Shown here: positions 1 to 53,805 of the stretch, piece by piece
Layout: each line of letters opens with the position of its first letter
How positions within the stretch are numbered: position 1 is the stretch's first letter
Assembly: GCA_027450145.1 (NCBI GenBank)
Contig: DAIDKH010000024.1
Coordinates: forward strand, 1-53,805
Direction of reading: 5' to 3'
Source: Chthonomonadaceae bacterium
GTDB taxonomy: Bacteria > Armatimonadota > Chthonomonadetes > Chthonomonadales > Chthonomonadaceae
DNA length: 53,805 nucleotides
Notes under the pieces: model-generated
The model's input: only the letters and a program-made list of their open reading frames with translations
Databases searched by the model: none
Told to the model about the DNA's origin: nothing
Translations under genes and position numbers: made by a program

Positions 1-826
1 GGCCTTCCTCTGCTATGGTGATACGCTCCTGGGCATTGGCAGGATCCAAGTAGTAATCGAGTAGCGTTTCAAGGTTTTCGCTAGTATATTCAATATGGGT
101 TTTTCGGTGAACAAACAACGAGGTGAGTTCTTCGTTTCCGGTTTCATTGAATGTAAGGGCACCGCATGCCGGCCCTTCGAATGCGCGCATGTTCGCTTCC
201 CCGCGAATACTATGATTGAACACAATCTTAGCGCGGTTCATAAGGCTTGTATAATCTGGGCCGTAAACTCCAGTCGCGACCAGAACATTGTGGTTGCGTG
301 CGAGACGGGCGATACGGGCCAATAGGGGAGCTCGCCGATGCTGGACTTCGTGGTTCAGGTTACCTATCAGTAAGATATCGATGTCACGCTCAATCGAACC
401 AGGAGGCGTGGTCATGACATGCGTTGTAGGATGTTGAGCCCACAATAGTGCTGATACGGATGGCACTAAGCCGTGCCTTTCAAGTACTGTTCCTCCCGGC
501 TTATCAGAAACCCAAAGGTCGAACATGCCCTTTACAGAATGGATCGCACGGCCCCCGAGGTTCCAGTCGCCAAATACACCTACAGTAAAACACTCGGCCT
601 TATCTATGCCTACAGGCAAAGGGTTATATTCGACAGACCAATGGATGTAGATATCCGGGGGACCACCGGGACAGGAATTCGCGATGTCGTTCCATGACAT
701 CTCTGGAGTCCACTTGAAATGGCCGATGTTATGGTCAAAAAACAGAAATTCGTGCCCGTAACCGCTCAGGCGTCGGTGTTCCAAAATCTGTGGTATGTGG
801 TTTGCAAATCCCAGTAGTATGCGCAT
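1..826 (-). CDS. Glycosyltransferase, CgeB-like (partial, C-terminus outside window)
   Basis: An open frame runs from an ATG at 826 to the left edge without a stop, giving about 275 residues. The N-terminus (MRILLGFANHIPQILEHRR) looks like the opening strand and helix of a GT-B glycosyltransferase. Near residue 215 the segment NMRAFEGPACGALTFNE matches the sugar-nucleotide-binding segment of the CgeB/Glyco_trans_1_2 group, where NMRVFEALACG is usual. The gene starts 9 bases after the stop of the 836-3856 gene on the same strand, so the two are probably cotranscribed. I see no strong ribosome binding site, which fits translational coupling. Substrate is unknown. Modification of a surface glycan or of flagellin (chemotaxis genes lie next door) is only a guess. 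Confidence 0.75.
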   Translation of the reverse strand, partial: MRILLGFANHIPQILEHRRLSGYGHEFLFFDHNIGHFKWTPEMSWNDIANSCPGGPPDIYIHWSVEYNPLPVGIDKAECFTVGVFGDWNLGGRAIHSVKGMFDLWVSDKPGGTVLERHGLVPSVSALLWAQHPTTHVMTTPPGSIERDIDILLIGNLNHEVQHRRAPLLARIARLARNHNVLVATGVYGPDYTSLMNRAKIVFNHSIRGEANMRAFEGPACGALTFNETGNEELTSLFVHRKTHIEYTSENLETLLDYYLDPANAQERITIAEEG

Positions 827-835
827 TTTAGGCCA

Positions 836-3800
836 CTAAACCAGCCTTTCTATTTCACGCGCAATGATTTCCGCCACCTTGGATGGATTGAAGTTATCCT
901 CGAGGCATGTCCGACCTGCCATTCCCCTTATCTTGGCGGTCTGTCGGTCATTGAAAACCTGTTGCATCAATGATTTGAGGTGTGCAAGCGAAGGTTGAGC
1001 CCATTGATGGCCACTGAAAGTAGGTGTCTCCCTGGCAGCTTCTGGACTTACGTCTACAATGTCAAAATCCAACGGAAAAGCACTATCCTGGTTGACAAAC
1101 TCGGTTAATCCGCTCCAGTTTGTGGCGATGACAGGAGTGCCGCACGCCATCGCTTCAAAGAATGGCCGTCCCCAACCTTCACCGTGGGTGGGCAACACAT
1201 AACAATCTGCCGAACGGTAAAGCGCGGGCATAAATGCATCTGGTACACTGGCGTCCTGCAACACAATGTCCGGTATAGAGTTTGTATCACGTTTGAGCTT
1301 GTGGCTTATGAACTCAGCGGCTTCTCCTAACAGGTCGGAGGCAGTTTTGCCGGCCGAGGAATGTACCTGAAGGATCAGTGCAACGTCATCCCTGGTGGTG
1401 AACGAGTCGAGGTAGGCTTCCAGAAGGATGTCCCATCCTTTTCGCAGGCTCCAGTCAAACACTGCCAGAAAGTTGTAGCCGCGCGAACCACTAATGTGCA
1501 TCTTGTCACCGACGGGGCTGAAATGGTCTAAGTTTATCGTGCCCGGTACGATTCTGAGCTTCTCAGGCAGCACGCCGGCGGACGTGAACGTTTGTTGATT
1601 AAACTTGGATGGTACCCACACAGCATCCATTTGATTACATTTGTCCGCCCAGCCGTCGGGAAGCCGGTCAGTTTCAAACATCGTCCGGCCAATGTTCACC
1701 GTCGCAGTAGGATCTGGTTGAAACAATCTGCCAAGCATATGCGAGACTTTTACGTGTCTTGGCCTAATTGGCTGTTGTTGAAGTTCCTGAAGTATTAAGC
1801 GGCGCTCTGGCGTAAGCCCTGCACTCTCATTACTCCAGCGCAACTCGCTTACGTTCGGCCGGTGTCCGCTGTCATATAAGGCGAATAGAAAGCCGCGTGC
1901 CTCATCGGCGTAGCCACTGGGATCGTAGAGCGGTGCATGCCAGACAACAGGCACGGAAGAAATGCACCCCGCAGATTTGTCTGCACCCTCTACCGACGTC
2001 ATCGGAAATGGGTTAGGCATGCCTGCTGCTGTCGCTGCGGCAATAATCTGTTGCTTGAGGGTAAAAACTGCGGCCTTTTCCTGATGCGTGTGCGCGTAGC
2101 GCTCTGCCGCCGACAACTCTGCAGCAGCAACGGTTGGCAGACCGTAGCGTAGCATATCCGTGGCATACTCCAGTCCACCTGTTACTGCATCATGCTCATT
2201 AGCGAGATAGTCGTACTCGCAATCTGGATCGTCCTCAACTGTAACATTAAAGGGTTGTTCTTCGCTCCATGTGACCTGAGTGGTAGTAAGATTGCGAAAG
2301 GTGACCTCAAAGGCCCGTCGGATAAATTCATAGCGATATAGCAGGTAAACGATTGAGCTGCGAAAAGGTGAAATAACGAATGTGCGCCGCTTGAAGTTTA
2401 GGGTTCTGGTATCTTCGTTCCACGTGACCAGCCATCGGTGAGTAGGATGACCGTACACCGTTTCCCATAGCACGTTAGGTGTTTCTAGAAAGCCCTTACG
2501 CGAGATACGCTGAAGCTCAGCACATGCTCGCTCTGGATGTTCTACGTGCTCAAGCACCATTCTACAGCAGGCAACATCGAAGGCATGGTTCCTAAATGGT
2601 AACTGCTGTGCGTCCGCGCATATGAGCGGGCGATCGCGGCGAATGGTGTTGCCTTGCCTGTGAACACCTTCCAGAATATCAAAGTCGACGCTTACATCAG
2701 CCCGCTCTAATGGACGCTGCCCGCCACCGATGTCCACAACTCGATCTTTCAGTTGTATCTCTAGATCCTGAGCAAGACGTCGGTCGTAACCTACAAAGGC
2801 GTAGAACACCTTGCCGCCGAAATTCGACGCGATATCATACTGTTCGTCAGCAGTGGGAGGCAGCAGAACCAAAGACGGCCACACACCGTGCTGTTGAGGT
2901 AAAGCCGCGTTTCGCGAGAAGTCGATCTTGGAAGGCTCAATTTGGCTAGCCCTTTTGAAATGTGAACGTGCCTCCGCGAACCTGCTTAGTAACCAGAGTG
3001 CACATGCGTGTGTGTTGTGCGCTATGGAATTCTCTGGCGCCCACTCGAGGGCCAACTTACTGTAAGAGTAGATTACATCGCCAGGCACACCACCGATGCG
3101 CAGCGCACAAATTGCGTAGTCGAGGCAGGCCTCCGCATATTGATCTGCCACGCTAGGGTCGTAACCTGAGGCGGAATTGGTAACGGAGACATTGAGGGTC
3201 CCGCTCCACTCAATCTGCACCCTAGATACGTTTCTGTATTCATGGTCCCAGCGCCGTCTAAATTCTGGGTCGCTATAATACGCGCCAACAAGCGCATGTT
3301 TCAGTGGTACCCGAGTAAATGGTCGCTGTGTGAGTGCAAGGTAGGCTTTGCCGTCGGATGAGGAAGATGCACTTTTGACAATCCACCTCAAATTGGGAGA
3401 GGCACCCAATAGTGCGGCCATTTCGCTATCACATTCCAGGAATCCGCGCACTGCCACGCGGGACAGCTCCCGACAGAATAATTCGGGATCTTGTGTGCAT
3501 TCCAGCACTCCGCGAACTACTACAACATCAAATTCTCTATCGCCGTACTTTCGAAGAACTACTTCGGGCTTAATTGAGGCATGCAGACCAATGTCATGGT
3601 GATGGTTTGCGAAGGGCAGAGCAGAGCCGCCGGAGAAGAGATCAAGCACTCTCGAATCAGGAGATATTCGTAGTTGATCTCGAAGGAGCTCTGGATCAAG
3701 CGTTGCGTAGTTTTTACCGTTAAAATTAGTTTGTATGGGAACTGACGCGATTTCGGTTTCATGGCCTGCTGGATTGTTACAGAGTTCTCGGCGGTCAATT

Positions 3801-3856
3801 GGCAAAGCTGCGGGATATGCAGACATGGGCGTTTCCTGGCCTGGAATGGCGGACAT
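836..3856 (-). CDS. Multidomain methyltransferase-TPR-methyltransferase-glycosyltransferase
   Basis: This 1006-residue protein has no signal peptide or membrane segment. Residues ~45-165 form a degenerate SAM-methyltransferase-like domain (VLDLFSGGS, then FDVVVVRGVLECTQDP). Residues ~235-310 resemble TPR helices. Residues ~365-480 form a second, better conserved class I methyltransferase domain (RVVDIGGGQRPL; ADAQQLPFRNHAFDVACCRM; LEHVEHPERA). Residues ~645-1006 form a GT4-type glycosyltransferase, with GTINLDHFSP, NFLAVFDWSLRKGWDILLEA and the donor-site segment HGEGWGRPFFEAMACGTPVI. The start is uncertain: a second Met lies at residue 11. The architecture suggests one polypeptide that adds and methylates sugars, as in O-antigen or glycoprotein assembly, but substrates cannot be read from sequence. 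It shares its strand with the adjacent glycosyltransferase and is divergent from the che operon. Confidence 0.8.
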   Translation of the reverse strand: MSAIPGQETPMSAYPAALPIDRRELCNNPAGHETEIASVPIQTNFNGKNYATLDPELLRDQLRISPDSRVLDLFSGGSALPFANHHHDIGLHASIKPEVVLRKYGDREFDVVVVRGVLECTQDPELFCRELSRVAVRGFLECDSEMAALLGASPNLRWIVKSASSSSDGKAYLALTQRPFTRVPLKHALVGAYYSDPEFRRRWDHEYRNVSRVQIEWSGTLNVSVTNSASGYDPSVADQYAEACLDYAICALRIGGVPGDVIYSYSKLALEWAPENSIAHNTHACALWLLSRFAEARSHFKRASQIEPSKIDFSRNAALPQQHGVWPSLVLLPPTADEQYDIASNFGGKVFYAFVGYDRRLAQDLEIQLKDRVVDIGGGQRPLERADVSVDFDILEGVHRQGNTIRRDRPLICADAQQLPFRNHAFDVACCRMVLEHVEHPERACAELQRISRKGFLETPNVLWETVYGHPTHRWLVTWNEDTRTLNFKRRTFVISPFRSSIVYLLYRYEFIRRAFEVTFRNLTTTQVTWSEEQPFNVTVEDDPDCEYDYLANEHDAVTGGLEYATDMLRYGLPTVAAAELSAAERYAHTHQEKAAVFTLKQQIIAAATAAGMPNPFPMTSVEGADKSAGCISSVPVVWHAPLYDPSGYADEARGFLFALYDSGHRPNVSELRWSNESAGLTPERRLILQELQQQPIRPRHVKVSHMLGRLFQPDPTATVNIGRTMFETDRLPDGWADKCNQMDAVWVPSKFNQQTFTSAGVLPEKLRIVPGTINLDHFSPVGDKMHISGSRGYNFLAVFDWSLRKGWDILLEAYLDSFTTRDDVALILQVHSSAGKTASDLLGEAAEFISHKLKRDTNSIPDIVLQDASVPDAFMPALYRSADCYVLPTHGEGWGRPFFEAMACGTPVIATNWSGLTEFVNQDSAFPLDFDIVDVSPEAARETPTFSGHQWAQPSLAHLKSLMQQVFNDRQTAKIRGMAGRTCLEDNFNPSKVAEIIAREIERLV

Positions 3857-4004
3857 AAGATGAATATTCTGGTAATTTTATCGGGTTATCGCGAGACAAA
3901 ATTCAGATTAAAAACCCACATCGCCCGCATGAATACCAGTTTGTAGCTTCCATACCTCAAATGCAGGGTTGCAGTATCCGAAAATTCCTGCCGGAGTGAA
4001 TTAA

Positions 4005-4640
4005 ATGGCTACTATGGAAGCGATTGGGAACCTAAATGCAATTCAGCGCGATGTCATTCGCGAGATAGGGAATATAGGCGCTGGAAATGCTGTGACTGCC
4101 CTGGCGACAATGCTTAACGACAAGATTGAGATGGCTATTCCTACTGTTGGTCTCATGAAACTGTCGGAATTTACTAACATGGTTGGCGGTCCAGAGACAG
4201 TTTCAGTTTGTGTCTATCTACCTGTGGACGGGGAAGCGCCTGGGCATGTTGCATTTTTTACGCCGGAACTTGGAGCACAGACATTGGCCAATAGGCTCCT
4301 TGGGAGAGATTCATCCGAATTGCAGGAATTCGATGACATGGCATGCTCCGCGCTTATGGAAGTGGGTAATATTCTTGCCTCATCCTACCTCATGGCGCTG
4401 TGTGAGCTTACCGGGCTTAACCTGCTCTCCTCTCCGCCGGCACTAGCAATTGACTACACAGCTGCAATTCTTGACTCGTTAGCAGGCTATCTTGCTTACA
4501 CTGATTCGAATGAGGATCAGGCTCTCACCATATTAACTCAGATTCAGGGCTGTGAGCACCTGATTGAAGGCATGTTTTTGTATATTCCTACGGCAGGCAG
4601 TATGCGAACCATGCTGCGAGCCTTAAATATGGAAGGATAA
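4005..4640 (+). CDS. cheC: CheC, CheY-P phosphatase
   Basis: CheC dephosphorylates CheY-P and binds CheD in the adaptation system known from Bacillus and Thermotoga. The 211-residue protein has both phosphatase half-sites of the family. The first is D16-x3-E20-x2-N23 followed by P46, and the second is S115-x3-E119-x2-N122 followed by P145. Both have the 22-residue spacing between Asn and Pro expected for the family. The ATG at 4005 is preceded by CCGGAG at a suitable distance. It is the first gene of a five-gene che operon, and cheD follows after 2 bases. Confidence 0.93.
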   Translation: MATMEAIGNLNAIQRDVIREIGNIGAGNAVTALATMLNDKIEMAIPTVGLMKLSEFTNMVGGPETVSVCVYLPVDGEAPGHVAFFTPELGAQTLANRLLGRDSSELQEFDDMACSALMEVGNILASSYLMALCELTGLNLLSSPPALAIDYTAAILDSLAGYLAYTDSNEDQALTILTQIQGCEHLIEGMFLYIPTAGSMRTMLRALNMEG

Positions 4641-4642
4641 AA

Positions 4643-5203
4643 GTGGACCAGACACAGATGGTAGGGATGGCCGAAATGGCAATTACCTGCTCGGCTGGAG
4701 GAGTGCTGATGGCTCTTGGTCTGGGCAGCTGTGTGGGGGTATGCGTGTATGACTATCACAAGAAGATAGCGGGATTAGCCCACGTCGTTCTACCCGCCAG
4801 CGGCGGACAGTGCGGCAGTGATGGAAAATATGCCGATACAGCAATACCGGCGCTCTTAAAGGCTATGGCAGCAGCAGGCGCAAACGAACGATCACTGCGA
4901 TATGCAATTGTTGGCGGCGCTCAACTGTTTATTGGCGCTTCTACTGGCGCAAGACTGGACATTGGACCGCGCAATGTTGAGGCAGTGCTTGCACTTTTAA
5001 AGGCGAGAAACGCTGCGATACTCGCACAAGATACTGGCGGTAACTCTGGTAGGACAGTGACTGTCTTCGGCGATGGCCGCGTGCGCTTACGAACGCTAGG
5101 CAAAACAGAACGAGACCTAGTAAACCTCAGTGGCGCGGGTAGCGAACGTGGAAGCGCCGGGCTGGCAGGTACAGCCCTTAACGTACATATGGCAGCAGCA
5201 TAA
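4643..5203 (+). CDS. cheD: CheD, chemoreceptor glutamine deamidase
   Basis: CheD deamidates specific glutamines in chemoreceptors and partners with CheC. The family core is visible: LGLGSCVGVCVYD carries the catalytic Cys (C30) and LAHVVLP the catalytic His (H47). The 17-residue spacing equals that of the Thermotoga protein (C27, H44). The third triad residue, a Thr six positions before Cys in the Thermotoga enzyme, is Ala24 here. The start is GTG at 4643, two bases after the cheC stop. ATG codons at residues 6 and 9 are alternatives. At 186 residues it is somewhat longer than many CheDs (~160) because of a C-terminal tail rich in Gly and Ala. Confidence 0.92.
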   Translation: MDQTQMVGMAEMAITCSAGGVLMALGLGSCVGVCVYDYHKKIAGLAHVVLPASGGQCGSDGKYADTAIPALLKAMAAAGANERSLRYAIVGGAQLFIGASTGARLDIGPRNVEAVLALLKARNAAILAQDTGGNSGRTVTVFGDGRVRLRTLGKTERDLVNLSGAGSERGSAGLAGTALNVHMAAA

Positions 5204-5226
5204 CGACCTGTTGAGAGGCAGCATGG

Positions 5227-6123
5227 ATGGATATTGATCGCAAGTTCGAAACTAACCTTTCAGCCGCAAGTGCTACCGCTTCGGTAGATAGTACTCTGGA
5301 AACACCAGATTACGTTTGGTTTAAGCAGCAGATGCTCAAGAAGAGCGGCATAGACTTGAACCAGTACAAGCAGGCACAAATGCATAGGCGTCTTATGGGG
5401 CTTGTTGAGCGGCTTGGCTGTAAGGACTTCAAAGAGTATTTCGAGCGACTGGAGGCCAAGCCAGAGGAATATGCTATTTTTCTGGATCGCATGACAATAA
5501 ATGTATCCGAGCTATTCCGTAACCCAGAGAAGTGGCGGGAGCTGGAGGAGATAATCCTACCAGATATGTTGAGGGCTAAACGACCATTGAAGGTGTGGAG
5601 TGCAGGTTGTTCATATGGCGCCGAACCCTATACTCTTGCGATCATACTTGATAAGCTGTCGCCGGGCGTTAAACATACGATTGATGCCACCGACCTTGAC
5701 AGAACAATACTAGAACGCGCAAAAGCTGGAAGGTTTACGCAGGTGGATATCAAGCAGATTAAGCAACCCGATGTTGCTCGTTATTTCAACGAGAAACCCA
5801 GCGCGGGAGGGATGGCCGATCTGGAGATGCGCTTTGAAGTGAAGGACGAAATTCGGCGGCGAGTGAATTTTCAGCAGCAGAACCTTCTAGCTGATAGGTT
5901 TAACGAGGGCTATGACCTTATTTGCTGCAGAAATGTGGTGATCTATTTTACCGACGAGGCTAAGGACAAACTGTACAAGAGGTTCGCTTCATCACTAAAG
6001 CCATCAGGCGTGTTGTTCGTTGGTGGTACCGAAAGGATATTTGGGTACCAGGACATCGGATTTACGATGCCCGTGCCGTTCTTCTATCGTCGCATGGGTT
6101 CGGCGAACGCGGCTGCTGCTTGA
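5227..6123 (+). CDS. cheR: CheR, chemoreceptor glutamate methyltransferase
   Basis: CheR transfers methyl groups from SAM to receptor glutamates. The order is an N-terminal helical CheR domain (IDLNQYKQAQMHRRL...), then the catalytic domain with the SAM loop VWSAGCSYGAEPYTLAI and the late motif DLICCRNVVIYF. The usual GEEPY of the SAM loop is GAEPY here. The 298-residue length is normal. GAGAGG at 5213-5218 supports the ATG at 5227; an out-of-frame ATG at 5223 is not used. About 25 residues of Ser/Ala/Thr-rich sequence precede the domain. It follows cheD by 23 bases in the che operon. No CheB methylesterase is encoded in the window. Confidence 0.94.
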   Translation: MDIDRKFETNLSAASATASVDSTLETPDYVWFKQQMLKKSGIDLNQYKQAQMHRRLMGLVERLGCKDFKEYFERLEAKPEEYAIFLDRMTINVSELFRNPEKWRELEEIILPDMLRAKRPLKVWSAGCSYGAEPYTLAIILDKLSPGVKHTIDATDLDRTILERAKAGRFTQVDIKQIKQPDVARYFNEKPSAGGMADLEMRFEVKDEIRRRVNFQQQNLLADRFNEGYDLICCRNVVIYFTDEAKDKLYKRFASSLKPSGVLFVGGTERIFGYQDIGFTMPVPFFYRRMGSANAAAA

Positions 6124-6258
6124 GAGGCAGCATTCTAAGATCGATACTGTGTAACTGTGTTCGTTGGTTGAGATAACAACCGACAGTTTGGATACCAATC
6201 TGGTTTGATATTTACATCTGTGAACAATGCAAATGTTCTTCAGGAGGCAAGGACTAAA

Positions 6259-6621
6259 ATGGCCAAACGAGTTTTAATTACGGATGATGCTCTGTTTATG
6301 CGTGTAACGCTTAAAAACATACTGGAAAAGGGTGGGTATGAAGTTGCTGGGGAGGCCTCCAATGGACGCGAGTCGGTTGAGATGTACCAGCAGGTGAAAC
6401 CAGACCTGGTGACCATGGATATTACGATGCCAGAACTGGATGGCATTTCGGCAGTAAGAGAAATCAAAAAGACAGATCCAAATGCGAATATCATCATGTG
6501 TACGGCAATGGGCCAAAAGCAGATGGTGCTTGAAGCTGTCGCAGCAGGAGCAAAGGACTTTATTGTAAAGCCATTCCAGCCAGACAAGGTCATAGAAGCT
6601 CTGCAGAAAATCATAGGCTAA
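6259..6621 (+). CDS. cheY: CheY, single-domain response regulator
   Basis: CheY takes phosphate from CheA and, as CheY-P, acts on the flagellar switch. The 120-residue receiver domain has the acidic pair DD near residues 9-10, the phosphoacceptor Asp in TMDITMPELDG, the Thr in CTAMG and the Lys in DFIVKPFQP. I chose the ATG at 6259 because AGGAGG sits 11 bases upstream and MAKRVLITDDA is the usual CheY start. An upstream in-frame ATG at 6205 would add 18 unrelated residues. It is followed by a hairpin and then cheX. Confidence 0.95.
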   Translation: MAKRVLITDDALFMRVTLKNILEKGGYEVAGEASNGRESVEMYQQVKPDLVTMDITMPELDGISAVREIKKTDPNANIIMCTAMGQKQMVLEAVAAGAKDFIVKPFQPDKVIEALQKIIG

Positions 6622-6635
6622 AAGGTAGGACGCAG

Positions 6636-6665
6636 CCGTGCAGCTGCTATTGCAGCCACGGTTTT
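6636..6665 (+). terminator. Hairpin between cheY and cheX
   Basis: CCGTG (6636-6640) and GCTGC (6643-6647) pair with GCAGC (6652-6656) and CACGG (6657-6661) around a TATT loop, with a CA bulge. A run of four T follows. It could be a weak terminator or attenuator that lowers cheX expression relative to cheY, or an RNA-stability element. Confidence 0.45.
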
Positions 6666-6682
6666 AGGAGCTATATAAAGGC

Positions 6683-7144
6683 ATGAAAGTTCAGTATATT
6701 AATCCATTTGTCGACGCGTCCTTCAAAGTCATTGAAATGGTTTTGAACATGAAGGTTGAAAAGGGACAGCTCGCTATGAGGCCGGCCGTGTTCACTTCAC
6801 AGCAGTGCAACATCATCACTGGTGTTACTGGTAAAGTGGAGGGGCAGGTCATGTATGGCATGAGCCTTATAACAGCCGACAAGGTGGCATCGCAAATGCT
6901 GGGGCAACCAGTTCGTACGTTTGACCAATTGGCGGCTAGTGCAATCGCCGAACTGGGCAACATGATAACAGGTAATGCCTCCGTGCTGCTATCTGAGGCG
7001 GGATATTCGTGTGACATAACTCCACCGTCGATCATACGGGGAACAAATGTCAAGATGTCCACGCTCAACATTCCGGCGCTCGTTGTGCCGTTGTGCATGG
7101 ACTTGGGTGAAATAGAGCTTACTGTGAGCCTGCAGGAGAGGTAA
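6683..7144 (+). CDS. cheX: CheX, CheY-P phosphatase
   Basis: CheX is a dimeric CheY-P phosphatase of the CheC/FliY/CheX family. The 153-residue protein has one active-site half, S86-x3-E90-x2-N93 (SAIAELGNMITGN), in the position expected for CheX, and the family ending with repeated hydrophobic strands. TAGGAG upstream of the ATG at 6683 supports the start. It is the last gene of the che operon, so the operon carries two different CheY-P phosphatases, CheC and CheX. Confidence 0.9.
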   Translation: MKVQYINPFVDASFKVIEMVLNMKVEKGQLAMRPAVFTSQQCNIITGVTGKVEGQVMYGMSLITADKVASQMLGQPVRTFDQLAASAIAELGNMITGNASVLLSEAGYSCDITPPSIIRGTNVKMSTLNIPALVVPLCMDLGEIELTVSLQER

Positions 7145-7195
7145 GTGGTCGGTTCGGGGGGCGCAAGCCTCCCGAGTGGACTAGTGACCGGACCA
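7145..7195. terminator. Hairpin between convergent cheX and OCD genes
   Basis: A GC-rich stem, CGGGGGG (7155-7161) with CCTCCCG (7168-7174, one G-T pair) and a 6-base loop, lies between the two convergent genes. Outer arms GTGGTC and GACCAC can extend it. There is no T-tract on either strand, so factor-independent termination is unproven. Confidence 0.4.
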
Positions 7196-8149
7196 CATGT
7201 CTATTGTGGTACCCAAACCCTCGGCCAGTGCCTTTTGATAGACCACAGCAGCGGTAGCAATATCCTCCAGAGCCACTCCAAGTGATTTGAATAACGTGAT
7301 CTGGGTGCTATCTGACCGCCCTGGATGCTGTCCCGCGGCAATGTTGGAGATCTCCAACACCTGCTCCCATCTAAAGATTCCTTTTTGAAATGGATGAAGG
7401 AAGTCACCGGCTTCCATCTTACACTGGTCAACTGATTCCGCAACAATCAAGTCGCAGCGTCGAATGACGTCTTCGTCGAGCTCCCGCCGTATTAATATGT
7501 TACTTCCGACGGCATTTACGTGGACGCCAGGCGACAACCATGCTCCTTTCAGGACCGGTGTCAGCGAGTTCGTTGCGGTAATGATAATATCCTGATCCTC
7601 AGCACATTCTTGTGGCTCCTCACATGGTGAAACATCCACTCCTAGTAATTCAGTCATGCGTCGCGCGAAGGCAACACGCTTTTCAGCCTTGCGGCTATAA
7701 ACCTTGACTGCGGCAACACTCCGTACGGCGCATATAGCCTGCAGTTGGGTTTCGGCCTGCCATCCGCTCCCGTAGATCCCTACTTTTAAGTCAAGCTCAC
7801 GACGCGCGAGGTATTTTGCTGCGACGCCCGCTGTGGCGCCAGTGCGAATCTGCCCAAGTTTATCAGCCTCAATAATGGCTAGTAAATTGCCGTTGGACGC
7901 GCAGTAGAGCATCACCACGAACCTCGTTCGCGGCGAAAACGACGCGTAGGTCTTTATCCCGAACACATTAAGCCCCATATCCGCTGCCTCCATGGTGTGG
8001 AACGTGCCGGCGGGCAGGTGTAGTCGCTGACGAGGATGTAGGGTAACTTCGCCCATGGACTGGCGCGCGAATGCGCCTTCAACAGCCTGTATGGCCTCCT
8101 CAATACTTAGTAGTTGAGATACATGTTCTTCTGTAAGATAGAGTGTCAT
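7181..8149 (-). CDS. Ornithine cyclodeaminase / mu-crystallin family protein
   Basis: The family contains NAD(P)-dependent ornithine cyclodeaminases, alanine dehydrogenases, ketimine reductases and amino-acid synthases. The protein is about 322 residues, normal for the family. It begins MTLYLTEEHVSQLLSIEEAI, has the Rossmann loop GIYGSGWQAETQL and the conserved GVHVNAVGSN segment. I prefer the ATG at 8149, preceded by AAGAGGAAAGG. An upstream in-frame ATG at 8239 would overlap the larC-like gene and add 30 unrelated residues. The substrate cannot be assigned. The gene is 71 bases downstream of the larC-like gene on the same strand. Confidence 0.85.
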   Translation of the reverse strand: MTLYLTEEHVSQLLSIEEAIQAVEGAFARQSMGEVTLHPRQRLHLPAGTFHTMEAADMGLNVFGIKTYASFSPRTRFVVMLYCASNGNLLAIIEADKLGQIRTGATAGVAAKYLARRELDLKVGIYGSGWQAETQLQAICAVRSVAAVKVYSRKAEKRVAFARRMTELLGVDVSPCEEPQECAEDQDIIITATNSLTPVLKGAWLSPGVHVNAVGSNILIRRELDEDVIRRCDLIVAESVDQCKMEAGDFLHPFQKGIFRWEQVLEISNIAAGQHPGRSDSTQITLFKSLGVALEDIATAAVVYQKALAEGLGTTIDMWSGH

Positions 8150-8220
8150 TGCACTGACCTTTCCTCTTAGCGCTAACCAACCGATATCGTGCGCGGCGAA
8201 GTCGTTCAGAAGGTAACAGG

Positions 8221-8955
8221 TTAAATGTCCACAAGGCAAAGTCGAAGAAGGTTGGGCCGTTCACTTTCGCGAGAGCCGGCTCCATAACCAGATCGTCGCA
8301 ACACGAACGGTGGAGGAGTTATAGCCGCACCGGATGCATCGCGCATTACAAACTCGGCGAGAATGGCTGCGCCGGTGGGAGTTATAAGCTCCACGTTGCG
8401 AGGATCATCATGCCACCGGAATCCATGAAGCAGGTTGAGAGTAGCAGGGGCAGGAGTCGGAATGATTCCGTGCTCGCATTTTGCCCAACCGCGAGCAAAT
8501 GGAAGAGATGAACAGAGTATGCTATCCACACCGAGCATTTCAAATCCAAGACATGCTCCCACAATATCTGCAATGGCGTCGTCTGCGCCTACTTCATGGA
8601 AATGGATGCGATTACGGTCGACTCCGTGGATCATTGCTTCAGCGTCTGCAAGACGGTTGAACACCCCGGCGGCGCGGCGTTGTGCACTCTCGGAGATACC
8701 GCTGGCCCGTAGGAGGTCCAGAATGTCGCCCAGGTGCGTACCATGACCCGATGATACGCCAACTACGTGAACATCGACCTTTTTTCCGGTAATGCTGGAT
8801 TTTTCAACAGTACTAATTGAGATTTCAAATCTTTCTGCTCCAACTTTGTGCAATTCTGCTAACCATGCCTGTTCGTCCAAACCGATATCTAACAGCGCTC
8901 CGAGGATCATATCACCGCTAATACCACTAAAGCAGTCAGCATATAGAGTTCGCAT
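8221..8955 (-). CDS. larC: LarC-like protein, N-terminal part only
   Basis: LarC inserts nickel into the pincer cofactor of lactate racemase and related enzymes, in a CTP-dependent reaction. This 244-residue protein has the LarC1 signatures: ADCFSGISGDMILGALLDIG at the N-terminus, RIHFHEVGADDAIADIVGA, PTPAPATLNLL, and ELITPTGAAIL. It stops after RPNLLRLCLVDI, where LarC proteins of ~400 residues continue into the LarC2 domain that binds CTP. I found no LarC2-like sequence in the other frames downstream. No larA, larB or larE is in the window. The start codon directly abuts the mqnD stop, so translation is probably coupled. Confidence 0.8.
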   Translation of the reverse strand: MRTLYADCFSGISGDMILGALLDIGLDEQAWLAELHKVGAERFEISISTVEKSSITGKKVDVHVVGVSSGHGTHLGDILDLLRASGISESAQRRAAGVFNRLADAEAMIHGVDRNRIHFHEVGADDAIADIVGACLGFEMLGVDSILCSSLPFARGWAKCEHGIIPTPAPATLNLLHGFRWHDDPRNVELITPTGAAILAEFVMRDASGAAITPPPFVLRRSGYGAGSRESERPNLLRLCLVDI

Positions 8956-9774
8956 TTAGCCGTTTATCTCCGTAAATGACCGCTGGGTTTGTAAAAAGTG
9001 ATCAATCGCTTTGTGGCCCTCATCCCCAAGTGACATGGAGTAATCATTCACGTAGAGGGAAATGTGTGATTCGATTACACCGGGCGTTAGGTCTTGAGCA
9101 TGCATGCGGCAAAGTGCAAAGGCTTCATCATAATGGGCATTGGCCCACGCCAAGCTGTTGCGTACAATTTCTGTCATTAATTCAGGATCTATGGAGCTGG
9201 GCTTAACCACAAGTGCTCCAAGAGGAATGGGGTATCCCGTCTTCTGTTCCCAAAAATCACCGAGATCCTCGATAAGGCGAAGGCCGTCACTTTGATAAGT
9301 AAACCGCTTCTCGTGGATCACAACGCCCTGCGCTTTCCAGTTATTGCACAGTTCCGCATACAGCTCATCAAACGGCAAATAAGCGAGTGGCAGAGAGGCC
9401 GGTGACAACTCACTGTCATGATGACCCGCATAAAATTGCAAAAGAAAATTGGCAGTAGTATTTCGCCCGGGAGAGAGTGTTACCTTCGCTCGGTTCCACG
9501 TACCTTGTTGGGATAGCAGAAGCGGTCCAACCCCGCGACCGAGGGCTCCGCCACATGGCAGCATAGTGTAAGCCTGTCCGCACGACGGCAATGCAGCCGC
9601 ACTTATTTTTGCCGCGTCGAGCAAACCGCTCTGAACATCCTGATTCAGGTTCTCAACATCCTTAAATTGCGGTTTAAAGGAGTAGCCATGCAGGTCAACC
9701 TTATTTAATAGCAATCCACTAAAAATGTAAACGTCATTAGGGCATGGTGATATGCCCAAAATGATTTCGTTCAT
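8956..9774 (-). CDS. mqnD: MqnD, 1,4-dihydroxy-6-naphthoate synthase
   Basis: MqnD makes 1,4-dihydroxy-6-naphthoate from cyclic dehypoxanthine futalosine in the futalosine route to menaquinone. At 272 residues it has the family length, with the N-terminal GISPCPNDVYIFSGLL, the middle GGALGRGVGPLLL and the C-terminal SLYVNDYSMSLGDEGHKAI. AAGGAA lies upstream of the ATG. It is the first gene of a minus-strand run with the LarC-like and ornithine-cyclodeaminase-like genes. No other mqn gene is visible in the window. Confidence 0.92.
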   Translation of the reverse strand: MNEIILGISPCPNDVYIFSGLLLNKVDLHGYSFKPQFKDVENLNQDVQSGLLDAAKISAAALPSCGQAYTMLPCGGALGRGVGPLLLSQQGTWNRAKVTLSPGRNTTANFLLQFYAGHHDSELSPASLPLAYLPFDELYAELCNNWKAQGVVIHEKRFTYQSDGLRLIEDLGDFWEQKTGYPIPLGALVVKPSSIDPELMTEIVRNSLAWANAHYDEAFALCRMHAQDLTPGVIESHISLYVNDYSMSLGDEGHKAIDHFLQTQRSFTEING

Positions 9775-9994
9775 TGGTAATCAGTTCCTTAATGATAGTT
9801 CGTGAAGAATATGGTAGCGTGCAAACTCAGAACAATTAAGTAACCGCTGAATCCGGAATGCGCGCTGCAAGCATAACATTGTGCCCATGTTGTCAAAAAG
9901 AGCACAAGGAATTACATGTGTTTGTAAAGAATATTACTCAAACATCGTCACGGCATGATGTAATCCTATCCGGTCCCTTACGAGAGAAACTATT

Positions 9995-11989
9995 ATGCCA
10001 TCGTTTTCGACGGATACTATGCACGACGCGTCATCCGAACACGCACAGCCAGGCGCTGTTGCACGGCCCAAAGCGGTAACGTGGCGAAGTGTACTGATAA
10101 GTCTTCTGATTTTACCATTAAATGATTACTGGCAAGTGCAGATGGAGATCGTACGGTACTCCGCGCATCCCAGCACCATTTCACTCTTCTTCAATGCGGT
10201 TTTCATTCTACTTGTTGTTACTTGCATCAACGAATTAGTCAAGCGTACCTCGCCAAAAATGTGTCTCGAACGCGGAGAACTCTTGCTAATTTACGGCATA
10301 GTTTGTATAGGGACGGCAGTAGTGGGACATGACACCCTTGAGGTGTTTGTACCAATGCTGACCTACGCATTCCGCCACGCCACAACGAGCAACAATTGGG
10401 CTAACATCATTATCCCTCACCTTAAGAAGCCGCTGTTTATAAGTAATCCAGCAATTTACCGTTCTTATTATCTAGGTAATGACACTATATGGCGAATGAA
10501 GTACGTCATGGCATGGCTGCCGGTGACCCTTATATGGACAGCCTTCATTACGACTCTATTATTCGTCATGCTGTGCATCAATGCAATTCTTCGCAAACAA
10601 TGGACAGATAGTGAGCGGCTTACCTATCCCATTGTGCAACTACCACTTCAAATCACGAGTGAGGGCGCTTTTCTGAAGGGCGGGTTGTTTAGAAATCGTC
10701 TATTCTGGCTAGGTTTTCTTGTCGCTGGCACCATAGACATGGTAAACAGTCTGAATTATTACTATCCAAGCATTCCTACCATCCTCACACCAGGATTTGG
10801 GCAAAGCTTTTTAGATATTTCAATTTACTTTACTCATAAGCCCTGGAATGCTATAGGATGGACTCCGGTGTCGTTTTACCCATTCATGGTAGGATTGGGC
10901 ATGTTTATGCCATTGGACTTCCTGTTCTCAATGGTTTTCTTTTACTGGTTCTGGAAAATGCAGCATGTGGTGGCCGCAGCAATGGCTTGGGACCGTACAC
11001 CGGACTTTCCGTACACGGAAAATCAATCCTTCGGCGCCTACCTGTCCTTCTGTTTTTATTCCATCTGGTTGAGTCGAAGCTACATTAAAGATGTGTATAA
11101 CAAGGTTCGGGGCAGGCCGTCGCATCTTGATGACTCGATGGAACCAATGCGCTACAGGTCTGCCGTTGCTGGCATTTTTGTGGGCGTAACTGCTCTCGTC
11201 GCCTTTTCTGCCTATTTGGGAATGACGTGGTGGGTTGGCATCATATTTTTCCTAATGTACTTTGCCCTTGCCCTTGCCATAACACGAATGAGAGCAGAAT
11301 TGGGTACACCCATCAACGATCTGCATTTCACGGGGCCCGACCAGGTCATGACGCGTATTGTGGGGAGCAGGGAATTCAATACCAACACACTTACTGCCTT
11401 TTCAATCTATTTCTTCTTCAATCGCGCCTATCGCGGACATCCCATGCCAATTCAGTTGGAAAACTACAAGCTTGCCGAACAGACGCGAACAGATTACAGA
11501 AAATGGCACTGGGCGATGATCATATTGGGTGGTGCTGCAGTCTTTATTGGTTTCTGGACCATCTTACAGCTAATGTACAGCTACGGTGCGGAAGCCAAAT
11601 CCGCGATGACGTTTGGGCCAGAATCGTATAACCAACTGCAATCCTGGATTAGCAGTCCAACCCATGCACAATTTGGTCAGTTGATGGCGCTTTGCGCTGG
11701 TTTAGGATTTGCGGCGTTTTTGCAATGGATGCGAATACAGTTTCCTTGGTGGCCCTTTCATCCGTTGGCCTATGCGGTATCGTCATCATATGAAATAAAC
11801 CTTGTTTGGGGACCTCTCCTTATAGCATGGGTATGCAAGTCGCTTATACTGCGATACGGCGGGCGAGGTGGATTTCAGCGAGCTTTACCGTTTTTTATGG
11901 GCCTTATGTTGGGACAGTTTGTGGTTGGCAGCCTTTGGAATATTTACGGCATTGCCAGGGGGCTTCCTACGTACCAGTTCTGGCAGTGA
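9995..11989 (+). CDS. DUF6785-like polytopic membrane protein
   Basis: This 664-residue integral membrane protein has roughly a dozen hydrophobic segments beginning near residue 30 and continuing to the C-terminus. It resembles the DUF6785/DUF6784 proteins that are common in Armatimonadota and Planctomycetota, with conserved Trp- and Tyr-rich loops, RMRAELGTPINDLHF and the C-terminal WMRIQFPWWPFHPLAYA. A transport role is possible from the fold, but substrate and function are unknown. The ATG at 9995 follows GAGAG at a suitable distance; another ATG lies at 10019. The gene is divergent from mqnD and convergent with the signalling locus. Confidence 0.7.
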   Translation: MPSFSTDTMHDASSEHAQPGAVARPKAVTWRSVLISLLILPLNDYWQVQMEIVRYSAHPSTISLFFNAVFILLVVTCINELVKRTSPKMCLERGELLLIYGIVCIGTAVVGHDTLEVFVPMLTYAFRHATTSNNWANIIIPHLKKPLFISNPAIYRSYYLGNDTIWRMKYVMAWLPVTLIWTAFITTLLFVMLCINAILRKQWTDSERLTYPIVQLPLQITSEGAFLKGGLFRNRLFWLGFLVAGTIDMVNSLNYYYPSIPTILTPGFGQSFLDISIYFTHKPWNAIGWTPVSFYPFMVGLGMFMPLDFLFSMVFFYWFWKMQHVVAAAMAWDRTPDFPYTENQSFGAYLSFCFYSIWLSRSYIKDVYNKVRGRPSHLDDSMEPMRYRSAVAGIFVGVTALVAFSAYLGMTWWVGIIFFLMYFALALAITRMRAELGTPINDLHFTGPDQVMTRIVGSREFNTNTLTAFSIYFFFNRAYRGHPMPIQLENYKLAEQTRTDYRKWHWAMIILGGAAVFIGFWTILQLMYSYGAEAKSAMTFGPESYNQLQSWISSPTHAQFGQLMALCAGLGFAAFLQWMRIQFPWWPFHPLAYAVSSSYEINLVWGPLLIAWVCKSLILRYGGRGGFQRALPFFMGLMLGQFVVGSLWNIYGIARGLPTYQFWQ

Positions 11990-12029
11990 GCCGGCCTATT
12001 GGGTGCAACCTCAGACTGAACTGCGACAG

Positions 12030-13241
12030 CTACAAACCTTGAAGGTATGCCATATTGTAACCGTAAACAACGAGCTTGCGGTTAAATGTCTCACTGTGTC
12101 TCGTACCTACGGTCATACCTACTAGATTGTTATTTAAATCGAACACCGGCGCTCCAGCATAATTGTATTGGTCGTGATAATTCACCTCAAAGCCGCTTAA
12201 TGTCTGTTGTTTGGTATTGGGTTCCAGATAGTAATTTGCAATTACAGGATGATCCTGAAGATGTACCGCTGTACTTGAAGCGAGGTCGTCGAGAAGAACG
12301 ATGGTCACTGTAGTGTTCATTAGCTCTGTTGTTTGCGAGAGGGTTGGCAACGGCAGCATTACCGGTGTGTTCAACGTTATGCGTGCTACATCCGCATGCA
12401 GCGTAATCGAGCTTGCGGGGACATCCTCTCGTATGTAAGGAGCACTAGAACCGATAACGACTTCAACGTCGGTTACCTTGTTTGCAAGGTTCAGTACTTC
12501 GGTTGATGCGGCAAGCACGGTGTTGGAGTTGATGACGGTTCCTGCACCGACCCGAAACCAGTTACCGGATGCATCCTGCTGCATAATGAGTGCCTGGGCG
12601 TTGGTGAGCGTTGCATTCGGTGTTGATAAGGAAGGTGATTGCGCGGAAGTGGATGGGGTATTGCGCGAATTTACGCCGGATGTAATTGCCGCGGGCAAGT
12701 GGAGATTACCAATTCCCGGTGATAGATTTGGCAACTGGCCGATGGAATTCGAGAGTACAACTGGCAATTTGGTAGGTAACGAGATCGTTGGTGGTCGTCG
12801 AGGATGAAGCAGCGACTTGACCCAGTGATAACCACCAACAAGTCCGCCTCCAACAATTATAAGCAGTACCAAGGCGGTAATGGATCCCCCTACGGTCTGT
12901 TTTATGGCAACAACGTCTATGTGACGCCTGGTTCCATCCAAATGGCTATTGGTAATGAACTCCGCCTTAAAATCGCCTAACTCAATAACCGATCCAGAGC
13001 CAAGGCGCGCCATTTGAATAGGCGTACCATCTATTTGTGTGCCATTACTGCTGTTCTGATCTTCAATGAGCCAGCCAGTACCATCCCATCTTATTACAGC
13101 ATGCTGCCGTGATAATTCGGTGTAGGCAGAAAGGTCGAATGTCGATTCGGGCGAGCGACCCAATACAACAGCATAGGAGTCAATCTGGAGATTGGTTCCG
13201 GTTAGTGGTCCGCTCATTACTTTTAATTCTGCTTGAACCAT
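12030..13241 (-). CDS. FHA-TM-trypsin-fold pseudoprotease
   Basis: Residues 1-100 form a canonical FHA phosphothreonine-binding domain (LGRS at 27-30, SRQHA at 44-48, SSNG at 64-67). A membrane helix follows at ~119-138, then a Ser/Pro-rich linker and a C-terminal domain at ~225-403. The C-terminal domain aligns by eye with the trypsin-like domain of the 14507-15769 protein. GAGTVINSNTVLAASTEV corresponds to its catalytic-His segment, but His is Thr247. ADVARI keeps the Asp (D284). YAGAPVFD replaces GDSGSPIVD, so the nucleophile Ser is Ala362. It should therefore bind rather than cut. It is the last gene of the signalling locus. Confidence 0.72.
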   Translation of the reverse strand: MVQAELKVMSGPLTGTNLQIDSYAVVLGRSPESTFDLSAYTELSRQHAVIRWDGTGWLIEDQNSSNGTQIDGTPIQMARLGSGSVIELGDFKAEFITNSHLDGTRRHIDVVAIKQTVGGSITALVLLIIVGGGLVGGYHWVKSLLHPRRPPTISLPTKLPVVLSNSIGQLPNLSPGIGNLHLPAAITSGVNSRNTPSTSAQSPSLSTPNATLTNAQALIMQQDASGNWFRVGAGTVINSNTVLAASTEVLNLANKVTDVEVVIGSSAPYIREDVPASSITLHADVARITLNTPVMLPLPTLSQTTELMNTTVTIVLLDDLASSTAVHLQDHPVIANYYLEPNTKQQTLSGFEVNYHDQYNYAGAPVFDLNNNLVGMTVGTRHSETFNRKLVVYGYNMAYLQGL

Positions 13242-13268
13242 TGCAATATCCTCGCTAAGATTGCGACG

Positions 13269-13997
13269 TTAGGATGATTCCCAGGGTATGCGGGCGATGA
13301 TGACAGTGCAGTTGTCGGCACTCCCTGCCCGCAATGCGGCTGCCACCACCTGCTCGGCGGCGCTGGACAGCGGACTGTGTTCAATGATCCAGCGCATATC
13401 CGGTTCCGGTAACACTTCGTGAACCCCGTCGGTACAGAGCAGGAGAGTATCGCCGGGTTCCATGTCAAAAGTAGAGAGATTGGGTGATATACCGCCTTCA
13501 GCCCCTATTGCCTGGGAAAGAACGTGGCCGTGCGGATGTTTGCGTGCTACGCGGTCATCAATTCCTAGCAGTTGTGAAATGTACAGATCGTCGCAGGTAA
13601 GGCGTCGGACGCAATCGGCACGAAATTGGTATGCCCTACTGTCACCAACGTTCGCTACGAGTACGGTGGATTGCATCAATACTGCGGCCACCATTGTGCT
13701 GCCCATCCCTCGTAATTCAGGTGAGGTATTGACCCTTTTGAGTACATTTTGATGGGCATTTTTGATTGCATCCATTAAACTGCCTTCAGAGCCGTCATAG
13801 GTCGTATCGGCGAACGCTTTGGACAACGAAGTGACTGCTATTTCACTGGCAACTTCACCTCCTTCGTGACCTCCCATGCCATCTGCCACGACTAGAAGAG
13901 TACCGAACTTAGGATTGTGGCAGAATGATGCACGATCCTCGTTATTTGGCCTAATACCTTTTTCGGAGTAGACCGATATGTTGTTGGAACCTATCAC
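13269..13997 (-). CDS. PP2C-family Ser/Thr protein phosphatase
   Basis: This metal-dependent phosphatase (PPM/PP2C, Stp/PrpC type) of 242 residues has all the signature blocks: RPNNEDR (near 16-22), VVADGMGGHEGGE (37-49), VANVGDSRAYQFR, and LLLCTDGVHEVL. It lacks membrane segments and is presumably cytoplasmic. It probably reverses phosphorylation by the Ser/Thr kinase encoded in the same run (16779-17735). The start ATG overlaps the stop of the upstream small membrane protein by 4 bases, indicating coupling. Confidence 0.93.
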   Translation of the reverse strand: MIGSNNISVYSEKGIRPNNEDRASFCHNPKFGTLLVVADGMGGHEGGEVASEIAVTSLSKAFADTTYDGSEGSLMDAIKNAHQNVLKRVNTSPELRGMGSTMVAAVLMQSTVLVANVGDSRAYQFRADCVRRLTCDDLYISQLLGIDDRVARKHPHGHVLSQAIGAEGGISPNLSTFDMEPGDTLLLCTDGVHEVLPEPDMRWIIEHSPLSSAAEQVVAAALRAGSADNCTVIIARIPWESS

Positions 13998-14440
13998 CGT
14001 GTCGGCCCCGGTAAAACAGGCTGCTTAGGACGGTCAGGCAGATCACCACCTCGGCTAACGATGTGTGTCACCGGAGTAGGTTTCGTACCAGGCGGCAGCA
14101 CTGTTTGGTTTTCAGCAGGTTTATGTACTGTTACATACGTACGCCCTGTACCGCCATTGTAGTGAATAGGTGAGTTATTGGTCGCTGGCGAAGGTCTTCG
14201 TTTAGCAATCGGCGCGGAAGTATGCGATCTAATCAGTTTTGAGTGAATGAACCAACCTAGTCCAAAACCAATGGTACAACTTACCAGGAGTACTCCTAAG
14301 GCAGTGAGCCATCGTGATTTGTTGTACAAGGTGGCGTTTTCGGCACCGCTGCTGAGTGGAATCCGAACCCATTCGTTGAAACGTGGTCGGTCGTCAGATG
14401 CATATGGACGGGCACGGCTAATGTCGTTTTGGTCACCCAT
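13994..14440 (-). CDS. Small single-pass membrane protein of the signalling locus
   Basis: The protein has 148 residues and no recognised family. About 43 polar residues precede one membrane helix at ~44-66 (ALGVLLVSCTIGFGLGWFIH). The ~80 residues after it are rich in Pro, Thr and Arg and end in PVLPGPTR. With the usual positive-inside rule the N-terminus would be cytoplasmic. Overlap by 4 bases with the PP2C gene ties it to the locus. It may be a scaffold or a kinase substrate, since it has several Thr residues in Pro-rich context, but this is inference. Confidence 0.7.
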   Translation of the reverse strand: MGDQNDISRARPYASDDRPRFNEWVRIPLSSGAENATLYNKSRWLTALGVLLVSCTIGFGLGWFIHSKLIRSHTSAPIAKRRPSPATNNSPIHYNGGTGRTYVTVHKPAENQTVLPPGTKPTPVTHIVSRGGDLPDRPKQPVLPGPTR

Positions 14441-14506
14441 AAGACAGTCTCCCAGTACTAATTTCCACTCTCAGCCTGTCGACACTACCTGTTAGGCACG
14501 TGTTGA

Positions 14507-15769
14507 TTAGTTGCTACTCTGCTGCAAAATCGGTTTGGCCTTGCGAATGAAGGCTCGAATGAATGCGGTTGGTATTTCCACCTTAAGGATTGTGCCACTG
14601 GCAAATGACCCGCGGTGAATAGCGATTACGTTACCGGAGCTGTCGACTATTGGGCTCCCAGAATCGCCAGACACACCGGACCCACTCATGTGAACCGCAA
14701 TAATGTGATGTTTGTCATCGCGTTCCAATTCGTTCACATCATGTGGTTGTGTTTCAGGGTCGGGATAGGGTGACATCGTTATATATCCGCCGGAGTTAAT
14801 TTGAGCATGATCAAAAACACTCCCGTTCTCTTTCAGATCAATACCACCGCCCTCTGGAAAACCCTCCATAAACACACGATCCGATGGATGGACAGAACTT
14901 GTGTGGCCGATGGTTAAAGGTGTTGCTCCGTCTGGTGCGCCTTTAGGTAACTTTATCAGCGCTAGATCAGTATCAAATTGGCCTACATCGTCGTTGTTTG
15001 TGGGTTCAAATGTACAAATGTCCGTAGCTGGCACTGGAATCGACACCTCATGTCCTGTTCCGGAGAAGAAGGTGACCATACAGTTCAATGTCTGTTCCGG
15101 CGCGCCTGTTGGAGCCGTCTCTTCGTCGGTAACAACGTGTCGATTAGTCAGTATGTAGTTGTCACCAATTAAAAACCCCGTCCCCACGCCTTCGCTGATC
15201 TGCGCGGATCCGCCTAACTGTGGTGTAACTCCCGTGACACAGGCGATGAATACGACGCCAGACTGCACCCTTTTCTCGACCGCGCGCGACAATGTTGTGG
15301 GATTAGGACGGGGCCAAAGGGCATATGCGAAGAGTGCTGCAATGACCATGAATGAACCTGCTAGCGCTGTTTTTAGCTGCCGTGATGCGATGGCACTTGC
15401 AGCGAGAAGCTTATGGAGATAAGTGGTGTTAGATGGTCTTTTTACCTCATTGTTGGATCCCTGCTCATCGTCTTCACGAACAATAAACTCTGCCTGCATT
15501 CCTCCAATGTCCACAACGTTTGACGAGGCCAGTGTTGCAATAGTAACTGGTTTACCGTTTACCGATATACCATTCGTACTTTGCAGATCTTCAATCACCC
15601 AATTGCCCGCGTGTTTGTAAATGCGAGCGTGTTTTCGTGACATCTCGTCGTATTGATGGAGCGGGAACGTGCTCTCGCTTCCACGTCCAAGGATAGCACC
15701 CTCCTCAGGAAGTGTAAGCGATTGACCTGCTAGAGGTCCGCTGCGAATTTGTAAAATTGCGTGACGCAT
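14507..15769 (-). CDS. FHA-TM-trypsin-like serine protease
   Basis: This 420-residue protein has a canonical N-terminal FHA domain (ILGRGSES at 26-33, SRKHA at 44-48, STNG at 64-67), a membrane helix at ~136-152 and a trypsin-like domain at ~160-410. The catalytic triad is complete: His211 in ILTNRHVV, Asp268 in FDTDLALIKL and Ser370 in VSGDSGSPIVD. The expected topology is FHA inside and protease outside the cytoplasmic membrane. I infer that phosphopeptide binding inside may steer or recruit an external protease, a possible outward or inward signalling step. It is a close structural paralogue of the pseudoprotease at 12030-13241. Confidence 0.88.
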   Translation of the reverse strand: MRHAILQIRSGPLAGQSLTLPEEGAILGRGSESTFPLHQYDEMSRKHARIYKHAGNWVIEDLQSTNGISVNGKPVTIATLASSNVVDIGGMQAEFIVREDDEQGSNNEVKRPSNTTYLHKLLAASAIASRQLKTALAGSFMVIAALFAYALWPRPNPTTLSRAVEKRVQSGVVFIACVTGVTPQLGGSAQISEGVGTGFLIGDNYILTNRHVVTDEETAPTGAPEQTLNCMVTFFSGTGHEVSIPVPATDICTFEPTNNDDVGQFDTDLALIKLPKGAPDGATPLTIGHTSSVHPSDRVFMEGFPEGGGIDLKENGSVFDHAQINSGGYITMSPYPDPETQPHDVNELERDDKHHIIAVHMSGSGVSGDSGSPIVDSSGNVIAIHRGSFASGTILKVEIPTAFIRAFIRKAKPILQQSSN

Positions 15770-15850
15770 ATCACGATAACCTCTCGGTAGAAGTATAAGG
15801 CCGTTAGCTCAGGTTTGCCCCAAAGCAATGGGTACTGCGATCTTGCTAAA

Positions 15851-15894
15851 ACCAACCTGATCCGATGATCGAATATGCCGGGAAAGAGGTTGGT
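15851..15894 (-). terminator. Possible hairpin upstream of the FHA-protease gene
   Basis: ACCAACCT (15851-15858) and AGGTTGGT (15887-15894) form an 8-base-pair stem with a 28-base loop. On the minus strand it is followed by TTTAG. It lies in the 136-base gap between the small membrane protein and the FHA-protease gene, where it could attenuate the locus or process its mRNA. The long loop makes this a weak call. Confidence 0.25.
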
Positions 15895-15905
15895 GTTACG
15901 TAGGC

Positions 15906-16172
15906 CTATTGTTGAGCCGGCGGACTTGTTGGGAACAGGCTAGGTGGCGTTGAAACGGCAGGCTCCGGAGGCGTGGCCGTATTAGTCTGCGCGTTGCCAA
16001 GCACAGGCAATCCGTTTGGCCCATATGTCGCGGCACCGATACGCTCCCCGAAAGCATCCGTCGCGTACTTGTGAACGGTTCCACTGTCGTTCGAGCCGCA
16101 GCCAAAATGCACTAGTAGTACTATGCCGAATACCAGCGCTATCACCGTCCACCTGTTTTTGGAAGCTTGCAT
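15906..16172 (-). CDS. Small membrane or lipoprotein-like protein of the signalling locus
   Basis: The protein has 88 residues. A short basic N-terminus (MQASKNR) leads into a hydrophobic segment (WTVIALVFGIVLLVHFGC) and then a Pro/Thr/Ser-rich tail. The Cys at residue 25 sits at the end of the helix, but VHFGC is not a good lipobox, so a signal anchor is as likely as a lipoprotein. It starts 2 bases after the stop of the FHA gene at 16175. No family was recognised. Confidence 0.62.
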   Translation of the reverse strand: MQASKNRWTVIALVFGIVLLVHFGCGSNDSGTVHKYATDAFGERIGAATYGPNGLPVLGNAQTNTATPPEPAVSTPPSLFPTSPPAQQ

Positions 16173-16174
16173 GA

Positions 16175-16681
16175 TTAGACTCGCTTGAATATAAGCTCTG
16201 TTTTACCAATTGTAATATGATCGCCATCCTGCAGGCTATGCGGTGCGGTCACGTCCTTTCCCAAGGTGCCTTCGTTAACACCGATGACGCCGGGCGCGGC
16301 GATATCACAAAGAAGCCAGCGATTATCCCGTTTAATGATGAGAGTGTCAATCGTACTTGAATAACTATCCTCAATGATGATACTACAGCCCTTTGTGCGT
16401 CCAATTGGGATGTAATCTTGGCTCAACTCTACCAACTGACCTTGATTCTGGCCGCGCGCAAAGAATACCCAAGCGGTCGTTGCCAGTTGAAGTTCGGCAC
16501 GGTCGTCGGCTAACTTCTTCGCATTCTCAGGTTGTCGCTCTCCCATGTTTTGTTGGGCAATCGGGGGCGGTGTTACACCGTCGGTAGTCGCGCTGGGTCT
16601 ACGCACTGCGGTTTCTCTCGCGTCCTGGCTGCCTGTTAAGTTTAAAATCCGTTTTTTGGTAGTAGGCCTATCGTCAGTCAT
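16175..16681 (-). CDS. Soluble protein with degenerate FHA domain
   Basis: The protein has 168 residues. The first ~75 are polar and probably disordered. The last ~85 read as an FHA fold: YIPIGRTKGCSIIIED, then RWLLCDIAAPGVIGVNEGTL and LQDGDHITIGKTELIFKRV. The GR pair is kept, but the SRxH block is SSTIDTL and the STNG block is not recognisable. Phosphothreonine binding may therefore be altered or lost. It lies between the kinase and the membrane-anchored FHA proteins. The Thr-rich N-terminus could be a kinase target, but nothing proves it. Confidence 0.75.
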   Translation of the reverse strand: MTDDRPTTKKRILNLTGSQDARETAVRRPSATTDGVTPPPIAQQNMGERQPENAKKLADDRAELQLATTAWVFFARGQNQGQLVELSQDYIPIGRTKGCSIIIEDSYSSTIDTLIIKRDNRWLLCDIAAPGVIGVNEGTLGKDVTAPHSLQDGDHITIGKTELIFKRV

Positions 16682-16778
16682 GGTGGTGGATCTCCGGTAG
16701 TGTGTTCGAGATTAATGGCGAATTATTTCACAACTGCACTAACCTACCGATACCATTAGGTACGGCTTGAATTTGATG

Positions 16779-17735
16779 CTATTCACCTTTTCTTTGCTCG
16801 TGAAGCATACCTGTGCGAGCGCTCTCAGAAGCTGTGGAATTTACGGCTGTGCCTGCGCTTCGAACAACTACACCGGCAAAAGTCGGAGTTCGAGGTTGTA
16901 ATACCTGCTTCCAAACGTGTTCAAGAGCGGTGCGCATCTCATCAGAATTCCGGAATCGGGCTTCGGGCCGTTTTTGCAGGGCTCTCGTGATTACGCTTTT
17001 CATCTGCCTTGGAAGCGTTGAAGGGAGCGGTGGAAGCGGTTTGTGTACCTGTTGATATAGTACTTGCATCGTATTATCGCCAGTGTAAGGTAGCCGCCCC
17101 GTTACCATTTGAAACAACATGATACCCAAGCTGTACAGGTCTGATTTTAACGACATATGAATGTTATCTGTGTTGAGCGTACCCTGCGCCTGTTCGGGAC
17201 TCATATACTCCGGTTTGCCCAACACGGCACCGGCCTGAGTGAGTGTCTTTTCTGTTACCCCACTTCTGGCAATTCCAAAATCTATCAGCTTTATGACGCC
17301 GTTGGCACACAAGAAGACGTTACTAGGTGAAAGGTCTCGATGTATAATTCCTGCACGATGTGCACACCCTAATGCTGCGAGAACCTCGCACCCAATCCGG
17401 CAGATAAATGGAACAGTGGGCTGGGGTGTCTTATCCAAGAACGACTTTAATGTCTCCCCATTCATAAACTCCATGGCTAGAAACGGACTATCCCCGCAGT
17501 AGTCATATTCATACAACCTGACGATGTTCGCATGGTCTAGGGACGACAGCATAAGCGCTTCACGTTGAAAGCGGTCGCGAAACTCTGGGGCCGCGGCAAT
17601 TTCGGGTCGCATCACCTTCAGTGCTACTGGTCGTTTAGTGGGGATGTGGATTGAGCTGTAAACTTCGCCCATTCCACCCTGACTAACCAAACCGATAAGC
17701 TCGTAATTGCACATTGTGCTACTAACGCGTGTCAA
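16779..17735 (-). CDS. Soluble Ser/Thr protein kinase (PknB type)
   Basis: A complete Hanks-type kinase of 318 residues. It has the Gly loop VSQGGMGEVYSS (18-29), the ATP-site Lys40 in VALKVM, Glu59, the catalytic loop HRDLSPSNV with Asp134, the metal-binding DFG at 152-154 and the activation-segment end GKPEYMSPEQAQG. Residues ~265-318 are a tail without TM helix or sensor domain, so it is cytoplasmic. The frame starts at TTG 17735 with AGGAG six bases before it; an ATG at 17714 also lies in frame. It follows the sigma-like gene by 63 bases. Likely targets are its FHA-containing neighbours or the sigma-like factor. Confidence 0.94.
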   Translation of the reverse strand: MTRVSSTMCNYELIGLVSQGGMGEVYSSIHIPTKRPVALKVMRPEIAAAPEFRDRFQREALMLSSLDHANIVRLYEYDYCGDSPFLAMEFMNGETLKSFLDKTPQPTVPFICRIGCEVLAALGCAHRAGIIHRDLSPSNVFLCANGVIKLIDFGIARSGVTEKTLTQAGAVLGKPEYMSPEQAQGTLNTDNIHMSLKSDLYSLGIMLFQMVTGRLPYTGDNTMQVLYQQVHKPLPPLPSTLPRQMKSVITRALQKRPEARFRNSDEMRTALEHVWKQVLQPRTPTFAGVVVRSAGTAVNSTASESARTGMLHEQRKGE

Positions 17736-17798
17736 GATTGGCTCCTGTCGCTTTTCATGCGCAACTTGTAAAAAGTGTAGGAATTATAATATCATCAA

Positions 17799-18878
17799 TT
17801 AATTATAACTCATAGATAATAGTCGCTGTAGTTTGCGACGTGCTTCCTTGCGCCTGTTAATAACCTGTTGTCGGGATACCCCTTGTATTGATGCGATGGT
17901 CAGGTCATCAAGAGGAAGCACATTCCAAAATCGTAACAGTTCGTTGAGTTCAATCCCTAGCAAACCGGCTATATCGGTGTATGATGCTGTTCCCGTATTG
18001 ACCAACAAGTCCATCACACCTTGGCCACTATTGTCGCGAAGATTAAGCAGTATCGCAGTTCTCTCGGGAAGAGCCAACTGAGACAGGTGCGTCCAGATGA
18101 ATTGGAGCGACAATTTGTTTTCAACTTGTAGCTCTAACGATCTAGGTACCTCGGCCACCTGAGTCGTTGTGGTATCGAGTTCCTCTAGTGTTAACCACCG
18201 CAGATCACGGGTTTGGACGGTCGTTACGACAGCATTCATCAGTGCATTTCGCTCACACGGATGTGCGACCCAACGGAGCAGCATAACGATCTGCCCTGAT
18301 AAACCGGGGATGGACGGCACCTCTTTTTCCGCTTCGTGCCACGCAAGTTCCGGGTGGTACTCAAGCAACTTGTGCCTAGAAGAATGCAAATAGCGAACGC
18401 CATCCCGGTACCAGGTTGGTAGCCCAACAACTGCCTTACCATCGGTAGTTGTCCACTGTACGAACTCATTGTGATGTTTCATAAGGTAATGTAGTCGGTC
18501 GGCCAATAAACTACGATCTGGATTTCGATCTCGCATCAGCCTATGCCACGTATTTATAGCAAGCCGTCTAGAGTAACAGCCGAGGTTGTGGATGCCCGCA
18601 GATTTCCCATTTCGAAGCGAGATGAGGCGTGCGACGATTCGTGCCTGACATTCGCTTATGAAATCCTGTGTGTCATGGCGCGACAAATACGTCCCTCTAG
18701 ACAACCTGCAGAACAGCACCCTTTTAATGCAAGGTGTTACGTATGCGTCCATTAATCTAGCCAGCTCACGATTGGCATCTTCCCACAACGCCGCATCTAG
18801 GTAATCCTGCATCAGTGGATCGTTGTTGCGTCTACCTGGATCGTTGAATTGGTTTTCCCGAGACTTAACATTTACCAC
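17799..18878 (-). CDS. Sigma-70-like RNA polymerase sigma factor
   Basis: The protein is about 359 residues from the preferred GTG at 18878, which has GGAGG 8 bases upstream; TTG 18902 and ATG 18893 are in-frame alternatives. An N-terminal region (DFISECQARIVARLISLRN, then LGCYSRRLAINTWHRLMRDR) resembles sigma region 2. The C-terminus (DDLTIASIQGVSRQQVINRR, then KEARRKLQRLL) is a region 4-like helix-turn-helix. Between them lie ~180 residues, including LALPERTAILLNLRD, much longer than in ordinary ECF factors. No anti-sigma gene is adjacent. A kinase follows, which recalls ECF families controlled by Ser/Thr kinases. It is the first gene of the signalling locus and may autoregulate it. The sigma call is by motif only. 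Confidence 0.7.
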   Translation of the reverse strand: MVNVKSRENQFNDPGRRNNDPLMQDYLDAALWEDANRELARLMDAYVTPCIKRVLFCRLSRGTYLSRHDTQDFISECQARIVARLISLRNGKSAGIHNLGCYSRRLAINTWHRLMRDRNPDRSLLADRLHYLMKHHNEFVQWTTTDGKAVVGLPTWYRDGVRYLHSSRHKLLEYHPELAWHEAEKEVPSIPGLSGQIVMLLRWVAHPCERNALMNAVVTTVQTRDLRWLTLEELDTTTTQVAEVPRSLELQVENKLSLQFIWTHLSQLALPERTAILLNLRDNSGQGVMDLLVNTGTASYTDIAGLLGIELNELLRFWNVLPLDDLTIASIQGVSRQQVINRRKEARRKLQRLLSMSYN

Positions 18879-19075
18879 TGTCACCGCCTCCATAGGATGC
18901 AATGATCATGCATATGATTTATTTTAATAGCCTATCGTTAAAACTTCGTTAAAAGCATGGGGTCATGTTTGTTATCAGCATCAATGTAGTATTCGGATCA
19001 TGTCCAAATAACTGCTTAAAGGCAAGAATGTTTCCTATGCAGGAAATCGAATACGTTTTAATAAATTATCATGAT

Positions 19076-21922
19076 ATGAAGACTAGAGTTCTCCTTGTTT
19101 TTGTCCTGCTTACCGTTGTGGCGACTTGTGCACATGCTTCACCGGAATTATCATATGGTGGTTGGACGGTAAATAGCAAAGACCAGTTAGGTGATATCTA
19201 CTACCGTTCGGTTTTGATCGCCACCCCGGGCATGCTTCAGTTGTTTGCGCCTGCCTACAAAAGCGGCTATTTCAGCACGAGTACTGATGGGGTCCAGCCG
19301 CTTCAGCTAATAAGCAAGGTTGACGGTTTACACTTTGCCCGACAGATTTCAACTAAGTTACTTTACGGCTCGTTACAATCTAGAGAGACCTGCGATCTGG
19401 CTTCGAATGGGCTTGCGCGCTTTACACTAAAGTTGGTGTGGAATGGCGATCGTGATACGGTACTAGAGTGGAACCCAGTGCTCCTGAACATCTCACCATT
19501 TATTGGATCTGTTGTCACTACGGGGTCTGGGCAGCCCACGGTAATTCCATACATTTTGCACGGGCATCCAGGTATGCTGACAATGGCGTCGGACTTTCAC
19601 AGTATTGAATTCCGACATACTGCGGTAGGTGATATCCACCTTTCAAGCGCGGGTATTAGTCCTAGCCTGGGGGACGGTCGCAATGATCCTTACCTATCTA
19701 ATCAGCAGGTACTGTGGCCCGGCCTATTGGGGATTACGGTCCATCCTGGGCAGGTCGTAAACACCACAATTTTAGTGCATATTGTGGGTGACACAACCAG
19801 TATAGAAAACAACAGCGGACGGACAATGGTTGCGAGTACAACGCTACTGAAGGATGCGCTTGGTCCGCCACCGATATTCAAGCGCATTTTAATTCCGGCC
19901 CCAAAATCGGTCGTATGGCGAAAGACCGCAGCTATACACTGTAACATGCCCAGCGTACGAGTTAGCCCAAACGTATCCGCAATGATTGCACGAGGTGACC
20001 TTGCGAATTTGCAGCCTGTCATCAAGATACTAGGCGTCTCGAACCATAGGGTAAAACTCATTCCACACACTAGGAACGTCGTACAACTCGTCTTCGGTGC
20101 GACTAGGGCTACCTTGACCGTTCCAGCACCACCGCGTCATGAAGAGGGTTACGCGATTCTGGCACGACGGGGCTATATCTCAGCAGTGGGATCTGACGAT
20201 GCAGGTATACGCTGGGCGTTAGCCTCCGTGCTGCAGTTGCTTCATCGTACTGCTCCAGGTTTGTTTGTCCTGCAGAGGTGTAATATTCGCGATTGGCCAT
20301 CAATGCGCTTTAGGGGCATTCATCTCTTTGTAGGTAAAAACGCACTGCCGTTTCATGACCGATTGCTTAAACGTGTGCTGGCTCCGCTGAAGATTAACCG
20401 ATTGGTTTTGGAATGTGAGTATGCTGCGTGGAAAGGGCATCCAGACCTGGTAACCCCGTTTGCAATGTCCCTGAAGGATCTCCACAAAGAGGTAATAAAT
20501 GCGAAGAGATTGGGTGTAGAACCCATCCCGCTCATTGAAACTCTAGGGCATAGTCAATGGCTATTCTATAACAAACGTAACTTAAAATTATCAGAGGACC
20601 CCACTAAGCCTTTTGCTTATGACGCGACAAACCCAGATGTGTACAAGGTCGTGTTCGACATTTTTAGGCAGGCGCTAAGGGTGTTTGGAAGGCCGCGGGA
20701 GTTTCATATTGGTCATGACGAGGTAAAGATCCCTGGATTTACGGGATTTGGCGAGTATCCTGCACGCCCTAAAAACGTCAAGATTGGCCTGGTTCTTCTT
20801 TTCGTGGGCGACGTACTATCCCTTCACAATTGGCTTGCTCGCCATGGGGCAAAAACAATGATGTGGGGTGACATGCTTCTTAACCGTAGCGAAGGAACCA
20901 AAACTGCGGGAAACCCGACGATGCAGGCTGCCAATGCTCCTTCGGTTAATGCCGCCGAAGCCATGCGTAATGCGCTGCCCAAGGACATAACGATTTGCGA
21001 TTGGCGATATGGTACGGGATCAGAGCAACGTAACGGGTTGTCGGTATTTCAGAAGGCCGGATTTACCGCAATAGGATCATCCTGGTATGAGCCAGGAAAC
21101 ATAGAAGGGTGGGCTAAGCAGATTATTAAGCACAAATCCCGCGGCCTTCTACAAACCACATGGGACGGCTACAACAGCAACGCAGGGCTGCTAAATACTA
21201 GCTTCAGGCAGTATTCGGCATTTGTCGATGCGGCAGATGCTGCCTGGAGTGGCCACATCTTACCTCGCGGCGGTTGTCAACCTTCCCAGTTTGCGACACC
21301 TACGGCATCGTATGTGTTTCGCCAGCTTTACGAGCCAAGACTTTCAGCGTATTGCGCTAAAACTGGTTGGGCAGCTGATTTGACCGACAGGGCGAATATA
21401 GCTGTAGACTCCGCACTACCGGTGCCATGGTCCCAAATTAAAAAACCAGCGACTTCCAGTCGCCTTGTAAGGTTGCAACGTGGAATTGGAATTAATTACA
21501 ACGGCACTGCTATCATGTTCGCGTCGAACTACTCTCACGGCATCGTTCCCAACGCGCCACGGTCGCTAACGATAACAGTAAACCGTAGGGTACGTGTGAT
21601 TGCGTTCCTTCACGCAGTAACCTATCCTGTACCCAAGGGAACCCTGGTGGCGAATATCATTGTGCATTATGCCAATGGGAAGGCGGTCGATGTGCCAGTT
21701 CACTACGGAGATGATATTGACGCGCTGAGTTCCAATCAAACGTCGCAGTCAATCCTATCAGAGCGAATTCCGTGTATCGGACATGGCCATGGGCTGATGA
21801 TGCGTTCGTTCACTTGGCATAACCAAGTACCAGAGCAAGTTGTTGAGAATATTACCTATCGTTCCGTAAGCTCGCAAACTTCAGCATTATTGTTCGGCGT
21901 AACTGGTTTAACATCGAAATAG
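19076..21922 (+). CDS. Secreted glycoside hydrolase family 20-like enzyme
   Basis: GH20 enzymes are mostly beta-N-acetylhexosaminidases. From the ATG at 19076 (948 residues) the protein opens with a signal peptide, MKTRVLLVFVLLTVVATCAHA. In-frame ATGs from 18965 would put ~37 unrelated residues before it. After ~320 residues of beta-rich sequence, a GH20b-like segment (AILARRGYISAVGSDDAGIR) leads into the barrel: DWPSMRFRGIHLF, PLIETLGHSQWLF, and the catalytic Asp-Glu pair in EFHIGHDEV (HIGGDE is usual), then MMWGDML. A C-terminal ~200-residue beta domain follows. It is divergent from the signalling locus and convergent with the MATE gene (3-base gap). A polysaccharide or peptidoglycan substrate is plausible. 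Confidence 0.82.
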   Translation: MKTRVLLVFVLLTVVATCAHASPELSYGGWTVNSKDQLGDIYYRSVLIATPGMLQLFAPAYKSGYFSTSTDGVQPLQLISKVDGLHFARQISTKLLYGSLQSRETCDLASNGLARFTLKLVWNGDRDTVLEWNPVLLNISPFIGSVVTTGSGQPTVIPYILHGHPGMLTMASDFHSIEFRHTAVGDIHLSSAGISPSLGDGRNDPYLSNQQVLWPGLLGITVHPGQVVNTTILVHIVGDTTSIENNSGRTMVASTTLLKDALGPPPIFKRILIPAPKSVVWRKTAAIHCNMPSVRVSPNVSAMIARGDLANLQPVIKILGVSNHRVKLIPHTRNVVQLVFGATRATLTVPAPPRHEEGYAILARRGYISAVGSDDAGIRWALASVLQLLHRTAPGLFVLQRCNIRDWPSMRFRGIHLFVGKNALPFHDRLLKRVLAPLKINRLVLECEYAAWKGHPDLVTPFAMSLKDLHKEVINAKRLGVEPIPLIETLGHSQWLFYNKRNLKLSEDPTKPFAYDATNPDVYKVVFDIFRQALRVFGRPREFHIGHDEVKIPGFTGFGEYPARPKNVKIGLVLLFVGDVLSLHNWLARHGAKTMMWGDMLLNRSEGTKTAGNPTMQAANAPSVNAAEAMRNALPKDITICDWRYGTGSEQRNGLSVFQKAGFTAIGSSWYEPGNIEGWAKQIIKHKSRGLLQTTWDGYNSNAGLLNTSFRQYSAFVDAADAAWSGHILPRGGCQPSQFATPTASYVFRQLYEPRLSAYCAKTGWAADLTDRANIAVDSALPVPWSQIKKPATSSRLVRLQRGIGINYNGTAIMFASNYSHGIVPNAPRSLTITVNRRVRVIAFLHAVTYPVPKGTLVANIIVHYANGKAVDVPVHYGDDIDALSSNQTSQSILSERIPCIGHGHGLMMRSFTWHNQVPEQVVENITYRSVSSQTSALLFGVTGLTSK

Positions 21923-21925
21923 CAG

Positions 21926-23359
21926 CTAAACTTTTCGGTGCTTCCAACTGCCTTTGATGTAAAGTGGGATAAGCAACAGGTTGTTACTAATGCTCGATAT
22001 GCAAATGGCAAACCAGGCCCCTCGTGCCTCCATTTGAGCTGGAAACATTAGCAGCCATCCTAAAGGTAAGCGCAGACACCACATGCTAACGACCGTGATC
22101 CATGTAGGGCGTGCTGTATCTCCGGCACCCTGCAAGGCGCCCTGGAGTACTATGCCGAGCCCAAAAAACGGTTCGGATATGGCATTAATTCGAAGATACT
22201 GCGCCCCAAGCGAGACCACTGCAGGGTCTGCTGTGAAGATTCGGCACAGGAAGTGAGAGAATACCAGGAACGATGCACCTACCATCGCCATTATTGTGAC
22301 GGCCTGTACAGCGGCCACGCGTGTGGCCCTCTCTGCACGAAGCGAATTCTGCGAGCCCAGACTCTGCCCGACGAGTGTTGATGTGGCAATACTGTATCCA
22401 ATTCCAGGCATAAAGGCTATGGCTTCAGCCCGGACCGCGATCGCAATTGCCGCCACCGCAGCCGATCCTTCTAACGTTCGTGCCAGCATGGCAGTATAAA
22501 TCGCCATCGCTAACGTGCGCGCAAGACCTCGAATGGAAGCGGGGATGCTAATTCGCAGTATGCGACGGTACCAGTCGATCGAGGGAGCAACGTTTTTCCA
22601 CAGAAATGCATCACGGTACTTTATTCGGCGGTAGAGGCTGAATACAAACAGGAGCATACCCATGGTCGTTGATGCGGTAAGTGCAATACCTGCACCGCGG
22701 ACGCCTAGCGCAGGGGCTCCGAGGCGTCCGTATATGAACATCCAGTCGCAACTCATGTGTACCAGAATGGTCGCCCCTTGAATCAGCATTGGTGTCTTCA
22801 TGTCACCAATGCCACGGAATGTTCCAATAAGTGCGTTAAGTACGAAGTTTGGTGCTGTTGAAAGGAGCGCAATTTCGAGGAATTGGGAACAATACGTGGA
22901 AGATAAGGAGTCGTTGCTTCCTAATATCAGATGTGTCAACGCGCTTCGGAATGCAAAAACAAGCAATCCGATAGATACTCCCAGACAGAACCCTAAGGAG
23001 ATGGACTGCCCACTTGCTTTGCAAGTGGCATCGTGATCCTCCGCGCCGGTGAATCTGCTTACCAGCGCACTGGTTCCTATAGAGAGTCCAATTGCAACAG
23101 AGATAAGGAGGAAGAGAATCTGGCCCCCCGTACCCGTTGCTGCGAGTGCCTGTCGAGAATGGGTGAGCCCTCCGACGAAAAACGCATCCAGGATCCCGTT
23201 CAGTGTTCCCAATAGGTTGGCAACTACGGTGGGCCATGCCATATGCCACACCACGGAATGCATCTCACGCGTTGTTTGATTCAGAGAAGCGGGGTCGTGA
23301 ATCGAATTTGAACCGAATTTAGAGGTGTTTGTTTGCTTGCTTCGGTTGGCTCTGCCCAA
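21926..23359 (-). CDS. MATE-family efflux transporter
   Basis: MATE proteins export drugs or metabolites using Na+ or H+ gradients. About twelve hydrophobic helices are present, with the family features WPTVVANLLGTLNGILDAFFVG near the N-terminus, IGLSIGTSALVSRFTGA, the mid-protein GIALTAST and the second-half start IRGLARTLAMAIYTAML. The longest frame begins at TTG 23359 (477 residues). An ATG at 23263 (MHSVVWHMAWP) is a more typical distance from the first helix. Substrate is unknown. Confidence 0.9.
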   Translation of the reverse strand: MGRANRSKQTNTSKFGSNSIHDPASLNQTTREMHSVVWHMAWPTVVANLLGTLNGILDAFFVGGLTHSRQALAATGTGGQILFLLISVAIGLSIGTSALVSRFTGAEDHDATCKASGQSISLGFCLGVSIGLLVFAFRSALTHLILGSNDSLSSTYCSQFLEIALLSTAPNFVLNALIGTFRGIGDMKTPMLIQGATILVHMSCDWMFIYGRLGAPALGVRGAGIALTASTTMGMLLFVFSLYRRIKYRDAFLWKNVAPSIDWYRRILRISIPASIRGLARTLAMAIYTAMLARTLEGSAAVAAIAIAVRAEAIAFMPGIGYSIATSTLVGQSLGSQNSLRAERATRVAAVQAVTIMAMVGASFLVFSHFLCRIFTADPAVVSLGAQYLRINAISEPFFGLGIVLQGALQGAGDTARPTWITVVSMWCLRLPLGWLLMFPAQMEARGAWFAICISSISNNLLLIPLYIKGSWKHRKV

Positions 23360-23591
23360 ATGCGTAGGGCTCCATTGCTTAAGGTTTGCTGAGACTACAG
23401 ACTGTATATTTATATCGTTTAAATATGTTCGTTAGTTGCGATTGTAAAGCAGTATCATCCACGAACGGTCGTCTGGGATGTTAGGGAGATGCTGGCTCGT
23501 GAAGGAGACGTTTGGATGCGAAGGAGTAAGTGGGTCTGCAGTGGCATAAAGAGTTTGCACGGGGTATTCTGAAACTAGTTCTTAACAGGAG

Positions 23592-24803
23592 ATGTCATTG
23601 TCCACCCGATTTGATTCACGGAACGCAGAAACCATCTGCGCCCATCTTGGTGATGATCCCGCCCAACATAATGGGGCAGTCATAACACCGATCTACCAGA
23701 ACTCGCTCTTTGTAATGGAGACCATGGAAGAGCTGGTTGGCAACTATATTCCTGACCAGGATAACAACGGGCCAGTCGGCGGTATGATGCGTAAATTCGA
23801 CTATACCCGTACTGCAAATCCTACAACTGATGTTGCTGAAAAGAAAATTGCCGCATTGGAAAATGGCGAATTATCGCGGTGCTTCTCAAGTGGTATGGCA
23901 GCGATTTCGGCAGCCATAATGTCCACATTGAGCGCCGGCGACCACGTAGTTACAGTCCATTCTGTTTACTCGCCAGCCCACCACTTTTTAACCGAATACC
24001 TTAGCCGTTACGGCATAAGTGTGAGCTTTGCTGCCGGCGGTAACGTCGAAGATTTTGAGCGCGAGTTAAAGCCAAACACGCGCCTTATCTACCTGGAGTC
24101 ACCTTCTAGCTTTGTGATGGAGCAGCAGGACCTCTCAGGTATTGCAGCACTTGCCAGGTCCAGAGATATTGCTACAATATGCGACAATTCGTGGGCAACG
24201 CCAATTTATCAGCGACCATTAGATTTTGGTATTGATCTCGTTGTGCATTCTGCGACCAAATATCTTGGTGGTCACAGCGACATTGTAGCCGGAGTCGTGG
24301 TCGGTCAGCGAGAGCGAATGTTGAAGGTTGTTCGTAACGAGGGCCTCCTTCTGGGAGCCGTCCTTGACCCATTTTCCGGTTGGTTGCTAACTCGCGGCAT
24401 ACGCACCCTTCCCGTTAGGCTGGCGCAGCACTCCAAGAGTACCGAAACCATTGCTCATCGCTTGTACGAGCACCGGGATGTAGCTCGCGTTTATTACCCA
24501 GGCATGCCCGATGATAGGCAAGCCCACCTAACGAAAAAACAACTCTTTGGTAGAAGTGGTCTACTATCGTTCGAGTTAAAAGATAAGGACCTGACGGCGG
24601 CGTACAAACTGGTTAACAGTCTGCAGTATTTTGGAATAGGGTACAGCTGGGGTGGCTTTGAGAGCCTTGCGCTAGCAAGGCGTGTTGGAGGTGAAATGTT
24701 TGCTTCGAGCGAAGCTGACCGCGTGCTTATTCGTTTACACATTGGGTTAGAGAACGTAGAGGATCTGTGGCAGGATCTTGAGGCTGCGTTCGCGGCCATT
24801 TAG
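23592..24803 (+). CDS. Cystathionine gamma-synthase/lyase-family PLP enzyme
   Basis: This 403-residue enzyme belongs to the Cys/Met-metabolism PLP family (trans-sulfuration). It has TPIYQNSLF, YTRTANPTTDVAEKKIAALE, CFSSGMAAISAAI, CDNSWATP and the PLP-binding Lys in VVHSATKYLGGHSD. Members include cystathionine gamma-synthase, beta-/gamma-lyases and O-acetylhomoserine sulfhydrylases, and motifs alone do not separate them. AGGAG directly touches the ATG at 23592, so the TTG at 23598 (6 bases from AGGAG) may be the true start. It stands alone, with a strong hairpin after its stop. No SAM riboswitch was recognised upstream. Confidence 0.88.
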   Translation: MSLSTRFDSRNAETICAHLGDDPAQHNGAVITPIYQNSLFVMETMEELVGNYIPDQDNNGPVGGMMRKFDYTRTANPTTDVAEKKIAALENGELSRCFSSGMAAISAAIMSTLSAGDHVVTVHSVYSPAHHFLTEYLSRYGISVSFAAGGNVEDFERELKPNTRLIYLESPSSFVMEQQDLSGIAALARSRDIATICDNSWATPIYQRPLDFGIDLVVHSATKYLGGHSDIVAGVVVGQRERMLKVVRNEGLLLGAVLDPFSGWLLTRGIRTLPVRLAQHSKSTETIAHRLYEHRDVARVYYPGMPDDRQAHLTKKQLFGRSGLLSFELKDKDLTAAYKLVNSLQYFGIGYSWGGFESLALARRVGGEMFASSEADRVLIRLHIGLENVEDLWQDLEAAFAAI

Positions 24804-24809
24804 CAATTT

Positions 24810-24836
24810 CAGTCAGGCAGGAGGTCTGCCTGACTG
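24810..24836. terminator. Perfect 11-bp hairpin between convergent genes
   Basis: CAGTCAGGCAG (24810-24820) and CTGCCTGACTG (24826-24836) are perfect inverted repeats around GAGGT. The hairpin starts 7 bases after the PLP-enzyme stop and 14 bases before the stop of the convergent DUF1080 gene. It therefore probably ends or protects transcripts from both sides, although neither side has a long T-tract. Confidence 0.65.
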
Positions 24837-24850
24837 AGGACTGCCAGCAA

Positions 24851-26128
24851 TTATGGAATTCGCCTTATGTAGATGTTCTTGAAAAAGGCGTATGGTTGGT
24901 CGTATTGAAGTTCTATTTGGCCCGTAGGCAGTACAGGGACACCGCGCTTCCAGTAGTTGCCAAGCGGCACATTCCAGGTTACCAGTTTATTGTTGAGATA
25001 GACGGTGACTCGATCTCCTACCATTAATATATCAAAATGGTTCCATTCTCCCACCGGATTGTCAGCCACAACCATGGGGTTGGAGTTGTTGTGAACATTG
25101 TTGTATAGGCCGCCGGAACCAAGCGGATTGTTCCATATCTGCACCTGCGGGTACCCGCGCAGGTAAATACCGCTGTCGCCGTGCTGCGACAGTTTCCAAT
25201 CAACCTGAAGCTCGAAGTTGCCGTACGCGCCTACCGTGCACAAGTTTTGAGTTGGTGGATTTTTGTACGTTATTACGCCGTTCTTTACGTACCAGTGCTT
25301 AAGTTCGTCCGTGGTTGCAGTTTGCAGGGCCGCTTTAAGCGAAGTGACTGTCATATTAGAACGAGTAATGGGATTACCAACAAGTCCCTGCCAGCCTGCC
25401 AGGTTACGTCCGTTGAACAACGCTTTAAACCCGCGCGGCGCGCGATTAGTCGGTAGCGGCTTGCTAAGGTCCTTAACCTCTATATCTTTAAAATCAACTT
25501 CGCCCGGTTCGTGCCCAAGAAATCCTATGTGACCGCTAGGTCGTAACATTCCGGGATGTTCTGCCAATGTTTCAGGATCCGTGACGTTGTTGAGGTTGGC
25601 GTCTACGATTTTTTTGTGATTGAGAACGACTGTGACATGTCGGCCAATGGCAGTAATTACCTCGTGGTTCCATGATCCCACTGGTTTTAATGCACCTCGC
25701 CTGGCAGGGGCAATTTTATAGAGCGATCCCATATATTGCCCAGGAAGCAGGTCTTTGTATTCAGGCGCAGAATCGTCCAGTATCTGGCATTCCATACCCA
25801 TGTAGGCGGCATCGCCCTGAAGTGGCGCACGCAGCCCTACGCCGTTGTTAGCACCGGGTGTCAATCGAAAGTCGAACTTGAAAATGAAGTCTGAGTATTG
25901 TTGCTTTGTGAAGAGATTATCCCAACACCCGGCAGGACACTCCAGGATCCCATTCCGAACAACGTACCCGCCAGATGGTCCGGGATGCCCGCCGACCTCA
26001 ATCCAACCCTGAGTGGATTTGCCATCGAAAAGTGGTGTAAACCCCTTCGCCTGACTAAAGCCACAACTTGCGGCCAATATAGCCATGCACGTTACGCCAC
26101 GGAGTACGCCGTTCCAACATTTGAGCAT
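24851..26128 (-). CDS. Secreted protein with two DUF1080 (3-keto-disaccharide hydrolase) domains
   Basis: DUF1080 proteins are laminin-G-like beta sandwiches; some hydrolyse 3-keto-glycosides. A signal peptide (MLKCWNGVLRGVTCMAIL, then AASCGFSQA) precedes domain 1 at ~30-225 (FTPLFDGKSTQGWIEVGG; VGLRAPLQGDAAYMGMECQI) and domain 2 at ~235-425 (FKALFNGRNLAGWQGLVG; DSGIYLRGYPQVQIWN). I chose the ATG at 26128, 9 bases after AGGAG; the ATGs at 26137 and 26134 sit too close to it. The tandem arrangement may bind a longer carbohydrate. It is likely periplasmic or extracellular, and it could act with the GH20-like enzyme nearby. Confidence 0.85.
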   Translation of the reverse strand: MLKCWNGVLRGVTCMAILAASCGFSQAKGFTPLFDGKSTQGWIEVGGHPGPSGGYVVRNGILECPAGCWDNLFTKQQYSDFIFKFDFRLTPGANNGVGLRAPLQGDAAYMGMECQILDDSAPEYKDLLPGQYMGSLYKIAPARRGALKPVGSWNHEVITAIGRHVTVVLNHKKIVDANLNNVTDPETLAEHPGMLRPSGHIGFLGHEPGEVDFKDIEVKDLSKPLPTNRAPRGFKALFNGRNLAGWQGLVGNPITRSNMTVTSLKAALQTATTDELKHWYVKNGVITYKNPPTQNLCTVGAYGNFELQVDWKLSQHGDSGIYLRGYPQVQIWNNPLGSGGLYNNVHNNSNPMVVADNPVGEWNHFDILMVGDRVTVYLNNKLVTWNVPLGNYWKRGVPVLPTGQIELQYDQPYAFFKNIYIRRIP

Positions 26129-26359
26129 AACCATCATCTCCTGAAGTACAACAAGGTATTGCAGCCAAGCGGCAACTAAGGGTGTATACCTAGGTTGTGA
26201 ATTTACTACAGGGGAATATTAAACATATGGCCATGTTAATCCTGCCCGTTAAATTGGCAAGACAATACGTAGGTGTTTGGCAATATGACACGGTACACGA
26301 GCTGGAACCAGTCTAGATGTCTAAGTCCTAAAAGCGGTGGCCCATTAGGGACAAACAGA

Positions 26360-27124
26360 CTATAACTCGACGCCATTTATGATTAATCTAAAGTTGCATT
26401 TCAATACTTTGGCAGCCTTGCGACACATGATCATTCGCTCAACGAAAATCTCGAAGTATTCCATCACGCTGGCTTGGCCTGTATCAATCACGAGGTCGAG
26501 GGTAATAACCATGGTCGCGGCGTCTATAAGGATGTGCGATTTTTGAACAGCGTGATTAACTCTGTCATGAATATCGTAGGTAGACGGATCTGGATTTTGC
26601 ACTCGTGTAAAATGCACATCCGATTTGTCTGCGATTATAACGGCCGCAGTTACATCATTAATCGGCACGCCCTCTGGTTCCTCATGATTACCAATAGCGC
26701 CAATGACCGTTGCGATATCGTTAGCATCCATGTGCATCTGTTCTAGAATATAAAACGCCATTGAGGCGCCAATCTGCGGGTGGTAAATTCTGTGAACGCA
26801 GTTGCCTATATCGTGGAGGTAGCCCGCGATGGCGGCTAATTCGGCCTGATGGCTATCTTCACCTAGGCCCATAAGGATATTTCGAGAAATAGCTGCTACA
26901 AGTGCGGCATGGCGAACGCCGTGCTCCGAATACCCTATGGTCGCCATCTGCCTATTGGCAGCCTCTAAATAGGTGCGTACACGATCATTCGCCCTTAATT
27001 CCTTTAGCGATATCTTTCCATTGGGTGCTTCCGGCACAGGAGGAACAGCAGTATCTTTTAATCGGCCCTTGGGGGAGGGCGCAACAACTCTATCGCTGGC
27101 CAAAACCTCAGTGGTGTTACTCAT
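26360..27124 (-). CDS. HD-domain phosphohydrolase
   Basis: This 254-residue protein has an HD metal-dependent phosphohydrolase domain. The metal ligands are visible as SEHGVRHAALVAAI, then GYLHDIGNCVHRIYHPQIGA with the HD pair, and GAIGNHEEPEGVP and ADKSDVHF further on. The first ~50 residues are polar. I chose ATG 27124 because GGAGATCC precedes it and MSNTTEVLA overlaps the tgt stop by 8 bases, giving coupled translation. A longer frame from 27202 lies inside tgt. Nucleotide or cyclic-dinucleotide hydrolysis is possible, but the substrate is unknown. Confidence 0.85.
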   Translation of the reverse strand: MSNTTEVLASDRVVAPSPKGRLKDTAVPPVPEAPNGKISLKELRANDRVRTYLEAANRQMATIGYSEHGVRHAALVAAISRNILMGLGEDSHQAELAAIAGYLHDIGNCVHRIYHPQIGASMAFYILEQMHMDANDIATVIGAIGNHEEPEGVPINDVTAAVIIADKSDVHFTRVQNPDPSTYDIHDRVNHAVQKSHILIDAATMVITLDLVIDTGQASVMEYFEIFVERMIMCRKAAKVLKCNFRLIINGVEL

Positions 27125-28322
27125 GATCTGGATCTCCTGCCGGTTCTGAAAGATAGTTGTGCGAAAACTCCTGTTTGAACCGTTTAAAGCTGCCGTCTCC
27201 AATGGCGCGGCGAATGTCGCTCATAAGTTGCGCGTAAAAGGCAAGGTTATGATATGTTGCCAATCTGGGCCCAAGCATTTCATTCATACGAAAGAGATGG
27301 TGAATATATGCGCGATGGTAGCGTTTGCAGACTGCACAACTACAGGCCGCATCTAATGGCTCCGGGCTGTTCTGATACGCCGAATTTCTTATGTTTATTG
27401 GTCCGCGGCTAGTAATCAGTTGGCCATTACGCGCATTTCTTGTTGGCAGGACACAATCAAACATGTCAATGCCCCGGTCTACGGCATTCAAAATGTCAAT
27501 AGGAGTACCAACCCCCATCAAATACTTCGGCCGATCGAATGGAAGGTGCTGTAGTGACCAGTCAATCGCATTGCATCGCTCTTCTTCTGACTCTCCTACT
27601 GCAAGGCCACCTACGGCGTAGCCTGGCAAATTCCTTGCGCCGAGAAATGCACTGCTTTGAAGTCGCAGATGTTTGTCAGTACCTCCTTGAACAATGCCGA
27701 ACAGTGCTTGCGGTAGCCCGTTTGTCGCGCGTCGATCGGCACGATCGTATTCTAAAATGCATCGATCAAGCCATTTGTGGGTCCTTACCATCGCCGCTTC
27801 TACGTACTCTATGGAGGATGGATGAGGAGCACACTCGTCCCACGCCATAATGATGTCTGCTGCAAGATCTCGCTGTATCCGCATGACAGACTCACTGTTA
27901 AATTCATGCAAAGCACCGTCGATGTGCGATTGAAACTGCACCCCGTTATCGGAAATTTTGCGCAGGGTTTTCAGGCTGAATACCTGAAAGCCACCGCTGT
28001 CGGTGAGCATGGAGCCACTCCATGCACTAAATTCCTGAAGTCCGCCCATATTCGCGATGAGTGACGCTGATGGGCGCATTTCGAGGTGGTAGGTGTTACC
28101 CAGGATCAGGTTGTATCCCAGGCTTTCGAGGTCCTCGGCAGAAAGAGATTTTACGGTAGCCCGCGTTCCTACGGGCATAAACACGGGGGTATTGACAGTT
28201 GCATTGGGCAATTGCAATACTCCAAGCCTAGCTCTAGTTCCTAATTCAACAACGGAGCTTAATGGCGTGAAAGCAAGGCGTCGTCGTTCATGAGGTGGTA
28301 TCTTAGGTACATGCATTGTCAT
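27117..28322 (-). CDS. tgt: Tgt, queuine/preQ1 tRNA-guanine transglycosylase
   Basis: Tgt exchanges G34 of GUN-anticodon tRNAs for preQ1. The 401-residue protein has the substrate-binding GNTYHLEMRP and MLTDSGGFQVFSL, the nucleophile-containing segment MFDCVLPTRNARNGQLIT and the zinc site CSCAVCKRYHRAYIHHLF. Another Met lies at residue 3. It is the first gene of a pair with the HD-domain protein. No queuosine biosynthesis genes are in the window. Confidence 0.95.
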   Translation of the reverse strand: MTMHVPKIPPHERRRLAFTPLSSVVELGTRARLGVLQLPNATVNTPVFMPVGTRATVKSLSAEDLESLGYNLILGNTYHLEMRPSASLIANMGGLQEFSAWSGSMLTDSGGFQVFSLKTLRKISDNGVQFQSHIDGALHEFNSESVMRIQRDLAADIIMAWDECAPHPSSIEYVEAAMVRTHKWLDRCILEYDRADRRATNGLPQALFGIVQGGTDKHLRLQSSAFLGARNLPGYAVGGLAVGESEEERCNAIDWSLQHLPFDRPKYLMGVGTPIDILNAVDRGIDMFDCVLPTRNARNGQLITSRGPINIRNSAYQNSPEPLDAACSCAVCKRYHRAYIHHLFRMNEMLGPRLATYHNLAFYAQLMSDIRRAIGDGSFKRFKQEFSHNYLSEPAGDPDHE

Positions 28323-28373
28323 TAATTATACCTGTGGTTTCCACATGGTTGCCGCGCAAACGACTAGGGTTCC

Positions 28374-30413
28374 TTGCTCATGATGTTCTTTGGGGTTGTC
28401 ATTCTGCTAATTATTGCTCTGACACTTCTAAGTGTTGCACAGCTCTTAAACGGGAGTAGAATTTTACCGCCATGTGGCAAATTTGTTTACGTTAACGGTC
28501 GCCGCGTTCACTATCGAATAGTAGGAACGGGCACGAAAACTGCAATCTATCTGCACGGATCCGAAGGGTCACTGAACGATATGAGCGCCGAACTCGCGGA
28601 GGCGCTAGGTACTGACTTCCGAGTGGTCCTGTTTGATCGGCCAGGTCACGGATATAGCGCTAGGTCACGTGAGACGAGTGACCCAATTCGAGCTAACCTT
28701 GAATGCGCGAGGGGACTGGTGCGCGAGCTTGGAAATGGACCGGTCCTTGTGATTGCTCATTCGTGGGGAGCTCTGCCTGCACTTAAGTGGGCAACACTGT
28801 ACCCGTCCGAGATTTCTGGCGTAGTAATTGCGGCCGGGTGGTTTTACCAAACGCCCACACCTGTTGTTCACTTTGCGTCACGTTACCTGGGAGTTCCCAT
28901 TGCGGTCGCTGCATGGATTTTGCTAGCGCCGGTTCGTGGTGTACTTTTGCGGCGGCTCGCGGAGCGCGCATTTAAGCCAGGGGAACCCGATGCCGAATTC
29001 TTGGCCCAATGTATTACGCTGTGGCTAAACAGACCGGCGGCCATCATGAGTGTTCTCCGTGAACTTGGTTTGCACTATTCTCCCGAGGAATTCCTGGTGA
29101 CTGTTCGACAAGGAAACACAGTTGAGATGCTGCTAATTGCTGGTGCAGCAGATGTCATGGTGGATCCTGAGGAACATACATTCAGATTCCATCGTGCATT
29201 TGAAAGTGCATCCCTTATAATCGTTCAGGGCGCGGGGCATATGCCTGTTAGAACGTCTTACAAAGAACTCGTTCCTCACATACTATGTTTTGCACAGCGA
29301 ACGTTTACTCCTAGTCAGCAAATAACAATTTGGCACGGTGCCGCGGCGACCGCGCGGAGGTTGGTGTTACGATATGGTTGGAATAGCACCTCCTATCAGA
29401 CCCTGAATGCCGGTATGTCGCACTGGTTCAGCGGTGATTTTGAGGCTATGGCGGCGTTCGTCACACGCTTCGGTATACGAGTTTGCGCAGGACCACCGGT
29501 TTGTAGTGAGGCTGACCTTCCACGAGTAGCGGAGCAGTTTACCGCAGACACCCGGCAACATAATGAGCGTGTTTGCTTCTTCGCTGTGGAGGACCGGCTA
29601 TGTAACGTGCTACAAGACAAACGAAGGTTGTTCCGTTTGCAAATTGGCTCGCAGCCAGTGTGGGATCCAACAACGTGGCATTCGATTTGCATGAGTCACA
29701 AGAGCATTCGAATGCAGTTACATCGTGCCCACAACAAAGGGGTAGTTGTAACGGAGCAGGGGGTAGCACCACCACCGCAAATTGGTCAGCTTGTGGAGTG
29801 CCTACAAGATTGGCAGTCTCGTCGTACACTACCGCCGCTCAAGTTCCTTACTGAGTCGGTGCCCCTAGAACTGCTTACCGATCGACGCCTTTTTACGGCA
29901 GTGCTTAATGGCAGAGTGGTGGGGTACCTCGCTGCGGCACCGGTGCCTTTAAGAAATGGCTGGTTAATCGAACAAATAGTGCGGTCGCACCATGCGCCAA
30001 ATGGTACCGCCGAGCTACTTGTGAACGCGGCGATGAATGCGTTTGCCGATGAAGGGGCACAGTATGCGACATTGGGTCTTGCGCCTCTTTCGCTTGTTGC
30101 AGACGGCGGCTCTAATGCGCCAACTTGGGTCAATTTTTTGACACTATGGATGCGAGCGCACGGTAACAGGTTTTATAATTTTGGCGGCCTGGAGGCATTT
30201 AAAGCAAAACTGCGGCCAACGGTTTGGGAGCCAATCTATTTAGTCTCATTAGACCGCCAGATATCCTTATGTGAAATACTTGCGGTTGCCTCTGCGTTTT
30301 GCGCCCAAAACCTCACTTCACTAACTTACCATGTTGTTATAGCAAGTATGAAGCAGGAGAAACAGCGGTATTTAGCCACACGCCAGGTTTCGCGTAAAAA
30401 GAATGCGGTTTAG
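28374..30413 (+). CDS. Alpha/beta hydrolase fused to MprF-type (DUF2156) aminoacyl-lipid synthase domain
   Basis: Residues 1-27 form a membrane helix (MFFGVVILLIIALTLLSVAQ). Residues ~38-310 form an alpha/beta hydrolase with FDRPGHG, nucleophile Ser130 in AHSWGAL, Asp260 in GAADVMVDPEE and His289 in GAGHMPV. Residues ~335-660 form the DUF2156/LPG-synthase C-terminal domain of MprF, which moves amino acids from tRNA to phosphatidylglycerol. Its marks are YQTLNAGMSHWFSGDFEAMA, RLFRLQIGSQPVWDP, MQLHRAHNKGV, NGTAELLVNAAM, LGLAPLS and NFGGLEAFKAKLRP. I infer it makes and/or removes aminoacyl-phospholipids. The longest frame begins at TTG 28374; ATG 28380 is as likely. It overlaps the convergent TPR gene by 4 bases. 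Confidence 0.82.
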   Translation: MLMMFFGVVILLIIALTLLSVAQLLNGSRILPPCGKFVYVNGRRVHYRIVGTGTKTAIYLHGSEGSLNDMSAELAEALGTDFRVVLFDRPGHGYSARSRETSDPIRANLECARGLVRELGNGPVLVIAHSWGALPALKWATLYPSEISGVVIAAGWFYQTPTPVVHFASRYLGVPIAVAAWILLAPVRGVLLRRLAERAFKPGEPDAEFLAQCITLWLNRPAAIMSVLRELGLHYSPEEFLVTVRQGNTVEMLLIAGAADVMVDPEEHTFRFHRAFESASLIIVQGAGHMPVRTSYKELVPHILCFAQRTFTPSQQITIWHGAAATARRLVLRYGWNSTSYQTLNAGMSHWFSGDFEAMAAFVTRFGIRVCAGPPVCSEADLPRVAEQFTADTRQHNERVCFFAVEDRLCNVLQDKRRLFRLQIGSQPVWDPTTWHSICMSHKSIRMQLHRAHNKGVVVTEQGVAPPPQIGQLVECLQDWQSRRTLPPLKFLTESVPLELLTDRRLFTAVLNGRVVGYLAAAPVPLRNGWLIEQIVRSHHAPNGTAELLVNAAMNAFADEGAQYATLGLAPLSLVADGGSNAPTWVNFLTLWMRAHGNRFYNFGGLEAFKAKLRPTVWEPIYLVSLDRQISLCEILAVASAFCAQNLTSLTYHVVIASMKQEKQRYLATRQVSRKKNAV

Positions 30414-31345
30414 GCTGCTTCGCGGCGGGAGGTGGCCATACCGGCAAGAGCAACAGGATTATCTGGCTCTATCTCCAACACACGAGCGTACATATCTGCT
30501 GCGCGCTTTTTATCGCCAGTCTCCTGGTAGGCAGTACCTAGATTTACCATTGCCTCAAGGAACCGCGGATTGATCGAGAGGCAGTGCTCAAACTCTACGA
30601 TGGCCTCGGTCAGTAGGCCCTGCACCTGATAGGCCATCCCTAGATGGTTCCTGATGTCGGCATATTCGGGATTAAGAGTGAGCGCCTTTTGGTACTCTTG
30701 TATGGCTTCGGCATACAGTGCGCGGCGATAAAAATCATCACCCAGCTTAAAATGGAAGAGAATGTCATCAATCTCAGTATGACAAACCAGTTCGAGATGC
30801 CGTAGCGCACGCTCGTACTCGCCAGCCTCGTGATCTGCCAGGAACTCGGACATTGCCTCACACTGGAAGCCAGGTTCCAAATCGATGGCCAAATGAATTG
30901 ATCGAATGGAGGCCTCGAACTCCTTGAGCTCGTATTGCACCACGCCTCGGCTCAAATGTGCGCGTGCAAACCTGGGATTGATGTTAATGGCACTGTTAAG
31001 TGAATTCAGTGCTGCTTCGAGGTGCCCCGAGTATCGCTGGGCAGAGGCAAGGTGATAATGTAGGTCTGCGTAATTTGGGTGTATTTCTAGGGCAGCGGAA
31101 AAGGATTCCGCTGCCGTGGTCCAATGGCCCGATTTCAACGCATCGTGACCCAAATGAGAATAGGACTCTGCTGTGTAGAACGCTGCCAGCCGCGCGTTAA
31201 GTGGATCTGGTCGCCTACCGGCAACTTCAATCACGCGGCGGAATGCTTCTATGGCCTCTAGATACATTCCCTGATCAAAGAGTCGTATACCACGATCATA
31301 GTGTTCATTGCGACCAATGCCAAGCATTTTACCAAGCAGCGACAT
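30410..31345 (-). CDS. Cytoplasmic TPR-repeat protein
   Basis: A 311-residue protein of about seven to eight tetratricopeptide repeats. Consensus pieces include SFSAALEIHPNYADLHYHLA, NSAININPRFARAHLSRGVV, EYQKALTLNPEYADIRNHLG and RVLEIEPDNPVALAGMATS. There is no signal peptide. TPRs mediate protein-protein contacts, and the partner is unknown. It lies downstream of ugd on the same strand with a 52-base gap, so the two may be cotranscribed. The stop codon overlaps the end of the convergent hydrolase fusion. Confidence 0.85.
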   Translation of the reverse strand: MSLLGKMLGIGRNEHYDRGIRLFDQGMYLEAIEAFRRVIEVAGRRPDPLNARLAAFYTAESYSHLGHDALKSGHWTTAAESFSAALEIHPNYADLHYHLASAQRYSGHLEAALNSLNSAININPRFARAHLSRGVVQYELKEFEASIRSIHLAIDLEPGFQCEAMSEFLADHEAGEYERALRHLELVCHTEIDDILFHFKLGDDFYRRALYAEAIQEYQKALTLNPEYADIRNHLGMAYQVQGLLTEAIVEFEHCLSINPRFLEAMVNLGTAYQETGDKKRAADMYARVLEIEPDNPVALAGMATSRREAA

Positions 31346-31397
31346 TCTCTCTTCTCCTGTGATACGCGTAAGTCGGTATGAGAACTAGTAGCACCGG

Positions 31398-32705
31398 CTA
31401 TTTCAGTGCACCTGCCCGACCAACGCCATGGTATTGAATACCAAGTTTACGCATGCGTACCGGGTCGTAAATATTTCGCCCATCGAAGATTAGCGGACTA
31501 ACCATAGAATCGCGAATTCTTTCCATGTTTAGTTGCTTAAATTCGTTCCATTCTGTGATCACCAGCAGCGCATCCGTAGCTTCTGCCGCGTCATATGCAT
31601 GCTCGCAGTAGTTAAGGTGCGGATATATTTTGCGTGCTGCATCCATGGCGATTGGGTCATATGCTTTAATATCGGCATTTTCGGCCAATAACTTGCCTAT
31701 AATTTCGACGGATTTTGCATCTCGCATGTCGTCGGTATTAGGCTTAAATGCAAGACCAAGTATTCCTATCTTCTTGCCGGCGAATGATCCGCCCAGAGTT
31801 TTGCGAACGTTGTCTAGGAAGCGAAGTGGCTGTTCCTGATTAACTTCCATTACCGCGCGCAATATCCTGAATTCGTAACCCGCAGTTTCTGCTGTGCGCA
31901 CGAGGGCGCTGGTGTCTTTTGGAAAACAGGAGCCGCCATAGCCTAGACCAGCATTAAGAAAGGCACTGCCAATTCTGGAGTCGTTACCCATACCCTTGAT
32001 GACCTGTATTACATCCGCACCCACCAGGTCACATAGGTTTGCAATAGAGTTAGCGAAGCTGATTTTAGTGGCTAGAAATGCGTTCGATGCATATTTAATC
32101 ATCTCGGCACTTGCAACGTCAGTAAGTATAACCGGGCGCTCGAGCGGTGCATAGAGCTCCAGTATCTTCATTGCAACAGCCTGGCTTGGCGCGCCAATTA
32201 CGATTCTATCGGGCTCTAGAGTATCCTTAATTGCGCTGCCTTCACGCAGAAATTCAGGATTGCTTACGACATCAAATGGCGTATCGGTCTCGCGATACTG
32301 CTCAATGATCTCGCGCACCATATTACCGGTGCCCACAGGGACTGTGGATTTGTTGACAATTACCTTGTAGCCGTTAAGTGCGCCCGCAATAGATTTTGCA
32401 ACTGATCGGACAAATCGCATATCAGGATCGCCATTTTCAAGTGGAGGCGTTCCTACACAGATGAAAACAACCTCACTGGATCTTACCGCTTTGTCTAGAT
32501 CGGTTGTAAATGCGAGCCTACAGTCTTCGATGTTTCTTTTGACCATCTCTTCTAGACCTGGCTCGTAAATCGGCATCTCGCCACGTGTGAGCATTTCCAC
32601 CTTTGCAGGATCAATATCTACACAGATGACATCATTTCCCAGGTCGCTAAATATGCAGCCGGTCACCAAACCTACATATCCGGTACCAACAACGCAAATA
32701 TTCAT
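31398..32705 (-). CDS. ugd: UDP-glucose 6-dehydrogenase
   Basis: The enzyme oxidises UDP-glucose to UDP-glucuronate for exopolysaccharide or LPS synthesis. The protein begins MNICVVGTGYVGLVTG (NAD-binding loop) and has FICVGTPPLENGDPD, VVSNPEFLREGSAI, the catalytic Cys in GYGGSCFPKDTSAL and GLAFKPNTDDMRDA. I chose ATG 32705 because it gives 435 residues, the usual length, and AAGGAAGG lies upstream. An in-frame ATG at 32849 would add 48 residues unlike the family. The product could feed the glycosyltransferases of this genome. Confidence 0.94.
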   Translation of the reverse strand: MNICVVGTGYVGLVTGCIFSDLGNDVICVDIDPAKVEMLTRGEMPIYEPGLEEMVKRNIEDCRLAFTTDLDKAVRSSEVVFICVGTPPLENGDPDMRFVRSVAKSIAGALNGYKVIVNKSTVPVGTGNMVREIIEQYRETDTPFDVVSNPEFLREGSAIKDTLEPDRIVIGAPSQAVAMKILELYAPLERPVILTDVASAEMIKYASNAFLATKISFANSIANLCDLVGADVIQVIKGMGNDSRIGSAFLNAGLGYGGSCFPKDTSALVRTAETAGYEFRILRAVMEVNQEQPLRFLDNVRKTLGGSFAGKKIGILGLAFKPNTDDMRDAKSVEIIGKLLAENADIKAYDPIAMDAARKIYPHLNYCEHAYDAAEATDALLVITEWNEFKQLNMERIRDSMVSPLIFDGRNIYDPVRMRKLGIQYHGVGRAGALK

Positions 32706-33059
32706 AGAACTACTTGTTCCTTCCTTGGTTTGCAACGTGCGCGCCGAGTAAAAGCTTTTAACGTCGACATTTGAATGCGGTCTATTTTCGGCTAGAGAAT
32801 CGATTGCAATTATATCTGTTCGATCTATTGCCAGGGTTGTGGGTGTCATGTTCTACTCCCAAATCAGGATGGCTGGGTTTAGCAGCATACAGAGCAGAAT
32901 GCATTCCCGTCCGTAAGAATACCGGTTTTTAGCCTGTGGTAGTGAAATGAACCTGGTATTTCCTCTAGAATCGCCTGGTTTGCTCCAACATTAGCTGCGT
33001 TCCCTGTTCAAAAGACGGGGATTATCCAAATTGCGCAGTTAAACCTGGGGGAAACTGAG

Positions 33060-33938
33060 ATGTTTGTGCTCATTGGAATCGGTGTACTGTTTGGCGCGAT
33101 AATTGTCGGCTTCACGTCGGAAGGCGGAAAGATAGCTGCGCTCATGCAGGTAAACGAGTTCATCATCATTGGTGGCGCAGCGCTGGGCAGTATGCTTATC
33201 GCCAACCCGCTATCCGTAGTAATCAGCGTTTTCAAGGGAGTGCTAGGTACGCTGAAGCCCTCACGGTACAGCAAGGCAGCCTACATGGAACTGCTAAAAA
33301 TGCTATATGACATGTTTATGATGGCTCGCAAGGAGGGCCTCATGTCGCTCGACTCGCATGTAGAGCGGCCGGAGGACTCGTCGTTCTTTTCCAATTACCC
33401 TCTATTTTTCAACAATCACCACGCCGTGGCATTTCTAGCCGATACCATGAAGGTGATTGTAAGCGGCTCTGTTTCAGACTATAACTTGATGGAATTAATG
33501 GACATAGATCTAGAAACGACACACGAGGAAGAGCTAAAGCCGTCGCAGATCGTTGCGAAAATGGGCGATGCGATGCCGGGTTTTGGTATTGTCGCTGCGG
33601 TTCTCGGCGTCGTGAATACAATGGCAGCGATTGGTGGAAAACCAGAGGTGATTGGTGAAAAGGTAGGTGCGGCACTTGTTGGTACGTTCCTAGGAATCCT
33701 GATGGCTTACGGTCTTCTTCAGCCACTATCCATCTCCATGGAAGCTAGCTCAAAGGCTGGTGGAATGTATATGAATGCCATCAAGTTCGCACTATTATCG
33801 TTTGCAAGAGGCGACGCGCCTCTAACGGCGGTAGAATTCGCACGCAGGAACATTGAACCGTCAGTTCGGCCGTCGTTCAGCGAAATGGAGCAATTCGTCA
33901 AAAACATGGGCGGTGGCGACATGGCAGCCGCAGCATAG
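33060..33938 (+). CDS. motA: MotA, flagellar stator subunit
   Basis: MotA and MotB form the ion-driven stator of the flagellar motor. The 292-residue protein has four hydrophobic segments, an N-terminal MFVLIGIGVLFGAIIVGFT, a cytoplasmic loop with EGLMSLDSHVERPEDS and the third/fourth helix region MPGFGIVAAVLGVV. The sequence is closer to the enterobacterial (proton) MotA type than to short PomA-like forms, but ion choice was not tested. GGGGGAAA precedes the ATG. motB follows after 29 bases. Confidence 0.94.
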   Translation: MFVLIGIGVLFGAIIVGFTSEGGKIAALMQVNEFIIIGGAALGSMLIANPLSVVISVFKGVLGTLKPSRYSKAAYMELLKMLYDMFMMARKEGLMSLDSHVERPEDSSFFSNYPLFFNNHHAVAFLADTMKVIVSGSVSDYNLMELMDIDLETTHEEELKPSQIVAKMGDAMPGFGIVAAVLGVVNTMAAIGGKPEVIGEKVGAALVGTFLGILMAYGLLQPLSISMEASSKAGGMYMNAIKFALLSFARGDAPLTAVEFARRNIEPSVRPSFSEMEQFVKNMGGGDMAAAA

Positions 33939-33967
33939 GCATCGGCTGTGCCAGCTAGGAGGTAATA

Positions 33968-34770
33968 ATGGATCCTGAACCACCCGTCATACGCATTGTT
34001 AAGAAAAGGGCCACGGCGGTCATCACGGCGGTGCCTGGAAAGTAGCATACGCAGACTTCGTAACTGCCATGATGGCATTCTTCCTGGTGATGTGGATTGT
34101 AGGGCTGAGCAAACCTGTCCGCCAGGCTATTGCCGCATATTTTAAAGATCCCGTTGGTTTTATGAAACTCGCAAGGGGCGGTAAGAACCCGCTGGCAAAG
34201 TCAGCGGATAGTGCAATCAACCGAGGCAAGCCCTCGCCGCTGTTGCCCACTGGTGGGCCGCAGGAAACCAATGCAGACCGGAGTGCCACGGAGGCAAAGT
34301 TCAAGGCTATTGCTCAGCAAATCCTCGAAAAACTGCAAAAGTCACCAGACTTTAAAGGCCTTAAGGACAGCATTCAGGTGCACCTTACTGATGAGGGTCT
34401 ACGTATTGAGCTAATGGAGAAAACACCGTCGCTCTTCTTCAGCAGTGGGAGTGCGGCTCTACATGCTAGAACCGTGCGACTATTGAGAATGATTGCGGGG
34501 CAACTAGGAAAACTGAACAATCCAATCGTGATGGAGGGAGATACTGATAGTCATCCGTACACAGGCAGGCCAGGGTACTCCAACTGGGAGCTCTCTGTTG
34601 ATCGAGCAAATGCAGCCAGGCGGGTGATGGAAGGGCATGGTATAAGGAAGGGACAGGTAATCGAGGTGCGCGGGTATGCCGACCACAAGTTACTAGATCC
34701 CAAACATCCTTATAGCTATGTTAACCGGCGTGTAAGTATCCTCGTAGCATACACAGGGAAAGGTCAGTAA
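33968..34770 (+). CDS. motB: MotB, flagellar stator subunit (needs -1 frameshift near 34009)
   Basis: AGGAGG at 33957-33962 and ATG 33968 begin MDPEPPVIRIVKKR, an N-terminus like that of E. coli MotB. This frame ends at a TAG at 34043-34045. A -1 shift at the GGG of 34008-34010 continues as GHGGHHGGAWKVAYADFVTA. That contains the membrane helix and the essential stator Asp (ADF), then a C-terminal OmpA-like peptidoglycan-binding domain (YSNWELSVDRANAARR; VNRRVSILVAY) to 34770, about 267 residues in all. No start codon in the second frame lies before that Asp; the first Met is at 34069, inside the helix. The reason could be a lost G in the read (GGGG to GGG), a real mutation or programmed slippage on AAAAGGG. 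Confidence 0.87.
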
Positions 34771-34779
34771 GGAATGCTA

Positions 34780-34822
34780 GAAGCCGCGGGTAAGTTCCAC
34801 TCTGGAAGTAATCCACGGCTTC
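34780..34822 (+). terminator. Hairpin terminator after motB
   Basis: GAAGCCGCGG (34780-34789) pairs with CCACGGCTTC (34813-34822) with one mismatch, and an inner TTCCA/TGGAA stem fills the loop. TCTTTGTTGT follows on the plus strand. It lies 10 bases after the motB stop and before the convergent gyrB stop at 34859, and could serve both. Confidence 0.6.
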
Positions 34823-34858
34823 TTTGTTGTGGGCTGTATTTTACAGTGGGTGACGGAG

Positions 34859-36994
34859 TTAGCCGTGCCAGTCTACGTCTGTGACCTCTCGAGCGTGTGC
34901 AACTATAAAGTCGCGGCGCGGTTCCACCTTATCACTCATGAAGATATCAAACATGTCAACAGCCGCAGTTAGGTTCTCACTGTCGATATTAACTCTTGCG
35001 AGCTGCCTCTTTTCGACGTCCATGGTTGTTTCGGCCAGATCAACCGCATCCATTTCACCCAGGCCCTTGAAGCGGTTAACACTAACGTCTCTCTTGCTGC
35101 GCAGTGTCTCGAGAATGCGATCACGTTCGACTTCGTTTTTAGCGTAGTATTGGTCATTCTTGCCGGATTTTATTCTATATAGCGGCGGCTGAGCGACGTA
35201 GATGTGTCCGTTCTCAATGAGAGGCCGCATGTAGTACCAGAAGAACGTTAATAGCAGCGTTCGGATGTGGTCACCATCCACGTCTGCGTCGGTCATGATG
35301 ATCACTTTGTGGTACCGGAGTTTTGATAGATCAAAATTCTTACCACCGCTGGACTTCTCCCCAACCGTTTCCAGATCTTCGTCGCTCTCCTCGCCGTAAG
35401 CAATACCACTCCCAATGGCCGCGATCATTGCACGAATTTCTTCGTTCTCAAGTACCTTGTCAACTCGCGTTTTGCCAGCATTCAGAATCTTGCCTCTAAG
35501 CGGCAGAATTGCCTGCGTGCGGCGGTCTCTTCCCTGTTTTGCCGGGCCGCCTGCGGAATCACCCTCAACCAGAAATAGCTCACACTTTGCAGGGTCTCGT
35601 TCACTGCAGTCGGCAAGCTTGCCCGGAAGTGAATGCGACTCGAGAGCACTTTGACGTTTCACTAGGTCTGCAGCCTTGCGAGCGGCTTCACGAGCACGTT
35701 GGGCAGTGAGCGCCTTTTCAATTATGCGCCTGCCCACCGCCGGGTTCTCCTCAAGGAACTCGCTCAATTTCTCACCTACAATCGAGTTCACCGCCCCTTC
35801 AACTTCCATGTTTGAGAGTTTGACCTTCGTTTGCGACTCAAACTGAGGATTCGGTAGCTTTACCGATATTACTGCAGAGAGGCCTTCGCGAACGTCATCA
35901 CCTGTAAAATTCGACTCCTTTTCTTTGAGGAGGTTGTTTTTGCGAGCGTAGTTGTTTAGAACTCGAGTCAGGGCGGTTTTAAACCCGCTGAGGTGTGTTC
36001 CACCATCCGGGGTATTGATGTTGTTCGCGAAGGTAAGAATGACTTCCTGATAGCTGTGATTGTATTGTATGGCGATCTCTGCTATTAGTTGCTCGCGCAC
36101 TCCTCCAAAGTAGACGGCTGAGTGAACAGAGTCCTTGGTCTCGTTGAGATGTTCAACGTACTCTGCCAACCCCCTGGGGTAGTGGTAGGTAACCACCTGC
36201 GGCTTAACCTTCTGAAGGGTACCATCGGGTAACGTATCGGTGGTCTCGTCACGCAAATTCAGAAAGGTAAGCGTCAGTTCCTTGTTAAGATATGCGAGCT
36301 CGCGCATGCGCCGCTGTATACGTTCCGGGTCGTATTGGTGAACGCCGAAGATTAGTGGGTCGGCATGCCAATGGACCTTGGTGCCGTGAGCATCCGATTT
36401 CGCCTTACCCAATACCTTCAGGGGACCAGTGATGACTCCACGTTCAAATTTGGCCCAGTGAACCTTGCCATGTTGAACCACAGTCACTTCTAACCAATCG
36501 GATGTAGCGTTAACACAGGAGACACCTACACCATGCAATCCTCCTGAAACCTTATAGGCACCACTGTCAAACTTGCCTCCCGCATGGAGTTTTGTAAGTG
36601 CAAGCTCAATTCCAGAAACACCGTACTGCCGATTGATATCTGCAGGAATACCACGGCCGTTATCTTCAACCGACAGACTGCCGTCGTTGTGGAGAATGAC
36701 GTCTATGCGTGTACAGTAGCCGGCCATCGCTTCGTCAACGGCGTTGTCGCTCACCTCGTAAAAGAGATGGTGCAGGCCACGAATATCCGTATCACCAATA
36801 TACATTGCCGGCCGGCGCCTGACCGCTTCCAGACCTTCCAAAACCTGAATCTGCTCAGCACTGTAGTCGGCCTTTACATGACCTACTGAGCTGAGGTTTT
36901 CTAGCTGGTCGCGTTCGGCCTGCCGGTCAGCTTCTGAGCGCTTCTCTTCTTCTGGTTGCGGTTCATTCTCATCGGAATTGCCAGGCAACATCAT
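34859..36994 (-). CDS. gyrB: DNA gyrase subunit B
   Basis: GyrB is the ATPase subunit of gyrase. From ATG 36994 it is 711 residues. The start is chosen because AAGGAG lies 9 bases upstream; TTG 37012 is the longest frame. After ~45 acidic/polar residues come the GHKL ATPase motifs (LEAVRRRPAMYIGD; EVSDNAVDEAMAG; VEDNGRGIPADI; SGGLHGVGVSCVNA), the transducer, and the TOPRIM part with LFLVEGDSAGGPAKQGRDR, LPLRGKILN and MTDADVDGDHIRTLLLTFF. The C-terminus has RFKGLGEMD and the PRRDFI ending. ParE is an alternative, but PLRGKILNAGK and the overall pattern fit GyrB. No gyrA is adjacent. Confidence 0.92.
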   Translation of the reverse strand: MMLPGNSDENEPQPEEEKRSEADRQAERDQLENLSSVGHVKADYSAEQIQVLEGLEAVRRRPAMYIGDTDIRGLHHLFYEVSDNAVDEAMAGYCTRIDVILHNDGSLSVEDNGRGIPADINRQYGVSGIELALTKLHAGGKFDSGAYKVSGGLHGVGVSCVNATSDWLEVTVVQHGKVHWAKFERGVITGPLKVLGKAKSDAHGTKVHWHADPLIFGVHQYDPERIQRRMRELAYLNKELTLTFLNLRDETTDTLPDGTLQKVKPQVVTYHYPRGLAEYVEHLNETKDSVHSAVYFGGVREQLIAEIAIQYNHSYQEVILTFANNINTPDGGTHLSGFKTALTRVLNNYARKNNLLKEKESNFTGDDVREGLSAVISVKLPNPQFESQTKVKLSNMEVEGAVNSIVGEKLSEFLEENPAVGRRIIEKALTAQRAREAARKAADLVKRQSALESHSLPGKLADCSERDPAKCELFLVEGDSAGGPAKQGRDRRTQAILPLRGKILNAGKTRVDKVLENEEIRAMIAAIGSGIAYGEESDEDLETVGEKSSGGKNFDLSKLRYHKVIIMTDADVDGDHIRTLLLTFFWYYMRPLIENGHIYVAQPPLYRIKSGKNDQYYAKNEVERDRILETLRSKRDVSVNRFKGLGEMDAVDLAETTMDVEKRQLARVNIDSENLTAAVDMFDIFMSDKVEPRRDFIVAHAREVTDVDWHG

Positions 36995-37232
36995 CTCGTA
37001 CGACTCCTTCAATTAACGTGGTGGCAGCGCGGGTAGGGTGGGGGCGGAGATTCGTATACTCTGCCAATAATGTCATTATTATTGCACAAAAGCAGGTAGT
37101 TCCGCCCACGCGTATCCGTCTATGAAGGGACGCGGTGAGGTAATATGGCAGGTATAATTACAGGTAACGACATGGCCTGTTAACCTATTTTGAGTGCTTA
37201 CTTACACGAGCTTCGCAGCCGGAGATTTGTGA

Positions 37233-37868
37233 TTGACCGTTCCACCCATATGTCTAGACGTTCGCGGTGTTGGGCATCGATTTGGAGCACGGTTACTCTA
37301 CCGCGACATATCCTTTTCTGTGGGCAACGGGGACGTCCTTGCGGTTACCGGACACAACGGAAGCGGCAAGTCGACATTACTGAAGATCATTGCCGGTCTA
37401 CTGCAGCCAACAGAAGGGTCTGTCGAACTAGCAATGAATGGAGAAGTCACTCCACCATCACGACGAAGTAACTTTATCGGTTACGTGTCCCCAGAGATGG
37501 CACTGTACCAGGAACTTACTGCAGTAGAAAATATTAGATTTTTCGGCGCGCTGAGAGGCCAGACCTTTGAAAAGATCGATCTTCGCGAAATGTTGGCGCA
37601 TGTGGGATTGAAGGGTCGTGGCAGCGATAGAGTAGGTGACTACTCCAGCGGAATGAAACAGCGGCTTAAGTACCTGATTGCAATTATGCACAATCCTGAG
37701 TTGTTATTACTGGATGAACCAGGCGCCAATTTGGATGTGCATGGCACGCGCATTGTTGAGCAGATCATTCACGAACGCCGTGAGGCGGGATTCTTAACCA
37801 TATTGGCAACTAATGAACCTGAAGAAGAGCTATGGGCAGGGTGCGTTATTCCTGTTGCAACGGTATGA
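37233..37868 (+). CDS. ccmA: CcmA, heme-export ABC ATPase of cytochrome c maturation
   Basis: CcmA powers the CcmABC complex that releases holo-CcmE. The 211-residue ATPase has Walker A GHNGSGKSTLLK, the signature YSSGMKQRLKYLIA and Walker B LLLLDEPGANLD. The start is TTG at 37233, with GGAG 8 bases upstream. It opens a six-gene operon, and its stop overlaps the ccmB start (ATGA). By itself it could be any ABC ATPase; the assignment rests on the neighbours. Confidence 0.9.
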   Translation: MTVPPICLDVRGVGHRFGARLLYRDISFSVGNGDVLAVTGHNGSGKSTLLKIIAGLLQPTEGSVELAMNGEVTPPSRRSNFIGYVSPEMALYQELTAVENIRFFGALRGQTFEKIDLREMLAHVGLKGRGSDRVGDYSSGMKQRLKYLIAIMHNPELLLLDEPGANLDVHGTRIVEQIIHERREAGFLTILATNEPEEELWAGCVIPVATV

Positions 37869-38587
37869 ACGACCAAACCTGGATTCAGCAAGCGCTTGCT
37901 CTATTTCGCAAAGACATACTTGCTGAGACGCGAACAAGGGTTGCGTTCGGCGCTATGGGCGTATTTTCATTTGCCTCCCTTTTGTTGATTGCCCTTGCAA
38001 TGGTGGGACTAAAGGGGGTGCTTATTCAAAATAGTTCAGGGCAAGCCGTGCCGGCATGGAACAATTCAGGTAAGATGTCGTTGTTGTGGGTGTTGCTCTG
38101 CTTCGCGGCTTTTGCCGGCTTATCGCATTCGTTCGTCTATGAAGAGGAGACCGGAACAGCGTCAACTCTGAAGCTTCACATGGGGCCTCAGGCAGTTTAT
38201 GCGGGCAAGTTGTTGTTCAACACGACGGTTCTACTGGCAGTATCGCTGGTGATAACGCCAATGTATATGGTGATGACTGGTATGGACGCAGGAACCTTAC
38301 CGATGTTTTTTGCCGTTATGCTAAGTGGAACTGCGAGTCTGTCCGCTGTGGCCACGGTGGTGGCCGCACTCGCTGCTAGAGCTCGAAGCACTGGCGCTCT
38401 ATTTGGTGCCGTGGGCCTGCCAATGTTAACCGTTCTTCTCGTGCTTATCATGAACGCGGCGCGGCAGTGTTACATCCGGAGCGAATCGGCGGTACAATAC
38501 CTTCGTCCTTTAACGGGTATTGTATGTTTCGGAGTGTTGATTGTGACGTTATCTGCCATGCTTTTTCACTACATATGGGAAGATTAA
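37865..38587 (+). CDS. ccmB: CcmB, heme-exporter membrane subunit
   Basis: This 240-residue protein has about six membrane helices and the CcmB marks ALFRKDILAETRTR at the N-terminus and SFVYEEETGTASTLKL after the second helix. ATG 37865 overlaps the ccmA stop by 4 bases. An in-frame ATG at 37832 would lie inside ccmA and is less likely. It forms the membrane channel partner of CcmA. Confidence 0.92.
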   Translation: MNDQTWIQQALALFRKDILAETRTRVAFGAMGVFSFASLLLIALAMVGLKGVLIQNSSGQAVPAWNNSGKMSLLWVLLCFAAFAGLSHSFVYEEETGTASTLKLHMGPQAVYAGKLLFNTTVLLAVSLVITPMYMVMTGMDAGTLPMFFAVMLSGTASLSAVATVVAALAARARSTGALFGAVGLPMLTVLLVLIMNAARQCYIRSESAVQYLRPLTGIVCFGVLIVTLSAMLFHYIWED

Positions 38588-38588
38588 T

Positions 38589-39305
38589 ATGGGCTCCAGT
38601 GCCTTAAAGGGTACGCTTGGCTTTTTAATGGTCTATGTCATTTACGGCGCGTTCAATATAGCACATGGTGCTATAGGATTTGCCGAGAAGGGCATTGCGG
38701 CTAGGATTATATTCTTTCACGTACCGTGCGCTGTCTACTCTTCCGTCGCCTATATGGTTGCAACATGGTATGCGGTGAAGCACTTATGGTTGCTTGGCGG
38801 CACGAACAAAAGCAACACAGCACTTGAGGATTCGGATTATAAATCTGCCGCGGCAATGGAACTCGGTTTCTTATTCTGTATTCTCGCCACCATAACGGGG
38901 AGTATTTTTGCAGGCGTGCAGTGGGGTAGTTTTTGGAACTGGGATCCTCGCGAAACCTCTATAGTAATCATGCTGCTGTTATACGCCTCGTACCACTTGT
39001 TACGTACGGCTTTCACGACAGATCCAGCAAAACGGGCCAGGTTAAGCGCGGTGTATGCAATTATCGCAGTGATACCGTCAATTTATCTCATATGGGTTGT
39101 ACCGCGAGTGCTACATACCATGCACCCTACAACCACTTTGAGTAATCCTGCCGATACAAGTCTTAGCTACAAGCTCGTGCTTTATCCGTCGTTCCTCGCT
39201 TTCACACTGCTCTTCATCTGGCTAATGCAGCTTCGGGTGAGCACAATGAAGCTTATTGAGGCTCGAAGGAAACGCAGGCTACATGCAATGGAGGCGCAAC
39301 GGTAA
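38589..39305 (+). CDS. ccmC: CcmC, heme-handling protein of cytochrome c maturation
   Basis: CcmC loads heme onto CcmE. The 238-residue, six-helix protein has the heme-ligand His in IIFFHVPCAVYSS, the tryptophan-rich WWD signature VQWGSFWNWDPRETS and a second His in RVLHTMHP. It starts 1 base after the ccmB stop and overlaps the small ccmD-like gene by one base (TAATG). Confidence 0.94.
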   Translation: MGSSALKGTLGFLMVYVIYGAFNIAHGAIGFAEKGIAARIIFFHVPCAVYSSVAYMVATWYAVKHLWLLGGTNKSNTALEDSDYKSAAAMELGFLFCILATITGSIFAGVQWGSFWNWDPRETSIVIMLLLYASYHLLRTAFTTDPAKRARLSAVYAIIAVIPSIYLIWVVPRVLHTMHPTTTLSNPADTSLSYKLVLYPSFLAFTLLFIWLMQLRVSTMKLIEARRKRRLHAMEAQR

Positions 39306-39442
39306 TGAACGCTCACCTTACAGCGCTGCTGGTTACCGCAGTGCCCTTAATCGTTTGGTTAGGTATCTATTTCTATCTAGTTAGAATTGATAAGGCAGTC
39401 CGCCGACTGCTGCGGGATGAAAGTCAAGAGGAACAGTTATGA
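39305..39442 (+). CDS. ccmD: CcmD-like small membrane protein
   Basis: A 45-residue frame fills the gap between ccmC and ccmE. ATG 39305 shares its A with the ccmC stop, and its TGA overlaps the ccmE ATG at 39439. It has one helix, LVTAVPLIVWLGIYFYLVRI, followed by a charged tail (DKAVRRLLRDESQEEQL). This is the size, topology and position of CcmD, which releases holo-CcmE from CcmABC. Small size makes sequence proof impossible by eye, but the overlaps on both sides argue strongly that it is real. Confidence 0.8.
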   Translation: MNAHLTALLVTAVPLIVWLGIYFYLVRIDKAVRRLLRDESQEEQL

Positions 39443-39867
39443 ACAGGTCAGTAATCGTTGCACTCATAGTGATTAGCACAGCAATGGGCTTCACAATGTG
39501 GGCATTTAGTAGCTCTATGACCCCCTATGTGGATATTCACCAGGCCGAGAAACTTACCGGTCAGGTTCAGATACGTGGCAAGATCATGCATAGCACTGCC
39601 CACTGGAGTGACCGAAAGCATGCTCTAGTTTTCATGTTAAAAGACAAAAACAACGATCTTGTTGAAGTCGATTATCACGGTGCGAAGCCAGAGGCGTTCG
39701 ATACTGCACCGGAAACCGCAGCCCAGGGTGTGCTTACCAAGGCGTCGGATGGCAAGCTTATTCTTAACTCAGATAGCATGGTCGTTAAGTGTCCCAGTAA
39801 ATACAGCGACAAAAAAGGTCTTAAGAACGACACTAGTGCGAATTCCGCCGCGGAGAACCGTATATGA
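39439..39867 (+). CDS. ccmE: CcmE, heme chaperone, CXXXY variant
   Basis: CcmE carries heme covalently to the CcmF ligase. The 142-residue protein has an N-terminal anchor (MNRSVIVALIVISTAMGFTM) and an OB-fold domain (VQIRGKIMHST; QGVLTKASDGKLIL). The usual heme-binding HXXXY is C118-P-S-K-Y122, with no His there. A CXXXY CcmE is known from archaea and some bacteria as a variant of System I, which usually lacks CcmH. It overlaps ccmD-like upstream and ccmF downstream by 4 bases each. Confidence 0.92.
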   Translation: MNRSVIVALIVISTAMGFTMWAFSSSMTPYVDIHQAEKLTGQVQIRGKIMHSTAHWSDRKHALVFMLKDKNNDLVEVDYHGAKPEAFDTAPETAAQGVLTKASDGKLILNSDSMVVKCPSKYSDKKGLKNDTSANSAAENRI

Positions 39868-42326
39868 CCGCGGGTACGGCGGGTACCTTCGCAGTTACTA
39901 GTGGCCTCATATTTAGTCTGTTGACAATTGTCGTGTATGTGCTGGTCAACGTCAGAAAAGACTCCGGCAAATTAATCTATCTTGCGCGGGCTTGTTATGT
40001 CGCCTGTGCGGCGTCTGTATTTGCCTCTATGGGTACTCTCGGTTGGATAGTCTACCATCGAGAGTATCAATATAACTATGCGGTACAGCATACCAGCAAC
40101 GAGTTGTATAACCATTGGTTTAGGTTTGCTGCAACTTGGTCGGGGCAGGAAGGTAGCTTCCTCCTTTGGGCCACATGGACGGCTGTTCTGGGCCTTATCC
40201 TGGTCGCCGTAGCCAAAGACTTCGAGAAGCTGGTGGTGCCTATCGTAACCAGTGTCATTGGATTTCTTTGCGCAATCCTGCTGAAGCAGTCACCCTACCT
40301 TCTCTTCATGAAGGTCAATCCAGGTATGCCGTCGATACCGACTGAAGGATTGGGGCTCAATCCGTCACTGCAGAACTATTGGATGACTATTCACCCGCCC
40401 ACGATCTTTTTTGGGTTTGCGTCCCTGTCTATCCCGTTCGCGTTTGCCCTCAGCGCCCTAATTACCCGTGACTACGAGACATGGGTAAAGCGGGTTTTTC
40501 CTTTTGCCCTTCTCTCATCCGGAATACTGGGCCTCGGCCTGTTCATGGGCGGCTACTGGGCCTATGGAACCCTCGGCTGGCATGGGTTCTGGGCGTGGGA
40601 TCCAGTAGAAAATGCCTCGTTCTTTCCGTGGCTTGCGGTTACCGCACTTGTACATGGTTTACATGTTCAACATAACCGTAAAGGAATGGCAAAGACGAAC
40701 CTCTTCCTCGGGATTCTTGCCTTCTGGCTGTTTCTGGTTGGAACGTTTCTCACTCGGTCCGGCGCTTTGGCATCAAAGGGTGCTAACGGCCAATTGCTCT
40801 CCGTACATGCCTTCGATAATATCAGTAAGAGCGGCCTAAATCTCATGGTCGCTATGCTGGTTGTTTATGGCCTTGCCGGCCTAATAATGTGGGCATGGCG
40901 GTGGAAGGAAGTGCCAGGCAGAAGTACCACTGGCGATAACCTGCTTTCACGAGATTTTGCATTCTTCATGGCAGTGGTGATGATGCTGGTTGCCTGTGCG
41001 GTAATTACCCTGGGGTCAACAACGCCGCTGTTCCTCAGTTGGGCACATCGGGCTCCTATGGCCCCTCAGGCCTCGTTCTACAACAAGGTTATGCTACCGC
41101 TAATGATCCCCGTGACCCTTTTGTTGGGCGCGGTACCCTGGATGGCTTGGCGCAAAACCGATCCAGATACCTTCATGCGCAAATTGCTTATACCTTGGAT
41201 TGTGATGCTGGTATTTGGGTTTGTGCTTTTGTTGTGGGTTCAAAAGTCGCAGGCGCAGTTGGTGGCAACGATGGACCCGTCGACGTACCAATCGACGATG
41301 CACAACTGGATCAATCCTGCGGTTCAGCGGATTATGGTTGTCATCCTTGGGTCACTCGGCTTTCTTGCTGCTCTTTCCAACTCAATGCTGGCCTATCGAG
41401 TATTTCGGAAGAGACCGCTCGCTGCAGGCGGGTGGATTGCTCATGTTGGTATCGGGCTCCTGATTATAGGTGTGATTGTATCCAATACTTTCGAACGAAC
41501 CGAAATTATCACGCTTAAACAGAACGGTGGGCCTCGCACGGTATTTGGCTATACTTTCTCGTTTGAGGGTATGACTGGGAAGCCACCTGCGGTGCGACCG
41601 ATAGACCCCGAATATGATCAAAACAATCATGTGGTTCTGCGAGTTACCGCGCCCAATGGTTCTCAGCTCGAACAGGACGGCCAGGCAGGTTCGTTCCTCA
41701 TGGAACCCCGTTGGTATGTTCCGCGGCCTTCTCTCAACGAGGAAAGTATGGGTAACCCGGACACGATGTTCTGGCCGGCGATTAAGAAGTACGTTGGACA
41801 TGACCTGTATGTCGCGCTCGCCAATCAGCCCGCAGAGGATCTCTATTCGGTTAACCTCCTGCCTAAGCAGCATGTTCAACTTGGTAAGTACCAGATTTTC
41901 TACTTGAAACCAGTTATTCAACCTCTCAATTACTTTGGAGCGGTCATGGGTATCCTGTTGCCGAACAACCAAGTAGTGGGTATTCAACCGGGAGAACAGT
42001 TCCTCAAAAACGGTGCAAATCAGACGGTTCAAAACGATAACGGTCAGCCCATCATTTACAAAACAGATGAGAGTATCCCTCAAATCCCGTCATCGAACAA
42101 TCAGCCGGCAGTGGCAATTCTTAACAGTCTTAACCCTCAAACACATGAGGTGAATGTACTGTTCAGCCTACCTGATATGCCTGCGACTTGGAATATTCCT
42201 CTGTCAATTACGTACAAGCCGTGGGTAAACCTGGTTTGGACGGGGGTGCTCGTTGCGGTGTTTGGCATTCTGCTATCGATGCTTAACCGAATAATGGAGA
42301 ATAGGCGACCAACCTCCGTCGCGTAG
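39864..42326 (+). CDS. ccmF: CcmF, cytochrome c heme lyase
   Basis: CcmF attaches heme from CcmE to apocytochrome c. The 820-residue protein has about 14 membrane helices and the family signatures RFAATWSGQEGSFLLWATW, IHPPTIFFGFA and the WWD motif WHGFWAWDPVENASFFPWL. It is longer than usual (~650). A C-terminal periplasmic loop at ~550-780 with many Pro and Asn precedes the last helix. It is the last gene of the operon; no ccmG or ccmH follows before the terminator. Confidence 0.94.
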   Translation: MTAGTAGTFAVTSGLIFSLLTIVVYVLVNVRKDSGKLIYLARACYVACAASVFASMGTLGWIVYHREYQYNYAVQHTSNELYNHWFRFAATWSGQEGSFLLWATWTAVLGLILVAVAKDFEKLVVPIVTSVIGFLCAILLKQSPYLLFMKVNPGMPSIPTEGLGLNPSLQNYWMTIHPPTIFFGFASLSIPFAFALSALITRDYETWVKRVFPFALLSSGILGLGLFMGGYWAYGTLGWHGFWAWDPVENASFFPWLAVTALVHGLHVQHNRKGMAKTNLFLGILAFWLFLVGTFLTRSGALASKGANGQLLSVHAFDNISKSGLNLMVAMLVVYGLAGLIMWAWRWKEVPGRSTTGDNLLSRDFAFFMAVVMMLVACAVITLGSTTPLFLSWAHRAPMAPQASFYNKVMLPLMIPVTLLLGAVPWMAWRKTDPDTFMRKLLIPWIVMLVFGFVLLLWVQKSQAQLVATMDPSTYQSTMHNWINPAVQRIMVVILGSLGFLAALSNSMLAYRVFRKRPLAAGGWIAHVGIGLLIIGVIVSNTFERTEIITLKQNGGPRTVFGYTFSFEGMTGKPPAVRPIDPEYDQNNHVVLRVTAPNGSQLEQDGQAGSFLMEPRWYVPRPSLNEESMGNPDTMFWPAIKKYVGHDLYVALANQPAEDLYSVNLLPKQHVQLGKYQIFYLKPVIQPLNYFGAVMGILLPNNQVVGIQPGEQFLKNGANQTVQNDNGQPIIYKTDESIPQIPSSNNQPAVAILNSLNPQTHEVNVLFSLPDMPATWNIPLSITYKPWVNLVWTGVLVAVFGILLSMLNRIMENRRPTSVA

Positions 42327-42346
42327 CTTCTCTTCAGCATTGTAAC

Positions 42347-42383
42347 GGCGTCGATTACCGCTTGGTGATCGACGCCATTTTTG
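42347..42383 (+). terminator. Rho-independent terminator after ccmF
   Basis: GGCGTCGATTACC and GGTGATCGACGCC form a 13-base-pair stem (one wobble pair) with loop GCTT at 42347-42376, followed by ATTTTTG. It lies 20 bases after the ccmF stop and closes the ccm operon. Confidence 0.85.
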
Positions 42384-42633
42384 TGACACTGGTACTCTTA
42401 GCGGATGCGGGTTCTCACTCTCGGGTGTTCATACGACAGACATAGAGATCGAGCGAATGGTTTACCAGCAAACGTTGAAGAGTGTCGTAGGGCATTGAGC
42501 CACTTATTCTGGCGGTAGGCACAAAAACAAGTTCTTCGCAAATACCCGGCAGTCGGCGTTCAAAACTAAGCCTTTAAACTAGTTTTGCGGTGAATAGAGT
42601 GTGCGACAGGATCTAGCAACATTCCCACGGAAT
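42384..42633. other. Intergenic stretch, nothing recognised
   Basis: Between the ccm terminator and the hairpin after the lipoprotein gene no coding frame of convincing length and no tRNA-like fold was seen. TTTGCGGTGAA near 42582-42592 partly repeats the arm of the hairpin at 42634-42668. Confidence 0.5.
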
Positions 42634-42668
42634 TTCGCCGCAAACCTTGCAGATGACTGTGCGGCGAA
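42634..42668 (-). terminator. Hairpin after the small lipoprotein gene
   Basis: TTCGCCGCA (42634-42642) and TGCGGCGAA (42660-42668) form a 9-base-pair stem with a 17-base loop. It lies 21 bases beyond the stop of the minus-strand lipoprotein gene. On that strand ATT follows the stem, so the T-tract is short. Confidence 0.45.
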
Positions 42669-42689
42669 TTTATAGGCCAGGTGATCAAT

Positions 42690-42932
42690 TTAGCTTGCTG
42701 GTTGCCTATGCCCCGATTGCTGTAGACGCGCTCGCAATCTACCTCCCACCTGTCCCGCTCTCATCCGCTGAAGTTCCGCTTGGCGTACTGCGGGGTTAAT
42801 ATCAGGATTGGAAATGATCTGCTTAGTCAAGGGCGTTGCCACGCTGTTTTCACCCTTATGAGTGCCGCAACCCGTAATCGCGCACAGAACAGTCAGGTGA
42901 AATCCTATGATGGCAATAGGCTTTTGGTTCAA
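42690..42932 (-). CDS. Small predicted lipoprotein
   Basis: The 80-residue protein starts at TTG 42932, with AAGGAG 9 bases upstream. The signal MNQKPIAIIGFHLTVLCA is followed by lipobox ITGC with Cys22. The mature part is polar and Arg/Gln-rich (PAVRQAELQRMRAG). It follows the prepilin-like gene by 67 bases on the same strand. No family was recognised. Confidence 0.7.
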   Translation of the reverse strand: MNQKPIAIIGFHLTVLCAITGCGTHKGENSVATPLTKQIISNPDINPAVRQAELQRMRAGQVGGRLRARLQQSGHRQPAS

Positions 42933-42999
42933 AATTGGTTCTCCTTGTTCTCATTCAGTAGCCAGTTGGTTCAGGCTGTTTAAAGAATTCAATGGAAGC

Positions 43000-43824
43000 T
43001 TAGTAGGCGGCTGGCATTAGTCCAGGAAGGTAAATGTTCTTGTACCAGTTAAGTTGTCCACGCGGTATTGCTTTTACGTGTCCGTCGGCAAATAGCATGT
43101 TGCTTGTACCTGTGTGTCGGTAGCGCGGGTAGGTACCGCAGCCGCCATAGGTTCCAGCACCCGCGCTGATCTGTGCGGCAGTGGCATCGCAATCGCCATA
43201 GATTAGGTCAAAATGTTGACCCTGGACAGAACCAGGTGGATTACCTACGGTGTTGGTCCACAGATCTTCCTCAGGGTAGAACATACCATACGTCCATTGA
43301 GCGTCGTTCACGCCTAGCTCAGCCATGAGGACAGACTCCGACGGTGTCTGCAGGGCCGCAAGCGTTCCGGGGGGCGTTAGAGCCGTGCCTGCTGTCCATG
43401 AGACCAAGCCGTCTGGCATAAGACCGTAGTTGCAGCCGTAGGGAACACCATAAATTGGAGACGGGTAATCTGGGCAAACATACACTCCACTAGTGCCCCA
43501 AGTAATGGGTGTTCCATCCGCTCCCGTAGTCCTATCTCCGTTTTTAATATAGGGGTAGATAAAGTCTGTCCAAAACCGAAGGGTGTTATCGTCGGGTGCA
43601 CCACCGACTGTATTGGTATCATACTGGTCCATCGGAAATGTTTCATCATAGTCCTGAACGTAAAGCATGAACCCGAGGCCAATCTGCTTTTCGTTCGATA
43701 CGCATGCGATGGCACGTGCCTTCTCACGCGCCTGTGCGAAAACAGGAAAGAGAATTGCGGCTAAAATGGCAATAATAGCGATTACTACCAGAAGCTCTAT
43801 TAGGGTGAATCCCTTATGTTTCAT
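43000..43824 (-). CDS. Prepilin-like protein with H-X9-DG C-terminus (DUF1559-like)
   Basis: This 274-residue type IV pilin-like/pseudopilin protein is of the group expanded in Armatimonadota and Planctomycetota. The N-terminus [20 protein letters not shown] has the prepilin-peptidase site G5-F6, with Glu at mature position 5. Then come [19 protein letters not shown] and [15 protein letters not shown], and near the end [19 protein letters not shown] in front of ATG 43824 supports the start; a frame from 43854 would add 10 residues. Function may be in a secretion or surface pseudopilus. It is directly downstream of the LacI-family gene. Confidence 0.9.
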
Positions 43825-43860
43825 GAAATCCTCCAAATTCCCGATTTGACTCAAATACTC

Positions 43861-44901
43861 TTAGGAACTAGCTTGTACAGGCTGACGAGAATTGCGCGAG
43901 GTTGAAGCCCGGATGACAAGGGAAGTGCGCATCAGCCGCCGAGTCGGTTCACTATCTGGCTGTTCAATACGGCGTTGTAATACCTGACATGCGGCTTGGC
44001 ATGCATCGGCGATTGGAAGCACAATAGTGGTAAGTGGTGTGTCAAGGTACGCCACAAATGGAGCATTGTCACATCCCGCAAGAATTATATCACCCGGGAT
44101 ATCTACCCCGTGCTGCCGCAAGGCTCGATAAACTCCCAGCGCAATTTCGTCGTTTTGGCAGAAAATACCGTCAGGCAGTTTTGAACGACGGGATATAAGT
44201 TCGTGAGCACTAAGTAGCGCGGATTCGCTCAGAGTTGTACCTCCAACCACGTCTATACGGTGTTGTTCCAACTCGTGGTCTACCATAAAGTGTTGATAGC
44301 ACCTGTAACGATGTTCTGCTACATGAAAGCTGCCTGGAACCGCCGCATAGGCTATTGTACGAGCGCCCTGATCGGTCATGTGGGTAAGAAGGTCTTGCAT
44401 TGCGGGTGCAAAATCGAAGGCCACAAATTCGGTTAGGTGCGATTCGGCATTGAAGAGGCCGACAATTGGCGGAACAAAACCATGGTGCTGGAGCAGAGCC
44501 TGACCAAGGCCATCGGCAAATAGAAGGTAGTCGAACACCAAAACACCCTCAAGATCCCAACGGAGCAGCTTCAACCATCGCTCCTCGACATTGAGTGGTG
44601 AGCACGAGAACGGAATAAGTTCGAAACCTGCTAGTTCCACGCAGCGTCGTAAGTAGAACAGCACCTCACTAAAGAAGTGCTCCTGCGATTCGGGCATGAA
44701 CACACCGATCAGCCCACTGCGTGCACCTTTTAGGGCCTGTGCTATACGGTTAGGTCGGTAGCCCATGGTCCTAGCAGCTGAAAGGATACGGTCCCGAGTA
44801 GTATCCGAAACCATCGCGTTCTCTCTTTGGTTCAGCACGCGGGATACCGTGGAATGTGATAACCCCAGTTCCCGTGCAATTTCCTTTATTGTTACGCGCA
44901 T
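43861..44901 (-). CDS. LacI-family transcriptional regulator
   Basis: The 346-residue repressor has an N-terminal helix-turn-helix and hinge (MRVTIKEIARELGLSHSTVS, then RVLNQREN) and a periplasmic-binding-protein-like sensor domain (SGLIGVFMPES; GIFCQNDEIALGVYRAL; AGCDNAPFVAYLDTPLTT). ATG 44901 is preceded by AGGAA; the upstream ATG at 44925 is less typical. A sigma-70-type promoter and palindromes lie upstream, so autorepression is likely. The ligand is probably a sugar, by family. It heads a run with the prepilin-like and lipoprotein genes. Confidence 0.92.
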   Translation of the reverse strand: MRVTIKEIARELGLSHSTVSRVLNQRENAMVSDTTRDRILSAARTMGYRPNRIAQALKGARSGLIGVFMPESQEHFFSEVLFYLRRCVELAGFELIPFSCSPLNVEERWLKLLRWDLEGVLVFDYLLFADGLGQALLQHHGFVPPIVGLFNAESHLTEFVAFDFAPAMQDLLTHMTDQGARTIAYAAVPGSFHVAEHRYRCYQHFMVDHELEQHRIDVVGGTTLSESALLSAHELISRRSKLPDGIFCQNDEIALGVYRALRQHGVDIPGDIILAGCDNAPFVAYLDTPLTTIVLPIADACQAACQVLQRRIEQPDSEPTRRLMRTSLVIRASTSRNSRQPVQASS

Positions 44902-44920
44902 TGAGATTCCTGTTCGTCGA

Positions 44921-44934
44921 AGCACACGTGTGCT
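44921..44934. promoter_or_regulatory. Palindromic operator candidate upstream of lacI-family gene
   Basis: AGCACACGTGTGCT is a perfect 14-base palindrome in the predicted leader of the LacI-family gene, about 20 bases before its start codon. A second palindrome, GTTATAAC at 44942-44949, overlaps the predicted transcription start. LacI-family repressors bind such inverted repeats, so one or both may be the autoregulatory operator. Confidence 0.5.
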
Positions 44935-44952
44935 GTAACACGTTATAACACA

Positions 44953-44981
44953 ATATTAACATGACCCGTAGTCGATGTCAA
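44953..44981 (-). promoter_or_regulatory. Sigma-70-type promoter of the lacI-family gene
   Basis: On the minus strand TTGACA (44981-44976) is followed by a 17-base spacer and TAATAT (44958-44953). This is a perfect -35 and near-perfect -10 with ideal spacing. Transcription would start near 44946, about 45 bases ahead of ATG 44901. Confidence 0.7.
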
Positions 44982-45089
44982 TAACAAATTCCAAAAAACA
45001 AAAAATAAAATACTTTCATCAGTAAACCAGCATGTATCACCCATTTGCATGGTTAGTTGCGACCGACAGCGATTTCTCGACGGCACGAG

Positions 45090-45095
45090 TATAAT
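45090..45095 (+). promoter_or_regulatory. -10 element of the deoR-family gene
   Basis: TATAAT lies 39 bases upstream of GTG 45135. No good -35 is found at the proper spacing, so it may need an activator or be weak. The divergent promoter pair shares the 233-base region between the two regulator genes. Confidence 0.4.
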
Positions 45096-45134
45096 TACTA
45101 TAGAAACTTTTGTAGCGGTTGTTGGAGGTGCAAC

Positions 45135-45917
45135 GTGTTTTTGGAGGAGCGAGAACAGGCTATCGTGGCACGTCTCCAACAATTTGGTAAGGTCACTGTG
45201 GAAGGGCTAGCCGAGCTACTCGGCGTTTCAGCACCAACGGTCCGAGGTGATTTGGCTCGTTTGGAGGGCCGTGGTCTTCTACGGCGCACCCATGGTGGGG
45301 CCATTAGTGAAACGCGCTTAGCCTACGAGCCCAGTTATGCAGAGCGGTCCATTCTTAACCACGAAGCAAAGCAGGCTATTGCTCGTCACGCGAGTCAACT
45401 TGTAAAAGAGGGACAGACTGTGCTGTTAGATGCAGGTACCACATGTTTCGAGATTGCGAGGTTGCTATCGCACCACACGCGCTTGACAGTGGTTACAAAC
45501 TCCATATCCTCCGCACATGTCTTGGCACCATCTTGTGGGATTGACGTGGTAGTTATTGGTGGAAATCTACAACTAGCTAGGGAGGCTACCTTGGGACCTC
45601 TTGCTTGTGCATTCCTGGGTTCGATCCGTTGTGACGTTGCGTTTATAGCAGTAAACGGTGTGCACGAACAGGCAGGTTATACAGTTGCCGATTTTGAGGC
45701 CGCCGCGCTTAAAAATGCGATGTTGAACAGCAGCAATACAAAAGTTATCGTGGCAGACGCAAGTAAGGTAGGGAAGATCGCATTTGCGTCCATTGGAAAA
45801 CTATCTGTGGCAGATTTACTCATATGTGACGAAGCACTTTCAATAGATCAGCGAGACACGCTCACCGGGGCAGGCGTTGAGGTACTAACCTCTGACAGAA
45901 CGGGGCCTTTTAATTGA
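45135..45917 (+). CDS. DeoR-family transcriptional regulator
   Basis: The 260-residue regulator has an N-terminal winged helix (VEGLAELLGVSAPTVRGDLA, then RLEGRGLLRRTHGGA) and a sugar-phosphate-sensing DeoRC domain (LLDAGTTCFEIARLL, VVTNSI, VVVIGGNL, VIVADASKVGKIAFA). The start is GTG 45135, with GGAGG 6 bases upstream. A longer in-frame ATG at 45057 lies before the -10 element and gives non-family sequence. No sugar-metabolism operon is next to it, so the target is unknown. It is divergent from the LacI-family gene. Confidence 0.92.
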   Translation: MFLEEREQAIVARLQQFGKVTVEGLAELLGVSAPTVRGDLARLEGRGLLRRTHGGAISETRLAYEPSYAERSILNHEAKQAIARHASQLVKEGQTVLLDAGTTCFEIARLLSHHTRLTVVTNSISSAHVLAPSCGIDVVVIGGNLQLAREATLGPLACAFLGSIRCDVAFIAVNGVHEQAGYTVADFEAAALKNAMLNSSNTKVIVADASKVGKIAFASIGKLSVADLLICDEALSIDQRDTLTGAGVEVLTSDRTGPFN

Positions 45918-45935
45918 ATACGCTTCCGGCATAAA

Positions 45936-46769
45936 CTATGGTGCCGCAGAAATAACCGATGCAACTTGATGAAAGATCGGGTGAACGTGCCGACCGGGCG
46001 ACGGTCCCTTCATCGGCAATGCTACTGCGGTTAGGGGCCCACCGTAAACTGCACCGGTGTCAATGCCAATTTTATTACGATGAATTAAGGGCCGTCCTGT
46101 AGCCTGCGGTGTGTGGCCAAAGATGACGATTTTGTCATTAATTAGGCCCTTAAATGACAAGAAGGGTTCTCGTATCCACAGGCGGGCGTCTAGTCCCTCG
46201 TTTGCGCCGTTCCACGTGCAACCTGGTGGCACCACACCAGCATGAACAAAATACAGGTGGCCGGCGTCAAAATCGAGCCGAGTATTTCTTATAAATTCCA
46301 GGTGATGTGCGGGGATTGAGTGGACAATATTATCCAAATCCTCCGTTCCATATGACCTTAACGTGTCCAGGCCACCGTTTTGTATCCAGTGAAAGGTTTC
46401 TAAAGGTTCGTAGCCATCTTCGGTGCTTTCTTTCTGCATTTCCTCTAGGGCATCAAGAAACAACTGCTCATGATTACCTCTCAGAAATACAGTATCAGGA
46501 TGATCTTTGGCGAGTTCAAATAGCTGCTCAATGACACCCTTAGAGTCTGGTCCGCGGTCAATATAGTCACCAAGAAAAACAAACCGAATATTTTCAGCGT
46601 TGTACAAGGATGTCAGCCGTAACAACATCTCGTTTAGTTGAAGAGACTGGCCATGTATATCACCTATCGCAATATAGCGGGACTGAGGGTCGAGAGGTAC
46701 CCTGCTAGAGGTCCCTGACGTAGTGGTTGTATTGGTCAACAAGGATTGCCTGCGGTTTAATAGGTTCAT
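45936..46769 (-). CDS. PPP-type metallophosphatase (Ser/Thr phosphatase or Ap4A-hydrolase-like)
   Basis: The calcineurin-like metallophosphatase core is clear: [37 protein letters not shown], then FVHAGV and FGHTPQ. This is the PPP/PrpA/ApaH type of 277 residues. The ATG at 46769 lies inside panD, giving a 65-base overlap. After the panD stop no ATG, GTG or TTG precedes the GDIHG motif, so an overlapping start (this ATG or one of the TTGs at codons 10-11) is needed. Substrate (phosphoprotein or dinucleotide) is open. It is the last gene of the ispE-panD run. Confidence 0.85.
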
Positions 46770-47052
46770 CGGTTAAACAGAATGCGGAGATGATAACAAG
46801 ATCACCCTTTGCAACCTTTCGAGCAGCTGCGCCATTTATAACAATCTCTCCGGCACCACGCTTCCCCTCCAATACGTACGTCTCCAGCCGCTCACCATTA
46901 TTAACATTCCAGATATGTACGAGTTCCCCAACTTCGAGGTTTACTCGGTCAATGAGATCGCGGTCTATTGTTACACTACCCACGTAATGTACATCGGCAT
47001 CAGTTACCGTGGCACGGTGAATCTTACTCTTCAAAAATGTGCGAAGCATCAT
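46705..47052 (-). CDS. panD: PanD, aspartate 1-decarboxylase
   Basis: PanD makes beta-alanine for pantothenate. The proenzyme self-cleaves at Gly24-Ser25 to form the pyruvoyl group. Here the site is in [10 protein letters not shown]. With the second Met (47049) as residue 1 the Gly-Ser pair falls exactly at 24-25, so that start may be the real one. Further marks are [15 protein letters not shown] and [16 protein letters not shown]. At 115 residues it has a normal length. It overlaps the metallophosphatase gene downstream. Confidence 0.95.
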
Positions 47053-47070
47053 TATGTGACTGCCTATCCT

Positions 47071-47910
47071 TTATTGTCGGACGATGTCATCGCCCAGCAG
47101 TAGTCGTCGTGCGATTTTTGCTATGGCAACCTCGCCTGGATTATCTGCTGTCCAGAGAGAATCGGGTAGGTTTTGGCACAACACTGCTAACGAATACTGC
47201 TGCCCAGCATCATCTGTCACAATTGCAACATCGTTACGTACATCATCGACTGCTCCCGTTTTGCCAGCGTAGTTCCAAGTTGCAGGTAGGTAACGGGGAA
47301 TGCTGTCACGCATCTGTTGTCGACCAAGGAAACCCATGATCTGCTCGCACAACGTTCCTGACAATATGATACCACGGGCAAGAGAAGCGAGCAGTGTCTG
47401 CATGTCATATGCGGAGGTCATGCCGAAGCCAAATGGGCGGCTTGCCTCAGTATCTGGTGTGTATGCCTTTCTATAAAGTGCCGTATCCGAAAGTCCCAGT
47501 GAGGATATACGTGCGTTTATTGGCGCTGTACCCAGCAGGTCTATCAGCATATTTGCAGCAGTGTTATCTGAAATGACAATCATCAGCATGCATAGATCAC
47601 GTAGTGTTAGCGTTGTTCCGGATGTGAGATCGAACAGTATTCCAGCGCCACCTACTTTATCACTATCGCGCAGTGTTAAATTGCGGTGCCAATGCAAGTC
47701 GCCATTGCTTACTCGCACAGCGGCCTCAATTAGTATTGGGAGCTTAATCATACTGGCAGATTTACATCTGGCTCTCGAGTTATAATTGAAAGTTCGGCCT
47801 GTTGAGAGTTGTTGAATTGAAACGTGGATATTCGCTCCGGTTTCAACCTCTATACCAGCAACATACTCTGCAAGTGCCTCTTCACGGCAACAAAATGAAG
47901 CGATCCTCAT
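47071..47910 (-). CDS. Beta-lactamase-fold serine hydrolase (class A-like)
   Basis: The 279-residue protein has the penicillin-recognising motifs Ser53-M-I-Lys56 (SMIKLP), Ser114-Asp-Asn (VISDNTAAN) and KTG (NYAGKTGAVDD). The omega-loop glutamate of true class A beta-lactamases (Glu166) is not evident; the region reads LYRKAYTPD. There is no signal peptide (MRIASFCCREEALAEYV), so it may be cytoplasmic. It fits the wider Beta-lactamase2 family, of which many members are not antibiotic resistance enzymes. It overlaps the MobA-like gene by 4 bases. Confidence 0.85.
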   Translation of the reverse strand: MRIASFCCREEALAEYVAGIEVETGANIHVSIQQLSTGRTFNYNSRARCKSASMIKLPILIEAAVRVSNGDLHWHRNLTLRDSDKVGGAGILFDLTSGTTLTLRDLCMLMIVISDNTAANMLIDLLGTAPINARISSLGLSDTALYRKAYTPDTEASRPFGFGMTSAYDMQTLLASLARGIILSGTLCEQIMGFLGRQQMRDSIPRYLPATWNYAGKTGAVDDVRNDVAIVTDDAGQQYSLAVLCQNLPDSLWTADNPGEVAIAKIARRLLLGDDIVRQ

Positions 47911-48689
47911 AGTGCGCGTGTAACCGCAATGTAATCGGATGCCCGGTCAATGTCGGTTGCAAGCTCGGGAAGTCTGCACACTATTGACCGTGCTCTGCCG
48001 CCAATTAATCTTGAAACTGATTTCTCTAGGAACGTGGTGTCCAGCAGTGACGGTGCAGCTACCTGAGAGAGTATTAATCGCGCGATTACGGCAGGCCCCA
48101 AAATCCCCGCAAGTTTGATGGGACTTTTTCGGGCATCAAACGCTCTGGCGATAGCCGGCAGACAATTGAGAAGTAGCCGTGGGCGTACCAAGCCTATATT
48201 ACCGCCGGTTAACGCACCCTCGCGTAATTTAATTGCTGTACGTTTTATGCCGGGAAACTGTTCGTAACAGAGGTTCACTGGGACGACTGGCCAAATCATC
48301 GCTGTGTCCTGCTCCTCCATCAATACAAGTGCCTCGTTAAGAAACGACAACACCGTGTCTGCTGTCATAAACGGGATGTCCGCAGTAGAGACCAGCGCCA
48401 GATCGAATGACAACAGTTCACTTAAACCTGTGGACAGGTTACCAGTGAACGTTCCGGTGTCAGAGATTACTGTGTAGCCGCTAGTCTCGGGCACATCACC
48501 CATAACAACGATCTGTTCAATTAATGGCACAATACTTCTATCGGATAAGGCTTTGACGACATGCTCAAGCATGGTGCTAGTGCGAAACGGTGCCAGTGCT
48601 CTTATAGAGACGCCTGATGCTTTGCAAAATTCATCGTCTGCGGTGCCACCCGCCAAAATGAGTGCCGCTATTGTGGACGGATTGCTCAC
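47907..48689 (-). CDS. MobA-like nucleotidyltransferase
   Basis: The 260-residue protein starts like a NTP_transf_3 enzyme (IAALILAGGTADDEFCKASG) and has the metal-binding Asp in LVSTADIPFMT, then GGNIGLVRPRLLL. The PKxxxxL Lys motif of IspD and MobA is not clear. It may transfer a nucleotide to a phosphosugar or cofactor; position after ispE suggests, but does not prove, a link to isoprenoid synthesis. It overlaps ispE and the beta-lactamase-fold gene by 4 bases each. Confidence 0.8.
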   Translation of the reverse strand: MSNPSTIAALILAGGTADDEFCKASGVSIRALAPFRTSTMLEHVVKALSDRSIVPLIEQIVVMGDVPETSGYTVISDTGTFTGNLSTGLSELLSFDLALVSTADIPFMTADTVLSFLNEALVLMEEQDTAMIWPVVPVNLCYEQFPGIKRTAIKLREGALTGGNIGLVRPRLLLNCLPAIARAFDARKSPIKLAGILGPAVIARLILSQVAAPSLLDTTFLEKSVSRLIGGRARSIVCRLPELATDIDRASDYIAVTRAL

Positions 48690-49585
48690 GCTGCTGCCTC
48701 ATTTCGGCTTAGTGTGCGCACTACCCACGTGCGTGGGTGTACTCGTTGAAGACGCTCCGCTGTTTTCAATGCGGCTTCTTGATCTGTAACCAGACCGTAA
48801 AGTGCCGAACCACTGCCAGCCAGGTGAACTGATATTGCACCGGCCATCCGCATCTCGTCAGCTAACCAGGCAAGTTCCGTGTAGTGTTCGAATACGGGAG
48901 CTTCAAAGTCATTGCACTGAATAGACAAAATTCGCTCGATGTCATCATTTTCGATCGCCGCTTGCATCCTTAAAGTAGCACGATGTGAGGAACGGTTTGG
49001 AATTGCGTCAAGTTGGTCGTAGGCCCATTTGGTGGAAACTGATATACTGGGCTTTACTACCACCATCCATAACATCGGAATATCGTTGATTGGTTTAATT
49101 TCGGTACCTTGTCCGCTTGCAAGTGCTGTTCCACCATACAGGAAAAACGGAACGTCTGAACCAAGCTGCGCGGCAAGTTCCACTAGATCCTCAGTTGTAA
49201 AATCAAGCTGCAAAATTGTATTCAATCCACGTAAAGCGGCCGCCGCGTTGCTGCTGCCTCCACCAAGTCCCGCTTGGGACGGTACCATCTTGGTGAGATG
49301 ACACGCTATTCCGTACTCAATACGCTTACCCACTGAGGACGCATGATTTAGTAGTAACGAGATTGCCCTCACCACTAGGTTGTCACTGCCCGATGGAACA
49401 TCGGGCGAGAGCGGGGCCTCACAAGTAAATTGGATTGCAATTTGTGGGATCAGGCGCATCTCTAGAGTATCAAATAACGAAATGGTTTGCATGATAGAAG
49501 ACATGCCATGGTACCCATTGGGTAACTTGCTGAAAACGTCGAGAGTAAGATTGATCTTGGCGTACGACCGTATGGTATGCATCAT
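48686..49585 (-). CDS. ispE: IspE, 4-diphosphocytidyl-2-C-methyl-D-erythritol kinase
   Basis: IspE is the GHMP kinase of the MEP isoprenoid pathway. From ATG 49585 it is 299 residues: RSYAKINLTLDVFSKLPNGYH, the ATP-binding loop PSQAGLGGGSSNAAAALRGL, the catalytic Asp in LGSDVPFFLYGGTAL and SGSGSALYGLV. The longer frame from 49669 would overlap the upstream gene; 49585 lies 7 bases after its stop. Another ATG is adjacent (49582). It is third in a seven-gene run. Confidence 0.94.
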   Translation of the reverse strand: MMHTIRSYAKINLTLDVFSKLPNGYHGMSSIMQTISLFDTLEMRLIPQIAIQFTCEAPLSPDVPSGSDNLVVRAISLLLNHASSVGKRIEYGIACHLTKMVPSQAGLGGGSSNAAAALRGLNTILQLDFTTEDLVELAAQLGSDVPFFLYGGTALASGQGTEIKPINDIPMLWMVVVKPSISVSTKWAYDQLDAIPNRSSHRATLRMQAAIENDDIERILSIQCNDFEAPVFEHYTELAWLADEMRMAGAISVHLAGSGSALYGLVTDQEAALKTAERLQRVHPRTWVVRTLSRNEAAA

Positions 49586-49592
49586 GTTATGC

Positions 49593-50855
49593 TTAGCGTT
49601 CCTGAAATGCGAGTGCGTTAAGAATCGATGTTGCCATGGGATGTACGAATAGCCGATATTTAAACTCAACGCTGTTTCCGGCAGGTATCAAAGCTGGTTG
49701 TTCTGTAAACCAACATCCTGCCGATCGCATTCCCGAAAGCGTTGGAACACGGCGCCATTGCCAACCTGCAATCGGTGGCATGGTTGGCCACGTTTCCCCA
49801 CACAGGCTGCCGCCAATGTGGAGAACAGACACGTTCGAAGTTGGCGGTAGTTGTTCTGTAAGAGTAGGTAGCAGGTGTACGGTACCATCCGCTGGAGGAA
49901 GGGACTGCTGAAAGGCACGGATAACTGGTAACTGTACAGCTTGCAGGCTGGCATTATGTATTGCTGTGAGCAAAACATCCGCTCTAATTGTAGAACTGTT
50001 GGTTAGCGCGGTGAGCCTCAGTTGGACAGTCCACAATTGTCCACAGGTGCCATTTAGCGTGAGCGTGGCTGAAGAGCTTGTCGCGGATTGTTTGGTGCTT
50101 AACCAGCGAAATGTTTGTCGCCAGGGTTGCTGTCCCGGTCCAGCAGATGTTACGGCAAGAAAGGGGGATAACACGGAGCAGGTTTGCCAGGTTCCACTGT
50201 CGAACGCGGCTAGCAGCGCTATTGGTTCCCGATTCGAAAGACGGCGTATTTTCATTGCAATTAGGTTTGCAGCGATCCACGCAGTGCTTAAGTTATGGCC
50301 CGCCTGTGGGCCCTTTTCTACACCCGCCACTGGCAATCCAAAATGAGCAGGTCCAGGTAGGGTGGGGAACACAGCTATTCTAACGCCTTCTGGTGTGGAT
50401 GTGGCCGCGGGATCCCCGGCAATGTGCTGAAGAATAGCAGTCGATGCGAAGGGGTGACCGTCATCCCTAGGCTTTAGTTGCCATAAGACGTAGGCCTGCT
50501 GCGCGGGTTGAAGGGCCGGCAAAATGGGGAGAGTGTTGCCAGTATCGTAATCCAGTCCGTCTAGAGGAACACACTGGAGCCGGTACGTTCCTGCCGGAAC
50601 TGCAGCAGCCGACACGTTTTTAACAACGCACATAATTTGAACGGGCGCCGAGATCACAGTGTACCCTTGGGGTGCACCTAAGTATTCGAGTTCCAATGGT
50701 GCTGTATTTGCCGCAGGTACTTGGTTTGCAGAGCCATTCATACGGACGGTTGGTTGTGGAGGTGTAGCCGACTGTGCAATAACTCTGCCAGGAATACTGC
50801 AGTAAACAAATACGCACAAAATTATTACATATAGATGAAGTAATGGCCGCTGCAT
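49593..50855 (-). CDS. Secreted protein of unknown function
   Basis: The 420-residue protein has a signal peptide (LHLYVIILCVFVYCSIPGRV, then IAQ). Residues ~50-150 read like a CARDB/immunoglobulin-like beta domain (YTVISAPVQIMCVVKNVSAA, then AVPAGTYRLQ). The rest is beta-rich with few charges and no family I know. Its ATG overlaps the stop of the upstream TPR gene (TAATG), so the two are likely made together. An envelope role is likely from the signal peptide. Confidence 0.75.
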   Translation of the reverse strand: MQRPLLHLYVIILCVFVYCSIPGRVIAQSATPPQPTVRMNGSANQVPAANTAPLELEYLGAPQGYTVISAPVQIMCVVKNVSAAAVPAGTYRLQCVPLDGLDYDTGNTLPILPALQPAQQAYVLWQLKPRDDGHPFASTAILQHIAGDPAATSTPEGVRIAVFPTLPGPAHFGLPVAGVEKGPQAGHNLSTAWIAANLIAMKIRRLSNREPIALLAAFDSGTWQTCSVLSPFLAVTSAGPGQQPWRQTFRWLSTKQSATSSSATLTLNGTCGQLWTVQLRLTALTNSSTIRADVLLTAIHNASLQAVQLPVIRAFQQSLPPADGTVHLLPTLTEQLPPTSNVSVLHIGGSLCGETWPTMPPIAGWQWRRVPTLSGMRSAGCWFTEQPALIPAGNSVEFKYRLFVHPMATSILNALAFQER

Positions 50856-52393
50856 TACTTCATTCCTTTTAATTTGGCAAGGTTCGTTTCCGCCAACTTG
50901 TTTGATTTGTCGATAGCGAGGGCCTTTTTAAATGCCGCCGCTGCTAACTTTAATTCGCCTTGTGACTCGTAAGCCACCCCAAGGTTGTTGTAGGCATCTG
51001 ACCAGTGAGGATTCAGTGCCACCGCTCGTTGAAATGCACTCAGTGCATCCGCTGCATTGCCGGATTTCTGATACGCGAGCCCCAGCCCGTTATATGACTC
51101 GCTATTCGAGTCGTCCTCCTCGGTTGCAAGGTGGTAATTATCAATTGCCAATTTTAAACTTGCGGGGTCTCCCTTGAGGAGGTAGAGGTAACCTGCAGCT
51201 CTGTGGAGCGGTGCAAGGCTGCTTGGAGCAGCGTTTTTCTTCGTCAGGTCTGTTAGGGTGGTCAACACATCATCGACGCTGCCGGCAGCCTGCATCGCAG
51301 CGCCCAGATTGTTCCACACTGTAGGGTCCGCAGGTGCCACCGCGGCAGCCTGTTGATAGTACTTAACGGCGGGGCTAAAGCGACCAAGTTTAAATTCTAT
51401 GAAGCCAAGCAGTTTCAAGACAGCGGCGTCCTGTGGTCTTATACTAAGCGCACGTCGAGCTGCACCCTCAGCTAGCTGAAATCTGTTCATGCGTACCAGG
51501 AGCATGGCTAGCTGATTATGAGGACGAAACGCCATGGGTTCTTGAGCAGATGCCATATCGAACTGTTTTACTGCTTCGGATTCTTTCCCTGCCTGTACCA
51601 GCATTTCGGCATAACTCTCTCGCAGTCGGTAGTTGGCAGGGGCATCTTTAACAGCATAGGCCATGGCACCGGTCGCGTTACGCCAAAGCGTTTGCGCATG
51701 CGACGGATCCCCGTTGGCATCGGCTTTTTTAGCAAGCAATTGAAACGCGAGGGCCGTGTTCATCTGATACGTACTGTTGGACGGTTGCAGTGAAGCCGTT
51801 TTTTGATAAACCTCCACGGCTGCCGAAAGATTTCCGGCGGCTTGCAACGCCACTGCTAAATTGTTGAGCACGTCTGCATCGTTGGGTGCAAGCTCTGAGG
51901 CTTGCCGATATGAGGCGACAGCATGCGGGTACTGCTTTTGAGCGTAGTACACGCCGCCCAAATTATATAGTGCACTTACCGAATGCGTATCCAGTTTTGC
52001 TGCCAAGATGAACTGGTGCTTTGCATCATTGTAGCGCCTCAGCCCCTCGTACGCGTTTCCAAGATTAATGTGAGCATCTGCGGAGCCAGGCTGAATGTGG
52101 ACGGCTTCCTCCAGCGGCGTAACCGCGTCCGCATATTTCTGTTCGCGAAGTGCAATGATGCCCAAGTAAGTGAGCGTGGGCACATCATGTGGACTCGAAA
52201 TCAGTACCTTAGAAAACGCGGTGCGTGCGGCATCTAGTCGCTGTTGGTTGAAAAGTGCCACTCCGCGGTTGTATTCAGCCTGAATTTTAGTTGGAGGGGT
52301 TCCCTTCGTCTGACTGGATGCATTCACATGGAGTACGACGGAAAGCCCCATGGTTACGGAAATGCACAGTGTGCTTCTTAAGTACTTGTTCAT
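50855..52393 (-). CDS. Secreted TPR-repeat protein
   Basis: The protein has about 512 residues: a signal peptide (MNKYLRSTLCISVTMGLS, then VVLHVNA) and about a dozen TPR units across ~35-505. Consensus pieces include AYLGIIALREQKYADAV-like units, DAHINLGNAYEGLRRYNDA, SALYNLGGVYYAQKQYPHAV and SDAYNNLGVAYESQGELKLA. ATG 52393 has AGGTGG upstream; GTG 52399 is in frame. It may organise an envelope complex together with the adjacent secreted protein. It is divergent from the AAA+ gene. Confidence 0.87.
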   Translation of the reverse strand: MNKYLRSTLCISVTMGLSVVLHVNASSQTKGTPPTKIQAEYNRGVALFNQQRLDAARTAFSKVLISSPHDVPTLTYLGIIALREQKYADAVTPLEEAVHIQPGSADAHINLGNAYEGLRRYNDAKHQFILAAKLDTHSVSALYNLGGVYYAQKQYPHAVASYRQASELAPNDADVLNNLAVALQAAGNLSAAVEVYQKTASLQPSNSTYQMNTALAFQLLAKKADANGDPSHAQTLWRNATGAMAYAVKDAPANYRLRESYAEMLVQAGKESEAVKQFDMASAQEPMAFRPHNQLAMLLVRMNRFQLAEGAARRALSIRPQDAAVLKLLGFIEFKLGRFSPAVKYYQQAAAVAPADPTVWNNLGAAMQAAGSVDDVLTTLTDLTKKNAAPSSLAPLHRAAGYLYLLKGDPASLKLAIDNYHLATEEDDSNSESYNGLGLAYQKSGNAADALSAFQRAVALNPHWSDAYNNLGVAYESQGELKLAAAAFKKALAIDKSNKLAETNLAKLKGMK

Positions 52394-52599
52394 GACCACC
52401 TATTATGAGCGCAGCTCTTCGTAAGCGCTACCAGATTAAATGCCTTCAGAAACGAACTTCTAATGTCATTGTATTTTACCCGCTTACATTGTCGTTTCAC
52501 CGTTGGTTCCTCAACGAGAGTAAGTGTAAGACATTTACTTTCAGCCGGTATAATGTTAGATAGTAATTAGTGCTGTTGTCCATTCCGGAGGTACGTTCT

Positions 52600-53805
52600 G
52601 TGGCATCTTCCGCTGTTGATCGAGAACTTGAAACGCTTATCCGCGCTCGGTATCCGGTCATTTATATCGTTTCCTGGGAGGAGCATCGAGTAGAGGAAGC
52701 GTTGCGTCGTATTGCACAGGATCGCGGCAAGAAGATTTTCTTCTGGACCGTTACCCAGGGTATGGTTGCCAATTCGAATTTGCGTGATAACGCTACGCGC
52801 GATCCACTGGCAGCATTGGACGCTGTGCTTGATTCGCGTGAACAGGCGCTGTTTGTTCTCAAGGACTACCATGCGTTCATTTCAGACGTCACCATTACTC
52901 GGCGATTACGCGATCTTACCTCCGTACTTAAAACGTGTTACAAGTCCCTCATCATCCTCGCACCAATGCTAAAGTTGCCAGCCGAGCTGGAAAAGGATAT
53001 AGCAGTGGTTGATTACGGTCTACCGGATTATGGGGATCTCGACGGTATTTTGGAGAAAGTCATACAGGCCGTTAAAGATACACCGCAAATTGATTGTAAC
53101 CTCTCTGAATTGGAGCGGGACCAGGTGCTGAAAGCGGCGCAGGGTCTCACAGCGATGGAGGCTGAAAATGTATTCGCCAAGAGCCTCATTGAAAAACATC
53201 GCTTTGACGTGGATGTGGTGTTAAGCGAGAAAGAACAGATCATCCGAAAGTCCGGAATCCTCGAATACTACCCATTTAACGAGAGCTTACACGATGTTGG
53301 GGGGCTCGACCTGCTAAAAGACTGGATGCAAAAGCGCACTGTAGCCTTTACCGAGCGTGCTCGAGAGTTTGGGCTTCCGGCTCCGCGCGGCGTATTATTG
53401 TTGGGTGTGCAAGGATGCGGTAAAAGTCTTTCTGCCAAGGCAATTGGTTCACTTTGGCGCTTACCTTTGCTTCGTCTGGATATAGGCAGGATCTTCGGAG
53501 GAATTGTTGGGCAGTCCGAGGAGAACATGCGGAAGGCAATACGCGTTGCCGAGTCCGTTGCGCCCTGTATCCTTTGGTTAGATGAACTTGAAAAAGGCTT
53601 CGCAGGCACTCAGAGCTCCGGTATCAGTGATGGTGGTACGACTAGTCGTGTTTTTGGGACATTTCTTACATGGATGCAGGACAAGAAAGTAAGCGCATTT
53701 GTTGTGGCCACGTCTAACGATGTAACCAGCCTTCCTCCAGAACTACTACGTAAAGGACGCTTTGACGAAATTTTCTTTATCGATCTACCATCGAGCGAGG
53801 AGCGT
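52600..53805 (+). CDS. Ycf46-type AAA+ ATPase (partial, C-terminus outside window)
   Basis: GTG 52600 with CCGGAGG upstream starts a frame that stays open for 402 codons to the right edge. The N-terminal half (~1-225) matches the Ycf46/Slr0374 type: [29 protein letters not shown]. The AAA+ domain begins near 226 ([12 protein letters not shown]) with Walker [14 protein letters not shown], Walker [12 protein letters not shown] and the sensor region [20 protein letters not shown]. It is an ATPase of stress or CO2-related function in cyanobacteria; the role elsewhere is unclear. The C-terminal lid lies beyond the window. Confidence 0.88.

Follow-up and report, generated by a model that had tools for sequence, protein, structure and literature searches.

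A conserved gene set in a Chthonomonadaceae (Armatimonadota) metagenome-assembled genome encodes a protein whose FHA phosphopeptide reader is linked by a membrane helix to a trypsin domain, together with a Ser/Thr kinase and a PP2C phosphatase. The set lies in a 53,805-nucleotide stretch of DNA (the window), where eight genes, all on the minus strand, occupy positions 12030 to 18902 (Table 1). We tentatively read this locus as a phosphorylation-gated, membrane-spanning proteolysis module, which we consider possible, if a little short of probable. Bacterial Ser/Thr kinases are usually viewed as sensing outside and acting inside. With a phosphopeptide reader that is itself attached to a protease domain on the far side of the membrane, inner phosphorylation could control outer cutting, and the conservation of a dead twin points to a protease pair under regulation.

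Table 1. Genes and upstream element of the locus, with positions in the window.
Feature	Position	Strand	Characteristics
TTTAACG-AAGT-TTTAACG, a heptamer direct repeat before the sigma gene	18936..18953	-	Candidate operator/promoter element
Sigma-70/ECF-like factor	17799..18902	-	367 aa, TTG start
Soluble Ser/Thr protein kinase	16779..17735	-	318 aa; VAxK, HRD, DFG motifs; no membrane helix
Pseudo-FHA protein	16175..16681	-	168 aa; phosphothreonine-binding residues lost; N-tail Thr motif
Small exported, lipoprotein-like protein	15906..16172	-	88 aa; non-canonical lipobox
FHA-TM-trypsin protein 1	14507..15769	-	420 aa; TM helix about 134-152
Small bitopic protein	13994..14440	-	148 aa; one TM helix
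PP2C-type Ser/Thr phosphatase	13269..13997	-	242 aa, GTG start
FHA-TM-pseudotrypsin protein 2	12030..13241	-	403 aa

The original prediction described an eight-gene sigma, kinase, phosphatase, FHA, and protease locus on one strand, joined by short gaps and several overlaps. All eight open reading frames were confirmed in place. The gaps are short as described (2-136 bp; along the locus 63, 97, 2, 136, 66, and 27 bp), but there is a single true overlap rather than several, 4 bp between the genes for the bitopic protein and the PP2C phosphatase. Pfam matched the kinase (E = 3e-45), the phosphatase (PP2C_2, 5e-20), the FHA domains of the two FHA-TM proteins (3e-16 and 2e-13), and that of the degenerate FHA protein (8e-05). 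The Trypsin_2 family was matched by protein 1 at 4.5e-20 and by protein 2 only at 0.045, and Pfam yielded no credible family for the sigma factor, the 88-aa protein, or the 148-aa protein of the window. Generic promoter and terminator scans gave no more matches than chance.

The fusion of an FHA reader to a trypsin domain across a membrane helix is clearest in protein 1. The FHA residues G28, R29, S44, R45, H47, N66, and G67 are invariant in four orthologues, and so is the catalytic triad H211, D268, and S370 of the trypsin domain that follows the TM helix. No PDZ match was found in protein 1; the protease domain is the end of the protein. The phosphothreonine-reader residues (GR, S(R)xH, NG) are present in both FHA-TM proteins and are invariant in the protein 2 orthologues too. 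The triad of protein 2 has a different fate: the His position is Glu248 in all four orthologues, the Ser position is Ala, Ala, Met, or Leu, and Asp284 is kept. Judged by these aligned residues, protein 2 is a pseudoprotease, predicted to be catalytically dead in the four orthologues. Its AlphaFold model (mean pLDDT 47.8) matches trypsin folds that include MamO and the S1C domain of RsgI9 (PDB 7sjy). A PDB sequence search with protein 2 returned no protease, and its fold call therefore rests on a low-confidence model and the aligned motifs; a profile comparison of protease domains 1 and 2 gave 8% probability at E = 0.0043 and, with alignments this shallow, was uninformative. Thus, of the two trypsin-fold proteins originally proposed, the first keeps the triad of a protease and the second does not. 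In both proteins the FHA domain precedes the single helix on the side without a signal peptide and the trypsin-type domain lies across it, probably outside; K/R counts flanking the helix were not decisive for orientation.

The seven-gene order kinase, pseudo-FHA, small protein, FHA-trypsin 1, bitopic, PP2C, FHA-trypsin 2 is identical in this genome (G000) and in two other species of the same genus (G001 and G002). The set is divided in G010, which belongs to a second genus: sigma and kinase genes lie together at one locus, on a contig other than that of the FHA, protease, and PP2C genes; the six non-kinase genes, including the 88-aa protein gene that has orthologues in G001, G002, and G010, keep their order. 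Since gene order is retained at 28-80% protein identity, the locus is more than a product of chance. In the orthologue comparison dN/dS was saturated in most gene pairs. The set is rare: the FHA-TM protease is present in 4 of the 291 genomes of the phylum Armatimonadota that were searched, and plasmid records contained no relative. The gene set is known here from metagenome-assembled genomes only, which limits its reach.

The sigma factor heads the set in the window, as originally proposed, but it cannot be regarded as an obligatory head. The gene has been deleted from a contiguous contig in G001, which is of the same genus, while the remaining genes were kept, and neither tblastn nor blastn found a remnant there apart from the upstream element. 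The sigma factor is therefore an optional member and not the core of the set. Comparison of neighborhoods in relatives, the check put forward with the prediction, separates the sigma gene and in part the kinase gene from the other six, which stay together.

The assignment as a sigma factor is supported by profile matches of its relatives, by its AlphaFold model (pLDDT 86.5), and by PDB matches that are mostly sigma factors, none below E = 0.017. Among the relatives, Sigma70_r2 was matched in 7/23 and Sigma70_r4_2 in 3/23 (E up to 0.1), and TIGR02937 matched the relative from G048 at 8.7e-08, below the curated cut-off. The window protein consists of a sigma2 region, an insert, and a sigma4 HTH (residues 329-358); more than 150 residues separate the sigma2-like helices from the HTH, and the insert includes a stretch resembling the N-terminal domain of the RNA polymerase delta subunit. 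A literature search for sigma factors that carry a delta-like domain gave no match. One member of the same family, in G048, is fused to an FHA domain and lies near kinase domains, which ties FHA and kinase once more to this family.

This sigma family normally pairs with a zinc-finger membrane protein, not with a kinase. A zinc-finger gene lies directly downstream at 15 of the 25 automatically scored loci (17 with the hand-read loci L106 and L110) and upstream at none of 19; a small zinc-finger gene also comes after a sigma gene in G005. Directly before the FHA-trypsin 1 gene of G010 lies a gene for a 255-aa protein that has two zf-HC2 fingers and a TM stretch, and in G011 the homologous gene comes directly after a sigma gene of this family. 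Outer proteolysis could plausibly act on transcription through the anti-sigma-like protein encoded inside the G010 set. Its homologue is absent from the window's genome and genus (G000-G002).

The TTTAACG-N4-TTTAACG repeat is kept before the sigma gene in both genera, and also in G001 despite the loss of that gene. G000, G001, and G010 each contain one exact match, and the G001 and G010 copies are upstream of homologous genes. Because each genome has a single exact match, a TTTAACG regulon is unsupported, and a reading as a Pho box or sigma regulon was rejected. SARP/PhoB-type operators are defined as heptamer direct repeats with a 4-nt spacer that overlap the -35 region, a position that is unproven for the window repeat. 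A BTAD gene adjoins one TTTAACG-type site in G005.

In the proteolysis module that we propose, the kinase would phosphorylate a cytosolic partner, the best candidate being the invariant Thr of the [RK]xT[AVT]VR motif in the N-terminal tail of the pseudo-FHA protein. Alternative targets would be the kinase itself or the 148-aa bitopic protein, which has a conserved cytosolic motif (RP[RK]FNEWV) and a variable Pro-rich outer part. The phosphothreonine would dock both FHA domains and bring protease and pseudoprotease together; the pseudoprotease would assist the active protease in cutting a membrane or envelope target, and PP2C would reset the switch. In an ancestral form, as in G010, a likely target would be the zf-HC2 protein, whose cleavage would release the sigma factor. 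In the window's genus the anti-sigma gene is gone and the sigma factor optional, so proteolysis itself is probably the chief output, and where the sigma factor is kept the kinase may control it directly. Against the module stand the lack of an anti-sigma homologue in this genus, the loss of sigma from G001 with the rest kept, the missing PDZ domain, the indecisive evidence on orientation, and the low-confidence model of protein 2, and its protease substrate and phosphosite are guesses. The full inside-out version, with a cytosolic kinase steering an outer protease through FHA docking, a dead twin as partner, an anti-sigma protein as ancestral substrate, and sigma release inside, is unlikely. 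The trans-envelope switch of the original prediction, joining phosphorylation, proteolysis, and transcription, thus keeps the conserved FHA-TM-protease, kinase, and PP2C set and gains the G010 anti-sigma-like gene but loses its obligatory sigma factor; we infer the outer location, the direction of signaling, and any effect on transcription. Natural variation, namely sigma loss in G001, the split with an anti-sigma gene in G010, and the fusion of FHA to sigma in G048, allows the order of events to be tested.

The neighboring kinase might instead switch the sigma factor directly by phosphorylation, as in EcfP/PknT, with the FHA, protease, and PP2C genes serving envelope maintenance as a module of their own, which either shares the kinase or is merely adjacent. 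The adjacency of sigma and kinase genes in G010, where the FHA/protease set sits elsewhere, agrees with this idea, and so does the DAED-equivalent of the window sigma factor, D77-T78-Q79-D80, in which Gln replaces the usual Glu and a Thr is internal; in ECF43 sigma factors DAED is missing, and phosphorylation at that place brings about activation (PMC8999054). However, the G010 sigma factor retains an acidic DVED at this position, so that lost acidity does not characterize the family, the phosphorylated Thr of EcfP occupies a different motif position, and the kinase of G001 stays with the FHA/protease genes after sigma loss. We consider this alternative somewhat unlikely. Unrelated genes that became neighbors by accident would explain the split in G010, but order retained at 28-80% protein identity in several genomes and a common candidate operator kept upstream make this extremely improbable.

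Signaling could also run from the outside in, the trypsin and pseudotrypsin domains detecting envelope proteins or peptides and acting through the helix on the FHA domains, which would tune kinase output and the sigma factor. Retention of the pseudoprotease as a domain fits such sensing, and the anti-sigma factor RsgI9 (PMC12203970) also has an S1C (trypsin-type) domain. We consider this quite unlikely, as the intact, invariant triad of protein 1 would be needless for pure sensing and FHA domains usually read phosphorylation rather than send it. Finally, the FHA-TM proteins could be structural parts of a phosphorylation-controlled envelope or secretion assembly, comparable to FHA-containing ring, motility, and T6SS proteins, whose components the protease would process. 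Kinase, PP2C, and FHA genes commonly accompany envelope, motility, or secretion machines, and the FHA-TM part has weak profile similarity to SctD, GltG, and TagH. This similarity is mostly limited to the FHA region, however, and no secretion or motility structural genes were seen adjoining the set in G000, G001, G002, or G010, which renders the assembly distinctly improbable.

In line with the original prediction, which names no described system of this composition, a literature search found no description of the FHA/kinase/PP2C/protease combination; FHA and trypsin domains do come up in two papers on conflict systems, though apparently not this gene set. Single parts have precedents. DegS cleaves RseA, freeing RpoE. 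DegS is likewise a membrane-tethered trypsin-fold protease with its catalytic domain outside, a location that is probable for the window protein, and in G010 the likeness extends, as a genomic association only, to a membrane anti-sigma-like gene adjoining the protease gene and a sigma gene in the genome. In contrast to DegS, the window set has no PDZ domain, carries FHA on the inner side, includes a kinase and PP2C, and lacks the anti-sigma gene in its genus. STPK-paired ECF sigma factors (ECF43, with EcfP/PknT and EcfK/PknS, and ECF59, 61, 62, 217, and 283) show the same succession of sigma and Hanks-type kinase genes with no adjoining anti-sigma gene, whereas the window sigma factor has a long sigma2-sigma4 insert in place of the short ECF43 linker, comes from a zinc-finger-paired family, and has lost DAED in part, and its kinase is soluble. 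MamE and MamO, an active and a dead trypsin-fold protein encoded in one cluster, resemble the protease pair, and MamO is a structural match of the low-confidence model of protein 2. MamO, not itself a protease, activates MamE-dependent proteolysis (PMC4794232). Unlike the window set, MamE/MamO come without FHA domains or a kinase. The 168-aa protein resembles GarA/OdhI in its small size, its FHA domain, and an N-tail whose Thr motif is like those targeted by kinases, but it has lost the phosphothreonine-binding residues; GarA-type binding of the N-tail by the protein's own FHA domain is therefore unlikely. Kinase, phosphatase, and FHA readers are also encoded together in mycobacterial pknB-pstP-fhaA/B and in T6SS PpkA/PppA/TagH, whereas in the window a helix joins the FHA readers to protease and pseudoprotease domains.

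The eight minus-strand open reading frames of the original prediction were present as described in the window, which is contig 24 of an assembly of 4.14 Mb whose host is placed in Chthonomonadaceae, Armatimonadota. The short gaps stood as well (2 to 136 bp), but the several overlaps were reduced to a single one of 4 bp. Pfam and NCBIfam identified a kinase, a PP2C phosphatase, two good FHA domains, a poor one and one clear trypsin domain. Kinase motifs (VALK, HRDLSPSN and DFG) and PP2C metal motifs (DGMGG, DG/DN) were read from the sequence.

Locations of features in the window and in related genomes
Feature	Location	Strand
Chemotaxis-like short ORFs	window 4005-7144	+
DUF6785/DUF6784 membrane protein	window 9995-11989	
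FHA-TM-pseudotrypsin (protein 2)	window 12030-13241	-
FHA-TM-trypsin (protein 1)	window 14507-15769	-
Sigma factor (367 aa)	window 17799-18902	-
TTTAACG repeat	window 18936-18953	-
GH20b-domain protein	window 18965-21922	
PP2C-like and trypsin-like genes	G007 L051:827-3239	
FHA-sigma fusion	G048 L053:9570-11000	
Lone FHA-TM-trypsin gene	G061 L071:8567-9919	
TTTAACG repeat	G005 L121:1501	
TTTAACG repeat	G008 L120:1501	

Both FHA-TM proteins had been expected to carry trypsin-fold outer domains, and the fold was supported in both, but only protein 1 has an intact triad. In its four aligned orthologues the phosphothreonine-binding FHA residues and H211/D268/S370 are invariant, with a transmembrane helix at about 134-152. 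Protein 2 also has intact FHA residues and retains Asp284 in the four orthologues, but Glu248 replaces the catalytic His in 4/4, and the catalytic Ser is replaced by Ala in two of them and by Met and Leu in the others. Although the AlphaFold model of protein 2 has low overall confidence (pLDDT 47.8), Foldseek matched it to trypsin-fold structures with a probability of 1.0, among them the pseudoprotease MamO and the S1C domain of RsgI9; the FHA domain matched GarA. Because the triad is invariant in protein 1 while His and Ser are replaced in protein 2, which has trypsin-fold matches, the pair reads from the alignments as an apparently active protease with a copy that is dead in all four orthologues. 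Of the 291 genomes searched, 4 have an orthologue of protein 1 at E<1e-139; the next best match was at 2e-15, and protein 1 was otherwise absent. One of its more distant matches, in G061, is a lone FHA-TM-trypsin gene whose catalytic motifs are intact; its neighbours are unrelated housekeeping genes, with no kinase or PP2C gene adjoining, so the architecture exists without the set. G007, a genome of the same family, has a different phosphatase/protease set, in which a PP2C-like gene, preceded by a possible vWA gene, is directly followed by a trypsin-like gene.

The degenerate FHA protein of the original prediction (168 aa) was borne out by its poor domain match, and it is called a pseudo-FHA because most of the aligned orthologues no longer carry the phosphothreonine-binding Arg, Ser and Asn. 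Its N-terminal tail has an invariant Thr within [RK]xT[AVT]VR, similar to the ETTS-type sites of GarA and OdhI. The 148-aa bitopic protein keeps an RP[RK]FNEWV motif in its predicted cytosolic part, and its predicted outer part is variable.

The neighbourhood was conserved in part. The same-genus relative G001 keeps seven genes in order, with GH20 and MATE genes on one side and DUF6785 on the other, as in the window, but the sigma gene is absent, leaving about 590 bp with a 32-bp conserved upstream element. In G002 the contig begins inside the sigma gene and the rest of the set is retained. In G010, another genus of the same family, the order is pseudo-FHA, small protein, zf-HC2 membrane protein, protein 1, bitopic protein, PP2C and protein 2, but sigma and kinase lie at a separate locus not far from the MATE gene. 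Within the genus, the flanking DUF6785/DUF6784 protein shows 93-96% identity, a conservation well above that of the operon. Elsewhere in the window, short ORFs resemble CheC, CheD, CheR, CheY and CheX by eye. The G010 zf-HC2 protein matched zf-HC2 at 5.6e-12 and ChrR-type anti-sigma models at 3.1e-08, below their cut-off. A homologue search of genomes found none in the window's genus; in G011 a homologue comes after a sigma-family member.

The sigma protein was not recognized by Pfam. In an alignment of 23 relatives, Sigma70_r2 was found in 7 members and Sigma70_r4_2 in 3, and TIGR02937 matched relatives up to 8.7e-08, under its curated cut-off. Its model is confident (pLDDT 86.5), and structure matches were mostly sigma factors, none below E=0.017. 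Within the insert between regions 2 and 4, positions 174-217 of the family profile (A6) matched five distinct sequences of the RNA polymerase delta subunit, in its N-terminal domain, at E=0.0014-0.003; this lead is weak but specific. Of 291 genomes from the phylum, 35 carry the family. Among 25 loci scored automatically, 15 encode an HxxxCxxC zinc-finger motif in the gene directly downstream, a count that rises to 17 with a manual reading of L106 and L110; none of 19 has one upstream. A kinase is the next gene only in the window and G010 among these loci. In G048, which shares its genus with G061, an FHA domain is fused to the N-terminus of a same-family sigma, beside kinase domains; multi-kinase and FHA-ABC transporter genes precede the fusion, and a small zinc-finger gene follows.

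Upstream of sigma in the window lies TTTAACG-AAGT-TTTAACG. The exact TTTAACG-N4-TTTAACG occurs once per genome in the window's own genome, G001 and G010, each time upstream of the gene set, and zero times in the reversed control; its flanks are partially conserved. Heptamers repeated with a 4-nt spacer are characteristic of SARP-type activators (PMC10972967). Exact copies also adjoin large regulator-like genes in G005 and G008, with BTAD confirmed by Pfam in the former only.

Domain make-up, residues, conservation and neighbourhoods were observed directly; the best supported mechanism proposed is a phosphorylation-gated outer protease with a dead twin. We infer the topology, phosphosite, docking, substrate and output of the module as follows: kinase and PP2C would set a phosphothreonine that docks the two FHA domains, and docking would gate the outer protease, assisted by the dead twin. 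In the ancestral arrangement, the protease substrate would likely be a membrane anti-sigma factor. The link to transcription is weakened in the window's genus because the anti-sigma gene is absent and, in G001, sigma too. Where retained, sigma may be under kinase control, at which the DTQD motif of the window's sigma hints. The original prediction knew of no described system of this composition, and none was found in the open-licence papers searched that combines an FHA-TM-protease/pseudoprotease pair with kinase and PP2C, while each part has precedent. Proteolysis of a membrane anti-sigma factor is known from DegS, RseA and RpoE (PMC8103513), to which the proposed ancestral arrangement is likened. 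MamO activates the protease MamE and is itself no protease (PMC4794232); by likeness, protein 2 would be a dead partner aiding the active protein 1.
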